Positions 1-64,000 of a DNA stretch of 64,000 bases are shown piece by piece. The stretch comes from Candidatus Equimonas faecalis. GTDB taxonomy: Bacteria > Bacteroidota > Bacteroidia > Bacteroidales > Bacteroidaceae. How positions within the stretch are numbered: position 1 is the first letter of the stretch; each line of letters opens with the position of its first letter. The notes under the pieces are model-generated. The model searched no databases. It was not told where the DNA came from and saw nothing but the letters and a program-made list of their open reading frames with translations. Position numbers and translations under genes: made by a program. The stretch spans positions 60,630-124,629 of the forward strand of contig JAGHRT010000033.1 in NCBI GenBank assembly GCA_018066245.1, written 5' to 3'.

Positions 1-38
1 TTTCGGAACGTGACGCTCTCCATGTTCCAATTATTTCG

Positions 39-46
39 TAACTTTG
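39..46 (+). promoter_or_regulatory. Bacteroidetes-type -7 box TAACTTTG in context TTTCGTAACTTTGC
   Basis: Matches TAnnTTTG; same context recurs on the minus strand upstream of the kinase and gyrB genes. Confidence 0.4.
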
Positions 47-370
47 CAGCGATTCCTTGAGAGAGAAAACTTGAGGAAAGGACTCTGCGGTTGTTCCAGA
101 CAACGAAATCAGCAAAATTTCACCCAGCGACCTGCAATCGGAGCCTGATATGTGTGACTCTTCCCTCCCCCTCGGTACGATGGCGGAGGATATCATACAT
201 TTCCAGGCGTGAAGAGGCTGCATGCCGGTTGCTCAGGTGTTTGCTGATACCTGTTGTCTGGGCGTGACAGTCAAGTCTTCACGCCTTTTTTGGCCTACAA
301 TATAAACTTGAACCAAAATGAACCGAAGAGACTTGAAGTTATTTTCGTAACTTCGCGCAGGATTTTTAGG

Positions 371-778
371 ATGAAAAAGCCGGCAGACATCTCAAAGTTC
401 AATCTGAGGCTCCGCAAGGAGGTAGAAGAAAAAATGGGCGCACGTGTCAATACGCCCAAGGACTTTGTGTGTCTGCACGATAGAATCTATAACGAGCTCC
501 ACGTCAGCATCAGCATCAGCACACTCAAACGCTACTGGGGCTACGTGTCGGCACCCACGCACTATCAGCCCAACATATTCACGCTCAACACTCTGACGCA
601 CTTCGTGGGCTATCGCGACTGGGAGGCCTTCATCGCCGGCGACAAAAAGAAAGCGACACCCGGCAAAACCGAGCGTCGCAAGAAGATAGAGGCTGCACTC
701 TCTCGCATAGAGAGCCAGATGGCCCGCCTCGGGGAGGAGGTGGCCACGCTGCACAGGCTAATGCATGAGGAAGAATAG
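371..778 (+). CDS. Small hypothetical protein, possible DNA-binding; ORF-track start at 254 is probably too early
   Basis: ATG at 371 (MKKPADISKFNLRL...); shares the STLKRYWGYVS...FVGYRDWEAF motif with the convergent neighbour. Confidence 0.7.
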   Translation: MKKPADISKFNLRLRKEVEEKMGARVNTPKDFVCLHDRIYNELHVSISISTLKRYWGYVSAPTHYQPNIFTLNTLTHFVGYRDWEAFIAGDKKKATPGKTERRKKIEAALSRIESQMARLGEEVATLHRLMHEEE

Positions 779-1327
779 TATGCCGTGCTTGTTTCCACAT
801 ACGTAATTGACGGGCGCCTTACCTTGCATCACAACGTCTTCGAGATACAGTGTCTCGCCCTTTATGAAAAGGTGGCAACGGAAGGTGTCGCCTACGCTCA
901 GTTTGCTCCCCACGCTGCTCTCCACCGCGAAACGGTGGTGTCCAATGCAGCGAAACACGCACTCGTGATCGGGCTGCCACATCACCCGCAGCCTGTCATC
1001 CACACATATCTCGTCGGCACTCAGGCTCTCGGACAGCAGCGGCGTACTCTCCAGACCTCCCGCCGATGCCGTGCGGCGGCAGAAGGCGGCCCACGACTGA
1101 TAGCCCACATACTGGCTCAGGATGTCCAACGTGGCACGCCGCTGCCCACCGTCGCTGCTCACATAGCCATACAGACGCTTCAGCGTGCTCACGCTCACGC
1201 TCTGACGTGTTTTCTCAAAGATGCTCTCCGCAAGAATGTCGAAGTCCCGGGCCGTCTGCATCGTGCGTCCAGCCACGGCTTCTATCTGCTTGCGCAGCGC
1301 GCGTTCATTATTATTCTCTTCTGTCAT
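758..1327 (-). CDS. Hypothetical protein, paralogous N-terminal region to 371..778
   Basis: STLKRLYGYVS...YVGYQSWAAF motif; overlaps the convergent gene by 21 bp. Confidence 0.75.
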   Translation of the reverse strand: MTEENNNERALRKQIEAVAGRTMQTARDFDILAESIFEKTRQSVSVSTLKRLYGYVSSDGGQRRATLDILSQYVGYQSWAAFCRRTASAGGLESTPLLSESLSADEICVDDRLRVMWQPDHECVFRCIGHHRFAVESSVGSKLSVGDTFRCHLFIKGETLYLEDVVMQGKAPVNYVCGNKHGILFFLMH

Positions 1328-1351
1328 TGCCCTAAAGTTAAATCCTATAAA

Positions 1352-2650
1352 TTAGTCTTCTATCTCTTTAAGTATTTCGGTGAGGACGTTTGTATATTGG
1401 TTGTTGATATAGTCGCCCAGTGCTATATAGAGGGCCATGCTTTCCTGCTCTGTGAGCTTGCCGTCCCATCCTTTCTGCATGGCTTGCACCTCCTTCATTC
1501 CCTGGAGATAGAAGTGGGTCGATTGCTGGGTCAAATCCCACTTTCTCCGCAGCGATAAAGGCTGCGCTGTCTCTCTGCGGAGCGTATCGAGGAAGGCCGC
1601 GTAGTTCATTTCTTCCATCAGTTTATCAATACGGCGACATCCCCGCTCTTTCTCTTCCGCGTAGAAGTTGGCAGCGGGCACTGCCTCCGTGCTGGCTGGA
1701 GCCTCGGGAACCGAATGGGGAGCCTCGGCGGGGCGGGGCTGTACGGTGTCGGCCATGGTGGCCGGCTCAGCCACAGGCACAACGGCTGACACAGGTTCCA
1801 GATCTGTGTGACGAATGTCCATAAGCCCCGTGGCCGTCAGCACGCCCACCACGGCTATTATGCCCAGCATTATGCCGCCTGCCAGCGTCAGCCATCGCCG
1901 GCGCCGGTCCACGCGGGCAAGGGCCTCCCGCAGTTCCTGAACGCCGTTGTAACGCCGTGCAAGTTTCGCCGTGCAGCGTCGCACCACGGGGGCGTACATT
2001 ACTCCTAAGCGCAGTTCTCGAAGTATCACGCCGAGGCTATATATATCGTTGCGTACGTCAGGATTGCCGCCTTGCTGCTGCTCGGGCGACACATACGCCA
2101 GCGTGCCTGCAGCCTGCTTCAGCACAGCGTAGTTGTCGGCATCGGCCAGCCCGAAATCGATGATTTTGAGGTTATGGCCGTTGTCCGTGACGAGGATATT
2201 CTGGGGCTTCAGGTCACGGTGCACCACCTGATGGGCATGCACCCACGCCACAGTCTCCACCATCTGTTCGGCCAGACGGCGGCGCTCCGCGCGGCTGCCT
2301 ACGAAGGCATCGAGCGTGAGGCCCTGCACATATTCCATCACGAGGCACTCCCCCAGGCCCGCCACCTGCTCCAGACCCACGGCTTTCACCACACAGGGGT
2401 GACTCAACCGCGTCAGTACGTCATATTCTTTCTGCAACAGACCCTCGTAAAACGCCTGCCCCACGTACTCCTCCTTCAGGCACTTCAACACCCACCACTG
2501 GCCCTGCCGCCGCGCCTTTACGAGGCAGCAATAGACACCCATAGCCAGATTCTCTTTCTCGGAGAAGGCACGGTCATCAATCACCTGCGCCATGTCGGGC
2601 GGCACAAGGATGCCAGAGGGATTATTTTCTGCGAAGGACATCCGATGCAA
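1352..2650 (-). CDS. Serine/threonine protein kinase with transmembrane segment and C-terminal extension
   Basis: HRDLKPQNILV, IIDFGLAD, GTLAYVSPEQ kinase motifs; TM segment WLTLAGGIMLGIIAVVGVLTA. Confidence 0.9.
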   Translation of the reverse strand: MHRMSFAENNPSGILVPPDMAQVIDDRAFSEKENLAMGVYCCLVKARRQGQWWVLKCLKEEYVGQAFYEGLLQKEYDVLTRLSHPCVVKAVGLEQVAGLGECLVMEYVQGLTLDAFVGSRAERRRLAEQMVETVAWVHAHQVVHRDLKPQNILVTDNGHNLKIIDFGLADADNYAVLKQAAGTLAYVSPEQQQGGNPDVRNDIYSLGVILRELRLGVMYAPVVRRCTAKLARRYNGVQELREALARVDRRRRWLTLAGGIMLGIIAVVGVLTATGLMDIRHTDLEPVSAVVPVAEPATMADTVQPRPAEAPHSVPEAPASTEAVPAANFYAEEKERGCRRIDKLMEEMNYAAFLDTLRRETAQPLSLRRKWDLTQQSTHFYLQGMKEVQAMQKGWDGKLTEQESMALYIALGDYINNQYTNVLTEILKEIED

Positions 2651-2663
2651 TTGTTTTCTGCTG

Positions 2664-2671
2664 CAAAGTTA
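2664..2671 (-). promoter_or_regulatory. -7 box TAACTTTG upstream of kinase gene
   Basis: Reverse complement of CAAAGTTA in context TTTCGTAACTTTGCAGC. Confidence 0.5.
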
Positions 2672-2803
2672 CGAAAAAAAACGGTATAACTATACTTTTG
2701 CGCAATGTTATGCCTCAGGTCGGAATAAGCTTTCTAACACAAGTTTCTATTCCAGACAATTTTCAGGCGGTTTTTAATGAGAAAATAAGGATCTAAAAGG
2801 CGC

Positions 2804-2840
2804 AAAAAAAACATAGCGACCCTGCGGCAGGGTCGCTATG
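2804..2840 (-). terminator. Rho-independent terminator for 2867..3088
   Basis: Perfect 13-bp stem CATAGCGACCCTG/CAGGGTCGCTATG, 3-nt loop, followed by a T-run on the minus strand. Confidence 0.85.
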
Positions 2841-2866
2841 TTGCTGAATTGGAATCAGGTTAGGAT

Positions 2867-3088
2867 TTAATACTCATCCTCGTTCCAAAGGAAATCCTCT
2901 TTGGAGGGATAGTCGGGCCAAACGTCCTCGATGGTTTCGTAGATTTCGCTTTCTTCTTCCAGTTCCTCCAAGTTTTCAATGACTTCAAGAGGGCATCCTG
3001 AGCGCTGGGCGTAGTCCAGAAGTTCGGCCTTGGTGGCGGGCCAGGGAGCATCCTCCAGATAGGTGGCAAGTTCCAGTGTCCAATACAT
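2867..3088 (-). CDS. Small acidic protein, DUF2795-like
   Basis: MYWTLELATYLEDAPWPATKAELLDYAQRSGCPLEVIENLEEL...; internal ATG preferred over the longer ORF. Confidence 0.75.
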   Translation of the reverse strand: MYWTLELATYLEDAPWPATKAELLDYAQRSGCPLEVIENLEELEEESEIYETIEDVWPDYPSKEDFLWNEDEY

Positions 3089-3370
3089 AGTTTTCGTAGC
3101 CTCGGACTTCTCTCCTGCTCCTCCGTACAGCCCATCGGCGGGCGAAGGCGGGGCAGAAGCGGCGGCGAGGACTTTGTTAAGGTGAATAATTAGATGTTTT
3201 TCGCTTTGGGCGGCAAATATACAACTTATTTTTGATTGTAGGGGCAGGATAGACCGTTTTTTCGCATGTTTTTTGATAAAAATGCTTATTTTTGTTGCCG
3301 TTGGCCCTTTTTTTATCAAAACAAATGCTTAACTTTGCTCCCAAATCCACACCCTAAGACTTTGCAAGCC

Positions 3371-4000
3371 ATGCTTACGATTCTCAATTCCATGCTTGAC
3401 TGGTTCCACAGCCAGCCCTCGCTTTTGCAGACCTACTGGGGCATTGCCCTTGCGTTCAGCACGTTTTTCATTCTCCAGAGCATCATGACGTTCATCGGCT
3501 TGGGCGATTTCGACCACGGCGACATGGGCGGCCTCGATGCCGACACGGCAGGCGCTGACCTGAGCGACGGCGGCCACACGCTGGGCGACGGCGGGGTGTG
3601 GGAGCTGTTCAGCCTGCGCAACTTCATCAACTTCATGCTCGGCGTTGGCTGGGGCGGCGTGTGCTTCTATAATGTGATTGACAGCCCCACCCTACTGGCT
3701 CTCGCCAGTTTGGGCGTAGGCATTGCTTTCCTGCTCATCTTTATGTTTCTCTGGAAGATGATGTTCCGTCTGGAAAGCGCAGGAAATTATGACATACGGC
3801 AGGCCGTGGGCCTCGTTGGCGACGTGTATCTCCGCATAGGGCCGTCGCGCAGCCGCGCAGGGAAGGTGCAGATTAGCCTTGACGGCAGCGTGCATGAGTT
3901 TCAGGCCTACACCGACGTTGCGGAGGAACTGCCCAGCGGAGCGAAGGTGCGCGTGGTGGAAGTCATCGGTGCGGACAGCCTGCTCGTGGAGAAGGCTTGA
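3371..4000 (+). CDS. NfeD/OB-fold-like membrane protein, flotillin partner
   Basis: TM segments plus C-terminal beta-rich domain (VGLVGDVYLRIGPSRSRAGKVQISLDGSVHEFQAYTD); directly upstream of flotillin gene. Confidence 0.75.
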   Translation: MLTILNSMLDWFHSQPSLLQTYWGIALAFSTFFILQSIMTFIGLGDFDHGDMGGLDADTAGADLSDGGHTLGDGGVWELFSLRNFINFMLGVGWGGVCFYNVIDSPTLLALASLGVGIAFLLIFMFLWKMMFRLESAGNYDIRQAVGLVGDVYLRIGPSRSRAGKVQISLDGSVHEFQAYTDVAEELPSGAKVRVVEVIGADSLLVEKA

Positions 4001-4009
4001 ACGGCCATA

Positions 4010-4150
4010 ATGAGGGGATTAGCGAATGAGACAATTAGCAAATGAGCAAAGACCCTGCGGGCCGCGGCCCGGTTCGCTAATTTTCCCATCTCCCTATTCG
4101 CCAAATTCCTCATTCGCTGATTCGCTAATTTCCTCATTTGCTAATTTCCC
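4010..4150. repeat. Degenerate short repeats ATTAGCRAATGAG / CTCATTYGCTAAT in both orientations
   Basis: Many near-copies of (A)ATTAGC(A/G)AATGAG and its complement flank a GC-rich centre; similar motif at 59762..59796. Confidence 0.75.
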
Positions 4151-4179
4151 ATAGTTTATAACCTAAAACCCCTTACGAT

Positions 4180-5538
4180 ATGGAACCCTACATGTTTGTT
4201 GTCTTTGCAATCGTGGCTTTCGGCCTGATTGCCGGTTTTCTCAACCGTTACCGTCGGTGTCCGTCCGACAAAATTCTCGTTATCTACGGCTCGCGTGGAG
4301 CCAACAAAAGCGCCAAGTGCATACACGGCGGCGGCAAGATGGTGTGGCCTATCATTCAGGACTACCAATACCTTAGCCTGACGCCCATCGGCATAGATGC
4401 CAACCTGACGAGTGCCCTCTCCAAGCAGAACATCCGCGTGGACGTGCCCTGCCGCTTTACCGTGGGCGTGAGCACCGACCCCGACACGATGCTGGCAGCC
4501 GCCGAGCGTCTGCTGGGCCTCACCTCCGCGCAGATTCAGGAACTGGCCCGCGATATTCTGTTCGGCCAGTTGCGTCTGGTCATCGCCACCATGAGCATTG
4601 AGGAGCTGAACTCCGACCGCGACAAGTTCCTTGAGGCCATCACGGCCAACGTGGAGGTGGAACTGAAGAAGATTGGCTTGAAACTTATCAACGTGAACGT
4701 TACCGACATCAAGGACGAGAGCGGCTACATCGAGGCTCTGGGCCAAGAAGCTGCCGCCAAGGCCATCAATGAGGCTAAGGTGCGCGTGGCCGAGCAGGAA
4801 AAGTTCGGCGAAATCGGTAAGGCCGATGCCATGCGCGAGACGCGCATCCGTACCGCCGAGGCCAACGCTTCCGCCGTGAAGGGCGAAAATGAGGCCAAGG
4901 TGGCCATTGCGCAGAGCGATGCGGAGCGCCGTGAGGCCGAAGCCGAGGCCCAGCGCCGAGCCACTGCCGCCGAAAAGGTGGCCGATGCCGCTGCCAAGGA
5001 GGAGGCCTACGCCGCCGAGCGCAAGGCCGAGGAGGCGCGTGCCGAGCGTGAGCGCAGCACGCAGAATGCCGACGTGCTGGTGAGCCAGGAGATAGAGAAG
5101 AAGCGCCTTGTCATAGCCGCCGAAGCCGAAGCCGAACAGAAGCGCGTAAACGCCAAGGGCGAGGCCGATGCCATCTTTGCCAAGATGGAAGCCGAGGCCA
5201 AGGGCCTCTACGAAATCCTGACCAAGCAGGCACAGGGCTACGACAAGATGATACAGGCCGCCGGCGGCGATGCCACCAAGGCTTACACGCTGCTCCTTCT
5301 GGAGAAGCTCCCCGAACTGGTCAAGACGCAGGTTGAAGCCATCAAGGGCATCAACATCGACAAGGTTACCGTTTGGGATTCGGGTCAGAGCGCAGACGGC
5401 AAGGGCTCTACGGCCGGCTTCGTGAGCGGCCTGATGAAGAGCGTGCCGCCCCTCAACGAGCTGTTTGAGCAGGCGGGGCTCTCCCTGCCCGAATACCTTG
5501 CCAAAAGGCAGGAGGGCAACGAGCCAAGCGAGCAGTAG
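4180..5538 (+). CDS. Flotillin/SPFH-domain protein
   Basis: N-terminal TM, SPFH-like domain, long Ala/Glu/Arg-rich coiled coil. Confidence 0.9.
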   Translation: MEPYMFVVFAIVAFGLIAGFLNRYRRCPSDKILVIYGSRGANKSAKCIHGGGKMVWPIIQDYQYLSLTPIGIDANLTSALSKQNIRVDVPCRFTVGVSTDPDTMLAAAERLLGLTSAQIQELARDILFGQLRLVIATMSIEELNSDRDKFLEAITANVEVELKKIGLKLINVNVTDIKDESGYIEALGQEAAAKAINEAKVRVAEQEKFGEIGKADAMRETRIRTAEANASAVKGENEAKVAIAQSDAERREAEAEAQRRATAAEKVADAAAKEEAYAAERKAEEARAERERSTQNADVLVSQEIEKKRLVIAAEAEAEQKRVNAKGEADAIFAKMEAEAKGLYEILTKQAQGYDKMIQAAGGDATKAYTLLLLEKLPELVKTQVEAIKGINIDKVTVWDSGQSADGKGSTAGFVSGLMKSVPPLNELFEQAGLSLPEYLAKRQEGNEPSEQ

Positions 5539-5591
5539 GCTGCACGGAAGGCCACCGTATGCCGGACGGGCAGATGCGGCGGCCCATGATT

Positions 5592-5680
5592 TCCTACCCT
5601 ATACGAGAGTTTCCGCTGTCGTATAGGGTAGTTGCTTTTATCGTATAGAGTAGTTTCTCTTACTGTATAGGGTAGTTGCA
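5592..5680. repeat. Modular 22-bp repeat array (4 units)
   Basis: TATA heads at 5600, 5622, 5644, 5666 (spacing exactly 22): TATACGAGAGTTTCCGCTGTCG / TATAGGGTAGTTGCTTTTATCG / TATAGAGTAGTTTCTCTTACTG / TATAGGGTAGTTGC. Confidence 0.9.
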
Positions 5681-5774
5681 ACGCGCCTGTAGGACAGGCT
5701 GCGGCCCGCGGCGCGGGCTGCATTCTGTCCCAAGGAAAGGGCTTTCTCCCGCAGGCGTGCGCGAATATACAATA

Positions 5775-5801
5775 AGGAGTGCCGATGCTGTCGGCACTCC
5801 T
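5775..5801. terminator. Hairpin downstream of ftsZ
   Basis: 11-bp perfect stem AGGAGTGCCGA-TGCTG-TCGGCACTCCT; no clear U-tract. Confidence 0.5.
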
Positions 5802-5830
5802 CATGCAATTTGTCCGCAGGGGGCGCGGCC

Positions 5831-7120
5831 CTACTTGTTTTTCTCCTTGATGGCCTTCAGTTCCTCCTTTGAGCGGAGGTAGGTGGCGCTCACGTCGAGG
5901 CTGGAAATGACCTCCTCGTTGTTGAGGTCGGCTGCGGAGAAGTAGAAGATTTTGTGGCGGTGGGCCGAGGAACCGCCGCGCACGCCTGTGGGATAGTACA
6001 CGCTGCGGCGCTCTGCACGGTCCTCGTCGTCCTCTTCCTTGTGTTCCTCCATGCCGGTAACGCTGTTGAGACCAAAGCCCGTGGCCAGTATGGTAACCTT
6101 CACCTTGGGGCCAAGGTTGCTGTCGATGCTCAAGCCCCACTTGGTCTCTACGTCGGCGGGGAATTTGCTCATGAACTCGTCCACTTCGTTCATCTCGTCC
6201 ATCATGAGCGTGTTGGTCTCCCCTTCGTCGCTGTAGGATATACAGAGGAGCACGCGCTTGGCATGGTAGTACTCGTTGTTGTTGAGGAGCGGGCTGTGGA
6301 GCGCACTTTCGATGGCTCGGCTGACGCGGCCTTCGCCTTCTGCGTAGCCGGTGGAGATGATGGCCACGCCGCTGTCGCGCATCATGGTACACACGTCTTG
6401 GAAGTCGAGGTTCATTACGCCGCGCATCGTTATGATGTCGGCGATGGAGCGTGCGGCCACTGTGAGGGTGTCGTCGGCTTTTTCAAAGGCGTTGAGCACT
6501 GAGAGCTCGGAATAGACGTCGCGCAGGCGCTCGTTGTTCACCACGAGAAGGGCGTCCACCTCCTTTGACATGGCCTCCACGCCGTCGAGAGCCTTGTCAA
6601 TCTTGCGTAAGCCCTCAAAGCGGAACGGGATGGTCACGATGCCCACCGTGAGTATGCCCATCTCCTTGGCTTCGTGGGCTATGATGGGGGCAGCTCCCGT
6701 ACCGGTGCCGCCGCCCATGCCGGCGGTGATGAACACCATCTTTGTGCCGTCGCTGAGGATATGGCGTATGCTCTCGATGCTCTGCTGGGCGGCCTGCTTG
6801 GCCCGCTCGGGGTCGTTGCCGGCACCGAGGCCGTCCTGGCCCAACTGGAGGCGGTAGGGCACAGGGCTGTCGGCCAGAGCCTTGGAATCGGTGTTGCAGA
6901 GCACGAAATTCACGCCGCCGATGCCTTCCCTGAACATGTGGTTGACGGCGTTTCCGCCGCCGCCGCCCACGCCTATCACTTTGATGATGGAGGGTGTGGG
7001 GGCTTCAATGCCTTTTCCCATATCCACGATGAGGCCGTCGTCGTGCTTGGCTTCCTGTTGCTTCTTCGGGGCGTAGAACTCTCCGCCCATGTCAATCATG
7101 TCGTCGTCAAAGTTGTCCAT
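5831..7120 (-). CDS. ftsZ: Cell division protein FtsZ
   Basis: GVGGGGGNAVNHM, GMGGGTGTGAAPIIA tubulin signature, NLDFQDV. Confidence 0.98.
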   Translation of the reverse strand: MDNFDDDMIDMGGEFYAPKKQQEAKHDDGLIVDMGKGIEAPTPSIIKVIGVGGGGGNAVNHMFREGIGGVNFVLCNTDSKALADSPVPYRLQLGQDGLGAGNDPERAKQAAQQSIESIRHILSDGTKMVFITAGMGGGTGTGAAPIIAHEAKEMGILTVGIVTIPFRFEGLRKIDKALDGVEAMSKEVDALLVVNNERLRDVYSELSVLNAFEKADDTLTVAARSIADIITMRGVMNLDFQDVCTMMRDSGVAIISTGYAEGEGRVSRAIESALHSPLLNNNEYYHAKRVLLCISYSDEGETNTLMMDEMNEVDEFMSKFPADVETKWGLSIDSNLGPKVKVTILATGFGLNSVTGMEEHKEEDDEDRAERRSVYYPTGVRGGSSAHRHKIFYFSAADLNNEEVISSLDVSATYLRSKEELKAIKEKNK

Positions 7121-7159
7121 TATGTTCTATGCTTTTGTTTTACGGATTGGGTATTGGGG

Positions 7160-8575
7160 TTAGTCCTCCTCGTCGTCCGAGGGTTCGGTGAACACCTTGC
7201 CGAGATTGTCGAGGCCGTTCTTGAGTACCCGCTTGAGGCTTCCGAAGCGGTTGCGGCGCCTCTCCTTCTCTTCCTGCTTGAGGCGTTCCTGCTCCTGCCG
7301 TTCCTTTTCGAGGCGCTCCTGCTCCTGCCGCTCCTGTTCGAGGCGTTGCTGTTCCAGTTCCTCGGGCGTGGGCTGCTGGGGTTCGGAGAATATGTCGGGG
7401 TTCTGCCTCTCGTCGCTGCAGCACTCCTCCGTGGCGTTGGCCACTATGGAGAGCACGCCGTTGAAGGTGCCGTCGATGTTGAAGTTGCTGGGCTTGCTGC
7501 GGCGGATGGTGAGAGGCGCGTTCTTCACGAAGCGCAGCTTGCGAATGTGGGTATATTCGATGAGAGCCTTGTCCACGGCAGACATGTTGCTGGCTCCGCC
7601 AGTTACCACGAGGCCGCCGATGAGACGGTCGGGCGTATAGCCGGCTTCAACCTTGATGATGTGTGCGACGTTCAGGAGTATCTCTGCCATGCGCGACTCT
7701 ATGATATCGACCACCTTGTCGTAGGGCACGCTGCGCCCGTCTTGCAGGCGGATGTCGTCGTGGGCTACGGGAGAACTCTCCACCGCCTCGATGAAGGCTG
7801 CTCCGTGGCGGCGCTTGATGTCTTCCGCTTCCTGCTGTTCGATGGAAAGCACGGTCATGAGGTCGCGCGTTACGTTGTCGCCGCCCAGAGGCAGGACAGC
7901 GAGATAGCGCAGCAGCTTGCCCTCGAATATCCCTATGGTAGTGGATTGTGCGCCCATGTCGATGAAACCGCAGCCGCTGAGCTTTTCTGCGTCCGTAAGG
8001 ATGGTGTTGGCCAGCTGTATGGGGCTGACGATGGTCTCGGCGATGGGCAGTTTGGCGGCTTGGAAGCTGATGTCCAGCTGCTCAAGAGACACGGAGGGCA
8101 CTATGATGTTGAGAAAGTTGCCTTCGATTCTGTTGCTCATCACGCCGACCGGATCGGCGAGGCTCTGCGTCTGCAACTTGTACTCCAGGGTCTGGACGTC
8201 GATAATGCTGAAGTCGGGAATCTTACAGGAGCGGTTCTCGTCAAGGATGCTATCGACAATGTCCTGCGTTACCTTGGTCGTTTCGGCGAAGTTGCGGACT
8301 ACTTTGTTGAGCACGGTGTGCAGGCCGATGCCGCCCACGCCTACATAGACCTTGTTTATGGCCTTGTGGGACGTAGCCTCCAACTTGCCGATCATGCCCT
8401 TGACGCACTGCGACATGAGGTCGGGGTTGAACACGCGCCCTCGCTGGATGAATTTTGCCGAAGGCTCTTGCTCGGCGGCTATCACGTTGATAGCTCCATC
8501 GGGTTCTTTGCGGCCAACGACAGCGCTTACTTGCTGTGAGCCTATCTCAATGGCGGCGATTAGGTTCTGACTCAT
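7160..8575 (-). CDS. ftsA: Cell division protein FtsA
   Basis: MSQNLIAAIEIGSQQVSAVVGRKEPDG...; GGLVVTGGASNM; adjacent to ftsZ. Confidence 0.95.
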   Translation of the reverse strand: MSQNLIAAIEIGSQQVSAVVGRKEPDGAINVIAAEQEPSAKFIQRGRVFNPDLMSQCVKGMIGKLEATSHKAINKVYVGVGGIGLHTVLNKVVRNFAETTKVTQDIVDSILDENRSCKIPDFSIIDVQTLEYKLQTQSLADPVGVMSNRIEGNFLNIIVPSVSLEQLDISFQAAKLPIAETIVSPIQLANTILTDAEKLSGCGFIDMGAQSTTIGIFEGKLLRYLAVLPLGGDNVTRDLMTVLSIEQQEAEDIKRRHGAAFIEAVESSPVAHDDIRLQDGRSVPYDKVVDIIESRMAEILLNVAHIIKVEAGYTPDRLIGGLVVTGGASNMSAVDKALIEYTHIRKLRFVKNAPLTIRRSKPSNFNIDGTFNGVLSIVANATEECCSDERQNPDIFSEPQQPTPEELEQQRLEQERQEQERLEKERQEQERLKQEEKERRRNRFGSLKRVLKNGLDNLGKVFTEPSDDEED

Positions 8576-8627
8576 AGTGATATGTGGCTTTGTTTTTGTT
8601 TTTCGCGGAGGAGGGGGAGTGCGGACT

Positions 8628-9362
8628 TCAGTGCTTGCAGATGATTTGGTTGGCAAAGCTGATGTTGATGTCCTTATAGCGGTTCCAGCCTACTTCGGGC
8701 ATTACTTTTTCGTAGAAGAGGCGAAGGTTGGCGAGTTTCTGGGGGAAGTCGGCGGGGGTGCCGGCGTGTATGGTCTGGTCGCCGATGCGCGTGAAGAGCT
8801 GGAGCTCGCGCTGCGGCGTTACGTTGATTTGTTCGATTTGGCTGTCCCAGAAGGCGTCGCTGCGTATGTATTGTCCCACGGGGAGGAGGCTTTTGCGGGC
8901 GTACTGCTCATCGACGTGGCCGGTAACTACCACGAGGTCGGCCTGGTAGCCTGTGGGTTTCATGCGGTAGCCGTTCTCGTCGAGGTAGTAGTCGTCGCCG
9001 TTGTCGGCCCGCACGCGCAGTACGGGGATGCGCTGCTCCACGAGAATGTTCACCATACCGCCGGGGGTCTTGTAGCAGGTGGCCTTCTGAATGAAGGGGT
9101 CGCGGAGCAGACTGTTCTCGATGTCCTGTCCGCTGACGCTGTCCATGAGCTGCCCTTCGGGGTGGAGGTGGGCACGGCGGAGCTTGCGGTCCACGTCGGC
9201 GGCGGTGATGAAGGAGGCGTGGAGGCTGTCGATGATTTGCACGTTGAGCACGTTGCAACGCTCTCTGCCTCCCCTGACGTTGATGCAGGTGAAGGCATAG
9301 ACCAGATAGGCGAGGAGGCCTACGAGGAGCAGGGTTTTGAAGAGCAGTACGACGTGTTTCAC
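8628..9362 (-). CDS. ftsQ: Cell division protein FtsQ-like
   Basis: Single N-terminal TM, POTRA/FtsQ-like layout, position between murC and ftsA. Confidence 0.85.
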   Translation of the reverse strand: MKHVVLLFKTLLLVGLLAYLVYAFTCINVRGGRERCNVLNVQIIDSLHASFITAADVDRKLRRAHLHPEGQLMDSVSGQDIENSLLRDPFIQKATCYKTPGGMVNILVEQRIPVLRVRADNGDDYYLDENGYRMKPTGYQADLVVVTGHVDEQYARKSLLPVGQYIRSDAFWDSQIEQINVTPQRELQLFTRIGDQTIHAGTPADFPQKLANLRLFYEKVMPEVGWNRYKDINISFANQIICKH

Positions 9363-9383
9363 GGTTTGGGGGGCTTTCGGGGT

Positions 9384-10811
9384 TTATTTGGCTTGGATAA
9401 TCTGTGTGAGTTGGGGGCAATAGTCGTCGGCATCGCCTGCGCCGATGAGCATCAGCACGTCGAAGTCTTCGCCCTCTACGATGGCGGGGAGCTCTTCCTT
9501 GCGGGCCATGCGGCAGGGCATGGAGGGTCGCAGCTCGCGGCGGATGATGTCGGAGGTAACGCCGGGTATGGGGAGCTCGCGGGCGGGATAGATGTCGAGG
9601 AGTATGAGGTCGTCGAGACCGGACAGGGCCTCGGCAAATTCGCGGTAGAAGTCGCGTGTGCGGGTGTAGAGGTGGGGCTGGAAGATGCCGGTGATGCGGC
9701 GGCCTGTGAATACTTCGCGTATGCTTTCCACGCTGTGGCGTATTTCCTCGGGGTGGTGGGCATAGTCGGAGAGGAAGACGTGGCGGTCGTCGCGCAGCTT
9801 GAAGTCGAAGCGGCGCTCCACGCCTGCGAATGTGCGCATGGCCTGTCGGATTTCGTCGGGCGTGGCTCCTGCGATTTGGGCCAGGGCGATGGCGGCTATG
9901 CCGTTTTCGATGTTGATGCTCACGGGTACGCCCAGCTCGATGTCGGCTATGTGGCCCAGGGGGCTGACGAGGTCGAAGAGGATGCGGCCTCCGCCTATGC
10001 GCTCGTGCTCGGCGTGGAAGTCGCCGGCGTTGCGGCTGTAGGACCACACGGTTACGCCCTGCCGGGGGCGGGCCTGCATCTTCAGCCCTGTGTGCTGGAT
10101 GAGGTAGCCGCCGGGCTGTATGAGACTGGTGTAGTGGGCGAAGCTCTCAAGGTAGGCTTCCTCGGTACCGTAGATGTCGAGGTGGTCGGCATCGGTGGCC
10201 GTGACGACGGTGGCGTAGGGCCGCAGGTGGTGGAAGGAACGGTCGAACTCGTCGGCTTCTATGACGACGCAGTCGGTTGCAGGGTCGGCGCTCTGGGGCT
10301 TTATGAGGTAGTTGGTGCCGTAGTTCTTCGTGATGCCGCCGAGGAAGGCGTTGCAGCCCACATGGCTCTGATGGAGCAGATGGGCGGCCATGGAGGTGGT
10401 GGTGGTCTTGCCGTGGGTGCCGGCCACGCACAGGCCGCGCATCCGGCGCGTCAGGGTGCCGAGCACTTGGGCGCGTTTCTGTATGTCGAAGCCGTGGGTG
10501 CGGAAGTATTGCAGTTCGCTGTGGCTGTCGGGAATGGCGGGCGTATAGACCACCAGCGTGCGCGTGGGGTCGAGGCAGGCTTGGGGGATGAGGCTGACGC
10601 TGTCGGTGTAGTGTATCAGTGCGCCTTCTTCCACGAGGGCGCGGGTAAGGGGCGTTTCTGTACGGTCGTAGCCGCCCACCGTATAGCCGGCGTGCAGGAA
10701 GTAGCGCACCAGTGCGCTCATGCCTATACCGCCCGCGCCTACGAAATAGACGGCGCCAGGGCTCTCGGCGGCTGCGGCGGCAGTTGTTTGCGGAATGGTA
10801 TTTTCTGTCAT
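9384..10811 (-). CDS. murC: UDP-N-acetylmuramate--L-alanine ligase
   Basis: GAGGIGMSALVRYFL, VAGTHGKTTTTSM, SDYAHHPEEI. Confidence 0.97.
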   Translation of the reverse strand: MTENTIPQTTAAAAAESPGAVYFVGAGGIGMSALVRYFLHAGYTVGGYDRTETPLTRALVEEGALIHYTDSVSLIPQACLDPTRTLVVYTPAIPDSHSELQYFRTHGFDIQKRAQVLGTLTRRMRGLCVAGTHGKTTTTSMAAHLLHQSHVGCNAFLGGITKNYGTNYLIKPQSADPATDCVVIEADEFDRSFHHLRPYATVVTATDADHLDIYGTEEAYLESFAHYTSLIQPGGYLIQHTGLKMQARPRQGVTVWSYSRNAGDFHAEHERIGGGRILFDLVSPLGHIADIELGVPVSINIENGIAAIALAQIAGATPDEIRQAMRTFAGVERRFDFKLRDDRHVFLSDYAHHPEEIRHSVESIREVFTGRRITGIFQPHLYTRTRDFYREFAEALSGLDDLILLDIYPARELPIPGVTSDIIRRELRPSMPCRMARKEELPAIVEGEDFDVLMLIGAGDADDYCPQLTQIIQAK

Positions 10812-10930
10812 ATAGGGGAGTTCTGCGTAGTCTATAGGAGAGTTTTCACTGGGCCGCCGATAGGAAAAACCAGTCCGCCGATAGTTTTCACCGGCCTTAG
10901 GGAGCGGTTTTTCCGGCCTTTGGGAGCGGC
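10811..10930. repeat. Modular 21/22-bp repeat array (6 units) filling the murG-murC gap
   Basis: Heads at 10811, 10833, 10855, 10876, 10897, 10919: TATAGGGGAG, TATAGGAGAG, CGCCGATAGG, CGCCGATAGT, TTAGGGAGCGG, TTTGGGAGCGG; spacing 22,22,21,21,22. Confidence 0.9.
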
Positions 10931-10933
10931 GGC

Positions 10934-12052
10934 CTACTTGATAAGGCCGACCACCTCGTCGGCGATGTCGCTGGCCGCATTGGGGCAGGCCAGCTTGCGC
11001 ACCTCGGCGGCGAGGCTGCGGAGCAGGGCATCGTCGAGGAGGGTGTCATAGGCCAGGCGGATGAGCTTGTCGGGGGCTTCGGCGTCGGGCAGGAGTATGG
11101 CGGCTCCCCGGCTGCTGAGGGCCTGCGCGTTCTTGGTCTGATGGTCCTCGGCCACGTTGGGCGAGGGCACGAGTATGGAGGGTTTGCCCAGCAGGCAGAG
11201 TTCGCTGATGCTGCCCGCTCCGGCGCGGCTCACCACCAGGTCGGCGGCGGCGTAGGCGGTGGCCATGTCGTCGAGGAACTCACTGACGTAGAGATTTTCG
11301 GGACGGCTGCCGCTATAGGTGTTCAGCGCCTCGGCAATGCCGGCACTGTAGTATTTGCCCGTCTGCCAGATAATCTGAATCTCGGTGTGCTGGCGAATGT
11401 CATCGAGGTGGCGGAGTATGCTCTGGTTGAGGGTACGGGCGCCGAGGCTGCCGCCCACCACGAGCACCGTCTTGGCATCGGGCTTCAGCCCATAGCGGCG
11501 GCGGGCCTCCTGGGGCGACACGGCGCAGTCCAGCAGGTTCTGGCGCACGGGATTGCCCGTCAGCACGATTTTCTCCTTGGGGAAGAAGCGCTCCATGCCC
11601 GGGTAGGCCACGCAGAAGCGCCGAGCCTTGTGGGCCAGGCTCTTGTTCGTAACGCCGGCGTATGAATTCTGTTCCTGCACCAGGCAGGGGAGGCCGAGCG
11701 CGTGTGCCGCATTGAGCGTGGCACTGGAGGCATAGCCGCCCACGCCCACCACCACGTCGGGACGGAACTCGCGGATGATTTTCTTGGCCTTGCGGCGGCT
11801 TTTGAGGAAGTCCATCATCACGCCCACGTTCTTAGGACTCCACAGCGGCCGCACAAGGCCGCTGACGGGCAGTCCCACGATGTCGTAGCCGGCCTTGGGC
11901 ACACGCTGCATTTCCATGCGGCCTTCGGCTCCTACGAAAAGGATGCTGGCATCGGGGTGCTTGCGGCGCAGTTCGTCGGCAATGCTGACGGCAGGGAATA
12001 TGTGGCCGCCCGTTCCTCCGCCGCTGATTATCACGCGTATGGGTTTGCTCAT
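10934..12052 (-). CDS. murG: UDP-N-acetylglucosamine--N-acetylmuramyl-(pentapeptide) transferase
   Basis: IISGGGTGGHIFPAVSIADELR; SRAGAGSISEL. Confidence 0.97.
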   Translation of the reverse strand: MSKPIRVIISGGGTGGHIFPAVSIADELRRKHPDASILFVGAEGRMEMQRVPKAGYDIVGLPVSGLVRPLWSPKNVGVMMDFLKSRRKAKKIIREFRPDVVVGVGGYASSATLNAAHALGLPCLVQEQNSYAGVTNKSLAHKARRFCVAYPGMERFFPKEKIVLTGNPVRQNLLDCAVSPQEARRRYGLKPDAKTVLVVGGSLGARTLNQSILRHLDDIRQHTEIQIIWQTGKYYSAGIAEALNTYSGSRPENLYVSEFLDDMATAYAAADLVVSRAGAGSISELCLLGKPSILVPSPNVAEDHQTKNAQALSSRGAAILLPDAEAPDKLIRLAYDTLLDDALLRSLAAEVRKLACPNAASDIADEVVGLIK

Positions 12053-12319
12053 GGGGTTTTTCGGTATAGGGGTTGCAAGTTTCCTGAGGGCTACTTGCAC
12101 GTTTGCCGGCTGAGACTGTATGCCATCCGCCTGCGGCTTGCAAGCGGTTTGTCGGAGCCTTGCAGCAAGGGTTTAGTAAGACGTGGCAAATTTACTGATT
12201 TCGCACGACTTTCCCGCCTTTTCGTTGTATTATTTTAAAATTTGTGGCAAAAATTAACCTTGCAGACCTGTTTTTCGCAGGTATCGGTCTGACAAATCAG
12301 GCGGTGGCAGCGTGCCGCC

Positions 12320-12440
12320 CGCCGATGCCACTGCGCGTCCCTACGGCCGTTTTCCCTCGCCTATGGGATAGCGTTTTCTACCCTATAGGATGGTTTTTCC
12401 TACCGTATAGGATGGTTTTTCCTACCGTATAGGACAGTTC
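12320..12440. repeat. Modular repeat array (4 clear 22-bp units plus 2 possible in-phase 21-bp units)
   Basis: Heads at 12362, 12384, 12406, 12428 (TATGGGATAG, TATAGGATGG x2, TATAGGACAG); in-phase CGCCGATG at 12320 and CTACGGCCGTTTTCCC at 12341. Confidence 0.85.
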
Positions 12441-12588
12441 GCCTTAGTCCGCCTGCAGTTCGCGCTGGGCCACGGAGAAGTTGCCCTTCCGCTGCGAAAC
12501 GGCAAACCCTCCCCTATGTGGGGAGGGCTTAGTCTATAGAACTCCGGCCCCCCACGGGGGACTGGCGCACACAGTCGGCAGGCCGTGC

Positions 12589-13716
12589 TTACTCGGCGGC
12601 GATGCCGAGTACCACGCGGTTGTCGTCGTTGTTGCTGAAGGGCTGCACGGTGTCGCCCTTGCTGGACGTGGCGATGCGGTCGGCGGCGATGCCGTACTTC
12701 TCCACCAGCATCTTCTTCACGCGGGCGACGCGCTGCTCAGCCAGCTTGGCGTTGATGGTAGGATTGCCCGTGCCGGCGTCGGCGTAGCCTGTGAGCTCGG
12801 CCTTAGTCTCGGGATGGGCCTTCATGAAGGCGGCGAAATCGGCCAGCTTGCCCAGCTCGCTCTCACGCACGGTGCTCTTGCCCAGATTGTAGTAGATGGA
12901 GGTTTCGGTGCGGGCAGGCTCCTTCACGGGTTCGGGTGCTACAACGGGCTCCGGTTCGGGCTCCTTCACCACTTCTTCTACCACGGGTGCGGGCTCGGGT
13001 GCGGGAGGCACCACCACGGGCTCGGGTACAATCACGGGCTCTGGCTGAGCCTTGGCCTTGCGGTAGCCGAACTTGAAATTCACGCCGGCCATGGCGGTCA
13101 GCTGCCAGTCGCCGCGTCCGTTAATCTTGGAGTTGTAGCGGTCGTGGTAGTTGTTGGCATCCACTTCAAGGTTCACGCTCACCTGCTTGCACAGGTTGAA
13201 GTCGAACATCATGCCCACACGGAAGGCGTGGGTATAGCGGTCGTCGGTCCAGGCCAGCGATGACACGGGCTTGGCGGCGTTGAAGGCCGTGAAGTCGTCG
13301 TTGTCCCACGCGTAGGCCAGGCCTACGCCGCCCACGAGGTAGGGGTTGAAGAAACTCCCGGTGGACGAGGGGCAGAAAATGTTGCGGAGGTTCAACATCA
13401 CGTCGATGTTGGTGTTCACATACTTATACTTGTATTCACCCACGCCTGTTACGCCGCCCTTGTTCCAAAGGCCGTTCACATGGAGGCGGGCTCCGACGAC
13501 GGGAGTGAACATTGCGCCCACCTGCACGGCGGCAGTGGGCGTGATGAGCTTGCCCTGGTCGTAGTCGGTGAAGGTGGTCTGCACGCCGCCCTGTACGCCC
13601 ACGAACACGTAGGGGTAAGGCTCATAGTCTTTCGGGGTGATGGTTTGCGCCGAAGCGCCGAGGGCTGTGGCCATCAGCAGGAGGGCCGCCAGCAGAAGGG
13701 TGTTAATCCTTTTCAT
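12589..13716 (-). CDS. OmpA-family outer membrane protein
   Basis: N-terminal barrel, Pro/Glu-rich hinge, C-terminal OmpA-like domain (ELTGYADAGTGNPTINAKLAEQRVARVKKMLVEKYG). Confidence 0.93.
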   Translation of the reverse strand: MKRINTLLLAALLLMATALGASAQTITPKDYEPYPYVFVGVQGGVQTTFTDYDQGKLITPTAAVQVGAMFTPVVGARLHVNGLWNKGGVTGVGEYKYKYVNTNIDVMLNLRNIFCPSSTGSFFNPYLVGGVGLAYAWDNDDFTAFNAAKPVSSLAWTDDRYTHAFRVGMMFDFNLCKQVSVNLEVDANNYHDRYNSKINGRGDWQLTAMAGVNFKFGYRKAKAQPEPVIVPEPVVVPPAPEPAPVVEEVVKEPEPEPVVAPEPVKEPARTETSIYYNLGKSTVRESELGKLADFAAFMKAHPETKAELTGYADAGTGNPTINAKLAEQRVARVKKMLVEKYGIAADRIATSSKGDTVQPFSNNDDNRVVLGIAAE

Positions 13717-13763
13717 AGCTTATCTGGTTATTTTTCTCGCTTTTTGGAAGCCACTTTGCGCTT

Positions 13764-15785
13764 TTATGCGTCGATTGTGGCGTACGTGGCGTTTTTCTCG
13801 ATGAACGCGCGTCGCAACGCCACGTCGTCTCCCATCAACATGGAGAAGGTGGAATCGGCGTTCTCGGCATCTTCGAGCGTTACCTGCTTGAGCAGTCGGG
13901 TGTCGGGGTTCATTGTGGTTTCCCAGAGTTCCTCGGCGTTCATTTCGCCCAGACCCTTGAATCGCTTCACCGTAATGCCGCTTTCCGTGCCGCCGCCGAA
14001 CTCGCTGGCAAAGGCGGCCCGCTCCTCGTCGTTGTAGCAGTAGCGCTTCGTCTTGCCCTTGACGCACTGGTAGAGCGGCGGCATGGCGATGTAGAGGTGC
14101 CCTTCACGGATGACGCGTGGGAAGTAGCGGTAGAACAGCGTCATGATGAGTGTGGCGATGTGCTGGCCATCGACGTCGGCATCGGCCATGATGATGCACT
14201 TGTCGTAGCGGAGTTTCTCGATGTTGGCGTCCGGCACGTAGGAGTGCATGTATGAGGCTTCGCCGTCGTCCTCTGCGGGTTCGTTGCTGGGCTTTTCGTC
14301 CAGCACGAAGCGGATGCCGAGGGCCTGGATTATATTGCGCACTTCCTCACTCTCAAGCGCCTTGTGCCAGTTGGTGGCCAGGACGCGCTCCACGTTAAGG
14401 ATTTTGCCGCGCAGGGGCAGGATGGCTTGCGTCAGTCGGCTGCGGCCTTGCTTTGCACTGCCGCCGGCTGAATCACCCTCGACGAGGAAGATTTCGCACT
14501 GCTGGGGGTCTTTGCTGGAGCAGTCGGCGAGCTTGCCGGGCATGCCGCCTCCTGTCATGGGGCTCTTGCGTATGACTTGCTCTCGGGCTCGGAGGGCGGC
14601 GATGCGTGCCTTGGCTGCGAGCAGCACCTTGTCCACGATGGTCTTGGCGGGCTGCGGGTGCTCCTCAAGGTAGTAGGCGAGGGCCTCGCCTACGGCCTGA
14701 TTGACAGCGCCTGCCACTTCGCTGTTGCCGAGTTTGGTTTTGGTTTGTCCTTCAAACTGGGGTTCGGCCACCTTGACGCTGATTACGGCGGTGAGGCCTT
14801 CGCGGAAGTCTTCGCCGCTTATTTCTATTTTGTCCTTGGCTATGGTTTTGGCGGCGGTGTCCTCGGCATATTTTTTCAGCACGCGGGTAAGGGCTGTGCG
14901 GAAGCCGGCGTGGTGGGTACCGCCCTCGTGGGTGTTGATGTTATTGACGTAGGACTGTATTTTTTCCTTAAAGGAGGTGTTGTAGGTCAGGGCCACCTCG
15001 ATGGGGATGCCGGCTTTCTCCGTCTCAATGTGGATGACGTCGGCAATGAGGGGGGTGCGGCCGTCATGCTCGTCGATGTAGCGCACGAACTCGGGCAGTC
15101 CCTGATCGCTGTGGAAGGTTTCGTGGCGAAGGTTGCCTTCCTCGTCGGGCCTTTCGTCGTGGAGGACGATGGTGATGCCGGCGTTGAGGTAGGCGAGTTC
15201 GCGCATACGGGCGGCCAGGGTGTCGTAATTGTAAACGGTCGTGCTGAAGATGGTGTCGTCGGGCCAGAATTGCTGGCGCGTGCCGCGAAGCTGGGTGTCG
15301 CCCACCACCTTGACGGGATAGAGGGGCTTGCCTTTTTCGTATTCCTGCTGGTAGATTTTGCCATCGCGGAACACTTGTGAGAGCATGTGGCGGGAGAGGG
15401 CATTGACGCAGCTGACGCCTACGCCGTGGAGGCCGCCGGATACTTTGTAGGAGCCTTTGTCGAACTTGCCGCCGGCGTGGAGCACGGTCATGACGACTTC
15501 GAGTGCGGAGCGATGCTCTTTGGGGTGTTCGTCCACGGGGATGCCGCGTCCGTCGTCCTGCACGGTGATGGAGTTGTCGGCGTTGATGGTTACCTCAATG
15601 TGGGTGCAGTAGCCGGCCAGGGCTTCGTCGATGGAGTTATCGACGGTCTCATAGACCAGGTGGTGGAGGCCGCGCTCGCTGATGTCGCCGATGTACATGG
15701 CAGGCCGCTTGCGCACGGCCTCAAGGCCTTCGAGTACTTGGATATTGCTGGCACTGTAGTTGCCAGCCTGGGGATTGTCTGTCAT
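13764..15785 (-). CDS. gyrB: DNA gyrase subunit B
   Basis: VLEGLEAVRKRPAMYIGD, DDGRGIPVDEH, EGDSAGGSAKQGR, MADADVDGQHI; internal start MTDNPQ preferred. Confidence 0.95.
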   Translation of the reverse strand: MTDNPQAGNYSASNIQVLEGLEAVRKRPAMYIGDISERGLHHLVYETVDNSIDEALAGYCTHIEVTINADNSITVQDDGRGIPVDEHPKEHRSALEVVMTVLHAGGKFDKGSYKVSGGLHGVGVSCVNALSRHMLSQVFRDGKIYQQEYEKGKPLYPVKVVGDTQLRGTRQQFWPDDTIFSTTVYNYDTLAARMRELAYLNAGITIVLHDERPDEEGNLRHETFHSDQGLPEFVRYIDEHDGRTPLIADVIHIETEKAGIPIEVALTYNTSFKEKIQSYVNNINTHEGGTHHAGFRTALTRVLKKYAEDTAAKTIAKDKIEISGEDFREGLTAVISVKVAEPQFEGQTKTKLGNSEVAGAVNQAVGEALAYYLEEHPQPAKTIVDKVLLAAKARIAALRAREQVIRKSPMTGGGMPGKLADCSSKDPQQCEIFLVEGDSAGGSAKQGRSRLTQAILPLRGKILNVERVLATNWHKALESEEVRNIIQALGIRFVLDEKPSNEPAEDDGEASYMHSYVPDANIEKLRYDKCIIMADADVDGQHIATLIMTLFYRYFPRVIREGHLYIAMPPLYQCVKGKTKRYCYNDEERAAFASEFGGGTESGITVKRFKGLGEMNAEELWETTMNPDTRLLKQVTLEDAENADSTFSMLMGDDVALRRAFIEKNATYATIDA

Positions 15786-15805
15786 TTCTCTTTGATTTAA
15801 CGCGG

Positions 15806-15813
15806 CAAAGTTA
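15806..15813 (-). promoter_or_regulatory. -7 box TAACTTTG upstream of gyrB
   Basis: Complement of CAAAGTTA in context TTTCGTAACTTTGCCGCG. Confidence 0.55.
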
Positions 15814-15856
15814 CGAAATTTTTGCGAATTGGGAAAGGCTTTTTGGCTTTTTTTAA

Positions 15857-15893
15857 GAAAAAAAGGCGTTTCCCTCTGAAAACGTCTTTTTTC
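15857..15893 (-). terminator. Hairpin with A/T-tracts on both sides
   Basis: AAAAAAAGGCGTTT-CCCTCTG-AAAACGTCTTTTTT. Confidence 0.6.
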
Positions 15894-15957
15894 GCCCCGC
15901 AAGAGGGCATGGGCGGGGCGGCAGGGGGCACGCCTCTGCCGAGGGTCTGCGGAAGTC

Positions 15958-16080
15958 CGTAGGACTGTCTTCCCTACCCTATACGATGGCTTTTCCTACT
16001 CTATACGGGAGTTCTTACTACTCTATACAAGAGTTTTTACTACTCTATACAGGAGTTTTCCGTGGCTTACAGAAAGGCTG
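15958..16080. repeat. Modular 22-bp repeat array (4 clear + 2 degenerate units)
   Basis: TATA heads at 15980, 16002, 16024, 16046, degenerate TACAGAAAGG at 16068 and CGTAGGACTG at 15958; all spaced 22. Confidence 0.9.
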
Positions 16081-16083
16081 GCC

Positions 16084-17463
16084 CTACTCCCATTCCCATT
16101 GGAAGTAGCGGGTGGCCACGCGGTCGGGAGCCAGGCCCCATTGGCCGAAGTCGTAGGCGGCCTCCACCTCCTGCTGCGTGGCGGCGGGCAGGGCGGTATA
16201 GAAGTCGAAGCCCGTGAGGCGCTCCAGTTCGTCGATGCTGAGGGCGTGGGCTCGGAAGTCGGCGGGCTTGTCGCCCACGGTGTCGTACTCGCGGTGCTCC
16301 ATCCAGAAGGCGATGGCCGAGTAGCGTCCCGCCTTGAGCTTCAGCAAGGCCACGAAATAGTGTTTGGGCACGGGCACGCTCAGTCCGCTACAGTCAATCT
16401 GGCCGGCGGTCTGCCCCGAGGCAATGGTGCCGCCCTTGACGACATAGAGGGTATCGGCGAATGCGGCATCGGCGGCAAGGCTTTGCACGAAGCTTTCGTA
16501 GCCCCGCCAGTAGCCTCGGTTGAAATTGGGGATTTGGGGCGACATGTTGGTCATGTAGAACGTCTGCTCGTTGGCCTGCGAGGAGTAGAGGCGGTCGGCT
16601 GAGGCGCAGATGTGGCCGTGGTCGTAGCCCGTGGCGGCGAAGGCGTTGGCGGGCAGGGAGCTGCGGCAGTCGGGATCCTGGGGATAGGAGCTGCCCTCGG
16701 CGCGTGAGGTGTTTTGCCGGCGGGTTACGTTGTCGAAGCGATAGGCCACCCAGTGGGCATGGTGGGCCGTGGGGGAATAGCTGACGTAGTAGTTGGGCAC
16801 GCGGTCGGTGGAGCCGTCGCTCACGAAGGCTTGGTGGACGATGAGCTCGTCGCCGCTGATGAGGGCCGGCACCTCGATGCGTCCGGGGTGGTCGCCCGCA
16901 GGTTCGATTTCCGTGTCGGCCTTGGCACCTATTTCATACTTCTGCGGGCCTTTGAGGCCGGCTCCGCCGAAGTACTTGTCCAATGAGCCGTAGAGCAGCA
17001 GCTCGCGGTGGAAGTTGTCGGGGTTGTCCTGAAGGTTGAGTGCCTTGCGTATGTCGCCGGCGGGGAGCTGTACGGGCAGGCAGCGGCTTGCGCCGGTTTC
17101 CCAGGCCGAGGCGGCTATGAGGAGGTTGGACGCGCTGCAGCCGTCCAGGGAGAAGCGTGCGTCGCTGAGGTAGGAGCCGGCCACGGTGCCCACCACCACG
17201 CCCTTGACCCACACTTGCCGCGCCGCCCCCTGCGTCTGGTAGGCCACGAGGGCTTCGGGCACGGTGTAGGGGTGCTCGCGCGTGCCGTCGCCCGGCTCGG
17301 CTTCGGCGTGGAAGCACACTTCGGCTATCTCGCTGACGGGATAGCTGATTTTCTGGCCGCTGCGCAGCACAATGTCCATAAAGTCCTGCTGGGCGGCGGC
17401 GGGGAGGGCAACTCCCAGCAGCAGGAGAGTGCCGAGCAGTCGGTTCAGGGTGTGTCTTGTCAT
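16084..17463 (-). CDS. Secreted DNA/RNA non-specific endonuclease with N-terminal DUF6359-like domain
   Basis: TGYDHGHICASADR, FYMTNMSPQIPNFNRGYWRGYE; N-terminal region resembles domains in 19299..21110. Confidence 0.88.
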   Translation of the reverse strand: MTRHTLNRLLGTLLLLGVALPAAAQQDFMDIVLRSGQKISYPVSEIAEVCFHAEAEPGDGTREHPYTVPEALVAYQTQGAARQVWVKGVVVGTVAGSYLSDARFSLDGCSASNLLIAASAWETGASRCLPVQLPAGDIRKALNLQDNPDNFHRELLLYGSLDKYFGGAGLKGPQKYEIGAKADTEIEPAGDHPGRIEVPALISGDELIVHQAFVSDGSTDRVPNYYVSYSPTAHHAHWVAYRFDNVTRRQNTSRAEGSSYPQDPDCRSSLPANAFAATGYDHGHICASADRLYSSQANEQTFYMTNMSPQIPNFNRGYWRGYESFVQSLAADAAFADTLYVVKGGTIASGQTAGQIDCSGLSVPVPKHYFVALLKLKAGRYSAIAFWMEHREYDTVGDKPADFRAHALSIDELERLTGFDFYTALPAATQQEVEAAYDFGQWGLAPDRVATRYFQWEWE

Positions 17464-17541
17464 ACGGGGGAATGTTTAGGGTGAGCCACGGGCGCGGCAA
17501 GGGGACAGGCCTCTGCACCGCCTGCGGCTCCGACAGGATTT

Positions 17542-18246
17542 CTATTCCAGCTGATAGTCCATCGTGATGACCACGCGGACGTTCTTGATGTAGGGGGTGG
17601 TGGCGTCGCGGTCCTCGATGGTGAACTGTCCTTGGCTGGCATGGTTGATTTTCCCTACCTTGCTGCCGCTGTCGGAGGCGAACTTTTCGGCTGTGGCACG
17701 GGCATTTTTCGTGGCTTCCTCGACCATGGCAGGCTTCACGTCGTTGAGGCTGGTGAAGTCGTAGCGCACGGCGTGGTCGCCGTACTGTTCGGTGATGAGG
17801 GGCACGCCCCGGTTCATCAGTTCGGCCTGCCGAGCCATGAGGCGGCGCACCTTATCGACTTCGCCCGAGGTTACGGTGATGACGCTGGTGGCCTTGTAGC
17901 GGTAGTTCAGGAGGTCGTTGCCGTAGTTGTCGGCCTGGCGGTCCTCAATCATGGGTGGATTGACGCTGATTTCGGCCTCGGCGATGCCGCCCTGCTTGAG
18001 GAACTGCACCACGGTGGCATTCTTCTGCGTGAGGCGGGAGTACATTTCGGTGGGGTCGTTTCCGATTTCCTTATAGACAAGCGGCCACGTTACCTTGTCG
18101 GCCTTGACTTCCTTCTCGGCCAAACCTTTTACGCTGACCTGCCGGTCGCGGTCCTTGAACGTTACGATGCCCGAACGCAGGGCGAAACCGCCGATGACGA
18201 GGCCCAGGGCCAGGATGACGGCGGGGATGAGATTGTCTTTTTTCAT
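17542..18246 (-). CDS. SIMPL domain-containing protein
   Basis: VSVKGLAEKEVKADKVTWPLVYK...; VRVVITMDYQLE C-terminus. Confidence 0.85.
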   Translation of the reverse strand: MKKDNLIPAVILALGLVIGGFALRSGIVTFKDRDRQVSVKGLAEKEVKADKVTWPLVYKEIGNDPTEMYSRLTQKNATVVQFLKQGGIAEAEISVNPPMIEDRQADNYGNDLLNYRYKATSVITVTSGEVDKVRRLMARQAELMNRGVPLITEQYGDHAVRYDFTSLNDVKPAMVEEATKNARATAEKFASDSGSKVGKINHASQGQFTIEDRDATTPYIKNVRVVITMDYQLE

Positions 18247-18272
18247 GGTAGTATGTATTTAAGGGGTTTGTA

Positions 18273-19199
18273 CTAATAGATGCGCCAGACGGAGGGCTCG
18301 CACTCATCCTCTATGCTCTCCTCCCTGTCGTCGGGCAGATTGGGGAACAGGTCTATGCCCGTGCGCTTTTCCAGCGCATTGACCGTGAGGACGTGCTGCT
18401 TGAGCACGCTGCGCGGGGCGGGCGATTCGTAGGAATAGCCGTAGTCCTTGTGTTCCATGAGGAAGGCTATGCTGTGGTACACGCCGTTGTGCCGGCTCAG
18501 GAGGGCGGTGAAGTAGTAGCGGGGCACGGCCACGCGCTTGCCGCCCGTGCGGCTGACATAGCCCGTCAGCTCGGAGAGCGTGCCGCCCTTCACCACGTAG
18601 AGCGTGGAGGCGAATGCCTTGTCGCGCCCGAGGTTCTGGACGAGTTGTTCGAGGGTGCTCCAGTAGCCGCCGTTGAAGTCGCCAATCATGGGCGACATGT
18701 TGGTCATGTAGAAGGTGTTCTGATTGGCAGCCACGGAGTACTGGCGGTCATAGCTGGCGCAGATGTGGCCACGGTCGTAGCCGCTGCCGAAGGTGCCCGT
18801 GCCGATGCGGTACTTCTGGGGCAGGCGCGTGTCGTCCTGCCAGGCATCGTTGCGGTTGCTGCCCGTTTTGCGTGTCTGCGCGTCGAAGCGGAAGGCCACC
18901 CATCGGGCATGGAGCTTCTCAAGGTCGTAGGCCAGGCAGTAGGTCATCACGGAGTCGCCGCCCTCCCGCGTCCAGTAGGAGAGCAGGCGCTCGGAGGCGT
19001 CGCCCTTCAGGCGCGGGCACTCCATGCGATCGGCCACGCGTGCCTCCGATTGGGACACTTCGGGAGCGTCGTCGCCGCCGCCCGGGGCCCACCGTATGCC
19101 GTCGTCGTCATCGCCACAGGCTGAAAGCAGCAGGGGCAAGGCCAAAAAGGGCAGCAGGGCACGGAGAAGGCGGGCTGGGGAAGGCTGGGAAATGCGCAT
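18273..19199 (-). CDS. DNA/RNA non-specific endonuclease, putative lipoprotein
   Basis: LLLSACGDDDD lipobox; GYDRGHICASYDRQ; FYMTNMSPMIGDFNGGYW. Confidence 0.9.
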   Translation of the reverse strand: MRISQPSPARLLRALLPFLALPLLLSACGDDDDGIRWAPGGGDDAPEVSQSEARVADRMECPRLKGDASERLLSYWTREGGDSVMTYCLAYDLEKLHARWVAFRFDAQTRKTGSNRNDAWQDDTRLPQKYRIGTGTFGSGYDRGHICASYDRQYSVAANQNTFYMTNMSPMIGDFNGGYWSTLEQLVQNLGRDKAFASTLYVVKGGTLSELTGYVSRTGGKRVAVPRYYFTALLSRHNGVYHSIAFLMEHKDYGYSYESPAPRSVLKQHVLTVNALEKRTGIDLFPNLPDDREESIEDECEPSVWRIY

Positions 19200-19220
19200 C
19201 GTCGGGAGGTTGGAAATTAT

Positions 19221-19298
19221 CCCGCCGATAGTCGTTCCTATCGGCGGGATAGTGCGTCGTAGTCTATAGGATAGGTTTCAGGAGTCTATAGGGTAGAT
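19221..19298. repeat. Modular repeat array with inverted CGCCGATAG/CTATCGGCG pair, filling an intergenic gap
   Basis: CCCGCCGATAGTCGTTCCTATCGGCGGGATAG..., then TATAGGATAG at 19265 and TATAGGGTAG at 19287. Confidence 0.88.
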
Positions 19299-21110
19299 TT
19301 AATCAGTTGCCCCATTGACGGAATAAAGGCAGGCTTTGTTTTGCACGGTCTCAGGCGTGTTGCCCTTGTAGTTTACGACAAGACCCTTTACTACGACCTT
19401 GTCTCCCACTTTCACGGCCTTGGAGTCCGTGAAGTGCTGGTTGCCGAAACTGTAGCAGCGATAGACGGTGAACACGTTGCTGCCTGCTGCGTCATCGGAG
19501 AGGGTGAAGGTGGCGTTACCATACTGGCCTGTGTCGATTTCCTTGACTGCGGTTACCGTGCCTGACACATAGACTTCGCTACTGGAGTTTTTGTCAGCAC
19601 CGAGTGTGGCGATGAACTTCAGCACGCCTGCGATGTTGTAGGGGTCGGTCTGAGTACCTGTGCCCTTCGGCTCACCTGCAATGACATCTTCCTTGGTAGG
19701 ATCTTTTCCTATGCTCTTGTTATCGAGGAGAGCCCAGGTTACGCTCTTTATGCCTGCTGTGCCGAAGTATTTCTCCAGCGAACCGTAGAGTTCCACCTGC
19801 TTGCCGATGTTGGAAGCTATGGTGGGCTTCAGGGCATCGCGTATGGCGCCTGTGGGAAGTTGTACGGGCATACACTTTGTCAGGTCGGTCTCTCCGGCGT
19901 TGTCAGCCAGCAAGAGGTTGGTCTCTACACTTGCGGCAACACCAAACTTGGCTCCAGAATCATATACTTGTCCTTCCACATAACCTACTATATAGCCCTT
20001 CACATATTGGTTGCCCGTCCCGAGCTGAGCTTTAGCCACGGTGAGCGGATTTTCCTTAGTGCTGTCATCGACTACCGGCTTGGGAGCGTCGGGGTCGGTA
20101 CCGACGGCCTTGCCGTTCACAAGTGCCCACGAAGTGCTCTTTATGCCAGGCACGCCAAAGTACTTCTCCAGCGAACCGTAAACCTCCACCTCTTTCTTAT
20201 AGAGGCCTGAATTGGCCTTGAGTTCAAGGGCGGTGCGGATTGCACCTGCGGGAAGCTGCACAGGGATGCACTTGTCGCAGGAAGTCTCATCAGGACTATC
20301 GGCCAAGAGTATTTCGGTCTGTGCGGCGGAAGGTACGGCAAACACGCAGCTGTCCTTATAGTTCTGGCCGTCCACATAGCCCACAATGTAGCCCTTCACA
20401 TACTGGCTTCCCACGCCCGTCTGCGCCTGTGCCACAGAGTAGGGCTTCTCTTTCGTGCTCTTCTCACCAGCGGGATCGTCGGGGTTGTCGCCGGCCACGC
20501 CCTCCTCGAATATGAAGTTCTTAATCTCGAATGTGGTGGAGCCGCTCTCGGGAGCGTAGAACCAGAAGGCTATGCGCACGTCCTTCTGGTTGGCGAAGGA
20601 GTCGGGCACCTGGATTTCCTCGGTCTTCAGCGTCCAGTCGGACGACTCGAAGGTGGGCTTCCACGAAAGAGCCGTCCACTCGGCCTTGTTGAACTTCTTG
20701 ACGTCGGCACCCTTAGCTACATAAACAATGACGTGGTCTTTGTAGCTGGCATCGTTCTTGGCGTAGGCTATGCAGTAGTCGATGCTGATTTTTATCTTGC
20801 CCGACTTGGCTGCGGTGTTGAAGGCGGGGGAGACAAGCACGCCGCTGACTTCGCGGTTGGTCTTGGCAGACGCGCCGTCCCACTTCTGGTAGCCTGTGGC
20901 CTGGGTGTAGTCGGAACCTGCGCTCCAGGGGTTGGAGAGGTTGTCGATGCCGAGCATTGTCCAGCCAGCCTTGGGAGCGACGGTGGAGTAAGGCAGGGTT
21001 TTGCCGCCCCCTGCGGGCTCATTGATTTCATAGGGCATGGGCACGTCCTCGCAGGCAGCGAAGGCGGCCACGACCGTTACGATGGCGAAAAACTTGCTTA
21101 GGGTTTTCAT
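19299..21110 (-). CDS. Putative lipoprotein with two DUF6359-like repeats and C-terminal OB-like domain
   Basis: FAACEDVPMPYEI lipobox; repeated KPYSVAQAQ...VKGYIVGYV...CIPVQLPAGAIR...VYGSLEKYFG. Confidence 0.8.
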   Translation of the reverse strand: MKTLSKFFAIVTVVAAFAACEDVPMPYEINEPAGGGKTLPYSTVAPKAGWTMLGIDNLSNPWSAGSDYTQATGYQKWDGASAKTNREVSGVLVSPAFNTAAKSGKIKISIDYCIAYAKNDASYKDHVIVYVAKGADVKKFNKAEWTALSWKPTFESSDWTLKTEEIQVPDSFANQKDVRIAFWFYAPESGSTTFEIKNFIFEEGVAGDNPDDPAGEKSTKEKPYSVAQAQTGVGSQYVKGYIVGYVDGQNYKDSCVFAVPSAAQTEILLADSPDETSCDKCIPVQLPAGAIRTALELKANSGLYKKEVEVYGSLEKYFGVPGIKSTSWALVNGKAVGTDPDAPKPVVDDSTKENPLTVAKAQLGTGNQYVKGYIVGYVEGQVYDSGAKFGVAASVETNLLLADNAGETDLTKCMPVQLPTGAIRDALKPTIASNIGKQVELYGSLEKYFGTAGIKSVTWALLDNKSIGKDPTKEDVIAGEPKGTGTQTDPYNIAGVLKFIATLGADKNSSSEVYVSGTVTAVKEIDTGQYGNATFTLSDDAAGSNVFTVYRCYSFGNQHFTDSKAVKVGDKVVVKGLVVNYKGNTPETVQNKACLYSVNGATD

Positions 21111-21158
21111 ATCTGTGGTTGTTGTTTGTTATAATTGTCGCGTTTATCTCTTTATATC

Positions 21159-22226
21159 CTATTTGGAGTTGCCGTTGCCCACGGGGCGCACGTCGTCCTT
21201 GCTGCGGAGCTGCATCTGCCAGTCGGAGCCGTACTTCGTCAGCACGCCAGTATAGGTGCTCTCTACCAGCGGGATGCGCATGAAGCTTATTTCGTTCTGT
21301 GTGCCGGTGCGCAGGGCTATTTGCACGGCACGTCCGGACTGGCCTTCGCTCTCGGCCAGGAGAGTGCGGTTCACACCATAGCCGTCGTCATACAACTCTT
21401 CGGGTGCAAACAGCTTGTAGTAGTTATACACGGGCTGACCGGTGGCGGGATCCACCTTCTGCTTACCAGTAGCGGGGTCTATCACTGCCTCACGGTAAGG
21501 CTCCGGGTCGCCGGAATTGCTTCCCGTAAGGGGGATGCGCAGCTGCGAACCGAGCACTTCGGCTATATAGCCTTTCACGGTAATGAGGCGCGGAGTAGTC
21601 ATGTGCGACTGGTTGCTGCCCTTTTCCAGCCAGCTTATGCCCTCGGCTGTGGTAAGGTTGATGGGCGTGAGTTCAGGAGCCTTGGGGTCGGGCTTGCCCA
21701 GAAGCTCTACGTTGGTGCGGCAGGATTGCAGGAGCATGGGACCCAGCTTGCGGTTGCCTGCGCTGGTGTAGTAGGGCGTACCGATTTTGGGCACCTGGCT
21801 GTAGTTGCCCACATACAGGCCCTGGAGATTGATTTTTATCCGCTGGCCAAGCGGGAAGTAGGGGGCAATCCATGTGTTCTTCACGCCAATCTGTATGCAC
21901 TGGTCTTTCTCGCCGCCAGCCTCGCCGCCGCCGAGGTCGCGGATGACAAGGGTCTGGTAGAGGTTGCCGCCGGCATCGTTGGCCACGACTACGCCCTCAA
22001 TCACGAGTGAGGTGTCCACTTTCACGAAGTCGGTACCGCCGGACTCGGCAGCCATATACTCGGCATAGTCCTGCTTGAGCTGGTAAATCGTGGAATTGGT
22101 CTGGCCCACGCCAGTGGGGCTGGTGATGATATAGTCGCTCACGTCAGGGCTGTCGGTCCTATCGAGACAGCCTGTCAAGCCTAAGGCCATGAGGGCGCAA
22201 GCGAGGGTGGGGATAATCTTTTTCAT
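21159..22226 (-). CDS. DUF5689-like lipoprotein
   Basis: LGLTGCLDRTDSP lipobox; VKVDTSLVIEGVVVANDAGGNLYQTLVIRD. Confidence 0.75.
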   Translation of the reverse strand: MKKIIPTLACALMALGLTGCLDRTDSPDVSDYIITSPTGVGQTNSTIYQLKQDYAEYMAAESGGTDFVKVDTSLVIEGVVVANDAGGNLYQTLVIRDLGGGEAGGEKDQCIQIGVKNTWIAPYFPLGQRIKINLQGLYVGNYSQVPKIGTPYYTSAGNRKLGPMLLQSCRTNVELLGKPDPKAPELTPINLTTAEGISWLEKGSNQSHMTTPRLITVKGYIAEVLGSQLRIPLTGSNSGDPEPYREAVIDPATGKQKVDPATGQPVYNYYKLFAPEELYDDGYGVNRTLLAESEGQSGRAVQIALRTGTQNEISFMRIPLVESTYTGVLTKYGSDWQMQLRSKDDVRPVGNGNSK

Positions 22227-22294
22227 GAGTTCTGATGCTTGTTGGGGTTCAAGTTCGCTCTATACTTTATAATGTGTGTACCTGCCGTAGGGGA

Positions 22295-24985
22295 TTAGAA
22301 CTTGAGGCCCACGTTCAGGAAAAAGTTGAAGGGGAAGGCGTAGTAGTACTTTGAGTTTCGGCTGAACTTGTAGGCGCGATCCTCGCCCTTGGTGTACTGT
22401 CCGTCCGATTCCTTGTAGTAGCTGTCGTCGCGGTTCTGCTCATAGCCGCCCGTCTTCAAGTTGCGGTTGTTCGTAATGTTGGTCAGGTTCAGATTGATGC
22501 TGAGTGTGCGTCCGTGCTTCAGGCGGAGGCTCTTGCCTATGCTGGCATCCAGCATGAAGCCTCCCTTAAACTTCTCCTGCTCCTTGGCATAGGAAGCCAC
22601 GAGTTGTCCTTGGGTATTATAAATCAGCGCACCCTCGGCCTCTGCCTCGGCCTTGGTGAATTTGGACTGGCCGTCGGCAGTGAGTTTGTCCCACTTGCCT
22701 GCGGTGATGTAGGTGCTGTTCAGGCGCTGGTAGGGGCTGAATGCCACATACACGCGGTCGTAGTAGTTCAGATTAAGCTCAAAGAACCAGTAGTTGATGT
22801 TATACTTCACGCCCAGGCAGGCTGCCGCCAGCGGAGTGCCGCCCACCCGCATGTCTTCGGCAATCACCTGCAACTGACCGTTCTGCCCCGTTACGGGGTT
22901 TTTGAAGGTGTTGAGTTCGCGTATCTGCTTGGCATCGGAGCCTTCGGGATTGACCTGTGCAAAGGGGTTGCTGACGTATTTGGCCTCGGCTATGGTGCCG
23001 TAGAGATGGAAGCTGAGGTTGTTGGTTACCTGATAGTTGAAATAGGCTTCCAGACCATAGTGGCGTTTGTCCACTCCTGTCATTGTGAGGTAGGTGAAGC
23101 AGGACTGCTGGTCGTTATAGTAGGCCGTCTGCTCAATGCCGTTCTTGAAGTAGGCGAAGTAGCCGCTCAGCTGTCCGCTGAACTTGCCGAAGGTAAACTT
23201 ATAAGCCAGCTCGGCAGAAGTGAGGCCCTGATTGGTGAGATTATTCACGAAGTTGTTTTGCACGCGGGGAGCCACGAAGGCATTACGTGCTTCGGGGGCA
23301 CGGCTGGCCACGTTGGCAGCCAGACTGAGGCGGTGGTTGGCGTTGGGAGTCCAGGCCACGATGAGCTTGGCATTGCCTCCGAGGAACTTGGCCGCCCCGC
23401 TCTTGCCATAGGAGTAGCCCTTGTAGCATCCGTTCTCCATAAGGCCTTCGCGCTCCATGGTGGTGCCGTCGATGCTGCCGCCCAAGGCGAGATACCAGTC
23501 GGCCAGATTGTATTCGGCCTGCACCCATGCGCGGGCCTTGTTCACGAAGAGGTTGTAGTTGTAGCCGAACTTGTCGTCCACGCCCACACGGCGGTTGGGA
23601 TTTCTCAGGTCGTTCTGTGCCTCCTCGCTTTGCAGGCCGTGAGCATTGGCGGCAAACTTATCGATGTCGGTGAAGTACTGTCCGCCAAGGAGGTCGGCCA
23701 TGGTCTTGTAGTGCAGACCCTTGTTCATGCTCAGCTGCAAGCCGGCGGCATACTTGCCGTGGGCGTTGAAGCGGTGGTTGAATGTGGTGGAGAGGGCCGT
23801 ACCCATCTGGTCATTGTGGCGGCGCTCCTGATAATAGAGGCTTTCCGAGCCGTTCTGCCGATTGACGAAATACATGCGGTCCCAGTCAATCTGGCGATTC
23901 TCCTCACAGGCGGTCCAACGGTCGCGCAGGTCTTTCCACTGCTCCACGAGGAAGGGATTTTCCTCCAGATAGGCCATGCTGTTCTCCTCGGGGTCATACA
24001 CGTTGAATACGCTGGAAGGCAGATTCTTGTAGTAGTCGGGACGGGGGTCGTAGGCATCGCCGCTCCATCCCAGGGCCGTGCTGCTGTACTTGGCATAGTG
24101 GAAGCCGGCGCTGGTGGTGAGGTCCTTGGTGCCGTCCAGGCTTTTCCAGTCCCAAGTCAGTATGGCGGTGGGGTCAAAGCTCTCCACCACGCGGGCGTTG
24201 CGCTTTTTGCCGCCCTGATAGCCCCAGTTGGGGTTGTAGTAGTGGGAGTTGGCCAGAGCGTAGGCCTCCTCGGTGCTGGCTCCCTGCTGTGCGCGTTCGG
24301 TGGGGCTGCCGTAGGTTACGAGCGAGAGGTCGTGCTGTAGGTTGAAGCGCTTCTGCACGGCCAGATAATAGCCCAGGGAGTTGTAGAAGGTGCCCGGCAC
24401 ATTGCCCCACCCCATGGGTGCGCCCCTGTAGCTCAGGCTGCCGGCGAAGGCCCAGCCATTGCGGTTGAAGCCCGTGCCGTGGGTGTACATCACGCGGCCC
24501 ACATAGTTGCGGTTGCAGGCGCTCAGCGTGAGTTTGTTGCCCGCATAGATTTGCGAGGGGCGCATGTTTATGCTCTGTGCGCCGCCCACGTCGCTCAGGC
24601 CGTAGCCGGCCATCTGCCCGAAGCCGATGCCCTCCTTGTTGCGCGTGGCCTCGTTCAGGCCGCCCACCGAGCTGTAGTTGAAGCTGCCGCGCTCCACGTC
24701 CTGCATCATCAGGCCGTTGATGTAGGTCTGACTGTACACGTTGTCGAAGGCACGCACCTTGAAGCGCATGGCGCTGAAGCCATAGCCCACGGCGCTCAGG
24801 TAGGGGTCGGCGGTTTGGACGTTGCTCACGGTCTGCGCCACGTCGGCATCCTCGTCGAGCTGCGATTCGGTGAAGGTGAAGTCGGCATTGTCCACGCTCA
24901 GCGAGTCCGTCGTCTCCACCTGGGCCCAAGTGCCCTGTCCGCCCCAGAGGACGGCCACCGTCAGGAGAATGAAACCTTTTCTCAT
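22295..24985 (-). CDS. TonB-dependent receptor-type outer membrane beta-barrel
   Basis: Signal peptide; plug-like segment (INGLMMQDVERGSFNYSSVGGLNEATRNKEG...INMRPSQI); aromatic C-terminus FFLNVGLKF. Confidence 0.8.
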   Translation of the reverse strand: MRKGFILLTVAVLWGGQGTWAQVETTDSLSVDNADFTFTESQLDEDADVAQTVSNVQTADPYLSAVGYGFSAMRFKVRAFDNVYSQTYINGLMMQDVERGSFNYSSVGGLNEATRNKEGIGFGQMAGYGLSDVGGAQSINMRPSQIYAGNKLTLSACNRNYVGRVMYTHGTGFNRNGWAFAGSLSYRGAPMGWGNVPGTFYNSLGYYLAVQKRFNLQHDLSLVTYGSPTERAQQGASTEEAYALANSHYYNPNWGYQGGKKRNARVVESFDPTAILTWDWKSLDGTKDLTTSAGFHYAKYSSTALGWSGDAYDPRPDYYKNLPSSVFNVYDPEENSMAYLEENPFLVEQWKDLRDRWTACEENRQIDWDRMYFVNRQNGSESLYYQERRHNDQMGTALSTTFNHRFNAHGKYAAGLQLSMNKGLHYKTMADLLGGQYFTDIDKFAANAHGLQSEEAQNDLRNPNRRVGVDDKFGYNYNLFVNKARAWVQAEYNLADWYLALGGSIDGTTMEREGLMENGCYKGYSYGKSGAAKFLGGNAKLIVAWTPNANHRLSLAANVASRAPEARNAFVAPRVQNNFVNNLTNQGLTSAELAYKFTFGKFSGQLSGYFAYFKNGIEQTAYYNDQQSCFTYLTMTGVDKRHYGLEAYFNYQVTNNLSFHLYGTIAEAKYVSNPFAQVNPEGSDAKQIRELNTFKNPVTGQNGQLQVIAEDMRVGGTPLAAACLGVKYNINYWFFELNLNYYDRVYVAFSPYQRLNSTYITAGKWDKLTADGQSKFTKAEAEAEGALIYNTQGQLVASYAKEQEKFKGGFMLDASIGKSLRLKHGRTLSINLNLTNITNNRNLKTGGYEQNRDDSYYKESDGQYTKGEDRAYKFSRNSKYYYAFPFNFFLNVGLKF

Positions 24986-25017
24986 GTTATTCTATGTAAT
25001 TTTAAGCTTTCAAAGCG

Positions 25018-25025
25018 CAAAGATA
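25018..25025 (-). promoter_or_regulatory. -7 box TATCTTTG upstream of TonB-type receptor
   Basis: Complement of CAAAGATA; TTCGTATCTTTGCGC. Confidence 0.5.
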
Positions 25026-25202
25026 CGAATAAGCAAGCGAATTGCCAAACCTACACAGCGAAATTTAAGCATTTCCCTACGCAAGCGGCCTAAACTGACA
25101 ATATATAATATATAATGTGTACCCTCAACGCCCCGAAGAGGGCACGGAATCCAGCCCCGGGAAACAGTTCCCCGGGAATCGGTTCTATCGGGCGGGCATA
25201 AC

Positions 25203-25237
25203 AAAAAGCCGCAGTATGCATCACGCACGCTGCGGCT
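25203..25237 (-). terminator. Hairpin with U-tract on minus strand
   Basis: AAAAAGCCGCAG...CTGCGGCT; on the minus strand AGCCGCAG...CTGCGGCTTTTTG. Confidence 0.5.
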
Positions 25238-25751
25238 CCCTACTTACTTAACTTAAAAACTAATGAAAAATATACTTACTAACCTTTATTTCGTTTTTGT
25301 TCTGCGGCAGTGCGCCGCGGTTGGAAGTGGAAGAGTGTCTAGTTTAGTTTTGCTGGAAGACCTCGTAGGAGTTTTTCGTTTTTGTGTTGGTTAGAGGAAT
25401 CCGTTGTGTGTCTCTTTCTGTTTCCGAGTGCAAAAGTACGAGTTATTTTCATACCTACCAAATAAAATCCAAAAAGATTTGCATATTTTTTGTATATATG
25501 TGCGATTTTATAGGATTATGCTATGCAGAAATGCCAAATACGATAGAAATAATCGGATTTTAGGGTTTATTTAGTGTACACAAGCGCCGATTTTCCGAAT
25601 TCAGGGATTACCGAAAGCGAAGGAAGGGGGACTTTTGTATGTCGGCAGGGTATTTTACACGCACAGCAGGAAAGGTTGCGACTTATATATATAATAATGT
25701 ATCCCGCAACACTCCTATGGTCTTTCCTGCCTGTTCTCCCCCGTCGTAGTC

Positions 25752-25835
25752 CGCCGAGAATTTCGCGTAAGCCGCCGAGAGTTGCGCGTAGTCCGCCGAG
25801 AGTTTCGCGTAAGCCGCCGAGAGTGCGGAGAGAGG
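25752..25835. repeat. 21-bp CGCCGAGA repeat array (4 units)
   Basis: CGCCGA heads at 25752, 25773, 25794, 25815: units CGCCGAGAATTTCGCGTAAGC / CGCCGAGAGTTGCGCGTAGTC and variants. Confidence 0.92.
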
Positions 25836-25990
25836 GAGAAGGGGGTACGACGGCAAGCGACCCGGAAGGGCAAATCAGGCTGACAGCAATATCGCATTGC
25901 CGCAAAAGCGGGAAATGGAAGCTTGATTCCGGGAACAAGTAAGCCAGCCGCTTTACGGGGCGACTGGCTACTCATTATTATATATATATT

Positions 25991-26160
25991 AGGTTATGCG
26001 CGTATATGGATTAAGTTATGCGCATATATGGATTAAGTTATGCGCGTATATGGATTAAGCTATGCGCGTATATGGATTAAGCTATGCGCGTATATGGATT
26101 AGGGTATGCGCGTATATGGATTAGGTTATGCGCGTATATGGAGAGGCTATGCGCACGGGG
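25991..26160. repeat. 22-bp tandem repeat, about 8 copies
   Basis: TATGCGCGTATATGGATTA(A/G)(G)(T/C); TATGCG at 25995, 26017, 26039, 26061, 26083, 26105, 26127, 26148. Confidence 0.97.
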
Positions 26161-26170
26161 CACTTCCGTT

Positions 26171-26872
26171 TCACGCTTTCAGCATCTCGACCATCTTCTC
26201 CACGCCGAGCGTCGCCACGTCCTGGATGACCGTAACGCGGTGGCCGGTGGAAGGCACCTGTACTTCCTTGGGGTCGATGAGGAATACGGGGGCAGAGGGA
26301 TTGACGTAATGGATAAGTCCCGCTGCCGGATAGACATTAAGGCTGGTTCCTACGATGGCAAACACGTCCGCCTGCATGGCTGCGGCTGCGGCTTCCTCCA
26401 TGCGCGGCACGGCTTCGCCAAACCACACGATGAAGGGGCGCAGCCGGCTGCCGTCGCGGGCGCGGTCGGCTGCCGTAAGCTGGCAGCGGTCGGCGGGGAG
26501 CGTAACGACTTGCGTGAGGTCGTCGGGGCGGCGCGAGGAGCAGGCCTTCATCAATTCGCCGTGGAGATAGATGATTTTGCTGCTGCCGGCGCGGGCGTGG
26601 AGGTCATCGACGTTTTGCGTAACCACCGTTACGTCGTATTCCCGCTCCAGTTCTGCCAGCAACCGGTGGGCGCGGTTGGGCTGGGCGGCCTGCAGTTGCG
26701 TGCGCAGGCCGTTGTAGAATGCCGTAACGAGGTCGGGGTCGGCCTGCCAGCCCTCGGGCGTGGCCACCTGACTGACATCGTATTTTTCCCAAAGGCCACC
26801 GCTGTCGCGGAAGGTGGCGAATCCGCTTTCGGCGCTGATGCCTGCACCGGTGAGTACAACGAGTTTTTTCAT
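26171..26872 (-). CDS. Sir2-family NAD-dependent protein deacylase
   Basis: VVLTGAGISAESGFATFRDSGGLW, VTQNVDDLHARAG, PFIVWFGEAVP. Confidence 0.95.
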   Translation of the reverse strand: MKKLVVLTGAGISAESGFATFRDSGGLWEKYDVSQVATPEGWQADPDLVTAFYNGLRTQLQAAQPNRAHRLLAELEREYDVTVVTQNVDDLHARAGSSKIIYLHGELMKACSSRRPDDLTQVVTLPADRCQLTAADRARDGSRLRPFIVWFGEAVPRMEEAAAAAMQADVFAIVGTSLNVYPAAGLIHYVNPSAPVFLIDPKEVQVPSTGHRVTVIQDVATLGVEKMVEMLKA

Positions 26873-26913
26873 ATCCTGCGAGTTTTTCGGTTTACTCCTT
26901 TTGCCCTTCGCCT

Positions 26914-27513
26914 TCAGCTTTCACCCAGTTCCTCTATCGCTACGAGCCGCTGCATGACCACGTGGATGATGACGGCGGCCAGTGAGCGGGCACGGAGTTT
27001 CTCCATGATGTTTTTGCGGTGCGTAATGACAGTGGTCAGGCTGATGCAGAGGCGGTCGGCTATCTCCTTGTTGATGTAGCCTTTCGCCAGGAGCACGGCC
27101 ACTTCGGCTTCGCGCAGCGTGAGCAGGGCTTTGCCGGTGGGGCCGGGAGCCGGGTGTGAGCAGGCGGGCATGGCGGGATGGCCAAGGTGGCGCAGGCGCA
27201 GCACGTCCTTGGTGAGGGCGGCTTCGTCCTGGCAGACGTTCAGGGTGAGCAGGCCGGGGAGGCGGGGGAAGCCGTCGCCCTGCACGAGCACGATGCTGCG
27301 GTGGGAGCGTTGCTGGAAGTAGGCTGTGTGCTGGAAGTATATGGAGGAGCTCACGAAGTAGTGCATGAAACTTTCCGGCTGGGCTACGGCAAGTTCCTCC
27401 AGCGAGCGGAAAATGCACAGTTCGGCGTAGGGAATGATGTCTTGCAGCAGCATACGCAGCCCCATGGCGGCGAGGCGGTTGTCTTCTACTATGGCTACTT
27501 TTATCTGGTCCAT
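26914..27513 (-). CDS. LuxR-family response-regulator-like transcription factor with atypical receiver
   Basis: VAIVEDNRLAAMGL receiver start; C-terminal HTH LTLREAEVAVLLAKGYINKEIADRLCISLTTVITHRKNIMEKL. Confidence 0.88.
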   Translation of the reverse strand: MDQIKVAIVEDNRLAAMGLRMLLQDIIPYAELCIFRSLEELAVAQPESFMHYFVSSSIYFQHTAYFQQRSHRSIVLVQGDGFPRLPGLLTLNVCQDEAALTKDVLRLRHLGHPAMPACSHPAPGPTGKALLTLREAEVAVLLAKGYINKEIADRLCISLTTVITHRKNIMEKLRARSLAAVIIHVVMQRLVAIEELGES

Positions 27514-27531
27514 AATATAAGGAATGCAGGC

Positions 27532-27930
27532 TTACGCGGGGAACGAGTTGAAGAGGATTACGGCGAGCACGGCGGCGGTTATGGCGGCGTAGAGCCAGTC
27601 GCGCTGGCGCAGATAGCCCAACAGTGAGAGCAGCACCCTGACTACGGGCGTCAGAATGAGCACCAGCACGCCGAGTTGTATGAGGGAGCGTCCGCTACCG
27701 GCCAGCACGCCGCCACAGATGCCTGGGAGGGTAGTGCTTTCGGCGGGATGGAAGGCGGGGTCGGTATAGGAGAATTGCGTATAGTCGGGCAGGGCTTCGC
27801 CGCCGTGGCGGACGAGATACACGCTGCCGCCGGCCAGACACACGGCCAGGGCGATTCCTACGCCTATGCGCAGGGTGTGGCACACGAGGGCCTGGATGGC
27901 GGTGTCGGGAGTAGAGGAGGAGTGTTTCAT
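27532..27930 (-). CDS. DUF1634-like membrane protein
   Basis: Three TM segments; LIQLGVLVLILTPVVRVLLSLLGYLRQRDWLYA; adjacent to TauE/SafE gene. Confidence 0.8.
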   Translation of the reverse strand: MKHSSSTPDTAIQALVCHTLRIGVGIALAVCLAGGSVYLVRHGGEALPDYTQFSYTDPAFHPAESTTLPGICGGVLAGSGRSLIQLGVLVLILTPVVRVLLSLLGYLRQRDWLYAAITAAVLAVILFNSFPA

Positions 27931-27937
27931 CGGAGGA

Positions 27938-28774
27938 TTAGAATTTTCCGGCCAAGGCCATGTACATCATGTTCAGCGCGACACCGAGCACGGCCACGGC
28001 AAACACTTTGCGCAGCAGGCGGACATCGAGCCGCTTGAGCAGGCGTGCGCCCGTCAGAGCGCCCGCCAGTACGCCCGCCATTACGGGGAAGGCGATGCCG
28101 GGGGTAATCACGCCGCGCTGCACATACACGACAGCCGAGGCGCACGCCGTTACGCCCATCATGAAGTTGCTGGTCGTGGTGCTTACCTTAAAGGGGCATT
28201 TCATCAGGTCGTCCATAGCGATGACTTTCAGCACGCCGCTGCCGATGCCCAGTATGCCGCTCAACATGCCCGCCGCACCCATCACGCCGAAGCCGCCCGC
28301 GACGTTGCGCAGGCCATACGCCTGAAGTGAGCCGTCGGGCTGCGGCCATGAGCCGTTCAGGCGCAGGCGCGTGGCGAGGGGGCTGGGTTCCACGGCGCGG
28401 CGGACGGCGCGGCGGCGGAACTGGACGGCGGCAGTGAGCAGGAGCACGAGGCTGTAGATGAAGGCGATTACGGCGTTGTTCAGCCAGACGGCTATCCATG
28501 CGCCCACGACTGCGCCCACCGTGGTGGCTATTTCGAGGAACATGCCCAGGCGCACGTTGGTGATGCCCTCCTTCACATACGCGCTGCCCGCCCCGCTGGA
28601 CGTGGCGATGCTGGCCACGAGGGCCGCGCCCACCGCGTAGTGGAAATCCACGCCGAAACCGAGGGTCAGCACGGGGATGACCACCACCCCGCCGCCCAGT
28701 CCGGTGAGCGAGCCCAAAAGGCCTGCGGCATAGGCCGCCGCGAGGAGTATCAAGGTGAAAGTGAGGATGGTCAT
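27938..28774 (-). CDS. Sulfite exporter TauE/SafE family protein
   Basis: MTILTFTLILLAAAYAAGLLGSLTGLGGGVVVIPVLTLGFG. Confidence 0.92.
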   Translation of the reverse strand: MTILTFTLILLAAAYAAGLLGSLTGLGGGVVVIPVLTLGFGVDFHYAVGAALVASIATSSGAGSAYVKEGITNVRLGMFLEIATTVGAVVGAWIAVWLNNAVIAFIYSLVLLLTAAVQFRRRAVRRAVEPSPLATRLRLNGSWPQPDGSLQAYGLRNVAGGFGVMGAAGMLSGILGIGSGVLKVIAMDDLMKCPFKVSTTTSNFMMGVTACASAVVYVQRGVITPGIAFPVMAGVLAGALTGARLLKRLDVRLLRKVFAVAVLGVALNMMYMALAGKF

Positions 28775-28825
28775 GGGCTGAGAAAAGATAAAATTCCCTA
28801 ATTTCAGTGCAAATTTACGCAAAAC

Positions 28826-28858
28826 TTTTGGCATTTCACCCCTTTTTCCGTACATTTG
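28826..28858 (+). promoter_or_regulatory. Bacteroidetes promoter for the alpha-2-macroglobulin-like gene
   Basis: TTTTG near -33 and TACATTTG at 28851..28858. Confidence 0.6.
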
Positions 28859-28892
28859 CGGCCTGAGTGATGAATAATAGCCCACTTTGCGT

Positions 28893-31800
28893 ATGAATAA
28901 GCCTGCCAACCCGTACTGCGTCCTCTTGCTGGCGTGCCTTCTTTCCCTGCTTTCCGGCGGCCTCGCGGCGGCCTCCGAAGTCCCTGTCTGTAAGGCAAGT
29001 GCCGCTCCCCTGCCGAGTGCCCGTTCCTATCCTATAGGAGCGTTTTCCCTATCGGCGGACTACGAAAAACTGTCGGCGGACTACGGAAGCGGCTCGGCGG
29101 ACTACGACATCCGCTGGCAGCGGGTGGAAAAAGCCCTGGCCGACGACCTGCCCGCCACCGCCCTGAAAGAACTCACGGCCATACGCCAGCGTGCCGCCCG
29201 CGAGGGCGATATGCCGCAGTTGTGCCGCGCCCTTTTTCAGTCCCTGCATTGCAGCGTGGAGATTTCCCCCGATTCGCTCCAGCCCTCCCTCGATGCCATA
29301 CGCCAGGCCCTTGATGCCGAACAGCGGCCCGTGCAGCGTGCCGTCTATCAGCACGTCCTCGGCCTCTGTCAGAACGATACGGCCCTCCTGCGTGCCTCCT
29401 TTGCCGACCTGCCCCTCCTGGCAGAAGCCCGTGCCGCCGACTATCTGCCTTTGATTGAGACCGGTGCCGACTCCCGGTGGCTCTATGCCGACGACCTGCT
29501 CAGTCTGTTCCTCTCCGACGTGGCCGCGCCCTCCTATGCCGCCGTCATCCGCGAGGCTCAGAGCCTTTACGCCCGGCAGGGCCGCACCGCTGCCTCCCTC
29601 CTGCTGGCCGAGCGCCTCAACCTGCCCGACAGCACACTCTATCCCCTTTGGCGCAATGCCGTGGATGCCGATGCTTCGCTCCGCCGCGTCAGTCCCATTA
29701 TGAACTACTTGGCCGGCGTGGAGCAGGCCACCCTCTCCATCGACTGCCTCACCGCCGGACTGTTGCGGCCGGGCCAGAAGGCCACCTTCGTCGCCCATGC
29801 CCGCAACCTGCGGCAGGCCACGTTCACCTTCGCCGGCCAGACGCACACCCTGCGCTTCGCCGACACGCCCGCATGGCAGACCCGTACCGACACCCTCACC
29901 CTGACGGCCCCCAAGGCCGGCTCTTATGAAGCCTGCCTCGCCGCCGCCGGTCTCTCCGACACCGAAAACGTGCAGATTTCCTCGGTGAAACCGCTCTTTT
30001 TCGGCCTTCCCGACGGACGCTGCCGCCTTGCCATCGTCGATGCGGCGACAGGGCGGATGCTCCCCCAGCCCTCGCTAGTGCGCAAGGCGAGGAAGAGCAA
30101 GGCAACGGTAACCTTCAAGCCCGAGGCCGACGGCTTCATCTACCTCAGCCGTGCCGACTTCAACCCCTCGGGGCAGACCTGCGACTTCTACCCCCGAGCC
30201 GGCTCCGACACCTACCACCCCGCCCTCGCATCGTGGAACTTCTCCGCAGGCTACTATAATGAAGGCCGCCCCATCAGCGAGACCCTGGCCCACATAGCCA
30301 CCGACCGCAACATCTACCGCCCCGGGCAGCAGGTGCAGGTCGCCGTGATGGCCTACCGCCGTGCCGACGACGACTACCGGGCAGCAGCCGGCCAACGCCT
30401 CGTGCTGCGCCTCGTGGACAGCAACCGCCGCGACGTGGCCTCCGACACGCTGACCACCGACACCCTCGGCACGGCAGCCGCCACCTTCGCCCTGCCGAGC
30501 GTTTGCCTCCCCGGAAGCTTCTGCATTTGCGCCGAAGGAGACGAGGGCATCGGTGCGCGGCAGTATATCCGCGTAGAAGAATACAAGCGTCCCACCTTCC
30601 TGCTGAAAACCGACGGTTTCATCGGAACATTTTCCCTTGGCGACACGGTTGTCGTCAGGGGGCGTGCCGTAACCTACTCGGGCGTGCCTTTGGCCGACAC
30701 CCCCGTTACGACCGACCAGGGCGACACCCTCACCACCGATGCCGACGGGCGTTTTGCCTTCCCCGTGGAGGTGAAGCGCCAGAAGGCGATGCCGTGGTTC
30801 TGGGGCAGGCAGAGCCTGACGCTCAAGGCCGTGGCGGCCAACGGCGAGACGGCTGAGGCCACCGTACACTGGAGTATTCGGACCGACCCTAAGGAGAGTG
30901 AAAACAAGTCCGCCGACAGTTTTTCCTACTCCGCCGACAGTTCGCACAAGTCCGCCGATAGGAAAACCCTGCCCTACTGGGAGAAAATCTCCTGCTCCGC
31001 CGACGGCTCCGAAGCCGTAGTCAGCATAGGCTCCTGCCATAGGCCCGTGTGGGCTTTCCTCGACGTAGTGAGCGGCAGTCGGGTGATAGAGCAGCGCATC
31101 GTTGAGTTCACCGACAGCTTCCGCCACACCCTGCGCTACCGTCCTGAATGGGGCGACGGCGCCGTGCTCCACCTCGCTTTCGTCAAGGAGGGCGAGTTGC
31201 ATGAGGCCCGCGCCGAAGTGGTGCGCCCCCGCCCCGACAAGCGCCTCCTGCTGCGCTGGGAAACCTTCCGCTCCGACCTCCAGCCGGGAGCCCGGGAGGA
31301 GTGGATGCTCTCCGTGCGCCATCCCGACGGTTCGCCCGCCCAGGCCCTCGTAACCGCCCGCCTCTACGATGCCGCGCTGGACGCGTTCACCTCCAACGAC
31401 TGGGGCTTCTCCCTCGACTTCCGCCGCAATCTTCCCTCGGCCTACTGGCACACCTCTTCGTGGGACTTCCCCAGCCAATACCTCAGCGCCAAGCTGCCCG
31501 CCTATAAGCCCCTCAGCCTTACCCGATGGCGCAGCGGCCTGTTCGCTTACGTCGGTGCCGACTTGTTCAGCCCCCGCCGGCTCTACGCCAACCGCCGCTT
31601 GAAGGGGGCCGCCGATTTGGAGGAGGCGGCCTTGGCCGGCGGCCCGCTGACCAAGGCCATGGCCACCGCCCCCACCGCTATGGCCAACGGGGCCATGGCT
31701 GCGAAAGACGAGGCCGCCGACATTGAGAGCCAGCGGGCGGAAAGTGCCGATGAAACCGTGGGAAGCGTGCGCGAAAACTTCGATGAAACCGCGTTCTTTA

Positions 31801-34061
31801 TGCCTGCGCTCCGATCCGACGCTGAAGGGCGCGTAGCCCTCCGCTTCACGTTGCCCGAGAGCCTGACGACGTGGCACTTCACCGCCCTTGCGCACGATGC
31901 CGCGCTGAACTACGGTTTCCTGCGCGATACAATCGTGGCCCGCAAGCAACTGATGGCGGAAATCAGCGCCCCGCGCTTCCTGCGCCACGGCGACCGGACG
32001 GAAATTCCCGTAACGCTCACCAACCTCACCCCTGCGGCGCAGGCCTGCCGCCTCGCCTTCAGCATCGGCGACAGCACCGCCACGCACACCCTGGCCCTGG
32101 CTCCGAACGAACGCCGCACCCTCACGTTCCCCTACACCGTAGAGGCGGAGGCCGGCGGCTGGGCCACGCTCCGCGTAAGGCTGGCCTCCGATGAATTTGC
32201 CGACGGCGAGGAACGCCTGGTGCCCCTCCTGTCGAACCTTGTGGAGCTGACGCGCAGCGTGCCCTACTCCCTCGTGAAACCGGGCCGCCGCACGCTGGAC
32301 CTCACGCCCCTCTGGCAGGAACTCCCCTATGCCCGCCGAGCCACGTTCACCACGGAGCAGACGGCCAACCCCGCCTGGTATGTGGCCGAAGCCCTGACTC
32401 CGATGCTCCAGGCCCGAGCCGAGAGCGCGTCAAGCTGGGCCGAAAGGCTCTACGCCCTGAAGACGGCACAGTACGTCAGGACTTATCTGCCTGATTTTAA
32501 GGATACGGACAACTACCCTAAGGAGAGTGAAAACTGTCGGCGGGATAGTGCGAACTGTCGGCGGACTACGGAAAACTGTCGGCGGACTACGGAAAACTGT
32601 CGGCGGACTAATTTTGAGGCTCCCGCCGAGGGTGCCGATTCCGGCTCCGACAGTCCCTTCGACCGCAACGCCGACCTCCGCCAGACCCTGCTGGAGGAAA
32701 CGCCCTGGCTCCTTCGAGCCTACTCCGAGGCGGAGCGGCGGAACCGCATGGCCGAGTTGCTGGACCCCACCGCCCTGAGCGTGTATGCCACTTGGGCGAC
32801 CGACGAACTCACCCGCCTGCAAACCGGCACGGGTGCATGGAGCTGGTACAAGGGAATGGAGGACAGCCCGTGGATAACCCTTGAGGTGTGTACGCTACTC
32901 GCCCGCCTGCAAGTGCTCACGGGGAAGGACAACCGCCTGGCCGCCCTGCTCGACAAGGCACTCCCCTACCTGAAAGGCGTGGTCCACCGCGACGTGCAGG
33001 AAATGAAGCGCGAGGAAAAACGCCACGGCGTGAAGTACGGCCTGTCCGACCGCCACTGCCGCTTCCTCTACCTCTGCGCACTCCTCTCCCAGCCCAAGAA
33101 TGCCGACATGGCCTACCTGCTCGAAAAACTCCAGAAGGCCAACCACGAACTCAGCATGTACGGCAAAGCCGGGGCGGCGGTCATACTCGCGGCCTACGGC
33201 CAGGAGAAACGAGCCAACCTCCTGTTGCGCAGCCTCCTGGAGCACACCGTCGTGTCGGAGGAGATGGGCCGCTCATTCGACACCGACCGAGCCCTGTCCG
33301 GCTGGTACGCCTACAAAATCCCCACCCAGACGTTCGCCGTGGAGGCCCTGCAACGCCTCAAGCCAGAGGAGGAGCGCGAAGCCCTGCAGCAGATGCGCCT
33401 CTGGCTCCTCCAGAGCAAACGCACCCAGCAATGGATGAGCAGCGAGGCTACGGCAGATGCCATCTACGCCGTGATGACCGACACCCCGGGCGGCCTGCGT
33501 CCCACCGAGGCAGGGGCAGGCTACACGCGCCACACCGAGACCGACGCCGCCCGTATGGGACAGCCGTCGCTCACGGTGGAGAACACGGACGGCGGCCTGC
33601 TCTGGGGCGCCGCCTACGTGCAGTACTTGCTGCCCGCCGACAAGGCCGTGGCCACGCAAAGCGGCCTGACGCTGACGCGCCGGCTGGAGGTGGAGCGTCC
33701 CGAAGGCTGGGTGGAGACCGACGGCCTGAGAGTGGGCGACCGCATACGGCTGAGCTACACGCTCCGTGCCGAGCGCGACATGGACTTCGTGAGCGTGCGG
33801 GCGCAGCGGGCAGCCTGTATGGAGCCTCGGCGGCCCCTGTCGGGCTACGACTGGCTGACGCGGGCCTACCGAGCCGTGCGCGACCAGCGCTCCGACTTCA
33901 GCTTTGAGCATCTTGCCAAGGGCACGCACACGTTCACCGAGGAGATGACGCTCCAGCGGGCTGGCCGCTTCTCGCTGGGCGTGGCGAGTGCCGAGTGCGT
34001 GTATGCGCCGGAATATCGGGCTTCCACTGCCAACCAGACCATAGAGGTGCTGCCGCAATAG
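28893..34061 (+). CDS. Alpha-2-macroglobulin family protein (MG2-type, no obvious thioester motif)
   Basis: HIATDRNIYRPGQQVQVAVMAYR; FFMPALRSDAEGRVALRFTLPESLTTWHFTALAHD; C-terminal alpha-helical region. Confidence 0.93.
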   Translation: MNKPANPYCVLLLACLLSLLSGGLAAASEVPVCKASAAPLPSARSYPIGAFSLSADYEKLSADYGSGSADYDIRWQRVEKALADDLPATALKELTAIRQRAAREGDMPQLCRALFQSLHCSVEISPDSLQPSLDAIRQALDAEQRPVQRAVYQHVLGLCQNDTALLRASFADLPLLAEARAADYLPLIETGADSRWLYADDLLSLFLSDVAAPSYAAVIREAQSLYARQGRTAASLLLAERLNLPDSTLYPLWRNAVDADASLRRVSPIMNYLAGVEQATLSIDCLTAGLLRPGQKATFVAHARNLRQATFTFAGQTHTLRFADTPAWQTRTDTLTLTAPKAGSYEACLAAAGLSDTENVQISSVKPLFFGLPDGRCRLAIVDAATGRMLPQPSLVRKARKSKATVTFKPEADGFIYLSRADFNPSGQTCDFYPRAGSDTYHPALASWNFSAGYYNEGRPISETLAHIATDRNIYRPGQQVQVAVMAYRRADDDYRAAAGQRLVLRLVDSNRRDVASDTLTTDTLGTAAATFALPSVCLPGSFCICAEGDEGIGARQYIRVEEYKRPTFLLKTDGFIGTFSLGDTVVVRGRAVTYSGVPLADTPVTTDQGDTLTTDADGRFAFPVEVKRQKAMPWFWGRQSLTLKAVAANGETAEATVHWSIRTDPKESENKSADSFSYSADSSHKSADRKTLPYWEKISCSADGSEAVVSIGSCHRPVWAFLDVVSGSRVIEQRIVEFTDSFRHTLRYRPEWGDGAVLHLAFVKEGELHEARAEVVRPRPDKRLLLRWETFRSDLQPGAREEWMLSVRHPDGSPAQALVTARLYDAALDAFTSNDWGFSLDFRRNLPSAYWHTSSWDFPSQYLSAKLPAYKPLSLTRWRSGLFAYVGADLFSPRRLYANRRLKGAADLEEAALAGGPLTKAMATAPTAMANGAMAAKDEAADIESQRAESADETVGSVRENFDETAFFMPALRSDAEGRVALRFTLPESLTTWHFTALAHDAALNYGFLRDTIVARKQLMAEISAPRFLRHGDRTEIPVTLTNLTPAAQACRLAFSIGDSTATHTLALAPNERRTLTFPYTVEAEAGGWATLRVRLASDEFADGEERLVPLLSNLVELTRSVPYSLVKPGRRTLDLTPLWQELPYARRATFTTEQTANPAWYVAEALTPMLQARAESASSWAERLYALKTAQYVRTYLPDFKDTDNYPKESENCRRDSANCRRTTENCRRTTENCRRTNFEAPAEGADSGSDSPFDRNADLRQTLLEETPWLLRAYSEAERRNRMAELLDPTALSVYATWATDELTRLQTGTGAWSWYKGMEDSPWITLEVCTLLARLQVLTGKDNRLAALLDKALPYLKGVVHRDVQEMKREEKRHGVKYGLSDRHCRFLYLCALLSQPKNADMAYLLEKLQKANHELSMYGKAGAAVILAAYGQEKRANLLLRSLLEHTVVSEEMGRSFDTDRALSGWYAYKIPTQTFAVEALQRLKPEEEREALQQMRLWLLQSKRTQQWMSSEATADAIYAVMTDTPGGLRPTEAGAGYTRHTETDAARMGQPSLTVENTDGGLLWGAAYVQYLLPADKAVATQSGLTLTRRLEVERPEGWVETDGLRVGDRIRLSYTLRAERDMDFVSVRAQRAACMEPRRPLSGYDWLTRAYRAVRDQRSDFSFEHLAKGTHTFTEEMTLQRAGRFSLGVASAECVYAPEYRASTANQTIEVLPQ
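29024..29108 (+). repeat. In-frame modular array inside A2M-like CDS, after the signal peptide
   Basis: TATAGGAGCGTTTTCC at 29033; CGGCGGACTACG at 29053, 29074, 29095 (21 bp); peptide LSADYEK LSADYGS GSADYDI. Confidence 0.88.
30888..31003 (+). repeat. In-frame modular array inside A2M-like CDS
   Basis: TAAGGAGAG at 30890; CGCCGA at 30911, 30932, 30953 (21 bp each); TACTGGGAG at 30975; further CGCCGACGG at 30998; peptide KESENKS ADSFSYS ADSSHKS ADRKTLP. Confidence 0.93.
32516..32620 (+). repeat. In-frame modular array inside A2M-like CDS, reverse-orientation units
   Basis: TAAGGAGAGTGAAAACTGT at 32519 then CGGCGG at 32538, 32559, 32580, 32601 (21 bp each); peptide KESENCR RDSANCR RTTENCR RTTENCR RTN. 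Confidence 0.95.
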
Positions 34062-34080
34062 GCGGTTTGACGGCCACGGA

Positions 34081-34112
34081 TTTGGCGATGTGAGAAAATT
34101 TCCGTACCTTTG
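34081..34112 (+). promoter_or_regulatory. Bacteroidetes promoter TTTG-N20-TACCTTTG
   Basis: TTTG at 34081; TACCTTTG at 34105..34112; ATG at 34127. Confidence 0.6.
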
Positions 34113-34126
34113 CACGTCCTAACGTA

Positions 34127-35413
34127 ATGAAAGAGACTGTGAAGGTACGGCTATTTTTGGCTCTCCTTATGACCGCGAGCGTGCTGACGGCGGCGGCCGA
34201 CGAGTATGGGAGCCTCTGGAAAAAAGCGGGTAAAGCCCAGCGCGACCGCGACACCGAGCGTGCGTGCGAGTATATAGATAAGGTGTTCGACCTCGCCTTG
34301 AAGACCGACAACCCCATAGAACTGACACGAGCCCTCTACGCCTACGACGCACTGGGCGCACGGCTGGGCGCCGTCCACGCCGACGCAGCCGCCGACCGCG
34401 TATGGGAGGCGCGTCTGGCCGAGAGGAATCCGGTGCAGCACGTCCTCTACACGCACATGCTGGGGCGGCTCACGGAAAACGACGACCTGCTGAGGCTCTC
34501 CGTGGCCGACACCGCTTTTCTCAAGGCGCAGAATGCGCGGCACTTGCTCCCCCTGACGAAAGGCTTCAACCTGTTTGAGGTGTTCGACGCCTACCTTAGC
34601 GAAAACCGCCCGCAGCGCCCCTCCGACGCCCCGTTAAGAGGAGAAGGCACAGCTCCTAAGGAGAGCGAAAACAAGTCCGCCGACAGTTCGCACAAGTCCG
34701 CCGATAGGAAAAACTATCCTATAGGAGAGGAAAAACCACCCTATACGACAGGACAGACCCTCCCCAAGGAGGCTTCCGCCGAACCCGTAGTGCCGCCCAC
34801 GCTCAAGCAGGACTGGGAAGCCGCAGCCCTCTCCGGAAACTACACGGCCTGCGTGTTCTCCGTGCCGGGCGGCGTGTCGCGCATCTCACTCTTTGAGAGC
34901 GAGACAGGCAACCCCGTCAAGCAATGGCGGCTCCACCGCAGCGACGGACGCGGCCAGGAACAAGACTTCACTGCCGATGGCAACGGCAACGTCTGGCAGC
35001 GGCCCCAGCAAATCCACGACTACGACGGCCTGTACGACTGGAGCCTCCAGCCCTGCCTCGCCGCCGAGGGCAAGGCCAACACCCTAAAGGCCATACATTT
35101 CCACCAGGGCAACGGATGGGGAACCGTGGCCACCGCCGACCCGGCCCACCTCCGCGTGGAAGTGCAGCGCCACGACGCGGCACAAGGCTCCTACAGCGTG
35201 CTCGTCCGCGCTCCCCACCGCAACATCACCCTGCTGCGCGACATCACCGCAGGCGGCCTGCTGGTGGAGCAAAGGCAGTATCAGTTCTCCGACTTTATAC
35301 ACTTCAACCTGCAATGGCGGGACTCCTACGGCGAGGAAGCCCTTGCGACATTCGCCTACGTGCTGAAAGGCAAGCTCTACGTTGCGCAGCTGCGCATCGC
35401 CCGCCCGAAATAA
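34127..35413 (+). CDS. Secreted protein, short partial paralog of the upstream A2M-like protein
   Basis: Signal peptide; DEYGSLWKKAGKAQRDRDTERACEYIDKV resembles A2M YDIRWQRVEKALADDLPATALKELTAI; C-terminus VEQRQYQFSDFIHFNLQWRDSYGEEALATFAYVLKGKLYVAQLRIARPK resembles A2M IEQRIVEFTDSFRHTLRYRPEWGDGAVLHLAFVKEGELHEARAEVVRPRP. Confidence 0.75.
   Translation: MKETVKVRLFLALLMTASVLTAAADEYGSLWKKAGKAQRDRDTERACEYIDKVFDLALKTDNPIELTRALYAYDALGARLGAVHADAAADRVWEARLAERNPVQHVLYTHMLGRLTENDDLLRLSVADTAFLKAQNARHLLPLTKGFNLFEVFDAYLSENRPQRPSDAPLRGEGTAPKESENKSADSSHKSADRKNYPIGEEKPPYTTGQTLPKEASAEPVVPPTLKQDWEAAALSGNYTACVFSVPGGVSRISLFESETGNPVKQWRLHRSDGRGQEQDFTADGNGNVWQRPQQIHDYDGLYDWSLQPCLAAEGKANTLKAIHFHQGNGWGTVATADPAHLRVEVQRHDAAQGSYSVLVRAPHRNITLLRDITAGGLLVEQRQYQFSDFIHFNLQWRDSYGEEALATFAYVLKGKLYVAQLRIARPK
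34655..34760 (+). repeat. In-frame modular array inside 34127..35413
   Basis: TAAGGAGAG at 34657, CGCCGA at 34678 and 34699, TATAGGAGAGG at 34720, TATACGACAGG at 34742; peptide KESENKS ADSSHKS ADRKNYPIGEEKPPYTTGQ. Confidence 0.92.
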
Positions 35414-35424
35414 CCGACCAGACT

Positions 35425-36174
35425 ATGTTAGAAATCAAAAACCTCCACGCCGCCGTCGAAGGGAAAGCCATCCTGCGCGGCGTAAACCTACGCATCGGCG
35501 ACGGAGAAGTACACGTACTCATGGGACCCAACGGCTCCGGCAAATCAACCCTGAGCCACGTGCTCGTGGGCAACCCCCGCTACGAAGTAACCGAGGGCAG
35601 CATCACCTTCAACGGCAAGGACCTGCTCGCCCTCCCGCCCGAAGACCGAGCCCACGAAGGACTGTTCATGTCGTTCCAGACACCCGTGGAGATTCCCGGC
35701 GTGAGCATGACCAACTTCCTACGCGCCGCGCTCAACGCCAAGCGCAAGTACCAGGGCCTGGAGCCCCTCCCCGCACAAGAGTTCCTCCGCCTGCTGCGCG
35801 AGAAGCGCCAGCTCGTGGGCCTCGACGCCCGATTCATGAACCGAGGGGTGAACGAAGGCTTCTCGGGCGGCGAGAAGAAACGCGGGGAAATCTTCCAGAT
35901 GGCCGTACTGGAGCCCACGTTCAGCATACTCGACGAGACCGACAGCGGACTCGACGTGGACGCGCTCCGCACGGTGGCCGAGGGCTTCCAGTCCCTCCGC
36001 ACGGCGAAAACCTCGGCACTCGTCATCACACACTACCAGCGTATGCTCGACTACATGCGCCCCGACTTCGTACACGTCCTCTCGGAGGGCCGCATCGTCC
36101 GCTCCGGCGACTTGCAGCTGGGCTACGACATCGAAGAGAAGGGCTTTGAGTGGATTGTAGGACAAAGCGAATAG
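35425..36174 (+). CDS. sufC: Fe-S cluster assembly ATPase SufC
   Basis: MLEIKNLHAAVEGKAILRGV; GPNGSGKSTLSHVLVG; FSGGEKKRGEIFQM. Confidence 0.96.
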   Translation: MLEIKNLHAAVEGKAILRGVNLRIGDGEVHVLMGPNGSGKSTLSHVLVGNPRYEVTEGSITFNGKDLLALPPEDRAHEGLFMSFQTPVEIPGVSMTNFLRAALNAKRKYQGLEPLPAQEFLRLLREKRQLVGLDARFMNRGVNEGFSGGEKKRGEIFQMAVLEPTFSILDETDSGLDVDALRTVAEGFQSLRTAKTSALVITHYQRMLDYMRPDFVHVLSEGRIVRSGDLQLGYDIEEKGFEWIVGQSE

Positions 36175-36180
36175 ACAGCC

Positions 36181-36939
36181 GTGGACAGATACGAAATACC
36201 CTCGCACGGACAGCTCACACGCTTCGTGCAGTTGCAGGGCGGATCCGACGACATCGCGCTCTCGCTCCAGCCCTACAGCCAGCTGAACCTCTACTGCGTG
36301 GAAGCCGAAGCGGGCCAGCGCCAGGTGCAGGTGGACCTCGCCGAAGGCAGCCGCCTCTGCCTCGTGCTGCTCACCCTCCACGAAGGCCGGAGCCGCCTCC
36401 GGATGCACGTCAGCCTGAGGGGCTGCGGCGCGGAGGTGAGCCTGGGCGGAGCCGTGGTGGGCTGCGGCGAAATGGTGGCGGAGCAGGACCTCACCGTGGA
36501 ACACTGCGCCGAAGGGTGCCGCTCCGAGATGCTCTTCAAGCAGGTGCTGGGCGACCGCAGCCGCGGCTACCTGAGCGGGCGCGTACTGGTGGACGAAGGG
36601 GCTCAGCAGAGCGAGTCGGAGCAGACCTTCGCCTCGCTCCTCACCTCCGGCGAAGCTCGGGCACAGGCCCTGCCGCAGCTTGAAATATACGCCGACGACG
36701 TGAAGTGCAACCACGGAGCCACCGTAGGCAAACTGGACGACGATGCCCTCTTCTATATGAGGCAGCGCGGCATCCCCGAACCCGAAGCCTGCCTCCTGCT
36801 GCAACACGCCTTTGTGGAGGACGTGCTGCTGCGCATTCAGGACGAGGGTCATCGCGCCCACTTCGCCGCGCTTGTGGAGCAACGCTTCCGTGGCCAGCAG
36901 AGCAGGTGCAGCGTGTGCCAGCACAGCTGTAAGGCGTAG
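36181..36939 (+). CDS. sufD: SufD-like Fe-S assembly protein, short (252 aa), GTG start
   Basis: IYADDVKCNHGATVGKLDDDALFYMRQRGIPEPEACLLLQHAFVEDVL; between sufC and sufS. Confidence 0.9.
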   Translation: MDRYEIPSHGQLTRFVQLQGGSDDIALSLQPYSQLNLYCVEAEAGQRQVQVDLAEGSRLCLVLLTLHEGRSRLRMHVSLRGCGAEVSLGGAVVGCGEMVAEQDLTVEHCAEGCRSEMLFKQVLGDRSRGYLSGRVLVDEGAQQSESEQTFASLLTSGEARAQALPQLEIYADDVKCNHGATVGKLDDDALFYMRQRGIPEPEACLLLQHAFVEDVLLRIQDEGHRAHFAALVEQRFRGQQSRCSVCQHSCKA

Positions 36940-37007
36940 AAACTCAGGGCACGTGCCCCTCAGCAGGCCGGGCCGCAAGCTCGGCAGGCCAGTTCTCTTT
37001 CCTAGTC

Positions 37008-37091
37008 TATACACTGGTTTTCTCTAGTCTATACTCTAGTTTTTCCTAGTCTATACTCTAGAAAAAACGACTCTATAGGACAGTAATTCCT
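37008..37091. repeat. Modular 22-bp array between sufD and sufS
   Basis: TATA heads at 37008, 37030, 37052, 37074: TATACACTGGTTTTCTCTAGTC / TATACTCTAGTTTTTCCTAGTC / TATACTCTAGAAAAAACGACTC / TATAGGACAG. Confidence 0.92.
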
Positions 37092-37100
37092 TCACCTCCG

Positions 37101-38336
37101 ATGACAACAACCCCTCCCCCGTCAGGCCGGCCTTTCAGCGTGGAAGAAGTGCGCAACGACTTCCCCATTCTCAGCCGCAGCGTCTATGGCAAGCCCCTCA
37201 TATACCTCGACAGCGCCGCCACCACCCAGAAGCCGCGCTGCGTCATAGAGGCCATCAGCCAGGAGTATGAGAACGTGAACGCCAACGTACACCGTGGCGT
37301 ACACTACCTCAGCCAGCAGGCCACCGAACTGCACGAGGCCGCACGCGAGACCGTGCGCCGCTTCATCGGAGCCCGCTCCACCGCCGAAATCATCTTTACG
37401 CGAGGCACCACCGAAAGCCTAAACCTCGTGGCTTTCAGCTACGGCGAGGCATTCCTCCGCGCCGGCGACGAAATCCTCGTGAGCGAGATGGAGCACCACT
37501 CCGACATTGTGCCGTGGCAGCTTATGGCCCAGCGAAAAGGTGTCCGCCTCAAGGTCATCCCCATGCTGGACGACGGCACGCTGGACCTCGAAGCCTACCG
37601 CCGCCTCCTGGGCGAGCGCACACGGCTGGTGTGCTGCTGCCAGGTAAGCAACGTGCTCGGCACCCTGAATCCCGTCAGGGAAATGGCCGCCCTGGCCCAC
37701 GAGGCGGGAGCCCACTTCCTCGTGGACGGAGCCCAAAGCGTGCCCCACCTCGCGGTGGACGTGCAGGCGCTGGGCTGCGACTTCTTCGTGATGAGCGGCC
37801 ACAAAATCTACGGCCCCACCGGCATCGGCGTGCTCTGGGGGCGCGAGGAACTGCTGGAGCGTATGCCCCCCTATCAGGGCGGCGGGGAAATGATAGCCCG
37901 CGTAACGTGGGAGAAAACAACCTTTGAGCGCCTGCCCTTCAAGTTTGAGGCCGGCACGCCCGACTACGTAGGCTCCCACGCCCTGGCCGTGGCCCTCGAC
38001 TACGTGTCCGCCCTCGGCATGACCCAAATCCAGGCCCACGAAGCCGCACTCAGCCGCCGCGCCCGACAGGTCATGCAGGAAATCGACGGCCTCCGCATCT
38101 ACGGCCCCGGCCTCGGCCCGATAAGCTTCAACGTCGGGCGGATACACCCCCTCGACCTTGGGACGCTGCTCGACCGCCTGGGCATAGCCATCCGCACCGG
38201 GCACCACTGTGTGCAGCCCCTTATGGCCCGCTGCGGCGTGGAGGGCATGGCGCGTATCTCCTTCGGCCTCTACAACACGCTGGAGGAGGTGGACGCCTTC
38301 GCCGCCGCCCTCCGGCGCGTCGTGGCCATGTTCTAA
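37101..38336 (+). CDS. sufS: Cysteine desulfurase SufS
   Basis: YLDSAATTQKPRCVIEAI; HHSDIVPWQL; DFFVMSGHKIYGPTGIGVLWG; RTGHHCVQPLM. Confidence 0.96.
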   Translation: MTTTPPPSGRPFSVEEVRNDFPILSRSVYGKPLIYLDSAATTQKPRCVIEAISQEYENVNANVHRGVHYLSQQATELHEAARETVRRFIGARSTAEIIFTRGTTESLNLVAFSYGEAFLRAGDEILVSEMEHHSDIVPWQLMAQRKGVRLKVIPMLDDGTLDLEAYRRLLGERTRLVCCCQVSNVLGTLNPVREMAALAHEAGAHFLVDGAQSVPHLAVDVQALGCDFFVMSGHKIYGPTGIGVLWGREELLERMPPYQGGGEMIARVTWEKTTFERLPFKFEAGTPDYVGSHALAVALDYVSALGMTQIQAHEAALSRRARQVMQEIDGLRIYGPGLGPISFNVGRIHPLDLGTLLDRLGIAIRTGHHCVQPLMARCGVEGMARISFGLYNTLEEVDAFAAALRRVVAMF

Positions 38337-38400
38337 GCAGGGCCGTCCAAGCCCCCGCACCTGCCCGCCCTGCGCGGGCCACAACCCTCGGAGCCTCCGC

Positions 38401-39288
38401 ATGAACTACACCATAGTCATCCCCTACCGCAACCGCGCCGCGTTTCTCCCCTCCACGCTGGCCTCGCTGCCCATCGGCGTGCCCCTCGTGCTTGTCGATA
38501 ACGGCAGCACGGACCAGAGCGCCGACATCTGCCGCGAGTTCGCCGCCACGCGTCCCCACGTGCGGTGCATCAGCCACGAGGGAGGCGGGGCTTCCGCCGC
38601 CCGCAACGCCGGACTGGCCGAGGTCAGGACCGAGTGGGTCTATTTCTTCGATTCCGACGACCGCTTCTGCGCTCCCACGCCCTTTTTCCAATGGGACGGC
38701 GTGCCCCCGTGCGACAATCTGGACGTGGTGTGCCTGCGCACGACGATGGAGCGCAGCGACGAAAGCGGCACCCGCCTGAAGGCTCGTGCCTACCGCCCCA
38801 CGGCCTCGCCCCTCCACCAGATACTCGTCACGATGCTGGCCACGCAGAGCATGATACTGCGCACCGCGTGGCTCAGGAGCATAGGCGGGTGGGACGAGAG
38901 CCTGCCCGTGTGGGAAGACTGGGAGCTGGGCCTGCGCGTCCTGCTCCGCAAGCCGCGCCTCTTCTGGGCCGACACCGCCCATGCCTACCACCGCATACGC
39001 CTGCACGGCGACAGCCTCACCGGGTCCAACTTCTCCGACCGCGCACCGGCGCGTTTCGCCGCCCTGAAAGTGGCGGATCAGCTGGTATCCACCCTTGCCG
39101 GGCCCGTCGAGCAGCCCCGCCTGCACCGAGCCCTCGACCTGCGCCGGGGCATCCTCTGCGGCCTGCTCCTCAGGGAGGGCTATCCCCTCGGGGCGGAGCG
39201 CCCGCACACCTTCCCCGCCCGCTGCCTGATGCATCTGGTGAAGTGGGGCCTGCGCGGGGCTTGGCGCATAGCCCTCCTGCTGGCTTAG
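38401..39288 (+). CDS. Family 2 glycosyltransferase
   Basis: MNYTIVIPYRNRAAFLPSTL...LVDNGSTDQSADIC...GASAARNAGL...FFDSDDRF. Confidence 0.9.
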   Translation: MNYTIVIPYRNRAAFLPSTLASLPIGVPLVLVDNGSTDQSADICREFAATRPHVRCISHEGGGASAARNAGLAEVRTEWVYFFDSDDRFCAPTPFFQWDGVPPCDNLDVVCLRTTMERSDESGTRLKARAYRPTASPLHQILVTMLATQSMILRTAWLRSIGGWDESLPVWEDWELGLRVLLRKPRLFWADTAHAYHRIRLHGDSLTGSNFSDRAPARFAALKVADQLVSTLAGPVEQPRLHRALDLRRGILCGLLLREGYPLGAERPHTFPARCLMHLVKWGLRGAWRIALLLA

Positions 39289-39331
39289 TGGCCATCAACG
39301 TACAGGCACGGCGCAAGCCGCCCGCCGGTCG

Positions 39332-39416
39332 CGAAAACCATCCTATAGGGCAGAGAAAATTAGTCCGCCGATAGAAAAAACTGTCGGCGGACTAATTTTT
39401 CCTATCGGCGGACTTG
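39332..39416. repeat. Modular array forming a long hairpin between convergent genes
   Basis: TATAGGGCAG at 39344, CGCCGATAG at 39366, inverted CGGCGG at 39385 and 39406; AAAATTAGTCCGCCGATAG-AAAAAA-CTGTCGGCGGACTAATTTTT. Confidence 0.9.
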
Positions 39417-39476
39417 TAATGACTGTACTCAGAGCTGTGAAGTCTGGCGGTAAGGCAATGCAGCCTGCCGGCAGCA

Positions 39477-41345
39477 TCAGCGCACCACCTCTAAGTTGAA
39501 CCACAACTTGTCTTCATAGTCCACATAACGCTCAAAGCGCTTCGTGTTGCGGATAAAGGACGAGAATCTGTTGTCCACCAACGGAGCCCAAATTTCGCCT
39601 ATCTTCACGTCATAGTCCTTACATCTGCTGTAGTTTCTTATTGCGGCCTTGAAATAGAGGTCGTCGTTGCGGTCAAGTTCGGGCGTGGGAATTAAGTAGC
39701 AACCGTCGGGTAGCACCATCATGGCGCGGGTTTCGTCAGGGGAGACCTTGGCGTTGATGTCGAATCCTATGGAGGAGAGCAACTCAAGCAAGGAGCCCTT
39801 GCTGTCAGCGTAGTAGTTGTTCAGTTTGTCGTATTCATCGGAGGTCAGGAACCGCTCCTTGTGCAGATAAATGGGGCTTTCGTCGTTGGCATAGAGCAGG
39901 TAATCGATGTCCAGGGGAAGGTTCTTGCCGTTTCTTTTGAAATAGTAATCCTGCAACGTGCCATACCAAGTGGGATTCCCAAGGTCGCGCCATTCCAGTT
40001 GCTTTTTAAACGTAAGGTGCAGTCCGGGAATTTGGCATATCATCAGGTCGGGATGGCGCTCCACGGCCTTCTGCTTGTAGAAGTCGTCCATCTGTTTAAG
40101 CACCTTGCTGAGGTCTTCGGCGTAGCCCGTAACCATGGCCGGCGTTACGCTTTGAGGGTGTAGCTTGTGCTGTGCCATCCAGTAAAGCATCGTAAGGTGT
40201 GCGCATGAGGCCACCACCGCCATGTCGGTGGTGCGTAGCATCTCGCGCCACTCGTAGCCTGTGTGTTCCCACTCGTTGGTCTCGTAGGCAAACTTGTCGT
40301 AGATATCGGGGAAAGAGAAGTCGGCATAGGCCTGCATGGCCTTGGCGGCGTAAACCATGGCGGCATTGTAGTGGTAGTTGCTGTAGTAGTTGCTCTCACC
40401 CCACTGGGTAATAGCGCGGGCTATGGCAGCATCCTTGCCCTCCGGCGTACTGGCACTGTCCTTTACTATGCGGTTGATGGTTTTCAGCGTATTGCTTGTG
40501 CTGATGTAGAGCTCCTGGAAGCGATTATTGCGGTCGGTCAGAACTTGCATAAGCTCCGTCAGTCGTTGCTGCCGTACAAGTTGATCCACCTTTGCATTGA
40601 CGGCAGACAGGTCTTTCTTTATGACTGCGATGTCGTCCATTATCTGCTCGATGTTCTTGGCGGTCTCATCCTCACTCGGGAACAAGGACCCCCACATCAC
40701 ACCCAGCAGTTCGTCGGCCACATCAAAGCCCGCCGTGGAGAGCAACTGGTCGCCGGCCCAAAGCAGAATGTCGGTAGCTATGCCGCGCGTAGCGACTGGT
40801 GAACCGCTTGTGGGACTTATGGGGTTCTTCCAGCGGAGGGCATCAATCTGGTCTTGCAGACTCTGGGGGCCGCGCTTGGCTTCCGCCATGCTTTCCTGAG
40901 GAGGGTTGGCACTCTGCCCAACGGCTGTTTGTTCAGGGGCGGACAGCATTAGAACGGTGTCGGGCTTGGCCTGGGCATCGGCATAGTTGATGACACCTGC
41001 CATGCAGTTTTCGTCCATGAGGCTGAACTGGATGGAACGGATGCCTTCCTGGGTGTGCAGGCCCTGAAAGTCCATCGTCAGCTCGCTTTTCCGGTTGTCG
41101 TAAGTGTAGGGCACGTTGAGCGTTTCCCTGCTCAGGCATGGAGCGAAGGCTGTGGAGGAATACGTGGCGGTGCGGGAGCCTTCGGCAAAGCTGATGACGC
41201 GCTCGGTGCCGCCTTTGGAAAGATAACTAACCCATTGCCCCTTCATAGCTTCGGGGATGTCGGACGAAGTGAATTGGAAATCGGTGTCCGATTCGCAGGC
41301 CGCAAATAACGAAACTGCCAGAATGGTGAAAAGTAGCTTCTTCAT
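39477..41345 (-). CDS. Large hypothetical lipoprotein with coiled-coil segment
   Basis: MKKLLFTILAVSLFAACESD lipobox; IEQIMDDIAVIKKDLSAVNAKVDQLVRQQRL. Confidence 0.8.
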   Translation of the reverse strand: MKKLLFTILAVSLFAACESDTDFQFTSSDIPEAMKGQWVSYLSKGGTERVISFAEGSRTATYSSTAFAPCLSRETLNVPYTYDNRKSELTMDFQGLHTQEGIRSIQFSLMDENCMAGVINYADAQAKPDTVLMLSAPEQTAVGQSANPPQESMAEAKRGPQSLQDQIDALRWKNPISPTSGSPVATRGIATDILLWAGDQLLSTAGFDVADELLGVMWGSLFPSEDETAKNIEQIMDDIAVIKKDLSAVNAKVDQLVRQQRLTELMQVLTDRNNRFQELYISTSNTLKTINRIVKDSASTPEGKDAAIARAITQWGESNYYSNYHYNAAMVYAAKAMQAYADFSFPDIYDKFAYETNEWEHTGYEWREMLRTTDMAVVASCAHLTMLYWMAQHKLHPQSVTPAMVTGYAEDLSKVLKQMDDFYKQKAVERHPDLMICQIPGLHLTFKKQLEWRDLGNPTWYGTLQDYYFKRNGKNLPLDIDYLLYANDESPIYLHKERFLTSDEYDKLNNYYADSKGSLLELLSSIGFDINAKVSPDETRAMMVLPDGCYLIPTPELDRNDDLYFKAAIRNYSRCKDYDVKIGEIWAPLVDNRFSSFIRNTKRFERYVDYEDKLWFNLEVVR

Positions 41346-41697
41346 AGTGGTTAAAAGTTTAAGGTTAGACGGTTGGTTGGAGCGATTAGTCCTATTTGTC
41401 GTTGGCAAAAGTAAAGCCGATTGCCGTATGCTACAAATTATTGGGCGGAAATTTTTATTTTCTCAATAAAATAAATCTAATAAACCCTATGAATGTAATA
41501 CACGGGTTGCAAAACAAGGCAAAACTAATCGCATAAGAATAAAAACAAATGACGCGTAAATAATTACTAATAAGTGTTTTACGGAAAACTTATATACTGA
41601 ATCAGTTCTTCTGGTTTATAGATTAGGAGGCAGAGCAGTAGGGTGAGGAAATTGTGCGGTACGGTGAGTGGGCCGCCGTCCGCCGCCCGCGAAAACT

Positions 41698-41776
41698 ATC
41701 CTAGAGGGTAGGAAAAATTAGTCCGCCGATAGAAAAAATTAGTCCGCCGATAGTTTTTCCTATCGGCGGACTTGTG
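41698..41776. repeat. Modular array with terminator-like hairpin
   Basis: TAGAGGGTAGGAAAAATTAGTC / CGCCGATAGAAAAAATTAGTC (41724) / CGCCGATAG (41745); perfect 12-bp stem GTCCGCCGATAG-TTTTTC-CTATCGGCGGAC. Confidence 0.92.
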
Positions 41777-41797
41777 TTCCGTAGCTTCGGAGCTGTG

Positions 41798-42433
41798 TCA
41801 AAAAGTAAAGGGGGACTGGAAATCGGCAAGAACAGGATGTTTCGTGTCCTTCTCGGAGAGCAGCGCCTCGGCGGTGGGAATGTGCCAGTCTATGCCGAGA
41901 CTCCGGTCCAGTATGCTGATGCCTCCGTCGGCCTGCGGCGCGTAGAAATTGTCGCACTTGTATTGGAACACCGCCACCTCGCTCAGTACGGCGAAGCCGT
42001 GGGCAAAGCCGCGCGGCACGAAGAACTGGAGGCCCTCAAGCGTGGGAAGGCCCTCGCAGCCTTGGGGCGCGTAGCCCTTCTCGCGGAAGGCCTCGGCCAT
42101 GCGCCTGCCCTCGTCGTCGCGGCCCGTAAGGAGGCAACTGACGTGCTGCCCGTAGGTGGGGCTTCCCTTACGGATGTCCACGGCCACGTCAAGCACCGCG
42201 CCGCGCACGCAGCGCACCAGTTTGGCCTGCGTGTGGGGCGGACGCTGGAAGTGGAGGCCGCGCATCACGCCGCGTGTGGACATGCTCTCGTTGTCCTGCA
42301 CGAATTGCACGCAGCCCACTTTCTCCTGAAACTCGGCCTGGTTGAATGATTCGAAAAAGTAGCCGCGACAGTCGTGGAATACGCGCGGCTCGATGACGGC
42401 CACGCCGTCGATGGCAGTATTATATATATTCAT
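41798..42433 (-). CDS. rfbC: dTDP-4-dehydrorhamnose 3,5-epimerase
   Basis: RVFHDCRGYFFESFNQAEF; STRGVMRGLHFQRPPHTQAKLVRCVRGAVLDVAVDIRKGSPTYG. Confidence 0.95.
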   Translation of the reverse strand: MNIYNTAIDGVAVIEPRVFHDCRGYFFESFNQAEFQEKVGCVQFVQDNESMSTRGVMRGLHFQRPPHTQAKLVRCVRGAVLDVAVDIRKGSPTYGQHVSCLLTGRDDEGRRMAEAFREKGYAPQGCEGLPTLEGLQFFVPRGFAHGFAVLSEVAVFQYKCDNFYAPQADGGISILDRSLGIDWHIPTAEALLSEKDTKHPVLADFQSPFTF

Positions 42434-42465
42434 AGGTGGGGGCGGTCAAATTGTGAGCTGCGCTG

Positions 42466-43614
42466 TTAGCGGCGGCCATACATATCGTCGTAGTACTTTT
42501 CATACTCCCCGCTGGTGATGTTATCCATCCAAGCTTCGTTGTCGAGATACCAGCGGACGGTTTTCTCTATGCCTTCCTCAAACTGGAGCGAAGGCTCCCA
42601 GCCGAGTTCGCGTTGCAGTTTAGTGCTGTCTATGGCATAGCGCAGGTCGTGGCCGGCGCGGTCGGCGACGTAGGAAATCAGGCCCAGGTCTTCGTCCTCC
42701 TTGCGGCCGAGCAAGCGGTCCACCGTGCGTATGAGCAACTTTACGATGTCGATGTTCTTCCACTCGTTGAAGCCGCCGATGTTGTAGGTCTCGGCCACCT
42801 CGCCCCTATGGAAGATGAGGTCAATGGCACGGGCGTGGTCCTCGACGTATAGCCAGTCGCGCACGTTCTCGCCTTTGCCATATACGGGCAGGGGCTTACG
42901 GTGGCGTATATTATTGATGAAAAGCGGGATGAGTTTTTCCGGGAATTGGTAGGGGCCGTAGTTGTTTGAGCAGTTGGTAACCACGGTGGGCATACCGTAG
43001 GTGTCGTGGAAAGCCCTCACGAAGTGGTCGCTACCGGCCTTGGACGCCGAATAAGGAGAGTGCGGCTGGTATTTCATGTCCTCGGTGAAGAATGTCTCCC
43101 CATAGGCGAGGCCGGCCTCTCCCCGCGTGCGGCTGGAGGCTTTCGTAGTGAAAGGTGCGGGCAGGCCTTCGGGGCGCGTCATTTCCAGTGCGCCGTACAC
43201 CTCGTCCGTAGAGATGTGGTAGAAGCGCTTGCCCTCATACTTCTCCGGCAGGCTTTCCCAGTAGAGACGGGCCGCCTGAAGGAGCGAAAGAGTGCCCAGC
43301 ACGTTGGTACGGGCGAAGGTGAAAGGGTCCTTGATGCTGCGGTCCACGTGGCTCTCGGCGGCCAGATGGACAATGCCGCTGACTTGCTCCTCGCGCATCA
43401 GCCGGCAGACGGCCTCGAAGTCGCAGATGTCCAGCCTTACGAAGCGGTAGTTGGGCCTGTCCTCTACGTCGCTGAGATTGGCAAGGTTGCCGGCGTAGGT
43501 TAGTTTATCGAGGTTGATGATTTTGTAGTCAGGATACTTGTTCACAAACAAGCGCACGACGTGGCTCCCGATAAAACCAGCGCCGCCTGTTATTAAGAGG
43601 ACCTTATGCTTCAT
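42466..43614 (-). CDS. rfbB: dTDP-glucose 4,6-dehydratase
   Basis: LITGGAGFIGSHVVRLFVNKYPDY; HISTDEVYGAL; YSASKAGSDHFVRAFHDTYGMPTVVTNCSNNYGPYQFPEKLIPL. Confidence 0.97.
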   Translation of the reverse strand: MKHKVLLITGGAGFIGSHVVRLFVNKYPDYKIINLDKLTYAGNLANLSDVEDRPNYRFVRLDICDFEAVCRLMREEQVSGIVHLAAESHVDRSIKDPFTFARTNVLGTLSLLQAARLYWESLPEKYEGKRFYHISTDEVYGALEMTRPEGLPAPFTTKASSRTRGEAGLAYGETFFTEDMKYQPHSPYSASKAGSDHFVRAFHDTYGMPTVVTNCSNNYGPYQFPEKLIPLFINNIRHRKPLPVYGKGENVRDWLYVEDHARAIDLIFHRGEVAETYNIGGFNEWKNIDIVKLLIRTVDRLLGRKEDEDLGLISYVADRAGHDLRYAIDSTKLQRELGWEPSLQFEEGIEKTVRWYLDNEAWMDNITSGEYEKYYDDMYGRR

Positions 43615-43625
43615 ATAGATTGTTT

Positions 43626-44528
43626 TTACAGATTAGGCATACCCGTTTCCGCTACTTCGTCGATTACTTTCAACAGGTACTGGCCGTATTGGTTCTTGAG
43701 CATGGGTTGGGCGAGCTGGCGCATACGGTCGGCGTCAATCCAGCCCTTTCGGTAGGCAATACCCTCAAGGCAGCCCACCTTAAGCCCCTGACGCTTTTCC
43801 AGCACCTCGATGTAGGTGGAGGCTTCGGAGAGGGAGTCGTGCGTGCCCGTATCGAGCCATGCGAAGCCCCGCCCGAGGGTTTGGACTTTCAGCTGGCCGT
43901 CGGCGAGGAATTGCTGATTGACGGTGGTTATTTCATATTCGCCGCGTGCCGAGGGCTTGATTTGCCGCGCCACGTCCACCACTTTGTTGGGGTAGAAGTA
44001 CAGACCGACCACAGCATAGTTGCTTTTAGGCTTCACGGGTTTCTCTTCGATGGAAAGGCAGTTGCCCGAGCGGTCGAACTCGGCCACGCCGTAGCGTTCG
44101 GGGTCGCTGACCCAGTAGCCGAACACGGTGGCTTTGTTGTCCTGCTCGGCGGTGCGCACGGCTTCCTGGAGCATGGCCGTGAAGCCTGCGCCGTGGAAGA
44201 TGTTGTCGCCCAGCACGAGGCAGGCGCAGTCGCTGCCTATGAAGTCGGCTCCTATGGTGAAGGCTTGCGCCAGTCCGTCGGGCGAGGGCTGCTCGGCATA
44301 CTCGAAGCGCACGCCGTAGTCGCTGCCGTCGCCCAGCAGGCGGCGGAAGCCCGGCAGGTCGCAGGGCGTGGAGATGATCAGTATCTCACGGATGCCTGCC
44401 AGCATGAGCACGGAGATGGGGTAGTAGATCATGGGCTTGTCGTAGATAGGCATGAGTTGCTTACTTATGCCTTTCGTAATCGGATAGAGGCGGGTGCCCG
44501 AACCGCCTGCAAGGACTATTCCTTTCAT
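43626..44528 (-). CDS. rfbA: Glucose-1-phosphate thymidylyltransferase
   Basis: [42 protein letters not shown]. Confidence 0.97.
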
Positions 44529-44659
44529 GGCTTGGGAAGTGATTTCGCAATCACTTAACGCGCGACGCGCTCCTTTATTGTGCAAAATCCTGAAATTATG
44601 ACTTTGCAACCGGTTTGCATACGATAATGCGTAATTTTGCAGCGCAAAAACTGCTTACT

Positions 44660-45763
44660 ATGCTTGAAACGATTGCTCTCATCAACGAAATGTCGCCCTA
44701 CCTGCTGTTGGGTTTTCTGTTGGCAGGCGTGATGCACGTCTATGTGCCCGCCCGCTGGTTTCACAAGTACCTTTCCGGCCACAATCTGCGGAGTGTGTTC
44801 TACGCGGCCCTGTTTGGCGTGCCCCTGCCCCTTTGCTCGTGCGGCGTGCTGCCTACGGCGATGTCGCTCCGCAAGGAGGGCGCGTCGCACGGCGCCACGG
44901 TGAGTTTCCTCATCGCAACGCCGCAGACGGGCATCGATTCCATCGCGGCCACCTACGCCCTGATGGGCCTGCCCTTCGCCGTGCTGCGTCCCGTGGCGGC
45001 TTTTCTGACGGCGCTGTTCGGCGGCTGGGCGGTGAATGCCGTGCAGAAGCCTGCGGACGGAGTGCCCGGCGGCGAACCTCAGGCAGAGGAGGCTCACGCC
45101 TGCTCTTGCTGCCACTGCCACGAAAAGGCCGGCCAGGAGCCGCAATCCGCCAAGGGCGCATGGCAGAAGGTGCGCGAGGTGCTGGCCTACGCCTACTTGG
45201 AAATGATGGAGGACATCGGGAAATGGCTGGTGGCGGGCCTCGTGGCGGCAGGGCTGATTACGGTGTTCGTACCCGACAGTTTCTTTGCCGTGTTCCAGGA
45301 CAACTCTTTCCTGTCCATGCTGCTGGTGCTGGCCATCGCCATACCCATGTACATCTGCGCTACGGGCAGCATACCCATCGCCGTGGCGCTGATGCTGAAG
45401 GGGCTGACGCCTGGCGCGGGCCTTGTGCTGCTGATGGCCGGCCCTGCCTGCAACGTGGCCAGCCTGCTGGTGATTGGCCGCAGCCTGGGGCGCCGCACGC
45501 TTGCCGCCTACCTGCTGAGCATCATCGCAGGGTCGGTGGGATTCGGCCTGCTGATTGACCACCTTTTGCCCCGCAACTGGTTTGTGCCCACCCTGCTGTC
45601 GCAGGAGACCTGCCCTACGGAAGCCCACGCGGGCTGGCTTGGCGCGGCTTGCAGCGTACTGCTCGTCCTTCTGCTCATTAACGCCTTTATACACAGTCTC
45701 AGGCACGGGCACGACCATAGCCACGGCCACGGTTCCTGCTGTGCCGGCGAGGGCCACGCATAG
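44660..45763 (+). CDS. Permease, SO_0444-like Cu/Zn efflux transporter
   Basis: PLPLCSCGVLPTAMSLRKEGASHGATVSFLIATPQTGIDS; CSCCHCHEK and HGHDHSHGHGSCC metal-binding-like segments. Confidence 0.85.
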   Translation: MLETIALINEMSPYLLLGFLLAGVMHVYVPARWFHKYLSGHNLRSVFYAALFGVPLPLCSCGVLPTAMSLRKEGASHGATVSFLIATPQTGIDSIAATYALMGLPFAVLRPVAAFLTALFGGWAVNAVQKPADGVPGGEPQAEEAHACSCCHCHEKAGQEPQSAKGAWQKVREVLAYAYLEMMEDIGKWLVAGLVAAGLITVFVPDSFFAVFQDNSFLSMLLVLAIAIPMYICATGSIPIAVALMLKGLTPGAGLVLLMAGPACNVASLLVIGRSLGRRTLAAYLLSIIAGSVGFGLLIDHLLPRNWFVPTLLSQETCPTEAHAGWLGAACSVLLVLLLINAFIHSLRHGHDHSHGHGSCCAGEGHA

Positions 45764-45803
45764 CCCGTGCCGCCGCGCCCGTCCCTACGGTTCCGCCCCC
45801 TGT

Positions 45804-45905
45804 CCCGCCGATGGCTTTTCCTATCGGCGGGATAGTTTTTACTGCCGTATAGGATAGTTTTCCTTACCCTATAGGATAGTTTTTCCTGTCGTATAGGATA
45901 GTTAC
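45804..45905. repeat. Modular repeat array with inverted CGCCGAT pair
   Basis: CCCGCCGATGGCTTTTCCTATCGGCGGG, then TATAGGATAG at 45848, 45870, 45892 (22 bp). Confidence 0.93.
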
Positions 45906-46078
45906 GGCTCTTTCATGGAGTGGAAAATACTGACGTACAGAGGGCGGAACTTTATCCGGCGACCGGCAAAAACGGTCGGCGGAAGTGATAAAACTTTCCT
46001 TATTGCGCAGAGAAGTTGTCATTATGCTTGTTTTCAGCATCGTTATACCTATAAAAACGAATTTATACCGCACAAAAC

Positions 46079-46109
46079 TTTGCACTTTGTTTAAATAGCC
46101 GTACTTTTG
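46079..46109 (+). promoter_or_regulatory. Bacteroidetes promoter TTTG-N19-TACTTTTG
   Basis: TTTG at 46079..46082; TACTTTTG at 46102..46109; ATG at 46147. Confidence 0.65.
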
Positions 46110-46146
46110 CAGCCACGTTACAGTAATCCTACAATACAAAAACGCA

Positions 46147-49100
46147 ATGAGTAACTTACACACTTCTCTCCGCAAAGCCTTCGGCGCTTTGCTGCTGGCC
46201 TCCTGTTCCCTGAGTGCGGGAGCCGCGGTGTTCATCACCGAGAACTTCGACTACTCCGCCTCCGGCCCCCTCTACGGGCAGGGGGCGTCCATCGACCCTG
46301 CCGGTCTGGGCTGGATTCGGTACGGGGCAAACACGGCAAGCCCCGTGGCACTGACCAATACGCCGCTCAGTCTGGCGGGCTACCAGACTACGGCAGTGGG
46401 CAAGGCCGTGAGCCTCTCGTCCGAGAACCTGGGCGAAGACCTCCAGCTGGCCTTTTCCAAGGAGCCCGTGCTTTCGGGCGCCATCTACGCCGCCATGCTC
46501 GTCAATGTGAGCGACGCCACCGCCGCTTCCGCCTACTTTGCCGCCTTCACGGGCAAGACCTCCAAGGGGTGGATGGATGGCGTGAACGCTACCGAGTACG
46601 GTCGCATCTTCGTCATGGCCGGTGACACCGAGGGCACCTTTAAGTTCGGCGTGAGCAAGAACAACGCCAGTCCCTCCGCCGTCAGTGCCGACCTCCCCTG
46701 CGGCACGACGCATCTCGTGGTGCTTAAATACGAGTTTCAGGAAGGTTCGACCAACGACCTCACCTCCCTGTGGGTGAATCCCACGGCCTCCGCCACCGAA
46801 CCCGCCACCACGCTTGTGGGAATCGCCTCCCAAGGCGACGCCTCAACCACCAACGGCCTCCAGGGCATAGAGTTGCGCCAAGGCACCACGGCCACGAAGA
46901 CCGCAGCCGCCCTCACCGTCGATGCACTCCGCGTGACGGACACATGGGCCAGCCTGTTTGAGGCCACCGAAGGCGACGGCGAGACCACCGGAGGCGACGA
47001 GGACGAGGACCAGCCTGCGGCAAGCGGCTCCATCAGACTGAGCACCCCCACGCTCAGCCTGGCCGGTTTCCGCGGCGTAATACCGGCTGCAACTGTCAGC
47101 CTGACAGCCACGGGCCTCAAAGGCGACGTTACCGTCAGCGGCGGGAAGAACGTGGTCGTTAAGCCCCAGACGGTAACTGCCGAGCAGGCCGCTGCCGGCG
47201 TGGAGCTGACCGTGTCGCTCCCCGACGGGGCTGAGTTGGGCGAGTACACCGAGACGCTCACGGTGTCCGCCGAAGGTGCAGAGCCGCAGAGCCTCAGCGT
47301 CAGCGTGGCCGCCTATGCAGCCGACAAGGACTTGATTAGCCTCCTCGCCTTCTACGCCGACGGCACCGACACCGAGGATTACACCATCTATCGTATGACG
47401 GGTAAGGCGATAGTTACCCATATTGACGGCAATCGGGCGTATATTGAGCAGTCGCTCAACAAAGCCGGCGCCGTGCTCGACCTCTCTGAAATCAAGTCCT
47501 TCGGCGAGTGCCAGAACCTCAGCGTGGGCGATGAGCTTCAGAACATCCATGTCTATCTCACCAAGAGTATGGGCAACGTAACGGCCCATCCTGCCGCCTC
47601 CTACTTCGCTAAGGTCATCAACACGGGCAAGACCGTGGCCCCCGTCGCCCTTACGCTGGACGAGTGGAAGGAGAATCTGGAGTACTACCCCTACGCGCTC
47701 ATCAGCGTAAGCGGCGTGGACTTCGGGACGGCAGCCGGCGGCACTTTCTCCACCGCCTCCGTGGAAGTGACGGACGGCTCGGGCGAAGCGGCCCGCGTGA
47801 AGCCTTTCGCCGGCGACCTCGTGGGCAGCGCGATTCCCCAGACGGCAGACATTGTCGGCATCAGCCTCTCGCAGACCGGCCTGACGCTGGCCCCCCGAGC
47901 CCTGACCGACCTGACCAACACTACGGAAAAGGCAGCAGAACCCGACTCCGTCGATGTGAACCTTGAACTTCTCTTCACCGGTGCCGGCACCGCTATAGGC
48001 GACACCGTAGGCCACTTCGCCCAGCTCAGCGTGAAAGCCCACGCCCTGGCCGATCCGCTCACCCTGACCCTGACCGGCGCAGGCGCAAAGCACTTCGAGC
48101 TCAGCACATCCGAGATTCCCGCCGGAGCCGGGGAGACGCAGGTGTTCCTCTCCTTCCAGCCGACGGCTGCGGGCGTACAGAAAGCCAACATCATCATAGA
48201 ATCCGCCAGCAACAATGCGCTGAACCAGATGTTCTCCGTCAGCGCGGTGGCCTACGATGCCGCCAATCCGCCCACCATTCAGGCCGATGCCGCCGCCCTC
48301 GTGCCCTTCACGGCCAAGGCCGGTGAGGTGCAGACGCAGCAGTTCACCGTAACCACGGCCAACCTGCTGAACTGGGAAGGCAAGGTCAGCCTTGTGGAGC
48401 AGTCGCCCGAGGCCGCTTTCACGCTGTCCAGCACCAGCCTGCTCAAGTCGGGCACGCAGACCTACACCCTCAGCTTCAAGCCCAAGGCCACCGGCTCCTA
48501 CTCCGCCGTGGTGGAGGCCACCTCCCTGCTGGCCGACACCGTGCGCTTCGTCATCAGCGGCGTGTGTGAAGAGCCGCAGGAAGAGCCTGCCGTGGAAGGC
48601 GACGAGATGAAACTCTCCACCGCGCAGCCCCACGCCCTCTACACCACCGACTTCAGCTCCGACCTGCGCAACGTCCCCCTCGCCCTCGGCGGCTGGACCA
48701 ACGTAGCCGTGGAAGGCACTCGCGCCTGGTGGGGCTACAGTTTCGACGGCAACGGCTGCGCCAAGGTAACGCCCTACGACAGCAAGGCCGAGGCCACCAC
48801 GCCCTGCCAGATGCTGCTCGTCAGCCCCCCGCTCGACGCCGCCAATTCCGCCACGAAGCTCGTAACCTTCCGCCTGCGCGGCGACTACCTCGTTGAGGGA
48901 CAGAGCGACAAGCTTGAAGTCGTGTACATTGACATGCTGGACGGCGAACCCTACATGGAAACCATTCCGATGGACGTGCCCGCCATTGCCGACGACAACG
49001 GCGTGTGGAAGGACTACGTGCTGGACTTCACCGACGTGCCCACCGCCGACGTCTTCTTCATCGGCTTCCGCTTCACCTCGCAGCGCGGCACGGAGAATGC

Positions 49101-49566
49101 CGCCACCTACTATGTGGACGACTTCAGCTGGGGCCGCACCGATGTCAGCCTCATGAAGTCCGCCATCGACACCGCGCCCCACATGGCCGCCGTGGGCGAG
49201 ACCCTTCAGCTGGAAGGCCTCACCGTGAGCGGCGAGAACCTCAAGGGCGACATAAGCGTGAGCCTCTCAGGAGCCGACAAGGGCCTCTTCACCCTCTCCA
49301 CGCCCACGCTGCCCGCCCAGGGCGGAACGGTGGGCCTGAGCTTCACGGCCGACGCCCCGGGCCAGTACGGCGTGATGCTGGTGTTCAGCGCCGAAGGCGC
49401 CCCCGTGCTGGAAGTCCCCGTGTTTGTCATCGTCGCCGAACCTACGGGAATCAACGGCGCGGCAGGCCAGCGCGGCAGCCTCGCCGGCTTCGACCTCCAG
49501 GGCCGCCGTCAGCAGGCTCCGACCCGGGGCATCATCCTTCAGGACGGCAAGAAAATCCTACGCTGA
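46147..49566 (+). CDS. Large secreted multidomain protein with C-terminal sorting-like motif
   Basis: Signal peptide; repeated Ig-like segments; C-terminus FDLQGRRQQAPTRGIILQDGKKILR. Confidence 0.82.
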   Translation: MSNLHTSLRKAFGALLLASCSLSAGAAVFITENFDYSASGPLYGQGASIDPAGLGWIRYGANTASPVALTNTPLSLAGYQTTAVGKAVSLSSENLGEDLQLAFSKEPVLSGAIYAAMLVNVSDATAASAYFAAFTGKTSKGWMDGVNATEYGRIFVMAGDTEGTFKFGVSKNNASPSAVSADLPCGTTHLVVLKYEFQEGSTNDLTSLWVNPTASATEPATTLVGIASQGDASTTNGLQGIELRQGTTATKTAAALTVDALRVTDTWASLFEATEGDGETTGGDEDEDQPAASGSIRLSTPTLSLAGFRGVIPAATVSLTATGLKGDVTVSGGKNVVVKPQTVTAEQAAAGVELTVSLPDGAELGEYTETLTVSAEGAEPQSLSVSVAAYAADKDLISLLAFYADGTDTEDYTIYRMTGKAIVTHIDGNRAYIEQSLNKAGAVLDLSEIKSFGECQNLSVGDELQNIHVYLTKSMGNVTAHPAASYFAKVINTGKTVAPVALTLDEWKENLEYYPYALISVSGVDFGTAAGGTFSTASVEVTDGSGEAARVKPFAGDLVGSAIPQTADIVGISLSQTGLTLAPRALTDLTNTTEKAAEPDSVDVNLELLFTGAGTAIGDTVGHFAQLSVKAHALADPLTLTLTGAGAKHFELSTSEIPAGAGETQVFLSFQPTAAGVQKANIIIESASNNALNQMFSVSAVAYDAANPPTIQADAAALVPFTAKAGEVQTQQFTVTTANLLNWEGKVSLVEQSPEAAFTLSSTSLLKSGTQTYTLSFKPKATGSYSAVVEATSLLADTVRFVISGVCEEPQEEPAVEGDEMKLSTAQPHALYTTDFSSDLRNVPLALGGWTNVAVEGTRAWWGYSFDGNGCAKVTPYDSKAEATTPCQMLLVSPPLDAANSATKLVTFRLRGDYLVEGQSDKLEVVYIDMLDGEPYMETIPMDVPAIADDNGVWKDYVLDFTDVPTADVFFIGFRFTSQRGTENAATYYVDDFSWGRTDVSLMKSAIDTAPHMAAVGETLQLEGLTVSGENLKGDISVSLSGADKGLFTLSTPTLPAQGGTVGLSFTADAPGQYGVMLVFSAEGAPVLEVPVFVIVAEPTGINGAAGQRGSLAGFDLQGRRQQAPTRGIILQDGKKILR

Positions 49567-49590
49567 GCCCTACGGCTCCACAAAACCCAA

Positions 49591-49630
49591 GCACGGGTGC
49601 AGAGTTTCGCAAGACTCTGCACCCGTGTGC
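49591..49630. terminator. Strong terminator-like hairpin
   Basis: GCACGGGTGCAGAGT-TTCGCAAG-ACTCTGCACCCGTGTGC. Confidence 0.7.
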
Positions 49631-49647
49631 TTTAAGGCAGCCGTTAC

Positions 49648-49750
49648 TACTCTATAGGACAGCATTTCCTGCCGTATAGAGTAGTTCATCTTACTCTATA
49701 GAACAGTTTTCCCTACCCTATAGAGTAGTTTTTCGCAGTCACGGGACAGG
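49648..49750. repeat. Modular 22-bp repeat array (4-5 units)
   Basis: TATA heads at 49653, 49675, 49697, 49719, degenerate ACGGGACAGG at 49741; all spaced 22. Confidence 0.93.
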
Positions 49751-49913
49751 CAGGAGGCACGGCGGGAAAGACGTCACGGAAAGGCGGAAAAGAAGCAGAG
49801 GTTAAGAAGCCAAATTGACTGTCAGAGGGGTAACTATCGCTGTCGGAGAAACGAAATCTGCGATTTTTCAAGTAAAAAAGCTTAACAAATGAGGTAATGT
49901 TATTTTTTTTATG

Positions 49914-49921
49914 TACTTTTG
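49914..49921 (+). promoter_or_regulatory. -7 box TACTTTTG
   Basis: TACTTTTGCGC upstream of ATG at 49977. Confidence 0.5.
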
Positions 49922-49976
49922 CGCACGAAAATGCCGAATTTACTAACACGACTATTCACAAAAAACAATTAGCCCT

Positions 49977-50477
49977 ATGAAAATCAAAAAAATCCTCCTG
50001 ACCCTCGTCGCTGCCGCCGCCGCATGCACGGCCAGCGCACAGATGCCCGTAATCACCCTGACCGACATGGACGGCAACAAGGTACAGACCGACACACTCG
50101 GCACCCACGGCCAGCCCGTAATCATCGACTTCTTCGCCACATGGTGCAAGCCCTGCAACCGCGAGCTCACCGCCATCAGCGAAGTCTATGACGAGTGGAA
50201 AGAAGAAACCGGCGTGCGCCTCGTAGCCGTAAGCATAGACCAGGCTCAGAATATCCACAAGGTGAAGCCCCTCGTCGATGAGAACGGCTGGGAGTACGAC
50301 GTGCTGCTCGACCCCAACTCCGACCTCAAGCGGGCCCTCGGCATACAGATGATTCCCTACGTCCTGATTATCGACGGCAAGGGCGAAATCGTCTATCGCC
50401 ACAGCGGCTACACCGAAGGGGCTGAACTCGAACTCCTCGAAAAGCTCCGCGAACTGAAAGCCGCCCGCGAGGAATAA
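49977..50477 (+). CDS. TlpA-like thioredoxin-fold protein
   Basis: Signal peptide; VIIDFFATWCKPCNRELTAISEVYDEWKEETGVRLVAVSID. Confidence 0.92.
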   Translation: MKIKKILLTLVAAAAACTASAQMPVITLTDMDGNKVQTDTLGTHGQPVIIDFFATWCKPCNRELTAISEVYDEWKEETGVRLVAVSIDQAQNIHKVKPLVDENGWEYDVLLDPNSDLKRALGIQMIPYVLIIDGKGEIVYRHSGYTEGAELELLEKLRELKAAREE

Positions 50478-50536
50478 CGACCCGAGGGCCGCGAAGCCCC
50501 ACCCCCCACAACCCCAACAACCAGAACAACCCTCCA

Positions 50537-52267
50537 ATGAACAACACGATGAGAAAGGCCATGCGCCTCGCCGCGTGCGGACTGCTGGCGGCAACCGCCC
50601 TCCCACAGTCCCATGCACAAGTGAGCGTTACAGGCTCAGTACAGAGCGACATGATGGTGGCCCCGCTTCAGGATGAGCAGATTGGCACGTCGGAGTACGA
50701 CAATAAGTACTTCCTCACCAACACCTATGTGGACCTCCTGCTCCAGAGCAAGAGCGTGGATGCCGGCGGTCGCTTCGAGCTCACCCAATGGCCCATGCCC
50801 GGCTTCGCCACCGCACCCAATCAGGACTTCAAAGGCTGGGGCGTGCCCAACCTGTGGATAAAAGGCCGCCTCAAGCGCGTGGAACTCACCTTCGGCTCCT
50901 TCTACGAGCAGTTCGGCTCAGGCTTCATCCTCCGCACCTACGAAGAGCGTACCCTCGGCGTGGACAACTCCCTGCTGGGCGGACGCGCCGTCATCAACCC
51001 CACCGACGGACTCCAGCTCAAAGTACTCTCAGGCGTACAGCGCAACTACTGGGAGCACAACGGCGCCATCGTCAGCGGCGTGGACGCAGAACTGAACCTC
51101 GACCAGTGGATAAAACCCCTCAAGGAGAAAGGAATGCGCCTGCTCGTCGGAGGTTCATGGGTAAACAAGTGGGAAGACTACAAGGATTCCCTGCTGTTTA
51201 CGCCTAATGCCAACTACTATGCAGTGGCCCCTGAATTTGTCAATGCTTTTGACGCACGCGTTACATTAAGTAAAGGTGGCTTCAGCTTACTGGGAGAATA
51301 TGCCCAGAAGAGTGCCGACCCCAACTCACTCAACAACCAAATCTTCAGAAAGGGCCGCGCCGCCATGATTTCGGCCACCTACTCGAAGAAAGGCCTCTCC
51401 GCTCTATTCCAGATGAAGCGCAGCGACAATATGGGCTTCCGTTCGAAGAGGGAAGACCCCCATAGCACCACCTCCTTCATCAATCATCAGCCGGCCTTTA
51501 CCGTGGACCAGACCTACGCTCTGGCAGCTCTCTACCCCTACTCCACCATGGCCGAGGGCGACAATAACGGCGAATGGGCCTATCAGGCTTCCGTGGGCTA
51601 CAACTTCAAGAAGAAGACCGCCCTGGGCGGCAAGTATGGCACGAAGGTGAAGGTGAACTACTCGCTGGTGAAGCCCATCGACTACAACTTCCACGGCCGC
51701 GAAGCCATTGATACTTATGAAGGTGCCTTGGCCGCCACAGACGGCTACGGCTCCGCCTTCTGGAAATGGGGGCACGGCACCTATTATCAGGACTTGGACG
51801 TGCAGCTGGAGAAAAAGCTGACGAGCAACTGGGACATCCACGCCATGTACATGTATCAGGACTTCAATCGCATCATTCAGAAGCACGACGGCCACATCCG
51901 CTCCCACGTGTTCATCTTTGAGCCCAAGTGGAAAATCAACAAGAAGCTTACGCTCCGCGCCGAAGCCCAGTATCTTCTCACCGACCACGAGAGCGGCGAC
52001 TGGGGCTTCGGTCTCCTCGAACTCAGCGTAGCTCCCTACCTGATGTTCACCGTCAGCGATCAGATTGGTCGTCCGGAAAAAGCCGACGGCCATAGTTATG
52101 GCGACGTGACACACTACTACAACTTCTGCGTGACGGGTAGCCACAAGGGGCATCGTCTGCAAGTGGGATTCGGCCGTACCCGTGCCGGCGTGAACTGCAC
52201 CGGCGGTGTATGCCGCTACATCCCCGCTTCAAAGGGCTTAACCATTAACTACAACTACAATTTTTAG
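50537..52267 (+). CDS. DUF6029-like outer membrane protein
   Basis: Signal peptide; beta-rich barrel-like sequence; between TlpA-like and Omp28-like genes. Confidence 0.75.
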   Translation: MNNTMRKAMRLAACGLLAATALPQSHAQVSVTGSVQSDMMVAPLQDEQIGTSEYDNKYFLTNTYVDLLLQSKSVDAGGRFELTQWPMPGFATAPNQDFKGWGVPNLWIKGRLKRVELTFGSFYEQFGSGFILRTYEERTLGVDNSLLGGRAVINPTDGLQLKVLSGVQRNYWEHNGAIVSGVDAELNLDQWIKPLKEKGMRLLVGGSWVNKWEDYKDSLLFTPNANYYAVAPEFVNAFDARVTLSKGGFSLLGEYAQKSADPNSLNNQIFRKGRAAMISATYSKKGLSALFQMKRSDNMGFRSKREDPHSTTSFINHQPAFTVDQTYALAALYPYSTMAEGDNNGEWAYQASVGYNFKKKTALGGKYGTKVKVNYSLVKPIDYNFHGREAIDTYEGALAATDGYGSAFWKWGHGTYYQDLDVQLEKKLTSNWDIHAMYMYQDFNRIIQKHDGHIRSHVFIFEPKWKINKKLTLRAEAQYLLTDHESGDWGFGLLELSVAPYLMFTVSDQIGRPEKADGHSYGDVTHYYNFCVTGSHKGHRLQVGFGRTRAGVNCTGGVCRYIPASKGLTINYNYNF

Positions 52268-52275
52268 TCTCCGGA

Positions 52276-53100
52276 ATGAAAAACTTTTTATACATACTGG
52301 CTGCGGCAATCTGCCTGTGCGCCTGCAGCAATATAGAAGAAGACGACAGATTGGCAGAAGTGGGATTCTTGCCCGCCAAGCATATCAAGCGCAACGTGCT
52401 CGTCGAAGACTTTACCGGTCAGCGCTGCCCCAACTGCCCCACGGCCGCCTCGCTGATAGAGAAGCTGGAGGCCGGGTACAGCAACAAGGCCGCCGGCTAT
52501 GACGAGGCCGTAATCGCCGTGGCCATACACAGTGGCAACATGGGTAAAGGCGACCTCTTCCATAAGGTGGCCCAGGACGGTCAGCACTTCTTCGACCTTC
52601 TGAACGACCCCAACCTTCCTCAGCCCGCCGCACAGGTGAGCCGTGCCTCGGAAGTGTTCACGGGTAACGCCGTAACAGCCAATCTCCACAAGAGTATAAG
52701 AGAATTACTCGCCCAGGAAACGCCTGTCGAAATCCTTGATGCCGTCGTGAAGAGCGGTGCGGAGGCCGGTTCCTACGACATAGCCTTCAACGTCAGCAGT
52801 CAGGAAGACCTAGACGTGGCCGTGCAGGTGTGGGCCATTGAGAGCGGTGTCGTAAGTTATCAGTCAATGCCCGATGGCTCCCGCAATAACGAATATGTCC
52901 ACAACAGCGTGTTCAGAAAGAGCCTCACAGAGCTTGACGGCACGCAGAGCAGCCTGAAAAAGAACGCTCCCGTGGCTTATACCTACAACTTCATGCCCGC
53001 CGCAGACTGGAAGGCCGACAACATGGCCATGGTCATCATCGTTAGCAAGCCTGGCGGTGAGGTGCTGCAAGTAAAGAAAGTACCTCTGACAGCCAAATAA
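52276..53100 (+). CDS. Omp28-related lipoprotein
   Basis: LCACSNIEEDD lipobox; VLVEDFTGQRCPNCPTAASLIEKLEAGY. Confidence 0.85.
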   Translation: MKNFLYILAAAICLCACSNIEEDDRLAEVGFLPAKHIKRNVLVEDFTGQRCPNCPTAASLIEKLEAGYSNKAAGYDEAVIAVAIHSGNMGKGDLFHKVAQDGQHFFDLLNDPNLPQPAAQVSRASEVFTGNAVTANLHKSIRELLAQETPVEILDAVVKSGAEAGSYDIAFNVSSQEDLDVAVQVWAIESGVVSYQSMPDGSRNNEYVHNSVFRKSLTELDGTQSSLKKNAPVAYTYNFMPAADWKADNMAMVIIVSKPGGEVLQVKKVPLTAK

Positions 53101-53176
53101 GGCTGTAGAGGTATTCATTCAGAGTGTAATTATAACAATGTGTAGATTATCTAAAACAATTTAATACAAAACAATT

Positions 53177-53779
53177 ATGAAGAAACTTTACGCTTTTTTC
53201 GCAGCCGCCCTGTTGGCTGCCCCTACCTTCGCGCAGAAGGAAGTAGTCCTCGTCAGCCCTAACGACGGGAAAGAGTACACCGACGGCCAGACCGTGATTA
53301 TCACTCCCGACGTGGATCCCGAGTGGGGCGACGTTATTTTTGAGTCTCCCCTCCTGCTGAACAAGGGAAGCAAGGATGTTCAGGTCAAGATGACCTTTAC
53401 GCCGCAGTATAGCTTTGGCAGTTTCCAGTGCTGTCTGGGAGGCTCATGCAAGATGTATGATGCAGGTGGCACTTACACTACGGACAACGAACCTCTCGAA
53501 GCAGGCAAGGTGAAGAGCATCTTGACTGAGTGGAACTGCATGAGTACGGAGACTTTCGAGTATGAGCATGGTGAATGCACCTGTATAATGGAGTTCTACG
53601 TGAACGGCCAGAAGGGCAACACTTATACCGTGAAGTACGCTTACACAGAGAGCACCGGCATCGAGCAGGCTGCCGCAAAGGCCAAGCAGCAGAGGATTTA
53701 TGACCTCCAGGGCCGCGTGGCCGGCAAGCAGAGCCGCGGCCTGCTCATTCAGAACGGCCAGAAGTTGCTCCGCCGCTAA
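53177..53779 (+). CDS. Small secreted protein with C-terminal sorting-like motif
   Basis: Signal peptide; C-terminus IYDLQGRVAGKQSRGLLIQNGQKLLRR. Confidence 0.75.
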   Translation: MKKLYAFFAAALLAAPTFAQKEVVLVSPNDGKEYTDGQTVIITPDVDPEWGDVIFESPLLLNKGSKDVQVKMTFTPQYSFGSFQCCLGGSCKMYDAGGTYTTDNEPLEAGKVKSILTEWNCMSTETFEYEHGECTCIMEFYVNGQKGNTYTVKYAYTESTGIEQAAAKAKQQRIYDLQGRVAGKQSRGLLIQNGQKLLRR

Positions 53780-53855
53780 CAATCCGCATCAACGCTTCAT
53801 AACTTGCGCTCCGAGCCTTCCTTTGGGCTGCGGGGCCTCTTAACTGAACCTTTTC

Positions 53856-55775
53856 ATGAAAAAAGCTATTCTTTTCGCTCTCCTGCTGTGGGCCTCTGCC
53901 GGCCTGCAGGCGCAGACGGTTTTCAAGAAGTGCGGCAATCTCGGGCTGGGCGCAACTTCGGCGCAGGGCATAGTGGCAGGCGCCGCGTCGCTTGCCAACA
54001 CCATGCAGTGGGGCTATACCGAAGCCGACATCAACGGTCTCGGCGGACTTGGAACGGGAAAGGCCGGCACATTCGGCGTGGCCATACTCATGCCCGTCGA
54101 TGAGCTACTGGCCAACGCCACCATCAACGGCGTGAGCGTGCCTTTCTCGTCGTCAGAGCCGACCGAAGTGTCCGTATTCATAGCCGCGCAGTCCGACGTC
54201 AGCACCCCCATTGTCTCCAAAGCCTTCTCCGGCAAGGTGAAGGCCGGCTACAACACCATAGCCCTGGACGAGCCCTATGCGCTCAAGCAGGGCGAAAGCG
54301 TGTACGTGGGCTACACGTTCACAATCACCGCTGCCTCCACCCAGACGGCCCAATACCCCATCCTCATTGGCGGTTCGGCTGAAAAGGGCGGCCTGACCAT
54401 CATGACAGGCGGCCAGTGGGACGACTTGTCCTCTGAAGGCTACGGCAACAGCGGCCTGCAAGTGCTTCTGGCCGGCGTGAACCTGCCCGCCAACAACGTT
54501 ACGCTGACGGGTTTCGGCAGCGTAACGGGCCTTTCCGGCAGAGAAGCCAAGTGTCTGGCTGCCTTTGAGAGCACCAGTTCCAATGCCATCAAGAGCCTGA
54601 CCTACGCCGTTGAGTTCCAAGGGCAGACCGCCACGCACGACATTCAGACCAATGTTTCGGCTGGCTTCGGCAAGAAGGGCTACTTCAGCGTGCCCGTCAG
54701 CCTGCCCGCTTCCGCCGGCACCTATCCCGTAAAGCTCACGCTCACAAAGGTGAACGGCGTGGACATAAAGCCCCAGAGCCTTGAATCCACCGTACAGTGC
54801 TACGTGCCCCACCGCAACACCGTGGTGGAAGAATTCACCGGCACGCAGTGCCACTGGTGCCCCCGTGGCTGGGTGGGCATGGAGTATCTGAAGAAGACCT
54901 ACCCCCATTTCATCGGCATCGCCGTGCATCAGTACAACAGCAGCGACCCGATGTACAACGTAAACTATGCCAACCTCAAGTGGAGCGGCGCTCCGGGCTG
55001 CTTCATCGACCGTGCGAGCGAATTTGCCGACCCCTACTACGGCGAGGGCTACAATGAAAACATTGAGGGCGACTTCCACTACTACGCCAGCCAGGAGCCC
55101 AGCGTGGACATAGAGGTGTCCGGCACATTCCAGCCCGCCATGGACAAGGTGGACGCCAAGGCCAAGGTATCCTTCCTGAAGGATTGCAGCAAGCATACCA
55201 TCGTCTATGTGCTCACGGCCGACGACCTCACCTGCCCCGCCGGCGCTTCCGCCACGGTGCAGAGTCGCTGGCAGCAGTGGAACAACTACTCCGGCTTCCA
55301 GCCCGAGGAGGGAGACTTCGACCCCACCACTGAAATCGGCGCCCTGGGTGCCAAGTTCTGCAAGGGCGGAGAATATGGCGTGAGCAAGGTCAGCGGCCTC
55401 GTGTTCAACGACGTGATGGTGGGTTCCTCCTACAGTTCCGCCCACCTCAACCAGGCTTCCGGCTTCCCCACGGCCGCCACGGCCGGCGAAACGGCTGAGC
55501 ACAGCTACACCGTGAAGCTCACCGCCGGCACCTACGCCAAGGCCGCCCTCGACTACGAAAAGGTTTACGTGGTGGCTATGGTGCTCGATTCCAACGGGCA
55601 CATCGCCAATGCCGCCAAGGCCAAGGTGCAGATACCCGAAGGCATAGGCACCGTGCTCAGCGACACCTCTGCCGCCTCCTCCTCCGCTCCTGCCTACGAC
55701 CTTCAGGGCCGCGCGGCCACGGCAGCCAGCCACGGCATCGTGGTGAAGGACGGCAAGAAGATGCTGGTGAAGTAG
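53856..55775 (+). CDS. Secreted thioredoxin-like/Omp28-related protein (paralog 1)
   Basis: EEFTGTQCHWCPRGWVGMEYLKKTYP; C-terminus YDLQGRAATAASHGIVVKDGKKMLVK. Confidence 0.8.
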   Translation: MKKAILFALLLWASAGLQAQTVFKKCGNLGLGATSAQGIVAGAASLANTMQWGYTEADINGLGGLGTGKAGTFGVAILMPVDELLANATINGVSVPFSSSEPTEVSVFIAAQSDVSTPIVSKAFSGKVKAGYNTIALDEPYALKQGESVYVGYTFTITAASTQTAQYPILIGGSAEKGGLTIMTGGQWDDLSSEGYGNSGLQVLLAGVNLPANNVTLTGFGSVTGLSGREAKCLAAFESTSSNAIKSLTYAVEFQGQTATHDIQTNVSAGFGKKGYFSVPVSLPASAGTYPVKLTLTKVNGVDIKPQSLESTVQCYVPHRNTVVEEFTGTQCHWCPRGWVGMEYLKKTYPHFIGIAVHQYNSSDPMYNVNYANLKWSGAPGCFIDRASEFADPYYGEGYNENIEGDFHYYASQEPSVDIEVSGTFQPAMDKVDAKAKVSFLKDCSKHTIVYVLTADDLTCPAGASATVQSRWQQWNNYSGFQPEEGDFDPTTEIGALGAKFCKGGEYGVSKVSGLVFNDVMVGSSYSSAHLNQASGFPTAATAGETAEHSYTVKLTAGTYAKAALDYEKVYVVAMVLDSNGHIANAAKAKVQIPEGIGTVLSDTSAASSSAPAYDLQGRAATAASHGIVVKDGKKMLVK

Positions 55776-55825
55776 TTCCGCCTACACCCTACGGAGGCGG
55801 GGCGCAGCGCCACAGCCAGGCCAAC

Positions 55826-55928
55826 TTAGTCTATAGGACAGTTTTCCCTACCGTATAGGAAAGGAAAAACCAGTGTATAGGACAGTTTTCCCCCGTGTAT
55901 AGGATAGGAAAATCCGGTGTATAAGGCC
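55826..55928. repeat. Modular 22-bp array with alternating core orientation (5 units)
   Basis: TATA heads at 55832, 55854, 55876, 55898, 55920; TATAGGACAGTTTTCCCTACCG / TATAGGAAAGGAAAAACCAGTG / TATAGGACAGTTTTCCCCCGTG / TATAGGATAGGAAAATCCGGTG / TATAAGG. Confidence 0.95.
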
Positions 55929-56091
55929 GCACAGCCCATCAGCCGGACAGCACAGCGCCCCCCTGCCTCCCAAACCCACACTCTTACGGCGAGGAAGACC
56001 CATCCCTGTGATGGGACTTCCTTGCCGGCAAGAGATATATCCTATTTATAAAACGCGCGTGTACGCACATATAAGACAACAACAACCCGCT

Positions 56092-57882
56092 ATGCTCAAA
56101 CAATTACTCTGCGCCCTGTGCGCCATTCTTCCCCTCACCGCCTTCGCACAGTCCGAAGAACTGTGGGGCTATTCCTACGACTCCGAATTTTCCGTGGCAG
56201 GCAGCGGCGGCGGAGACATGGACATCGCCATGTGGGTGCCCGGCGACGGAGAACTCAGCGGGGCCAGCATCACGGCCCTCAACCTGCCCTTCGCCTCCTC
56301 CGACATCACAAATCTCAGCATTTGGGCCGTGCCTGCCATCGAGTATGCCGCCGCCTCGCTCCCGCAGAAGGTGTACGAGCAACGGGTCAGCGGCACGATG
56401 AAAGGCAACGCCTACAACCGCGTGGAACTCAGCAAGCCCCTTGAGATTCCCGCCGAAGGATTCTTCATCGGCTATAGCTTCCACACCGACTACTACTACC
56501 CCATCTGCACCGCACCGGGCACGGCGAAGGACGGCCTTTGGCTCCGCGACGCCTTGTTCGGACGCTGGTACGACTATCCCGAACTCGGCGTGAGCGCCAT
56601 GCAGCTCTTCGTCACAGGAATGCAACTCGACACCCACAAAGTCGATGTACTGCAGGCACAGACCCGCAAATGCGAAAAAGGCAAGCAGACCAAAGCCACA
56701 ATCACGCTGGTCAGCAACAGCCAGAAGCCCGTGGAGTCCATCGGCTTCAATATAACAGTAGATGACCAAATACAGCCGGTTACGGCCATCCTTCCCCAAC
56801 CCATTCCCTCCGGCGTGAACCAAGTCGGCGAAGTAGCCGTCACCTTCACTGCCCCCCAGAAAGCCGGCACCTACGAAGGCAGAGCCAGCCTCACATCCAT
56901 CAATGGCGAGCCGTACTTCGGCGGCAGTGCCTGCTCCTTCTACTTGGATGTGCGCGATAAGATATACCAGCGCCTCACACTCATCGAAGAGTTCACCGGC
57001 ACGTGGTGCGGCAACTGTCCTCGCGGCTGGCTGTCGCTTGAACGCGTACGCGAAAAACAATCCGACCAAGCCCTCGTGGTGGGCATCCATCAGTACAACA
57101 CCACCGACCCCATGTATTGTCCCGACTATGCCGACTTGCCGTGGGACGGAGCCCCCAGTGCCATGATCGACCGCAAGGCCATCAACATCGACCCCTACTA
57201 TGGCGAAATCTCAGGAGGCTTCAGCAAAACCGTGGACAAGTACAGCGACATCGACCCCACCGCCACCATCAACGTGGCCGGCACTTGGGCCGACAATGTG
57301 CATGGCAGCGTGAACGCCACCGCCGAAGTCACATTCCTCGAAGACAGCCCGGGCAGCCGTATCGCCTTCGTCCTGACAGCCGACAGCATTACGGGCACAA
57401 GCAGCGCTTGGCGGCAGAACAACAGTTTCTATGACACCGACCCCATGGGTATGGGCGACCTCGCCATATTCTGCCGGGGCGGCGAACTGGGCGAGGGCTT
57501 CATCTTCCTGACCTACAACGACGTGCTCATAGGCTCCACTTGGCGGCAGCAAAGTAAGGACGTCATCGTCGATGGCGGTGCCGCACTCGCACCTACCGGC
57601 AAGGGCAACACCGCTACCGCCACGGGAGTCGTAACCATCAATGTCAGCAGTGCCATGCGTCAAGCCATGGACTTCAACAAAATATACCTTACCGCCATCG
57701 TACTCAACGCCGACGGCACCGTAGCCAACGCAGCGCGTTGCCGGGTGGGAAGCCCCGAAGGCCTGTCCAGCACGCCCGTGTGTACCGCTTCCCAGACCAC
57801 GACCTACGACCTCACCGGACGCTCCATCCAGAAGCAGGCCAAGGGCCTCTACATCCAGAACGGCAAAAAAATACTCCGCTAA
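56092..57882 (+). CDS. Secreted thioredoxin-like/Omp28-related protein (paralog 2)
   Basis: EEFTGTWCGNCPRGWLSLERV; C-terminus YDLTGRSIQKQAKGLYIQNGKKILR; internal start gives signal peptide MLKQLLCALCAILPLTAFAQ. Confidence 0.8.
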   Translation: MLKQLLCALCAILPLTAFAQSEELWGYSYDSEFSVAGSGGGDMDIAMWVPGDGELSGASITALNLPFASSDITNLSIWAVPAIEYAAASLPQKVYEQRVSGTMKGNAYNRVELSKPLEIPAEGFFIGYSFHTDYYYPICTAPGTAKDGLWLRDALFGRWYDYPELGVSAMQLFVTGMQLDTHKVDVLQAQTRKCEKGKQTKATITLVSNSQKPVESIGFNITVDDQIQPVTAILPQPIPSGVNQVGEVAVTFTAPQKAGTYEGRASLTSINGEPYFGGSACSFYLDVRDKIYQRLTLIEEFTGTWCGNCPRGWLSLERVREKQSDQALVVGIHQYNTTDPMYCPDYADLPWDGAPSAMIDRKAINIDPYYGEISGGFSKTVDKYSDIDPTATINVAGTWADNVHGSVNATAEVTFLEDSPGSRIAFVLTADSITGTSSAWRQNNSFYDTDPMGMGDLAIFCRGGELGEGFIFLTYNDVLIGSTWRQQSKDVIVDGGAALAPTGKGNTATATGVVTINVSSAMRQAMDFNKIYLTAIVLNADGTVANAARCRVGSPEGLSSTPVCTASQTTTYDLTGRSIQKQAKGLYIQNGKKILR

Positions 57883-57885
57883 ACC

Positions 57886-59763
57886 ATGAAACGCCTCCTT
57901 ATGCTAATCGTGGCTCTCGCCGCCGTGATAGCCACCGGTGCCCAGAGCCGTCGTGCCGCCACGCTCGACGGTACCGTGGAGTGGGGCTTCGCCACAGGCC
58001 AGACCAGCGAGTGGAAATACGTGAACGTGCGCTTCGCCGGACAATTCGGCGTGGCCATGAAAATCCCCTACGAAAAAGCGCTCAAAGGCGCTACGGTCAA
58101 TGCCATTAGCATACCCTTCATGTCCGACAACATCGCCGACCTGAAAATCTTTGCCGGCGCCACGATGAACGACGAGGGCGACGCCTTCTTCCCCACCGAT
58201 AGCCTGCTGGCCATCGCCTCATACAGCGGTGCCGTCCAGCCTAACGGCTACACCACCGTGTGCTTCGACAAGCCCGTGCCCATCCCCTCCGAAGGGCTCT
58301 TTGTGGGCTACCTCTTCAACGTAACCCGCCTCAAGACCGATGCCGACGCCCACGCCGTCATCGATATCGACCTTCCGTCCGCCGAGCACTCCCTCTGGCT
58401 CATGTCAGGCTCCTCCTGGAGCAACATGTCGTGGCAGGCCGCACCCACGGCCATGCTGGCCCACGTGGCCGGCGCTTCCCAGCCGGCAGTCAGCGTAGCC
58501 CTCAAAAGTGCCGCTGCCTCCACAGTGTCCGCAGGGGCTACGGCAGTGGTCAATGCCAGCGTGGTGAGCAACGGCGGGCAGCCCATCACTTCTGTCGAAT
58601 ATACCGTGGAAATCGACGGGAAGCAGCAGTCCTACACACAGACCCTCGACGAGCCTGTGCCGGCCGGCTTCAAGCGCCGAGCCACCCTGCCCCTGAGCTT
58701 CGTAGCCCCCGCCTCCGTCGGTTCCTACACCGCCACGCTCACACTCACCAAGTTCAACGGTCAGGCCTCCGATAAAGCCGTGGCACCCCGCGCTTTCTCA
58801 GGCACCACTCTCGGGCGCATCGTGCAGCGTCGCAGCGTGGTGGAGGAAAGCACCGGCACGGGTTGCATCTACTGCCCCCGAGGTTGGGTGGCCATGGAGT
58901 ACCTCAAGAAGAACGAGCCCGCCTTCATTGGCGTCAGCGTGCACAACTATAACGCCGACGACCCCATGGCGTGCCTGGACTACCCCGACATTTTCAAGGG
59001 GTCCCCCACCTGCGTCATCGACCGCAAGAATGAGTCGTGCGACGCCTACTACGGCACCTACGGCCCCAACGGCATCCGCACCGACTTCGCCACCATCAAC
59101 GCCGAGCCCGCCGATGTCGATTTGGCCCTTACCGCATCGCTTGGCGCCGACGGCAAGACGGTGGAAGCCGTGGCAGGAGTGGAATATCTCGGCCACGTGG
59201 AAAATCCCACCATCGCCTTTGTGCTCACCGCCGACAGCCTGCGGGGCACCACTTCCGCCTGGCGGCAGAAGAACACTTGGGGCAGCCAGTCCAAGGAGTC
59301 CATACTCCTGTCGGAAGTGTTCGGCGGCATGACCGAACTCGCCGAGTTCGGCATTGGCGGCATGTATGGTTCCAGCAGCGTGTTCATTACCTACAACGAC
59401 GTGTGTGTCGCCCACTCTTTTGCCTCCGGCACGGGTATTTCGAAGGCGCATATAGAGGGCGGGAAGGTAGGCGACAGGGTGGAGAGCCGCTACACACTCG
59501 CGCTGCCCACGCGCCCTGCCCTGCTGCAGGCCATCCGGCCCGACAAACTGTTTGCCGTGGCCTTCGTGATGGACGGCGCAGGCCGTGTGTGCAATGCCGC
59601 ACGGGTGCGTGTCAGCCTCCCCGAAGGCATCGGCACCGTGGTACGGCCTGCCGCCACCGCCGCTGCGACCGGTTACGACCTCACGGGCCGCACGCTCAGT
59701 CCCTCCGCCGCTGCCCACGGCTTGCGCATAGTCGGCGGCAAGAAAGTCCTGGGGGAAAATTAG
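57886..59763 (+). CDS. Secreted thioredoxin-like/Omp28-related protein (paralog 3)
   Basis: EESTGTGCIYCPRGWVAMEYLKKN; C-terminus YDLTGRTLSPSAAAHGLRIVGGKKVLGEN. Confidence 0.8.
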   Translation: MKRLLMLIVALAAVIATGAQSRRAATLDGTVEWGFATGQTSEWKYVNVRFAGQFGVAMKIPYEKALKGATVNAISIPFMSDNIADLKIFAGATMNDEGDAFFPTDSLLAIASYSGAVQPNGYTTVCFDKPVPIPSEGLFVGYLFNVTRLKTDADAHAVIDIDLPSAEHSLWLMSGSSWSNMSWQAAPTAMLAHVAGASQPAVSVALKSAAASTVSAGATAVVNASVVSNGGQPITSVEYTVEIDGKQQSYTQTLDEPVPAGFKRRATLPLSFVAPASVGSYTATLTLTKFNGQASDKAVAPRAFSGTTLGRIVQRRSVVEESTGTGCIYCPRGWVAMEYLKKNEPAFIGVSVHNYNADDPMACLDYPDIFKGSPTCVIDRKNESCDAYYGTYGPNGIRTDFATINAEPADVDLALTASLGADGKTVEAVAGVEYLGHVENPTIAFVLTADSLRGTTSAWRQKNTWGSQSKESILLSEVFGGMTELAEFGIGGMYGSSSVFITYNDVCVAHSFASGTGISKAHIEGGKVGDRVESRYTLALPTRPALLQAIRPDKLFAVAFVMDGAGRVCNAARVRVSLPEGIGTVVRPAATAAATGYDLTGRTLSPSAAAHGLRIVGGKKVLGEN

Positions 59764-59796
59764 CAAATTTGAAAATCAGCAAATGAGCAAATGAGG
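59762..59796. repeat. Short AGCAAATGAG-type repeats between paralogs 3 and 4
   Basis: TTAGCAAATTTGAAAATCAGCAAATGAGCAAATGAGG; resembles 4010..4150. Confidence 0.6.
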
Positions 59797-61773
59797 AGAA
59801 TGAATACTGACAGCCGGAGAATTTGTCTGGGAGCAGGCCGGGTGGCCCGTATGCCGAGCCTGACTGCCCTTGTGGCCGGCCTTGTCGCCCTGCTCTGCGG
59901 CACTCCGATGCACGCGGCCGACGACACGCAGCTCTGGGGCTACACCCCTGCCGACTTCTCTGCACTGCAAGCCCACGGCTTCAACCAGCAGAATGTGTTT
60001 GGCGCAGCGGTGCGCCTCACTGTCGATGACATGTTCGACGGCAGCCTTATCACCGGCATCGACGTACCCTTCAACACTGAAGAGGCGTGGGAGGTTACGG
60101 CTTTCGTGGCCTCTGCCGACGACATCGACACCCCCCTGACAAGCACCTTCTCCGACGACGGCACCGCCGTGGGCTACAACACCTACACCTTCTCCCAGCC
60201 CTACCGCCTCCAGAAGGGCAAGGACGTGTACGTGGGCTATACCTTCCGCATCATTTCCACAGCGACAAAGCAGGAGAAGGCACCGATTCTCACTGGCGGC
60301 GCAGCCATGCCGGGCGGCCTCATGGTATATAATAAAAAGGAGTGGACGGACTACTCCGCCGAAGGCTGGGGCAACAGCGGCCTTCAGGTACGTCTCCAAG
60401 GGCTTGTCCTGCCGAGCGATTACGCCGTCATGGGCAAGGCTTGCGACTTCTCGGGCGCCGTCAATTCCTCGGCCACCTGCCAGGTGTTCCTGCACGGCAA
60501 CAGCGCCAACGCCATCCACACGCTGGGCTACAGCGTCAGCCTGGGAGGCCGCACCACCCAAGGCACAGCCAGCGTCAGCGTGCCGGCAGGACTGGCTCAA
60601 CTGGCCACGGTCAGCCTCGCCGTACCCACCCCTGCCGAGGTGGGTACCTATCCCGTCACCGTAACCCTACAGACGGTGAACGGACAGCCCGTGCCGCCCA
60701 CCTCCGCCACCGCCACGGCCACACTCTACACCCGACTCGTGCCACGCTACACGGTGATGGAGGAACAGACCGGCACCGGTTGTATGCACTGCACCCGAGG
60801 ATGGGCCGGCATGGAGTATATGCGGGACCACTACGACCGCTTCATAGCCATCAGCACCCATCACTATAACGCCGAGGATGCCATGTATAACACGGGCTAT
60901 CCCTCCATCGGCCTGAGTTCGGCCCCCTCCTGCATAATCGACCGCAGGACCGAAGCCATCGACCCCCTGTTCGGCTCCAACTCCCAAAGGTATATCATCG
61001 GCGACTTTGAGGACTGCAACGCCCTGGTGTCCCCCGTGGAGGTACGCGTGGCCGGACAGTTGCAGCCCGACGGCCAAAGCGTGGAAGCCACGGCCAGCGT
61101 GGATTTCCTCTACCCCAGCCCGGGCTGTTCCGTGTTCTACGCCATCACGGCCGACGGCCTGACCTGCCCTCCCGATGCCGACGAAAGGACGCGGCGCATG
61201 TGGATGCAGGCCAACATATTCGCCCAGAGCGAAACGCGCGACCACTTCCGGGGCGACGGCTCCAACCCTCTCCGCAACTTCTACGCCGAGTTCGCCAAAG
61301 GAGGCCAGTACGGCAGCACCGAACTCTACGGCCTCGTGTTCAACGACGTAATGATAGGGTGCAGCACCCCTAAGGAGAGTGAAAACTACTCCGCCGAGAG
61401 TTCCCACAAGTCCGCCGACAGTTTTTCCTACTCCGCCGACAGTAAAAACCACTCCGCCGCCCTGCCCGCCGAAGGCAAGGCCGGCACCACCGCGCAGCAC
61501 GCCTGCACCGTCCCCGTCAGCTGCAGCCCCTACTGCCGAGCCGCCATCCAGTACGACCGGCTCAACATCGTGGCCCTCGTCATCGACCGGGAAGGACACG
61601 TGGCCAATGCAGCCCGCGCACGCGTAGAAGTGCCCGAAGGCATCGGCACGGTGCTCACGCCCTCGCAGCCATGCCCCCTCGCCGGTTCCTACGGCCTCGA
61701 CGGGCGCATCAGCCGGCCCGTCCCTGCCACCCGCACCCTGCACATCATCAACGGTAAGAAAATACTTAACTGA
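59791..61773 (+). CDS. Secreted thioredoxin-like/Omp28-related protein (paralog 4), interrupted in frame by modular array
   Basis: EEQTGTGCMHCTRGWAGMEYM; C-terminus YGLDGRISRPVPATRTLHIINGKKILN. Confidence 0.8.
   Translation: MRRMNTDSRRICLGAGRVARMPSLTALVAGLVALLCGTPMHAADDTQLWGYTPADFSALQAHGFNQQNVFGAAVRLTVDDMFDGSLITGIDVPFNTEEAWEVTAFVASADDIDTPLTSTFSDDGTAVGYNTYTFSQPYRLQKGKDVYVGYTFRIISTATKQEKAPILTGGAAMPGGLMVYNKKEWTDYSAEGWGNSGLQVRLQGLVLPSDYAVMGKACDFSGAVNSSATCQVFLHGNSANAIHTLGYSVSLGGRTTQGTASVSVPAGLAQLATVSLAVPTPAEVGTYPVTVTLQTVNGQPVPPTSATATATLYTRLVPRYTVMEEQTGTGCMHCTRGWAGMEYMRDHYDRFIAISTHHYNAEDAMYNTGYPSIGLSSAPSCIIDRRTEAIDPLFGSNSQRYIIGDFEDCNALVSPVEVRVAGQLQPDGQSVEATASVDFLYPSPGCSVFYAITADGLTCPPDADERTRRMWMQANIFAQSETRDHFRGDGSNPLRNFYAEFAKGGQYGSTELYGLVFNDVMIGCSTPKESENYSAESSHKSADSFSYSADSKNHSAALPAEGKAGTTAQHACTVPVSCSPYCRAAIQYDRLNIVALVIDREGHVANAARARVEVPEGIGTVLTPSQPCPLAGSYGLDGRISRPVPATRTLHIINGKKILN
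61369..61462 (+). repeat. In-frame modular 21-bp array inside paralog 4
   Basis: TAAGGAGAG at 61371; CGCCGA/CGCC at 61392, 61413, 61434, 61455 (21 bp each); peptide KESENYS AESSHKS ADSFSYS ADSKNHS; absent from paralog 5. Confidence 0.96.
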
Positions 61774-61780
61774 AAGCATC

Positions 61781-63631
61781 ATGAAGAAAACAATTCTACT
61801 CATCGCTGCCCTCCTGGGCAGCATCACGGCCCACGCAGCCGGCGACACGCAGCTCTGGGGCTATGTGCCCAACGACTTCACCGCACTGCAAGGCCACGGT
61901 TTCAGCACGCAAAACATGTTTGGCGCAGCCGTGCGCCTCACTGTCGATGACATGTTCGACGGCAGCCTTATCACCGGCATCGACGTACCCTTCAACACCG
62001 AAGAGGCGTGGGAGGTAACGGCTTTCGTAGCCTCCGCCGACGACATCGACACCCCCCTGACGAGCACCTTCTCCGACGACGGCACCGTCGTGGGCTACAA
62101 CACCTACACCTTCTCCCAGCCCTACTGCCTCCAGAAGGGCAAGGACGTGTACGTGGGCTATACCTTCCGCATCATTTCCACAGCGACGAAAGAGGAAAAA
62201 GCGCCCATCCTCACCGGCGGCGTAGCCAAAAAGGGCGGCCTCATGGTATATAATAAAAAGGAGTGGGCGGACTACTCCGCCGAAGGCTGGGGCAACAGCG
62301 GCCTTCAGGTACACATCCAGGGAGCCACCCTGCCGCCCGACAACGCCTCCATAGTAAATGTCTTCGACTTCGGCGGCGGCATCAACTCTTCCTCCACGCT
62401 TCAGGCCGTCGTGAGCGGCAACAGCGCCAACGCCATCCACACGCTGGGCTACAGCGTCAGCATGGGAGGCCAGACCACCCAAGGCACAGCCAACGTCAAT
62501 ATAGCCCCGGGCTTCAACAAGCAGGCCACCATCGACATCGCCGTACCCACCCCTGCCGAGGTAGGCACCTACCCTGCCACCGTAACCCTCCAGACGGTGA
62601 ACGGACAGCCCGTCGCCCCCACCTCCGCCACCGCCACCGCCACCATCTATATCCGACAGGTGCCACGCTACACCGTGATGGAAGAACACACCGGTACGGG
62701 TTGTCAGCACTGCACCCGAGGATGGGCCGGCATGGAGTATATGAAAACCCACTTCGACCGCTACATAGCCATCAGTAATCACCAGCACAATCAGGACGAT
62801 GCCATGTACAATCAGAACTATCCCCCCCTCGGCCTTTCCGCAGCCCCGTCCTGTCTGATCGACCGCAAGACCAAGTCCCTCGACCCCCTCTACGGTTCCG
62901 ACGAGGAGAAGTTCATCATCGCCGACTTTGAACGCTGGAACGCCGTCATGCCCGAAGTGGAAGTACACGCCGACGGCCGCCTGCAACCCGACGGCCAGAG
63001 CGTGGCAGCCGTCGTGGACGTCGATTTCCTCAATCACTGCCCCGATTGCACCGTGTTCTACGCCATCACCGCCGACGGCCTGACCTGTCCCGAGAACCCC
63101 GACGCCAAGACGCTGCACATGTGGGAACAGGCCAACGTATTCGCCAAGATGGAGACGCGCAACCACTACCGGGGCGACGGCTCCTGCGAAATACGCAACC
63201 TCTACGCCGAATTTGCCGAAGGCGGCAAGTACGGCAGCACAAAGCTCACCAACCTCGTGTTCAACGACGTGCTGATAGGCAGCAGCTACTCCACCGCCGG
63301 CGGCTCCGCCACCGACGCCCTGCCCGCCGAAGGCAAGGCCGGCACCACCGCCCGCACCGCCCGCACCGTACAAATCACCTGCAACGAATACGGACGCGCC
63401 GCCCTCCGGTACGACCAAATCTACCTCGTAGCCCTCGTCCTCGATGCCAAGGGACAGGTTGCCAATGCCGCACGCGTCAAAGTACAGATGCCCGAAGGCA
63501 TCGGAGCCGTGCTGGACACGTCCGCCGGCACACTCTCCACGACTCAATATGAACTTTCCGGTCGCCGCCTGACCGCTCCGCACGGCCAGGGCATCTATAT
63601 CCAGAACCGCAAGACCTATCTCGCCCACTAA
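61781..63631 (+). CDS. Secreted thioredoxin-like/Omp28-related protein (paralog 5)
   Basis: EEHTGTGCQHCTRGWAGMEYMKTH; C-terminus YELSGRRLTAPHGQGIYIQNRKTYLAH. Confidence 0.8.
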   Translation: MKKTILLIAALLGSITAHAAGDTQLWGYVPNDFTALQGHGFSTQNMFGAAVRLTVDDMFDGSLITGIDVPFNTEEAWEVTAFVASADDIDTPLTSTFSDDGTVVGYNTYTFSQPYCLQKGKDVYVGYTFRIISTATKEEKAPILTGGVAKKGGLMVYNKKEWADYSAEGWGNSGLQVHIQGATLPPDNASIVNVFDFGGGINSSSTLQAVVSGNSANAIHTLGYSVSMGGQTTQGTANVNIAPGFNKQATIDIAVPTPAEVGTYPATVTLQTVNGQPVAPTSATATATIYIRQVPRYTVMEEHTGTGCQHCTRGWAGMEYMKTHFDRYIAISNHQHNQDDAMYNQNYPPLGLSAAPSCLIDRKTKSLDPLYGSDEEKFIIADFERWNAVMPEVEVHADGRLQPDGQSVAAVVDVDFLNHCPDCTVFYAITADGLTCPENPDAKTLHMWEQANVFAKMETRNHYRGDGSCEIRNLYAEFAEGGKYGSTKLTNLVFNDVLIGSSYSTAGGSATDALPAEGKAGTTARTARTVQITCNEYGRAALRYDQIYLVALVLDAKGQVANAARVKVQMPEGIGAVLDTSAGTLSTTQYELSGRRLTAPHGQGIYIQNRKTYLAH

Positions 63632-63665
63632 ACCACACATTATTAATACCAAACTAATTCACAAC

Positions 63666-64000
63666 ATGAAAAAAGCACTCTTATTCGCAGCCGCTGCCCT
63701 GAGCCTCCTGACCGGCACGGCACAAGTGAACACCGACGGCCTCACTTCCGACAAGCCTAAAGACGGTGATCTTTTCTATGTAGTGTGCGACAACGGATAC
63801 TTCCTTACCTCGAAAGGCAACGAGGTGATGCCTTCCGCCATCGCACCCAAGTTTGCCGAGTGGAAGCTCATCAAAAAAGAAGACGGCTCCTGGGCTTTCC
63901 GTTCCGGAAGCGCCAACTACCTCGACTGGAACCAGGCCACAAGTATGCCCTACCTTACCACCAACAACAAGGGCTGGGACATCAAGGACAACGCCTTCCG
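63666..64000 (+). CDS. Secreted protein, truncated by window end
   Basis: ATG at 63666: MKKALLFAAAALSLLTGTAQVNTDGLTSDKPKDGDLFYVVCDNGYFLTSKG...; open to window edge. Confidence 0.7.
   Translation, partial: MKKALLFAAAALSLLTGTAQVNTDGLTSDKPKDGDLFYVVCDNGYFLTSKGNEVMPSAIAPKFAEWKLIKKEDGSWAFRSGSANYLDWNQATSMPYLTTNNKGWDIKDNAF

What the first reader, a model, noticed from the sequence alone, without database searches (positions are those of the whole stretch)
55826..55928. Within-unit core flips orientation from unit to unit
In consecutive 22-bp units the head stays TATAGGA but the core alternates: AGTTTTCCC, AGGAAAAAC, AGTTTTCCC, AGGAAAATC. The same GTTTTTCC versus GGAAAAAC choice is seen at 10855/10876, 30911/30953, 34699/34720, 37030/37052 and 41724/41745. 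Array diversity may thus arise by shuffling or inversion of a short inner core between fixed heads, not just point mutation.
Basis: partly seen in the sequence, partly recalled or inferred. Interest (0 to 1): 0.82.

Follow-up and report, generated by a model that had tools for sequence, protein, structure and literature searches.

The report
Mosaic 21/22-bp repeat arrays, two-way cores
A gut bacterium's genome is full of short repeat arrays whose six-letter spacers come in two mirror orientations; the orientations are real, but they seem to be inherited by local copying and to be tolerated because they do not change predicted DNA shape, rather than being produced by ongoing flipping.

Summary
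The alternation at 55826-55929 is real: heads TATAGGA at 55832/55854/55876/55898 with cores TTTTCC, GAAAAA, TTTTCC, GAAAAT. It is part of a genome-wide family of arrays. Each unit is a 16-bp TATA head (22-bp unit) or a 15-bp CCGCCGA head (21-bp unit) plus a strictly 6-nt core. In 0.95 Mb I tabulated 181 arrays and 465 cores. Cores are sharply two-state (pyrimidines per core 0-6: 119, 56, 31, 13, 53, 74, 119) and orientation is free relative to directional heads (53 Y: 48 R). In-place core inversion as the source of diversity is nevertheless not supported. Within arrays, same or near-same cores are in excess (156 vs 67 expected) and inverse pairs are deficient (31 vs 67). For distinctive cores it is 52 versus 1. 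Orientation is linked to the neighbouring edge base (p = 1e-6). The flagged array is a duplicated 44-bp dimer. Arrays are absent from 25 of 25 syntenic sites in a sister species. 21-bp arrays also sit in frame inside genes; pure 22-bp arrays never do. Best reading: young BIME/RPE-like mosaic repeats with orientation-indifferent A-tract spacers.

The parts
55826..55929 (.). Flagged array: five TATA heads, four 6-nt cores (TTTTCC, GAAAAA, TTTTCC, GAAAAT), 22-bp units, intergenic between tandem + strand genes, 50 bp after the stop of the upstream gene
55828..55871 (.). First copy of the 44-bp dimer (Y core + R core)
   Evidence: 44-nt direct repeat
55872..55915 (.). Second copy of the 44-bp dimer, 84% identical to the first
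5594..5675 (.). 22-bp array, intergenic
10805..10884 (.). Mixed array, two TATA then two CCGCCGA heads, both core orientations
12378..12437 (.). 22-bp array, uniform TTTTTC cores
15974..16055 (.). 22-bp array upstream of gyrB; absent at the syntenic place of the sister species
19217..19296 (.). Mixed array with a CCGCCGA/TCGGCGG hairpin pair
25746..25823 (.). 21-bp CCGCCGA array in the gap between called genes
29027..29105 (.). In-frame array inside the alpha-2-macroglobulin-like gene (SLSADYEKLSADYGSGSADY)
30905..30961 (+). In-frame 21-bp array inside the alpha-2-macroglobulin-like gene (KESENKSADSFSYSADSSHKSADRK); insertion absent from the two closest orthologues
32534..32632 (.). In-frame 21-bp array inside the same gene (NCRRTTENCRRTTENCRRT)
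34672..34751 (.).
37002..37083 (.). 22-bp array with TTTTTC next to AAAAAA core
39338..39416 (.). Hairpin-type mixed array between convergent genes
41718..41774 (.). 21-bp array, AAAAAA and TTTTTC cores, ends in an inverted head (hairpin)
45800..45901 (.). Mixed array, uniform pyrimidine-rich cores
49647..49728 (.). 22-bp array with dimer-like higher order
61386..61442 (+). In-frame 21-bp array inside a coding sequence

Best explanation
The flagged site is one of several hundred interspersed mosaic repeat arrays (estimate) in an uncultured, probably horse-gut, Bacteroidaceae genome. An array is a string of head modules: a near-symmetric 16-bp TATA head, or a directional 15-bp CCGCCGA head. The heads are held exactly 6 nt apart, giving units of 22 or 21 bp, about two helical turns. 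Arrays grow by tandem duplication of one or two units, and they stand at sites that are empty in the sister species. The 6-nt core is mostly kept as a homopurine/homopyrimidine A-tract spacer. What is conserved is its length and A-tract character, not which strand carries the purines. Both orientations therefore coexist and spread with their units. The switch at 55826 most likely happened once, and a 44-bp dimer was then copied. The most likely reason orientation is free is that the arrays act at the level of duplex DNA: phased, bent DNA and/or regularly spaced sites for a nucleoid or regulatory protein. Shown by computation: architecture, two-state cores, duplication over inversion, empty sister sites, in-frame insertions, predicted bend insensitive to core flips. 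Inferred: bending or protein binding as the actual role, and the way new arrays are founded.
For: Spacing: core length 6 in 299 of about 316 head-head junctions while adjacent cores share only 0.55 identity and adjacent same-type heads 0.83. Two-state cores and free orientation. Duplication rather than inversion. Orientation linked to the edge base. 0 of 25 syntenic sister sites hold an array; e.g. gap 253 vs 34 bp and 123 vs 7 bp. In-frame insertion in the A2M-like protein absent from orthologues. 21-bp arrays in coding sequence 16 of 32, pure 22-bp arrays 0 of 44, p = 6e-8. Array-bearing gaps: 12 of 18 convergent, 51 of 114 tandem, 11 of 32 divergent; in tandem gaps the array is nearer the upstream stop (median 46 vs 93 bp). 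Wedge-model bend: all cores flipped 1.03 of native, random cores 0.55, letters shuffled 0.83, spacer changed by 3 nt 0.27-0.39. The sister species has the same TATA units with cores in both orientations.
Against: The bend model uses literature wedge parameters recalled from memory. Against a fairer column-permutation null the bend excess is modest (median z 1.27), and any repeat with a ~21-bp period gains bend when repeated. Many cores are not A-tracts (TTCGCA, CATTTG, AAGTTA). No binding protein, transcript or function was tested. Stretches of the genome were chosen near known matches, so counts are a sample and not a census.
Confidence: 0.6

Rival explanations
1. Core orientation is generated by inversion in place, by DNA polymerase template switching across the inverted-repeat heads that flank a core (spacer inversion).
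For: Template switching between inverted repeats is described to give arm homogenisation and complete spacer inversion (PMC8604942). Head pairs in the hairpin order + then - occur 28 times against 3 in the order - then +, and their loops are in both orientations (16 R, 10 Y). TATA heads are near-symmetric.
Against: Inverse cores within arrays are below chance and distinctive cores show 52 direct against 1 inverse pair. Orientation is equally free in direct CCGCCGA arrays, whose cores lack long inverted arms (53:48). Edge bases co-vary with orientation. [quoted passage not shown]
Confidence: 0.2
2. The arrays are REP/REPIN-like mobile palindromes spread by a Y1 (RAYT-type) transposase, and core orientation reflects the strand of insertion.
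For: Three intact Y1_Tnp genes in the genome. REP elements lie mainly downstream of genes and some lie inside genes (PMC3733652). Arrays are species-specific in position.
Against: No array within ~1.2 kb of any of the three Y1 genes. Y1_Tnp genes over the family cut-off occur in 27 of 58 species of the genus, nearly all without these arrays, while the array-bearing sister shows only a weak partial match. Heads carry no constant GTAG or CGTC tag. The sister assembly is only 68% complete.
Confidence: 0.15
3. The arrays are RNA elements, that is terminators or mRNA-stabilising hairpins, with the core as loop or U-tract.
For: Position close after stop codons. Median fold z of arrays with three or more heads is -2.4. 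+ then - head pairs form 13-bp stems with a 6-nt loop.
Against: The flagged array has fold z -0.13 and no terminator-like site. On the coding strand both orientations are common (69 R, 50 Y in tandem gaps). Variable head positions show no compensatory pairing.
Confidence: 0.2
4. There are no two orientations as such, only neutral drift of an AT-rich spacer that happens to be purine- or pyrimidine-rich.
For: Many intermediate or unrelated cores exist.
Against: The pyrimidine count is U-shaped (119, 56, 31, 13, 53, 74, 119), against a binomial expectation peaking at three.
Confidence: 0.05

Closest known systems
BIMEs / REP elements (bacterial interspersed mosaic elements, repetitive extragenic palindromes)
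   Same: Hundreds of short partly palindromic modules combined in mosaic arrays, mainly downstream of genes, in tandem and convergent gaps; mixed orientations (PMC3733652, PMC2817692)
   Different: Two alternative head types at a strict 6-nt spacing with 21/22-bp period; no constant GTAG tag; no transposase gene next to an array; heads in direct as well as inverted order
Rickettsia/Wolbachia palindromic elements (RPE, CGTC-tagged repeats)
   Same: In-frame insertion of the repeat into protein-coding genes as a short extra peptide (PMC3733652)
   Different: Here the insertion is a tandem array of 7-codon units, and mainly the 21-bp type enters genes
Quasipalindrome correction / template-switch spacer inversion
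   Same: Spacer between inverted arms can flip, giving pairs such as gaa/ttc (PMC8604942)
   Different: Direct evidence of flips in place is lacking here; tandem duplication dominates
Helically phased A-tracts / curved DNA of bacterial nucleoids
   Same: A-tracts repeated at multiples of the helical period (PMC3940949)
   Different: Carried by an interspersed mosaic repeat with period of two turns, with sequence-specific heads between the A-tracts

Membership tests
BIME / REP | High-copy interspersed palindromic modules outside genes | tested here: met
   181 arrays in 0.95 Mb of selected stretches; 18 arrays with three or more heads in the 64-kb window; most intergenic
BIME / REP | Module conserved as a palindrome (compensatory changes) | tested here: not met
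   No excess of Watson-Crick pairing at variable head positions; the innermost position is anti-paired (GTATAG / CTATAC)
BIME / REP | GTAG or CGTC tetranucleotide tag at one end | tested here: not met
   Head edges vary (CTA, CTG, TTA, GTA, CAA; TAG, CAG, GAG)
REP/RAYT system | Y1 transposase gene flanked by the repeats | tested here: not met
   Three Y1 genes, no array within about 1.2 kb on the loci read
RPE-like elements | In-frame insertion in coding genes, absent from orthologues | tested here: met
   A2M-like protein, insert missing in L172 and L173; 22 arrays of three or more heads lie in called genes
Template-switch spacer inversion | Units identical except for an exactly inverted spacer, above chance | tested here: not met
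   Within arrays 31 inverse pairs vs 67 expected; distinctive cores 1 vs 4.2
Site-specific invertible switch | Dedicated recombinase and population-level inversion | not testable with these tools
   No reads or strains of the same species held; no recombinase search was made
Curved DNA | Measured anomalous bend | not testable with these tools
   Only a wedge-model calculation

The most novel reading that the evidence does not exclude
A family of mosaic arrays in which length-locked, orientation-indifferent A-tract spacers and interchangeable heads form phased DNA scaffolds, with a frame-compatible 21-bp form that also invades genes. It would be spread by a mechanism that is not RAYT transposition, with occasional spacer inversion at hairpin-ordered heads seeding the two core states.
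Probability: 0.2. Interest if true: 0.7.

Novelty: new variant of a known kind. Interest (0 to 1): 0.42.

Why it matters
The arrays are abundant, positionally young (none of 25 syntenic sister sites holds one), modular and present in genes as well as between them. They offer a natural record of how short interspersed repeats grow, and a natural test of whether a spacer's length and shape matter while its strand does not. A strict 6-nt spacing with free orientation is a clear, testable signature of DNA-level rather than RNA-level action.

Tried and rejected
Exact pattern TATAGGATAGTTTTTCCTA in public genome and viral collections: no hits. Rfam: no family. Palindrome covariation within heads or across cores: absent. 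Terminator and promoter scans and RNA fold of the flagged array: nothing. RAYT link: not supported. Exact insertion boundaries or target duplications from sister alignments: flanks too diverged to resolve. Literature searches for such repeats in Bacteroidales: nothing matching.

Full report
What was checked. The flagged stretch holds four TATAGGA heads exactly 22 bp apart with cores TTTTCC, GAAAAA, TTTTCC and GAAAAT. Four of the five other cited pairs show opposite orientations; 34699/34720 does not (both GGAAAAAC), and three of the five belong to a second unit type with a CCGCCGA head.

What it belongs to. The window lies in a 2.59-Mb draft genome. The nearest named relative by GyrB (93% amino-acid identity) is a Bacteroidaceae MAG from horse faeces, which is the held genome G031/G058 (matching coordinates). 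The genome carries arrays built from two heads: a 16-bp TATA head (22-bp unit; 142 TATA-TATA pairs at lag 22 in 464 kb, 0-9 at most other lags) and a 15-bp CCGCCGA head (21-bp unit). Heads are separated by a core of exactly 6 nt in 299 of about 316 junctions, although adjacent cores share only 55% identity and adjacent same-type heads 83%.

Are the two orientations real? Yes. Across 465 cores the number of pyrimidines is U-shaped: 119, 56, 31, 13, 53, 74, 119 for 0 to 6 (smaller set with binomial expectation). Relative to the directional CCGCCGA heads the orientation is free: 53 Y, 48 R, 22 mixed. Relative to GTATAG/CTATAC-oriented TATA heads it is 28 Y, 18 R, 14 mixed. The sister species also has both states.

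Does inversion of the core make the diversity? The tests say no. Within arrays, same or near-same cores number 156 against 67 expected if cores are shuffled over all units; exact or near inverses number 31 against 67. Restricting to cores that are not pure purine or pure pyrimidine gives 52 direct and one inverse pair. The inverse pair (CAAAAA/TTTTTG at L019:10342) is part of a longer inverted duplication with a ~23-bp stem. Between arrays with matching heads, inverse pairs (570 of 3794, 15.0%) are about as frequent as among random core pairs (14.7%), while direct pairs (829, 21.9%) are more frequent than random (14.3%). In direct CCGCCGA arrays the base after the core depends on orientation (Y: G 25, T 9; R: G 1, T 27; p = 1e-6 with one count per array), which clean inversion between fixed heads would not produce. 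The flagged alternation is a 44-bp dimer copied once. Among 22 arrays with at least four cores only two alternate. Rare past spacer inversion, as described for template switching (PMC8604942), is not excluded, above all at hairpin-ordered heads (28 '+-' against 3 '-+').

How the arrays behave. Of 181 arrays in the sampled own stretches, 25 have both flanks syntenic in the sampled sister DNA, and none of those sister sites holds an array; the sister gap is shorter in 23 of 25 (alignments). The array upstream of gyrB is one example. Arrays are commonest in convergent gaps, then tandem gaps near the upstream stop, then divergent gaps. Three in-frame arrays sit in the alpha-2-macroglobulin-like gene 28893-34061 (Pfam A2M, MG2, bMG10); the one at 30905-30961 is missing from the two closest orthologues. 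Arrays made only of 21-bp units, which are 7 codons, are in coding sequence in 16 of 32 cases, and pure 22-bp arrays in 0 of 44, as expected if frame decides where an array can persist.

Likely working. Spacer length and A-tract character are kept and strand is not. In a wedge-model calculation flipping all cores leaves the predicted bend unchanged (1.03), random cores reduce it to 0.55 and letter shuffling to 0.83, and spacer changes of 3 nt reduce it to 0.27-0.39. This fits a duplex-DNA role, either bent DNA or sites on one helical face. It is a model with parameters recalled from memory, and against a column-permutation null the excess is modest (median z 1.27), so function is inferred. RNA-level roles fit less well at the flagged site (fold z -0.13, no terminator-like site), although arrays in general fold somewhat better than shuffles (median z -2.4).

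Comparison with the known. It works like a BIME or RPE: a mosaic, interspersed, mostly extragenic repeat, some copies in frame in genes (PMC3733652). Membership in the REP/RAYT kind is not shown: no constant tag, no head covariation, no flanking transposase, no match between Y1 genes and arrays across the genus. TATA-type arrays are confined to this genome and G031 among the 58 genomes searched in the genus (113 and 40 triple matches, at most 7 elsewhere, and those 7 are a different repeat); a few CCGCCGA-type arrays occur in G051 and G045.

Limits. Own-genome stretches were chosen near known matches (22-37% of the genome), so densities are not a census; the 64-kb window itself, which was not chosen for arrays by me, holds 19 arrays by the parser, of which 18 have three or more heads. 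No strain-level data of this species were available, so inversion could be tested only within and between arrays of one genome.

Noticed in passing
window 28893-34061: Alpha-2-macroglobulin-like gene carrying three separate in-frame repeat arrays (SADY.., KSADSFSYSADSSHKSADRK, NCRRTTENCRRTTENCRRT), a gene-level record of array invasion.
   Followed up: partly
window 25975-26144: A different, very regular 22-bp tandem array (TATATGGATTAAGTTATGCGCG, 7.4 copies, 93% matches) unlike the mosaic arrays.
   Followed up: no
L058 (G032), L062 (G014), L063 (G015), L060 (G051): Other species of the genus carry intergenic arrays with 21/22-bp period but mostly unrelated units (e.g. GACATATGTGGAAAATAGTTTC, GTATACTTTAGTGCCATTAAAG, GGCTTACGGATTGATTTGCAA), and heptamer-based arrays (CATTGAC/CGTTGAA), suggesting a general process favouring two-turn periods.
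   Followed up: partly
own arrays, e.g. L018:12290, L019:10342, window 39338 and 41718: CCGCCGA heads of opposite orientation almost always come in the order + then - (28 against 3), i.e. as hairpins with the core as loop.
   Followed up: partly
G000:C49:7406, C44:45436, C44:113268 (L044-L046): Three intact Y1 (RAYT-like) transposase genes with no array within about 1.2 kb.
   Followed up: yes
array ends, e.g. window 10805-10930, L019:13580: Arrays often end in degenerate heads such as CCTTAGGG, CCTTTGGG or CATACGACAG, possibly a boundary signal of the founding insertion.
   Followed up: no
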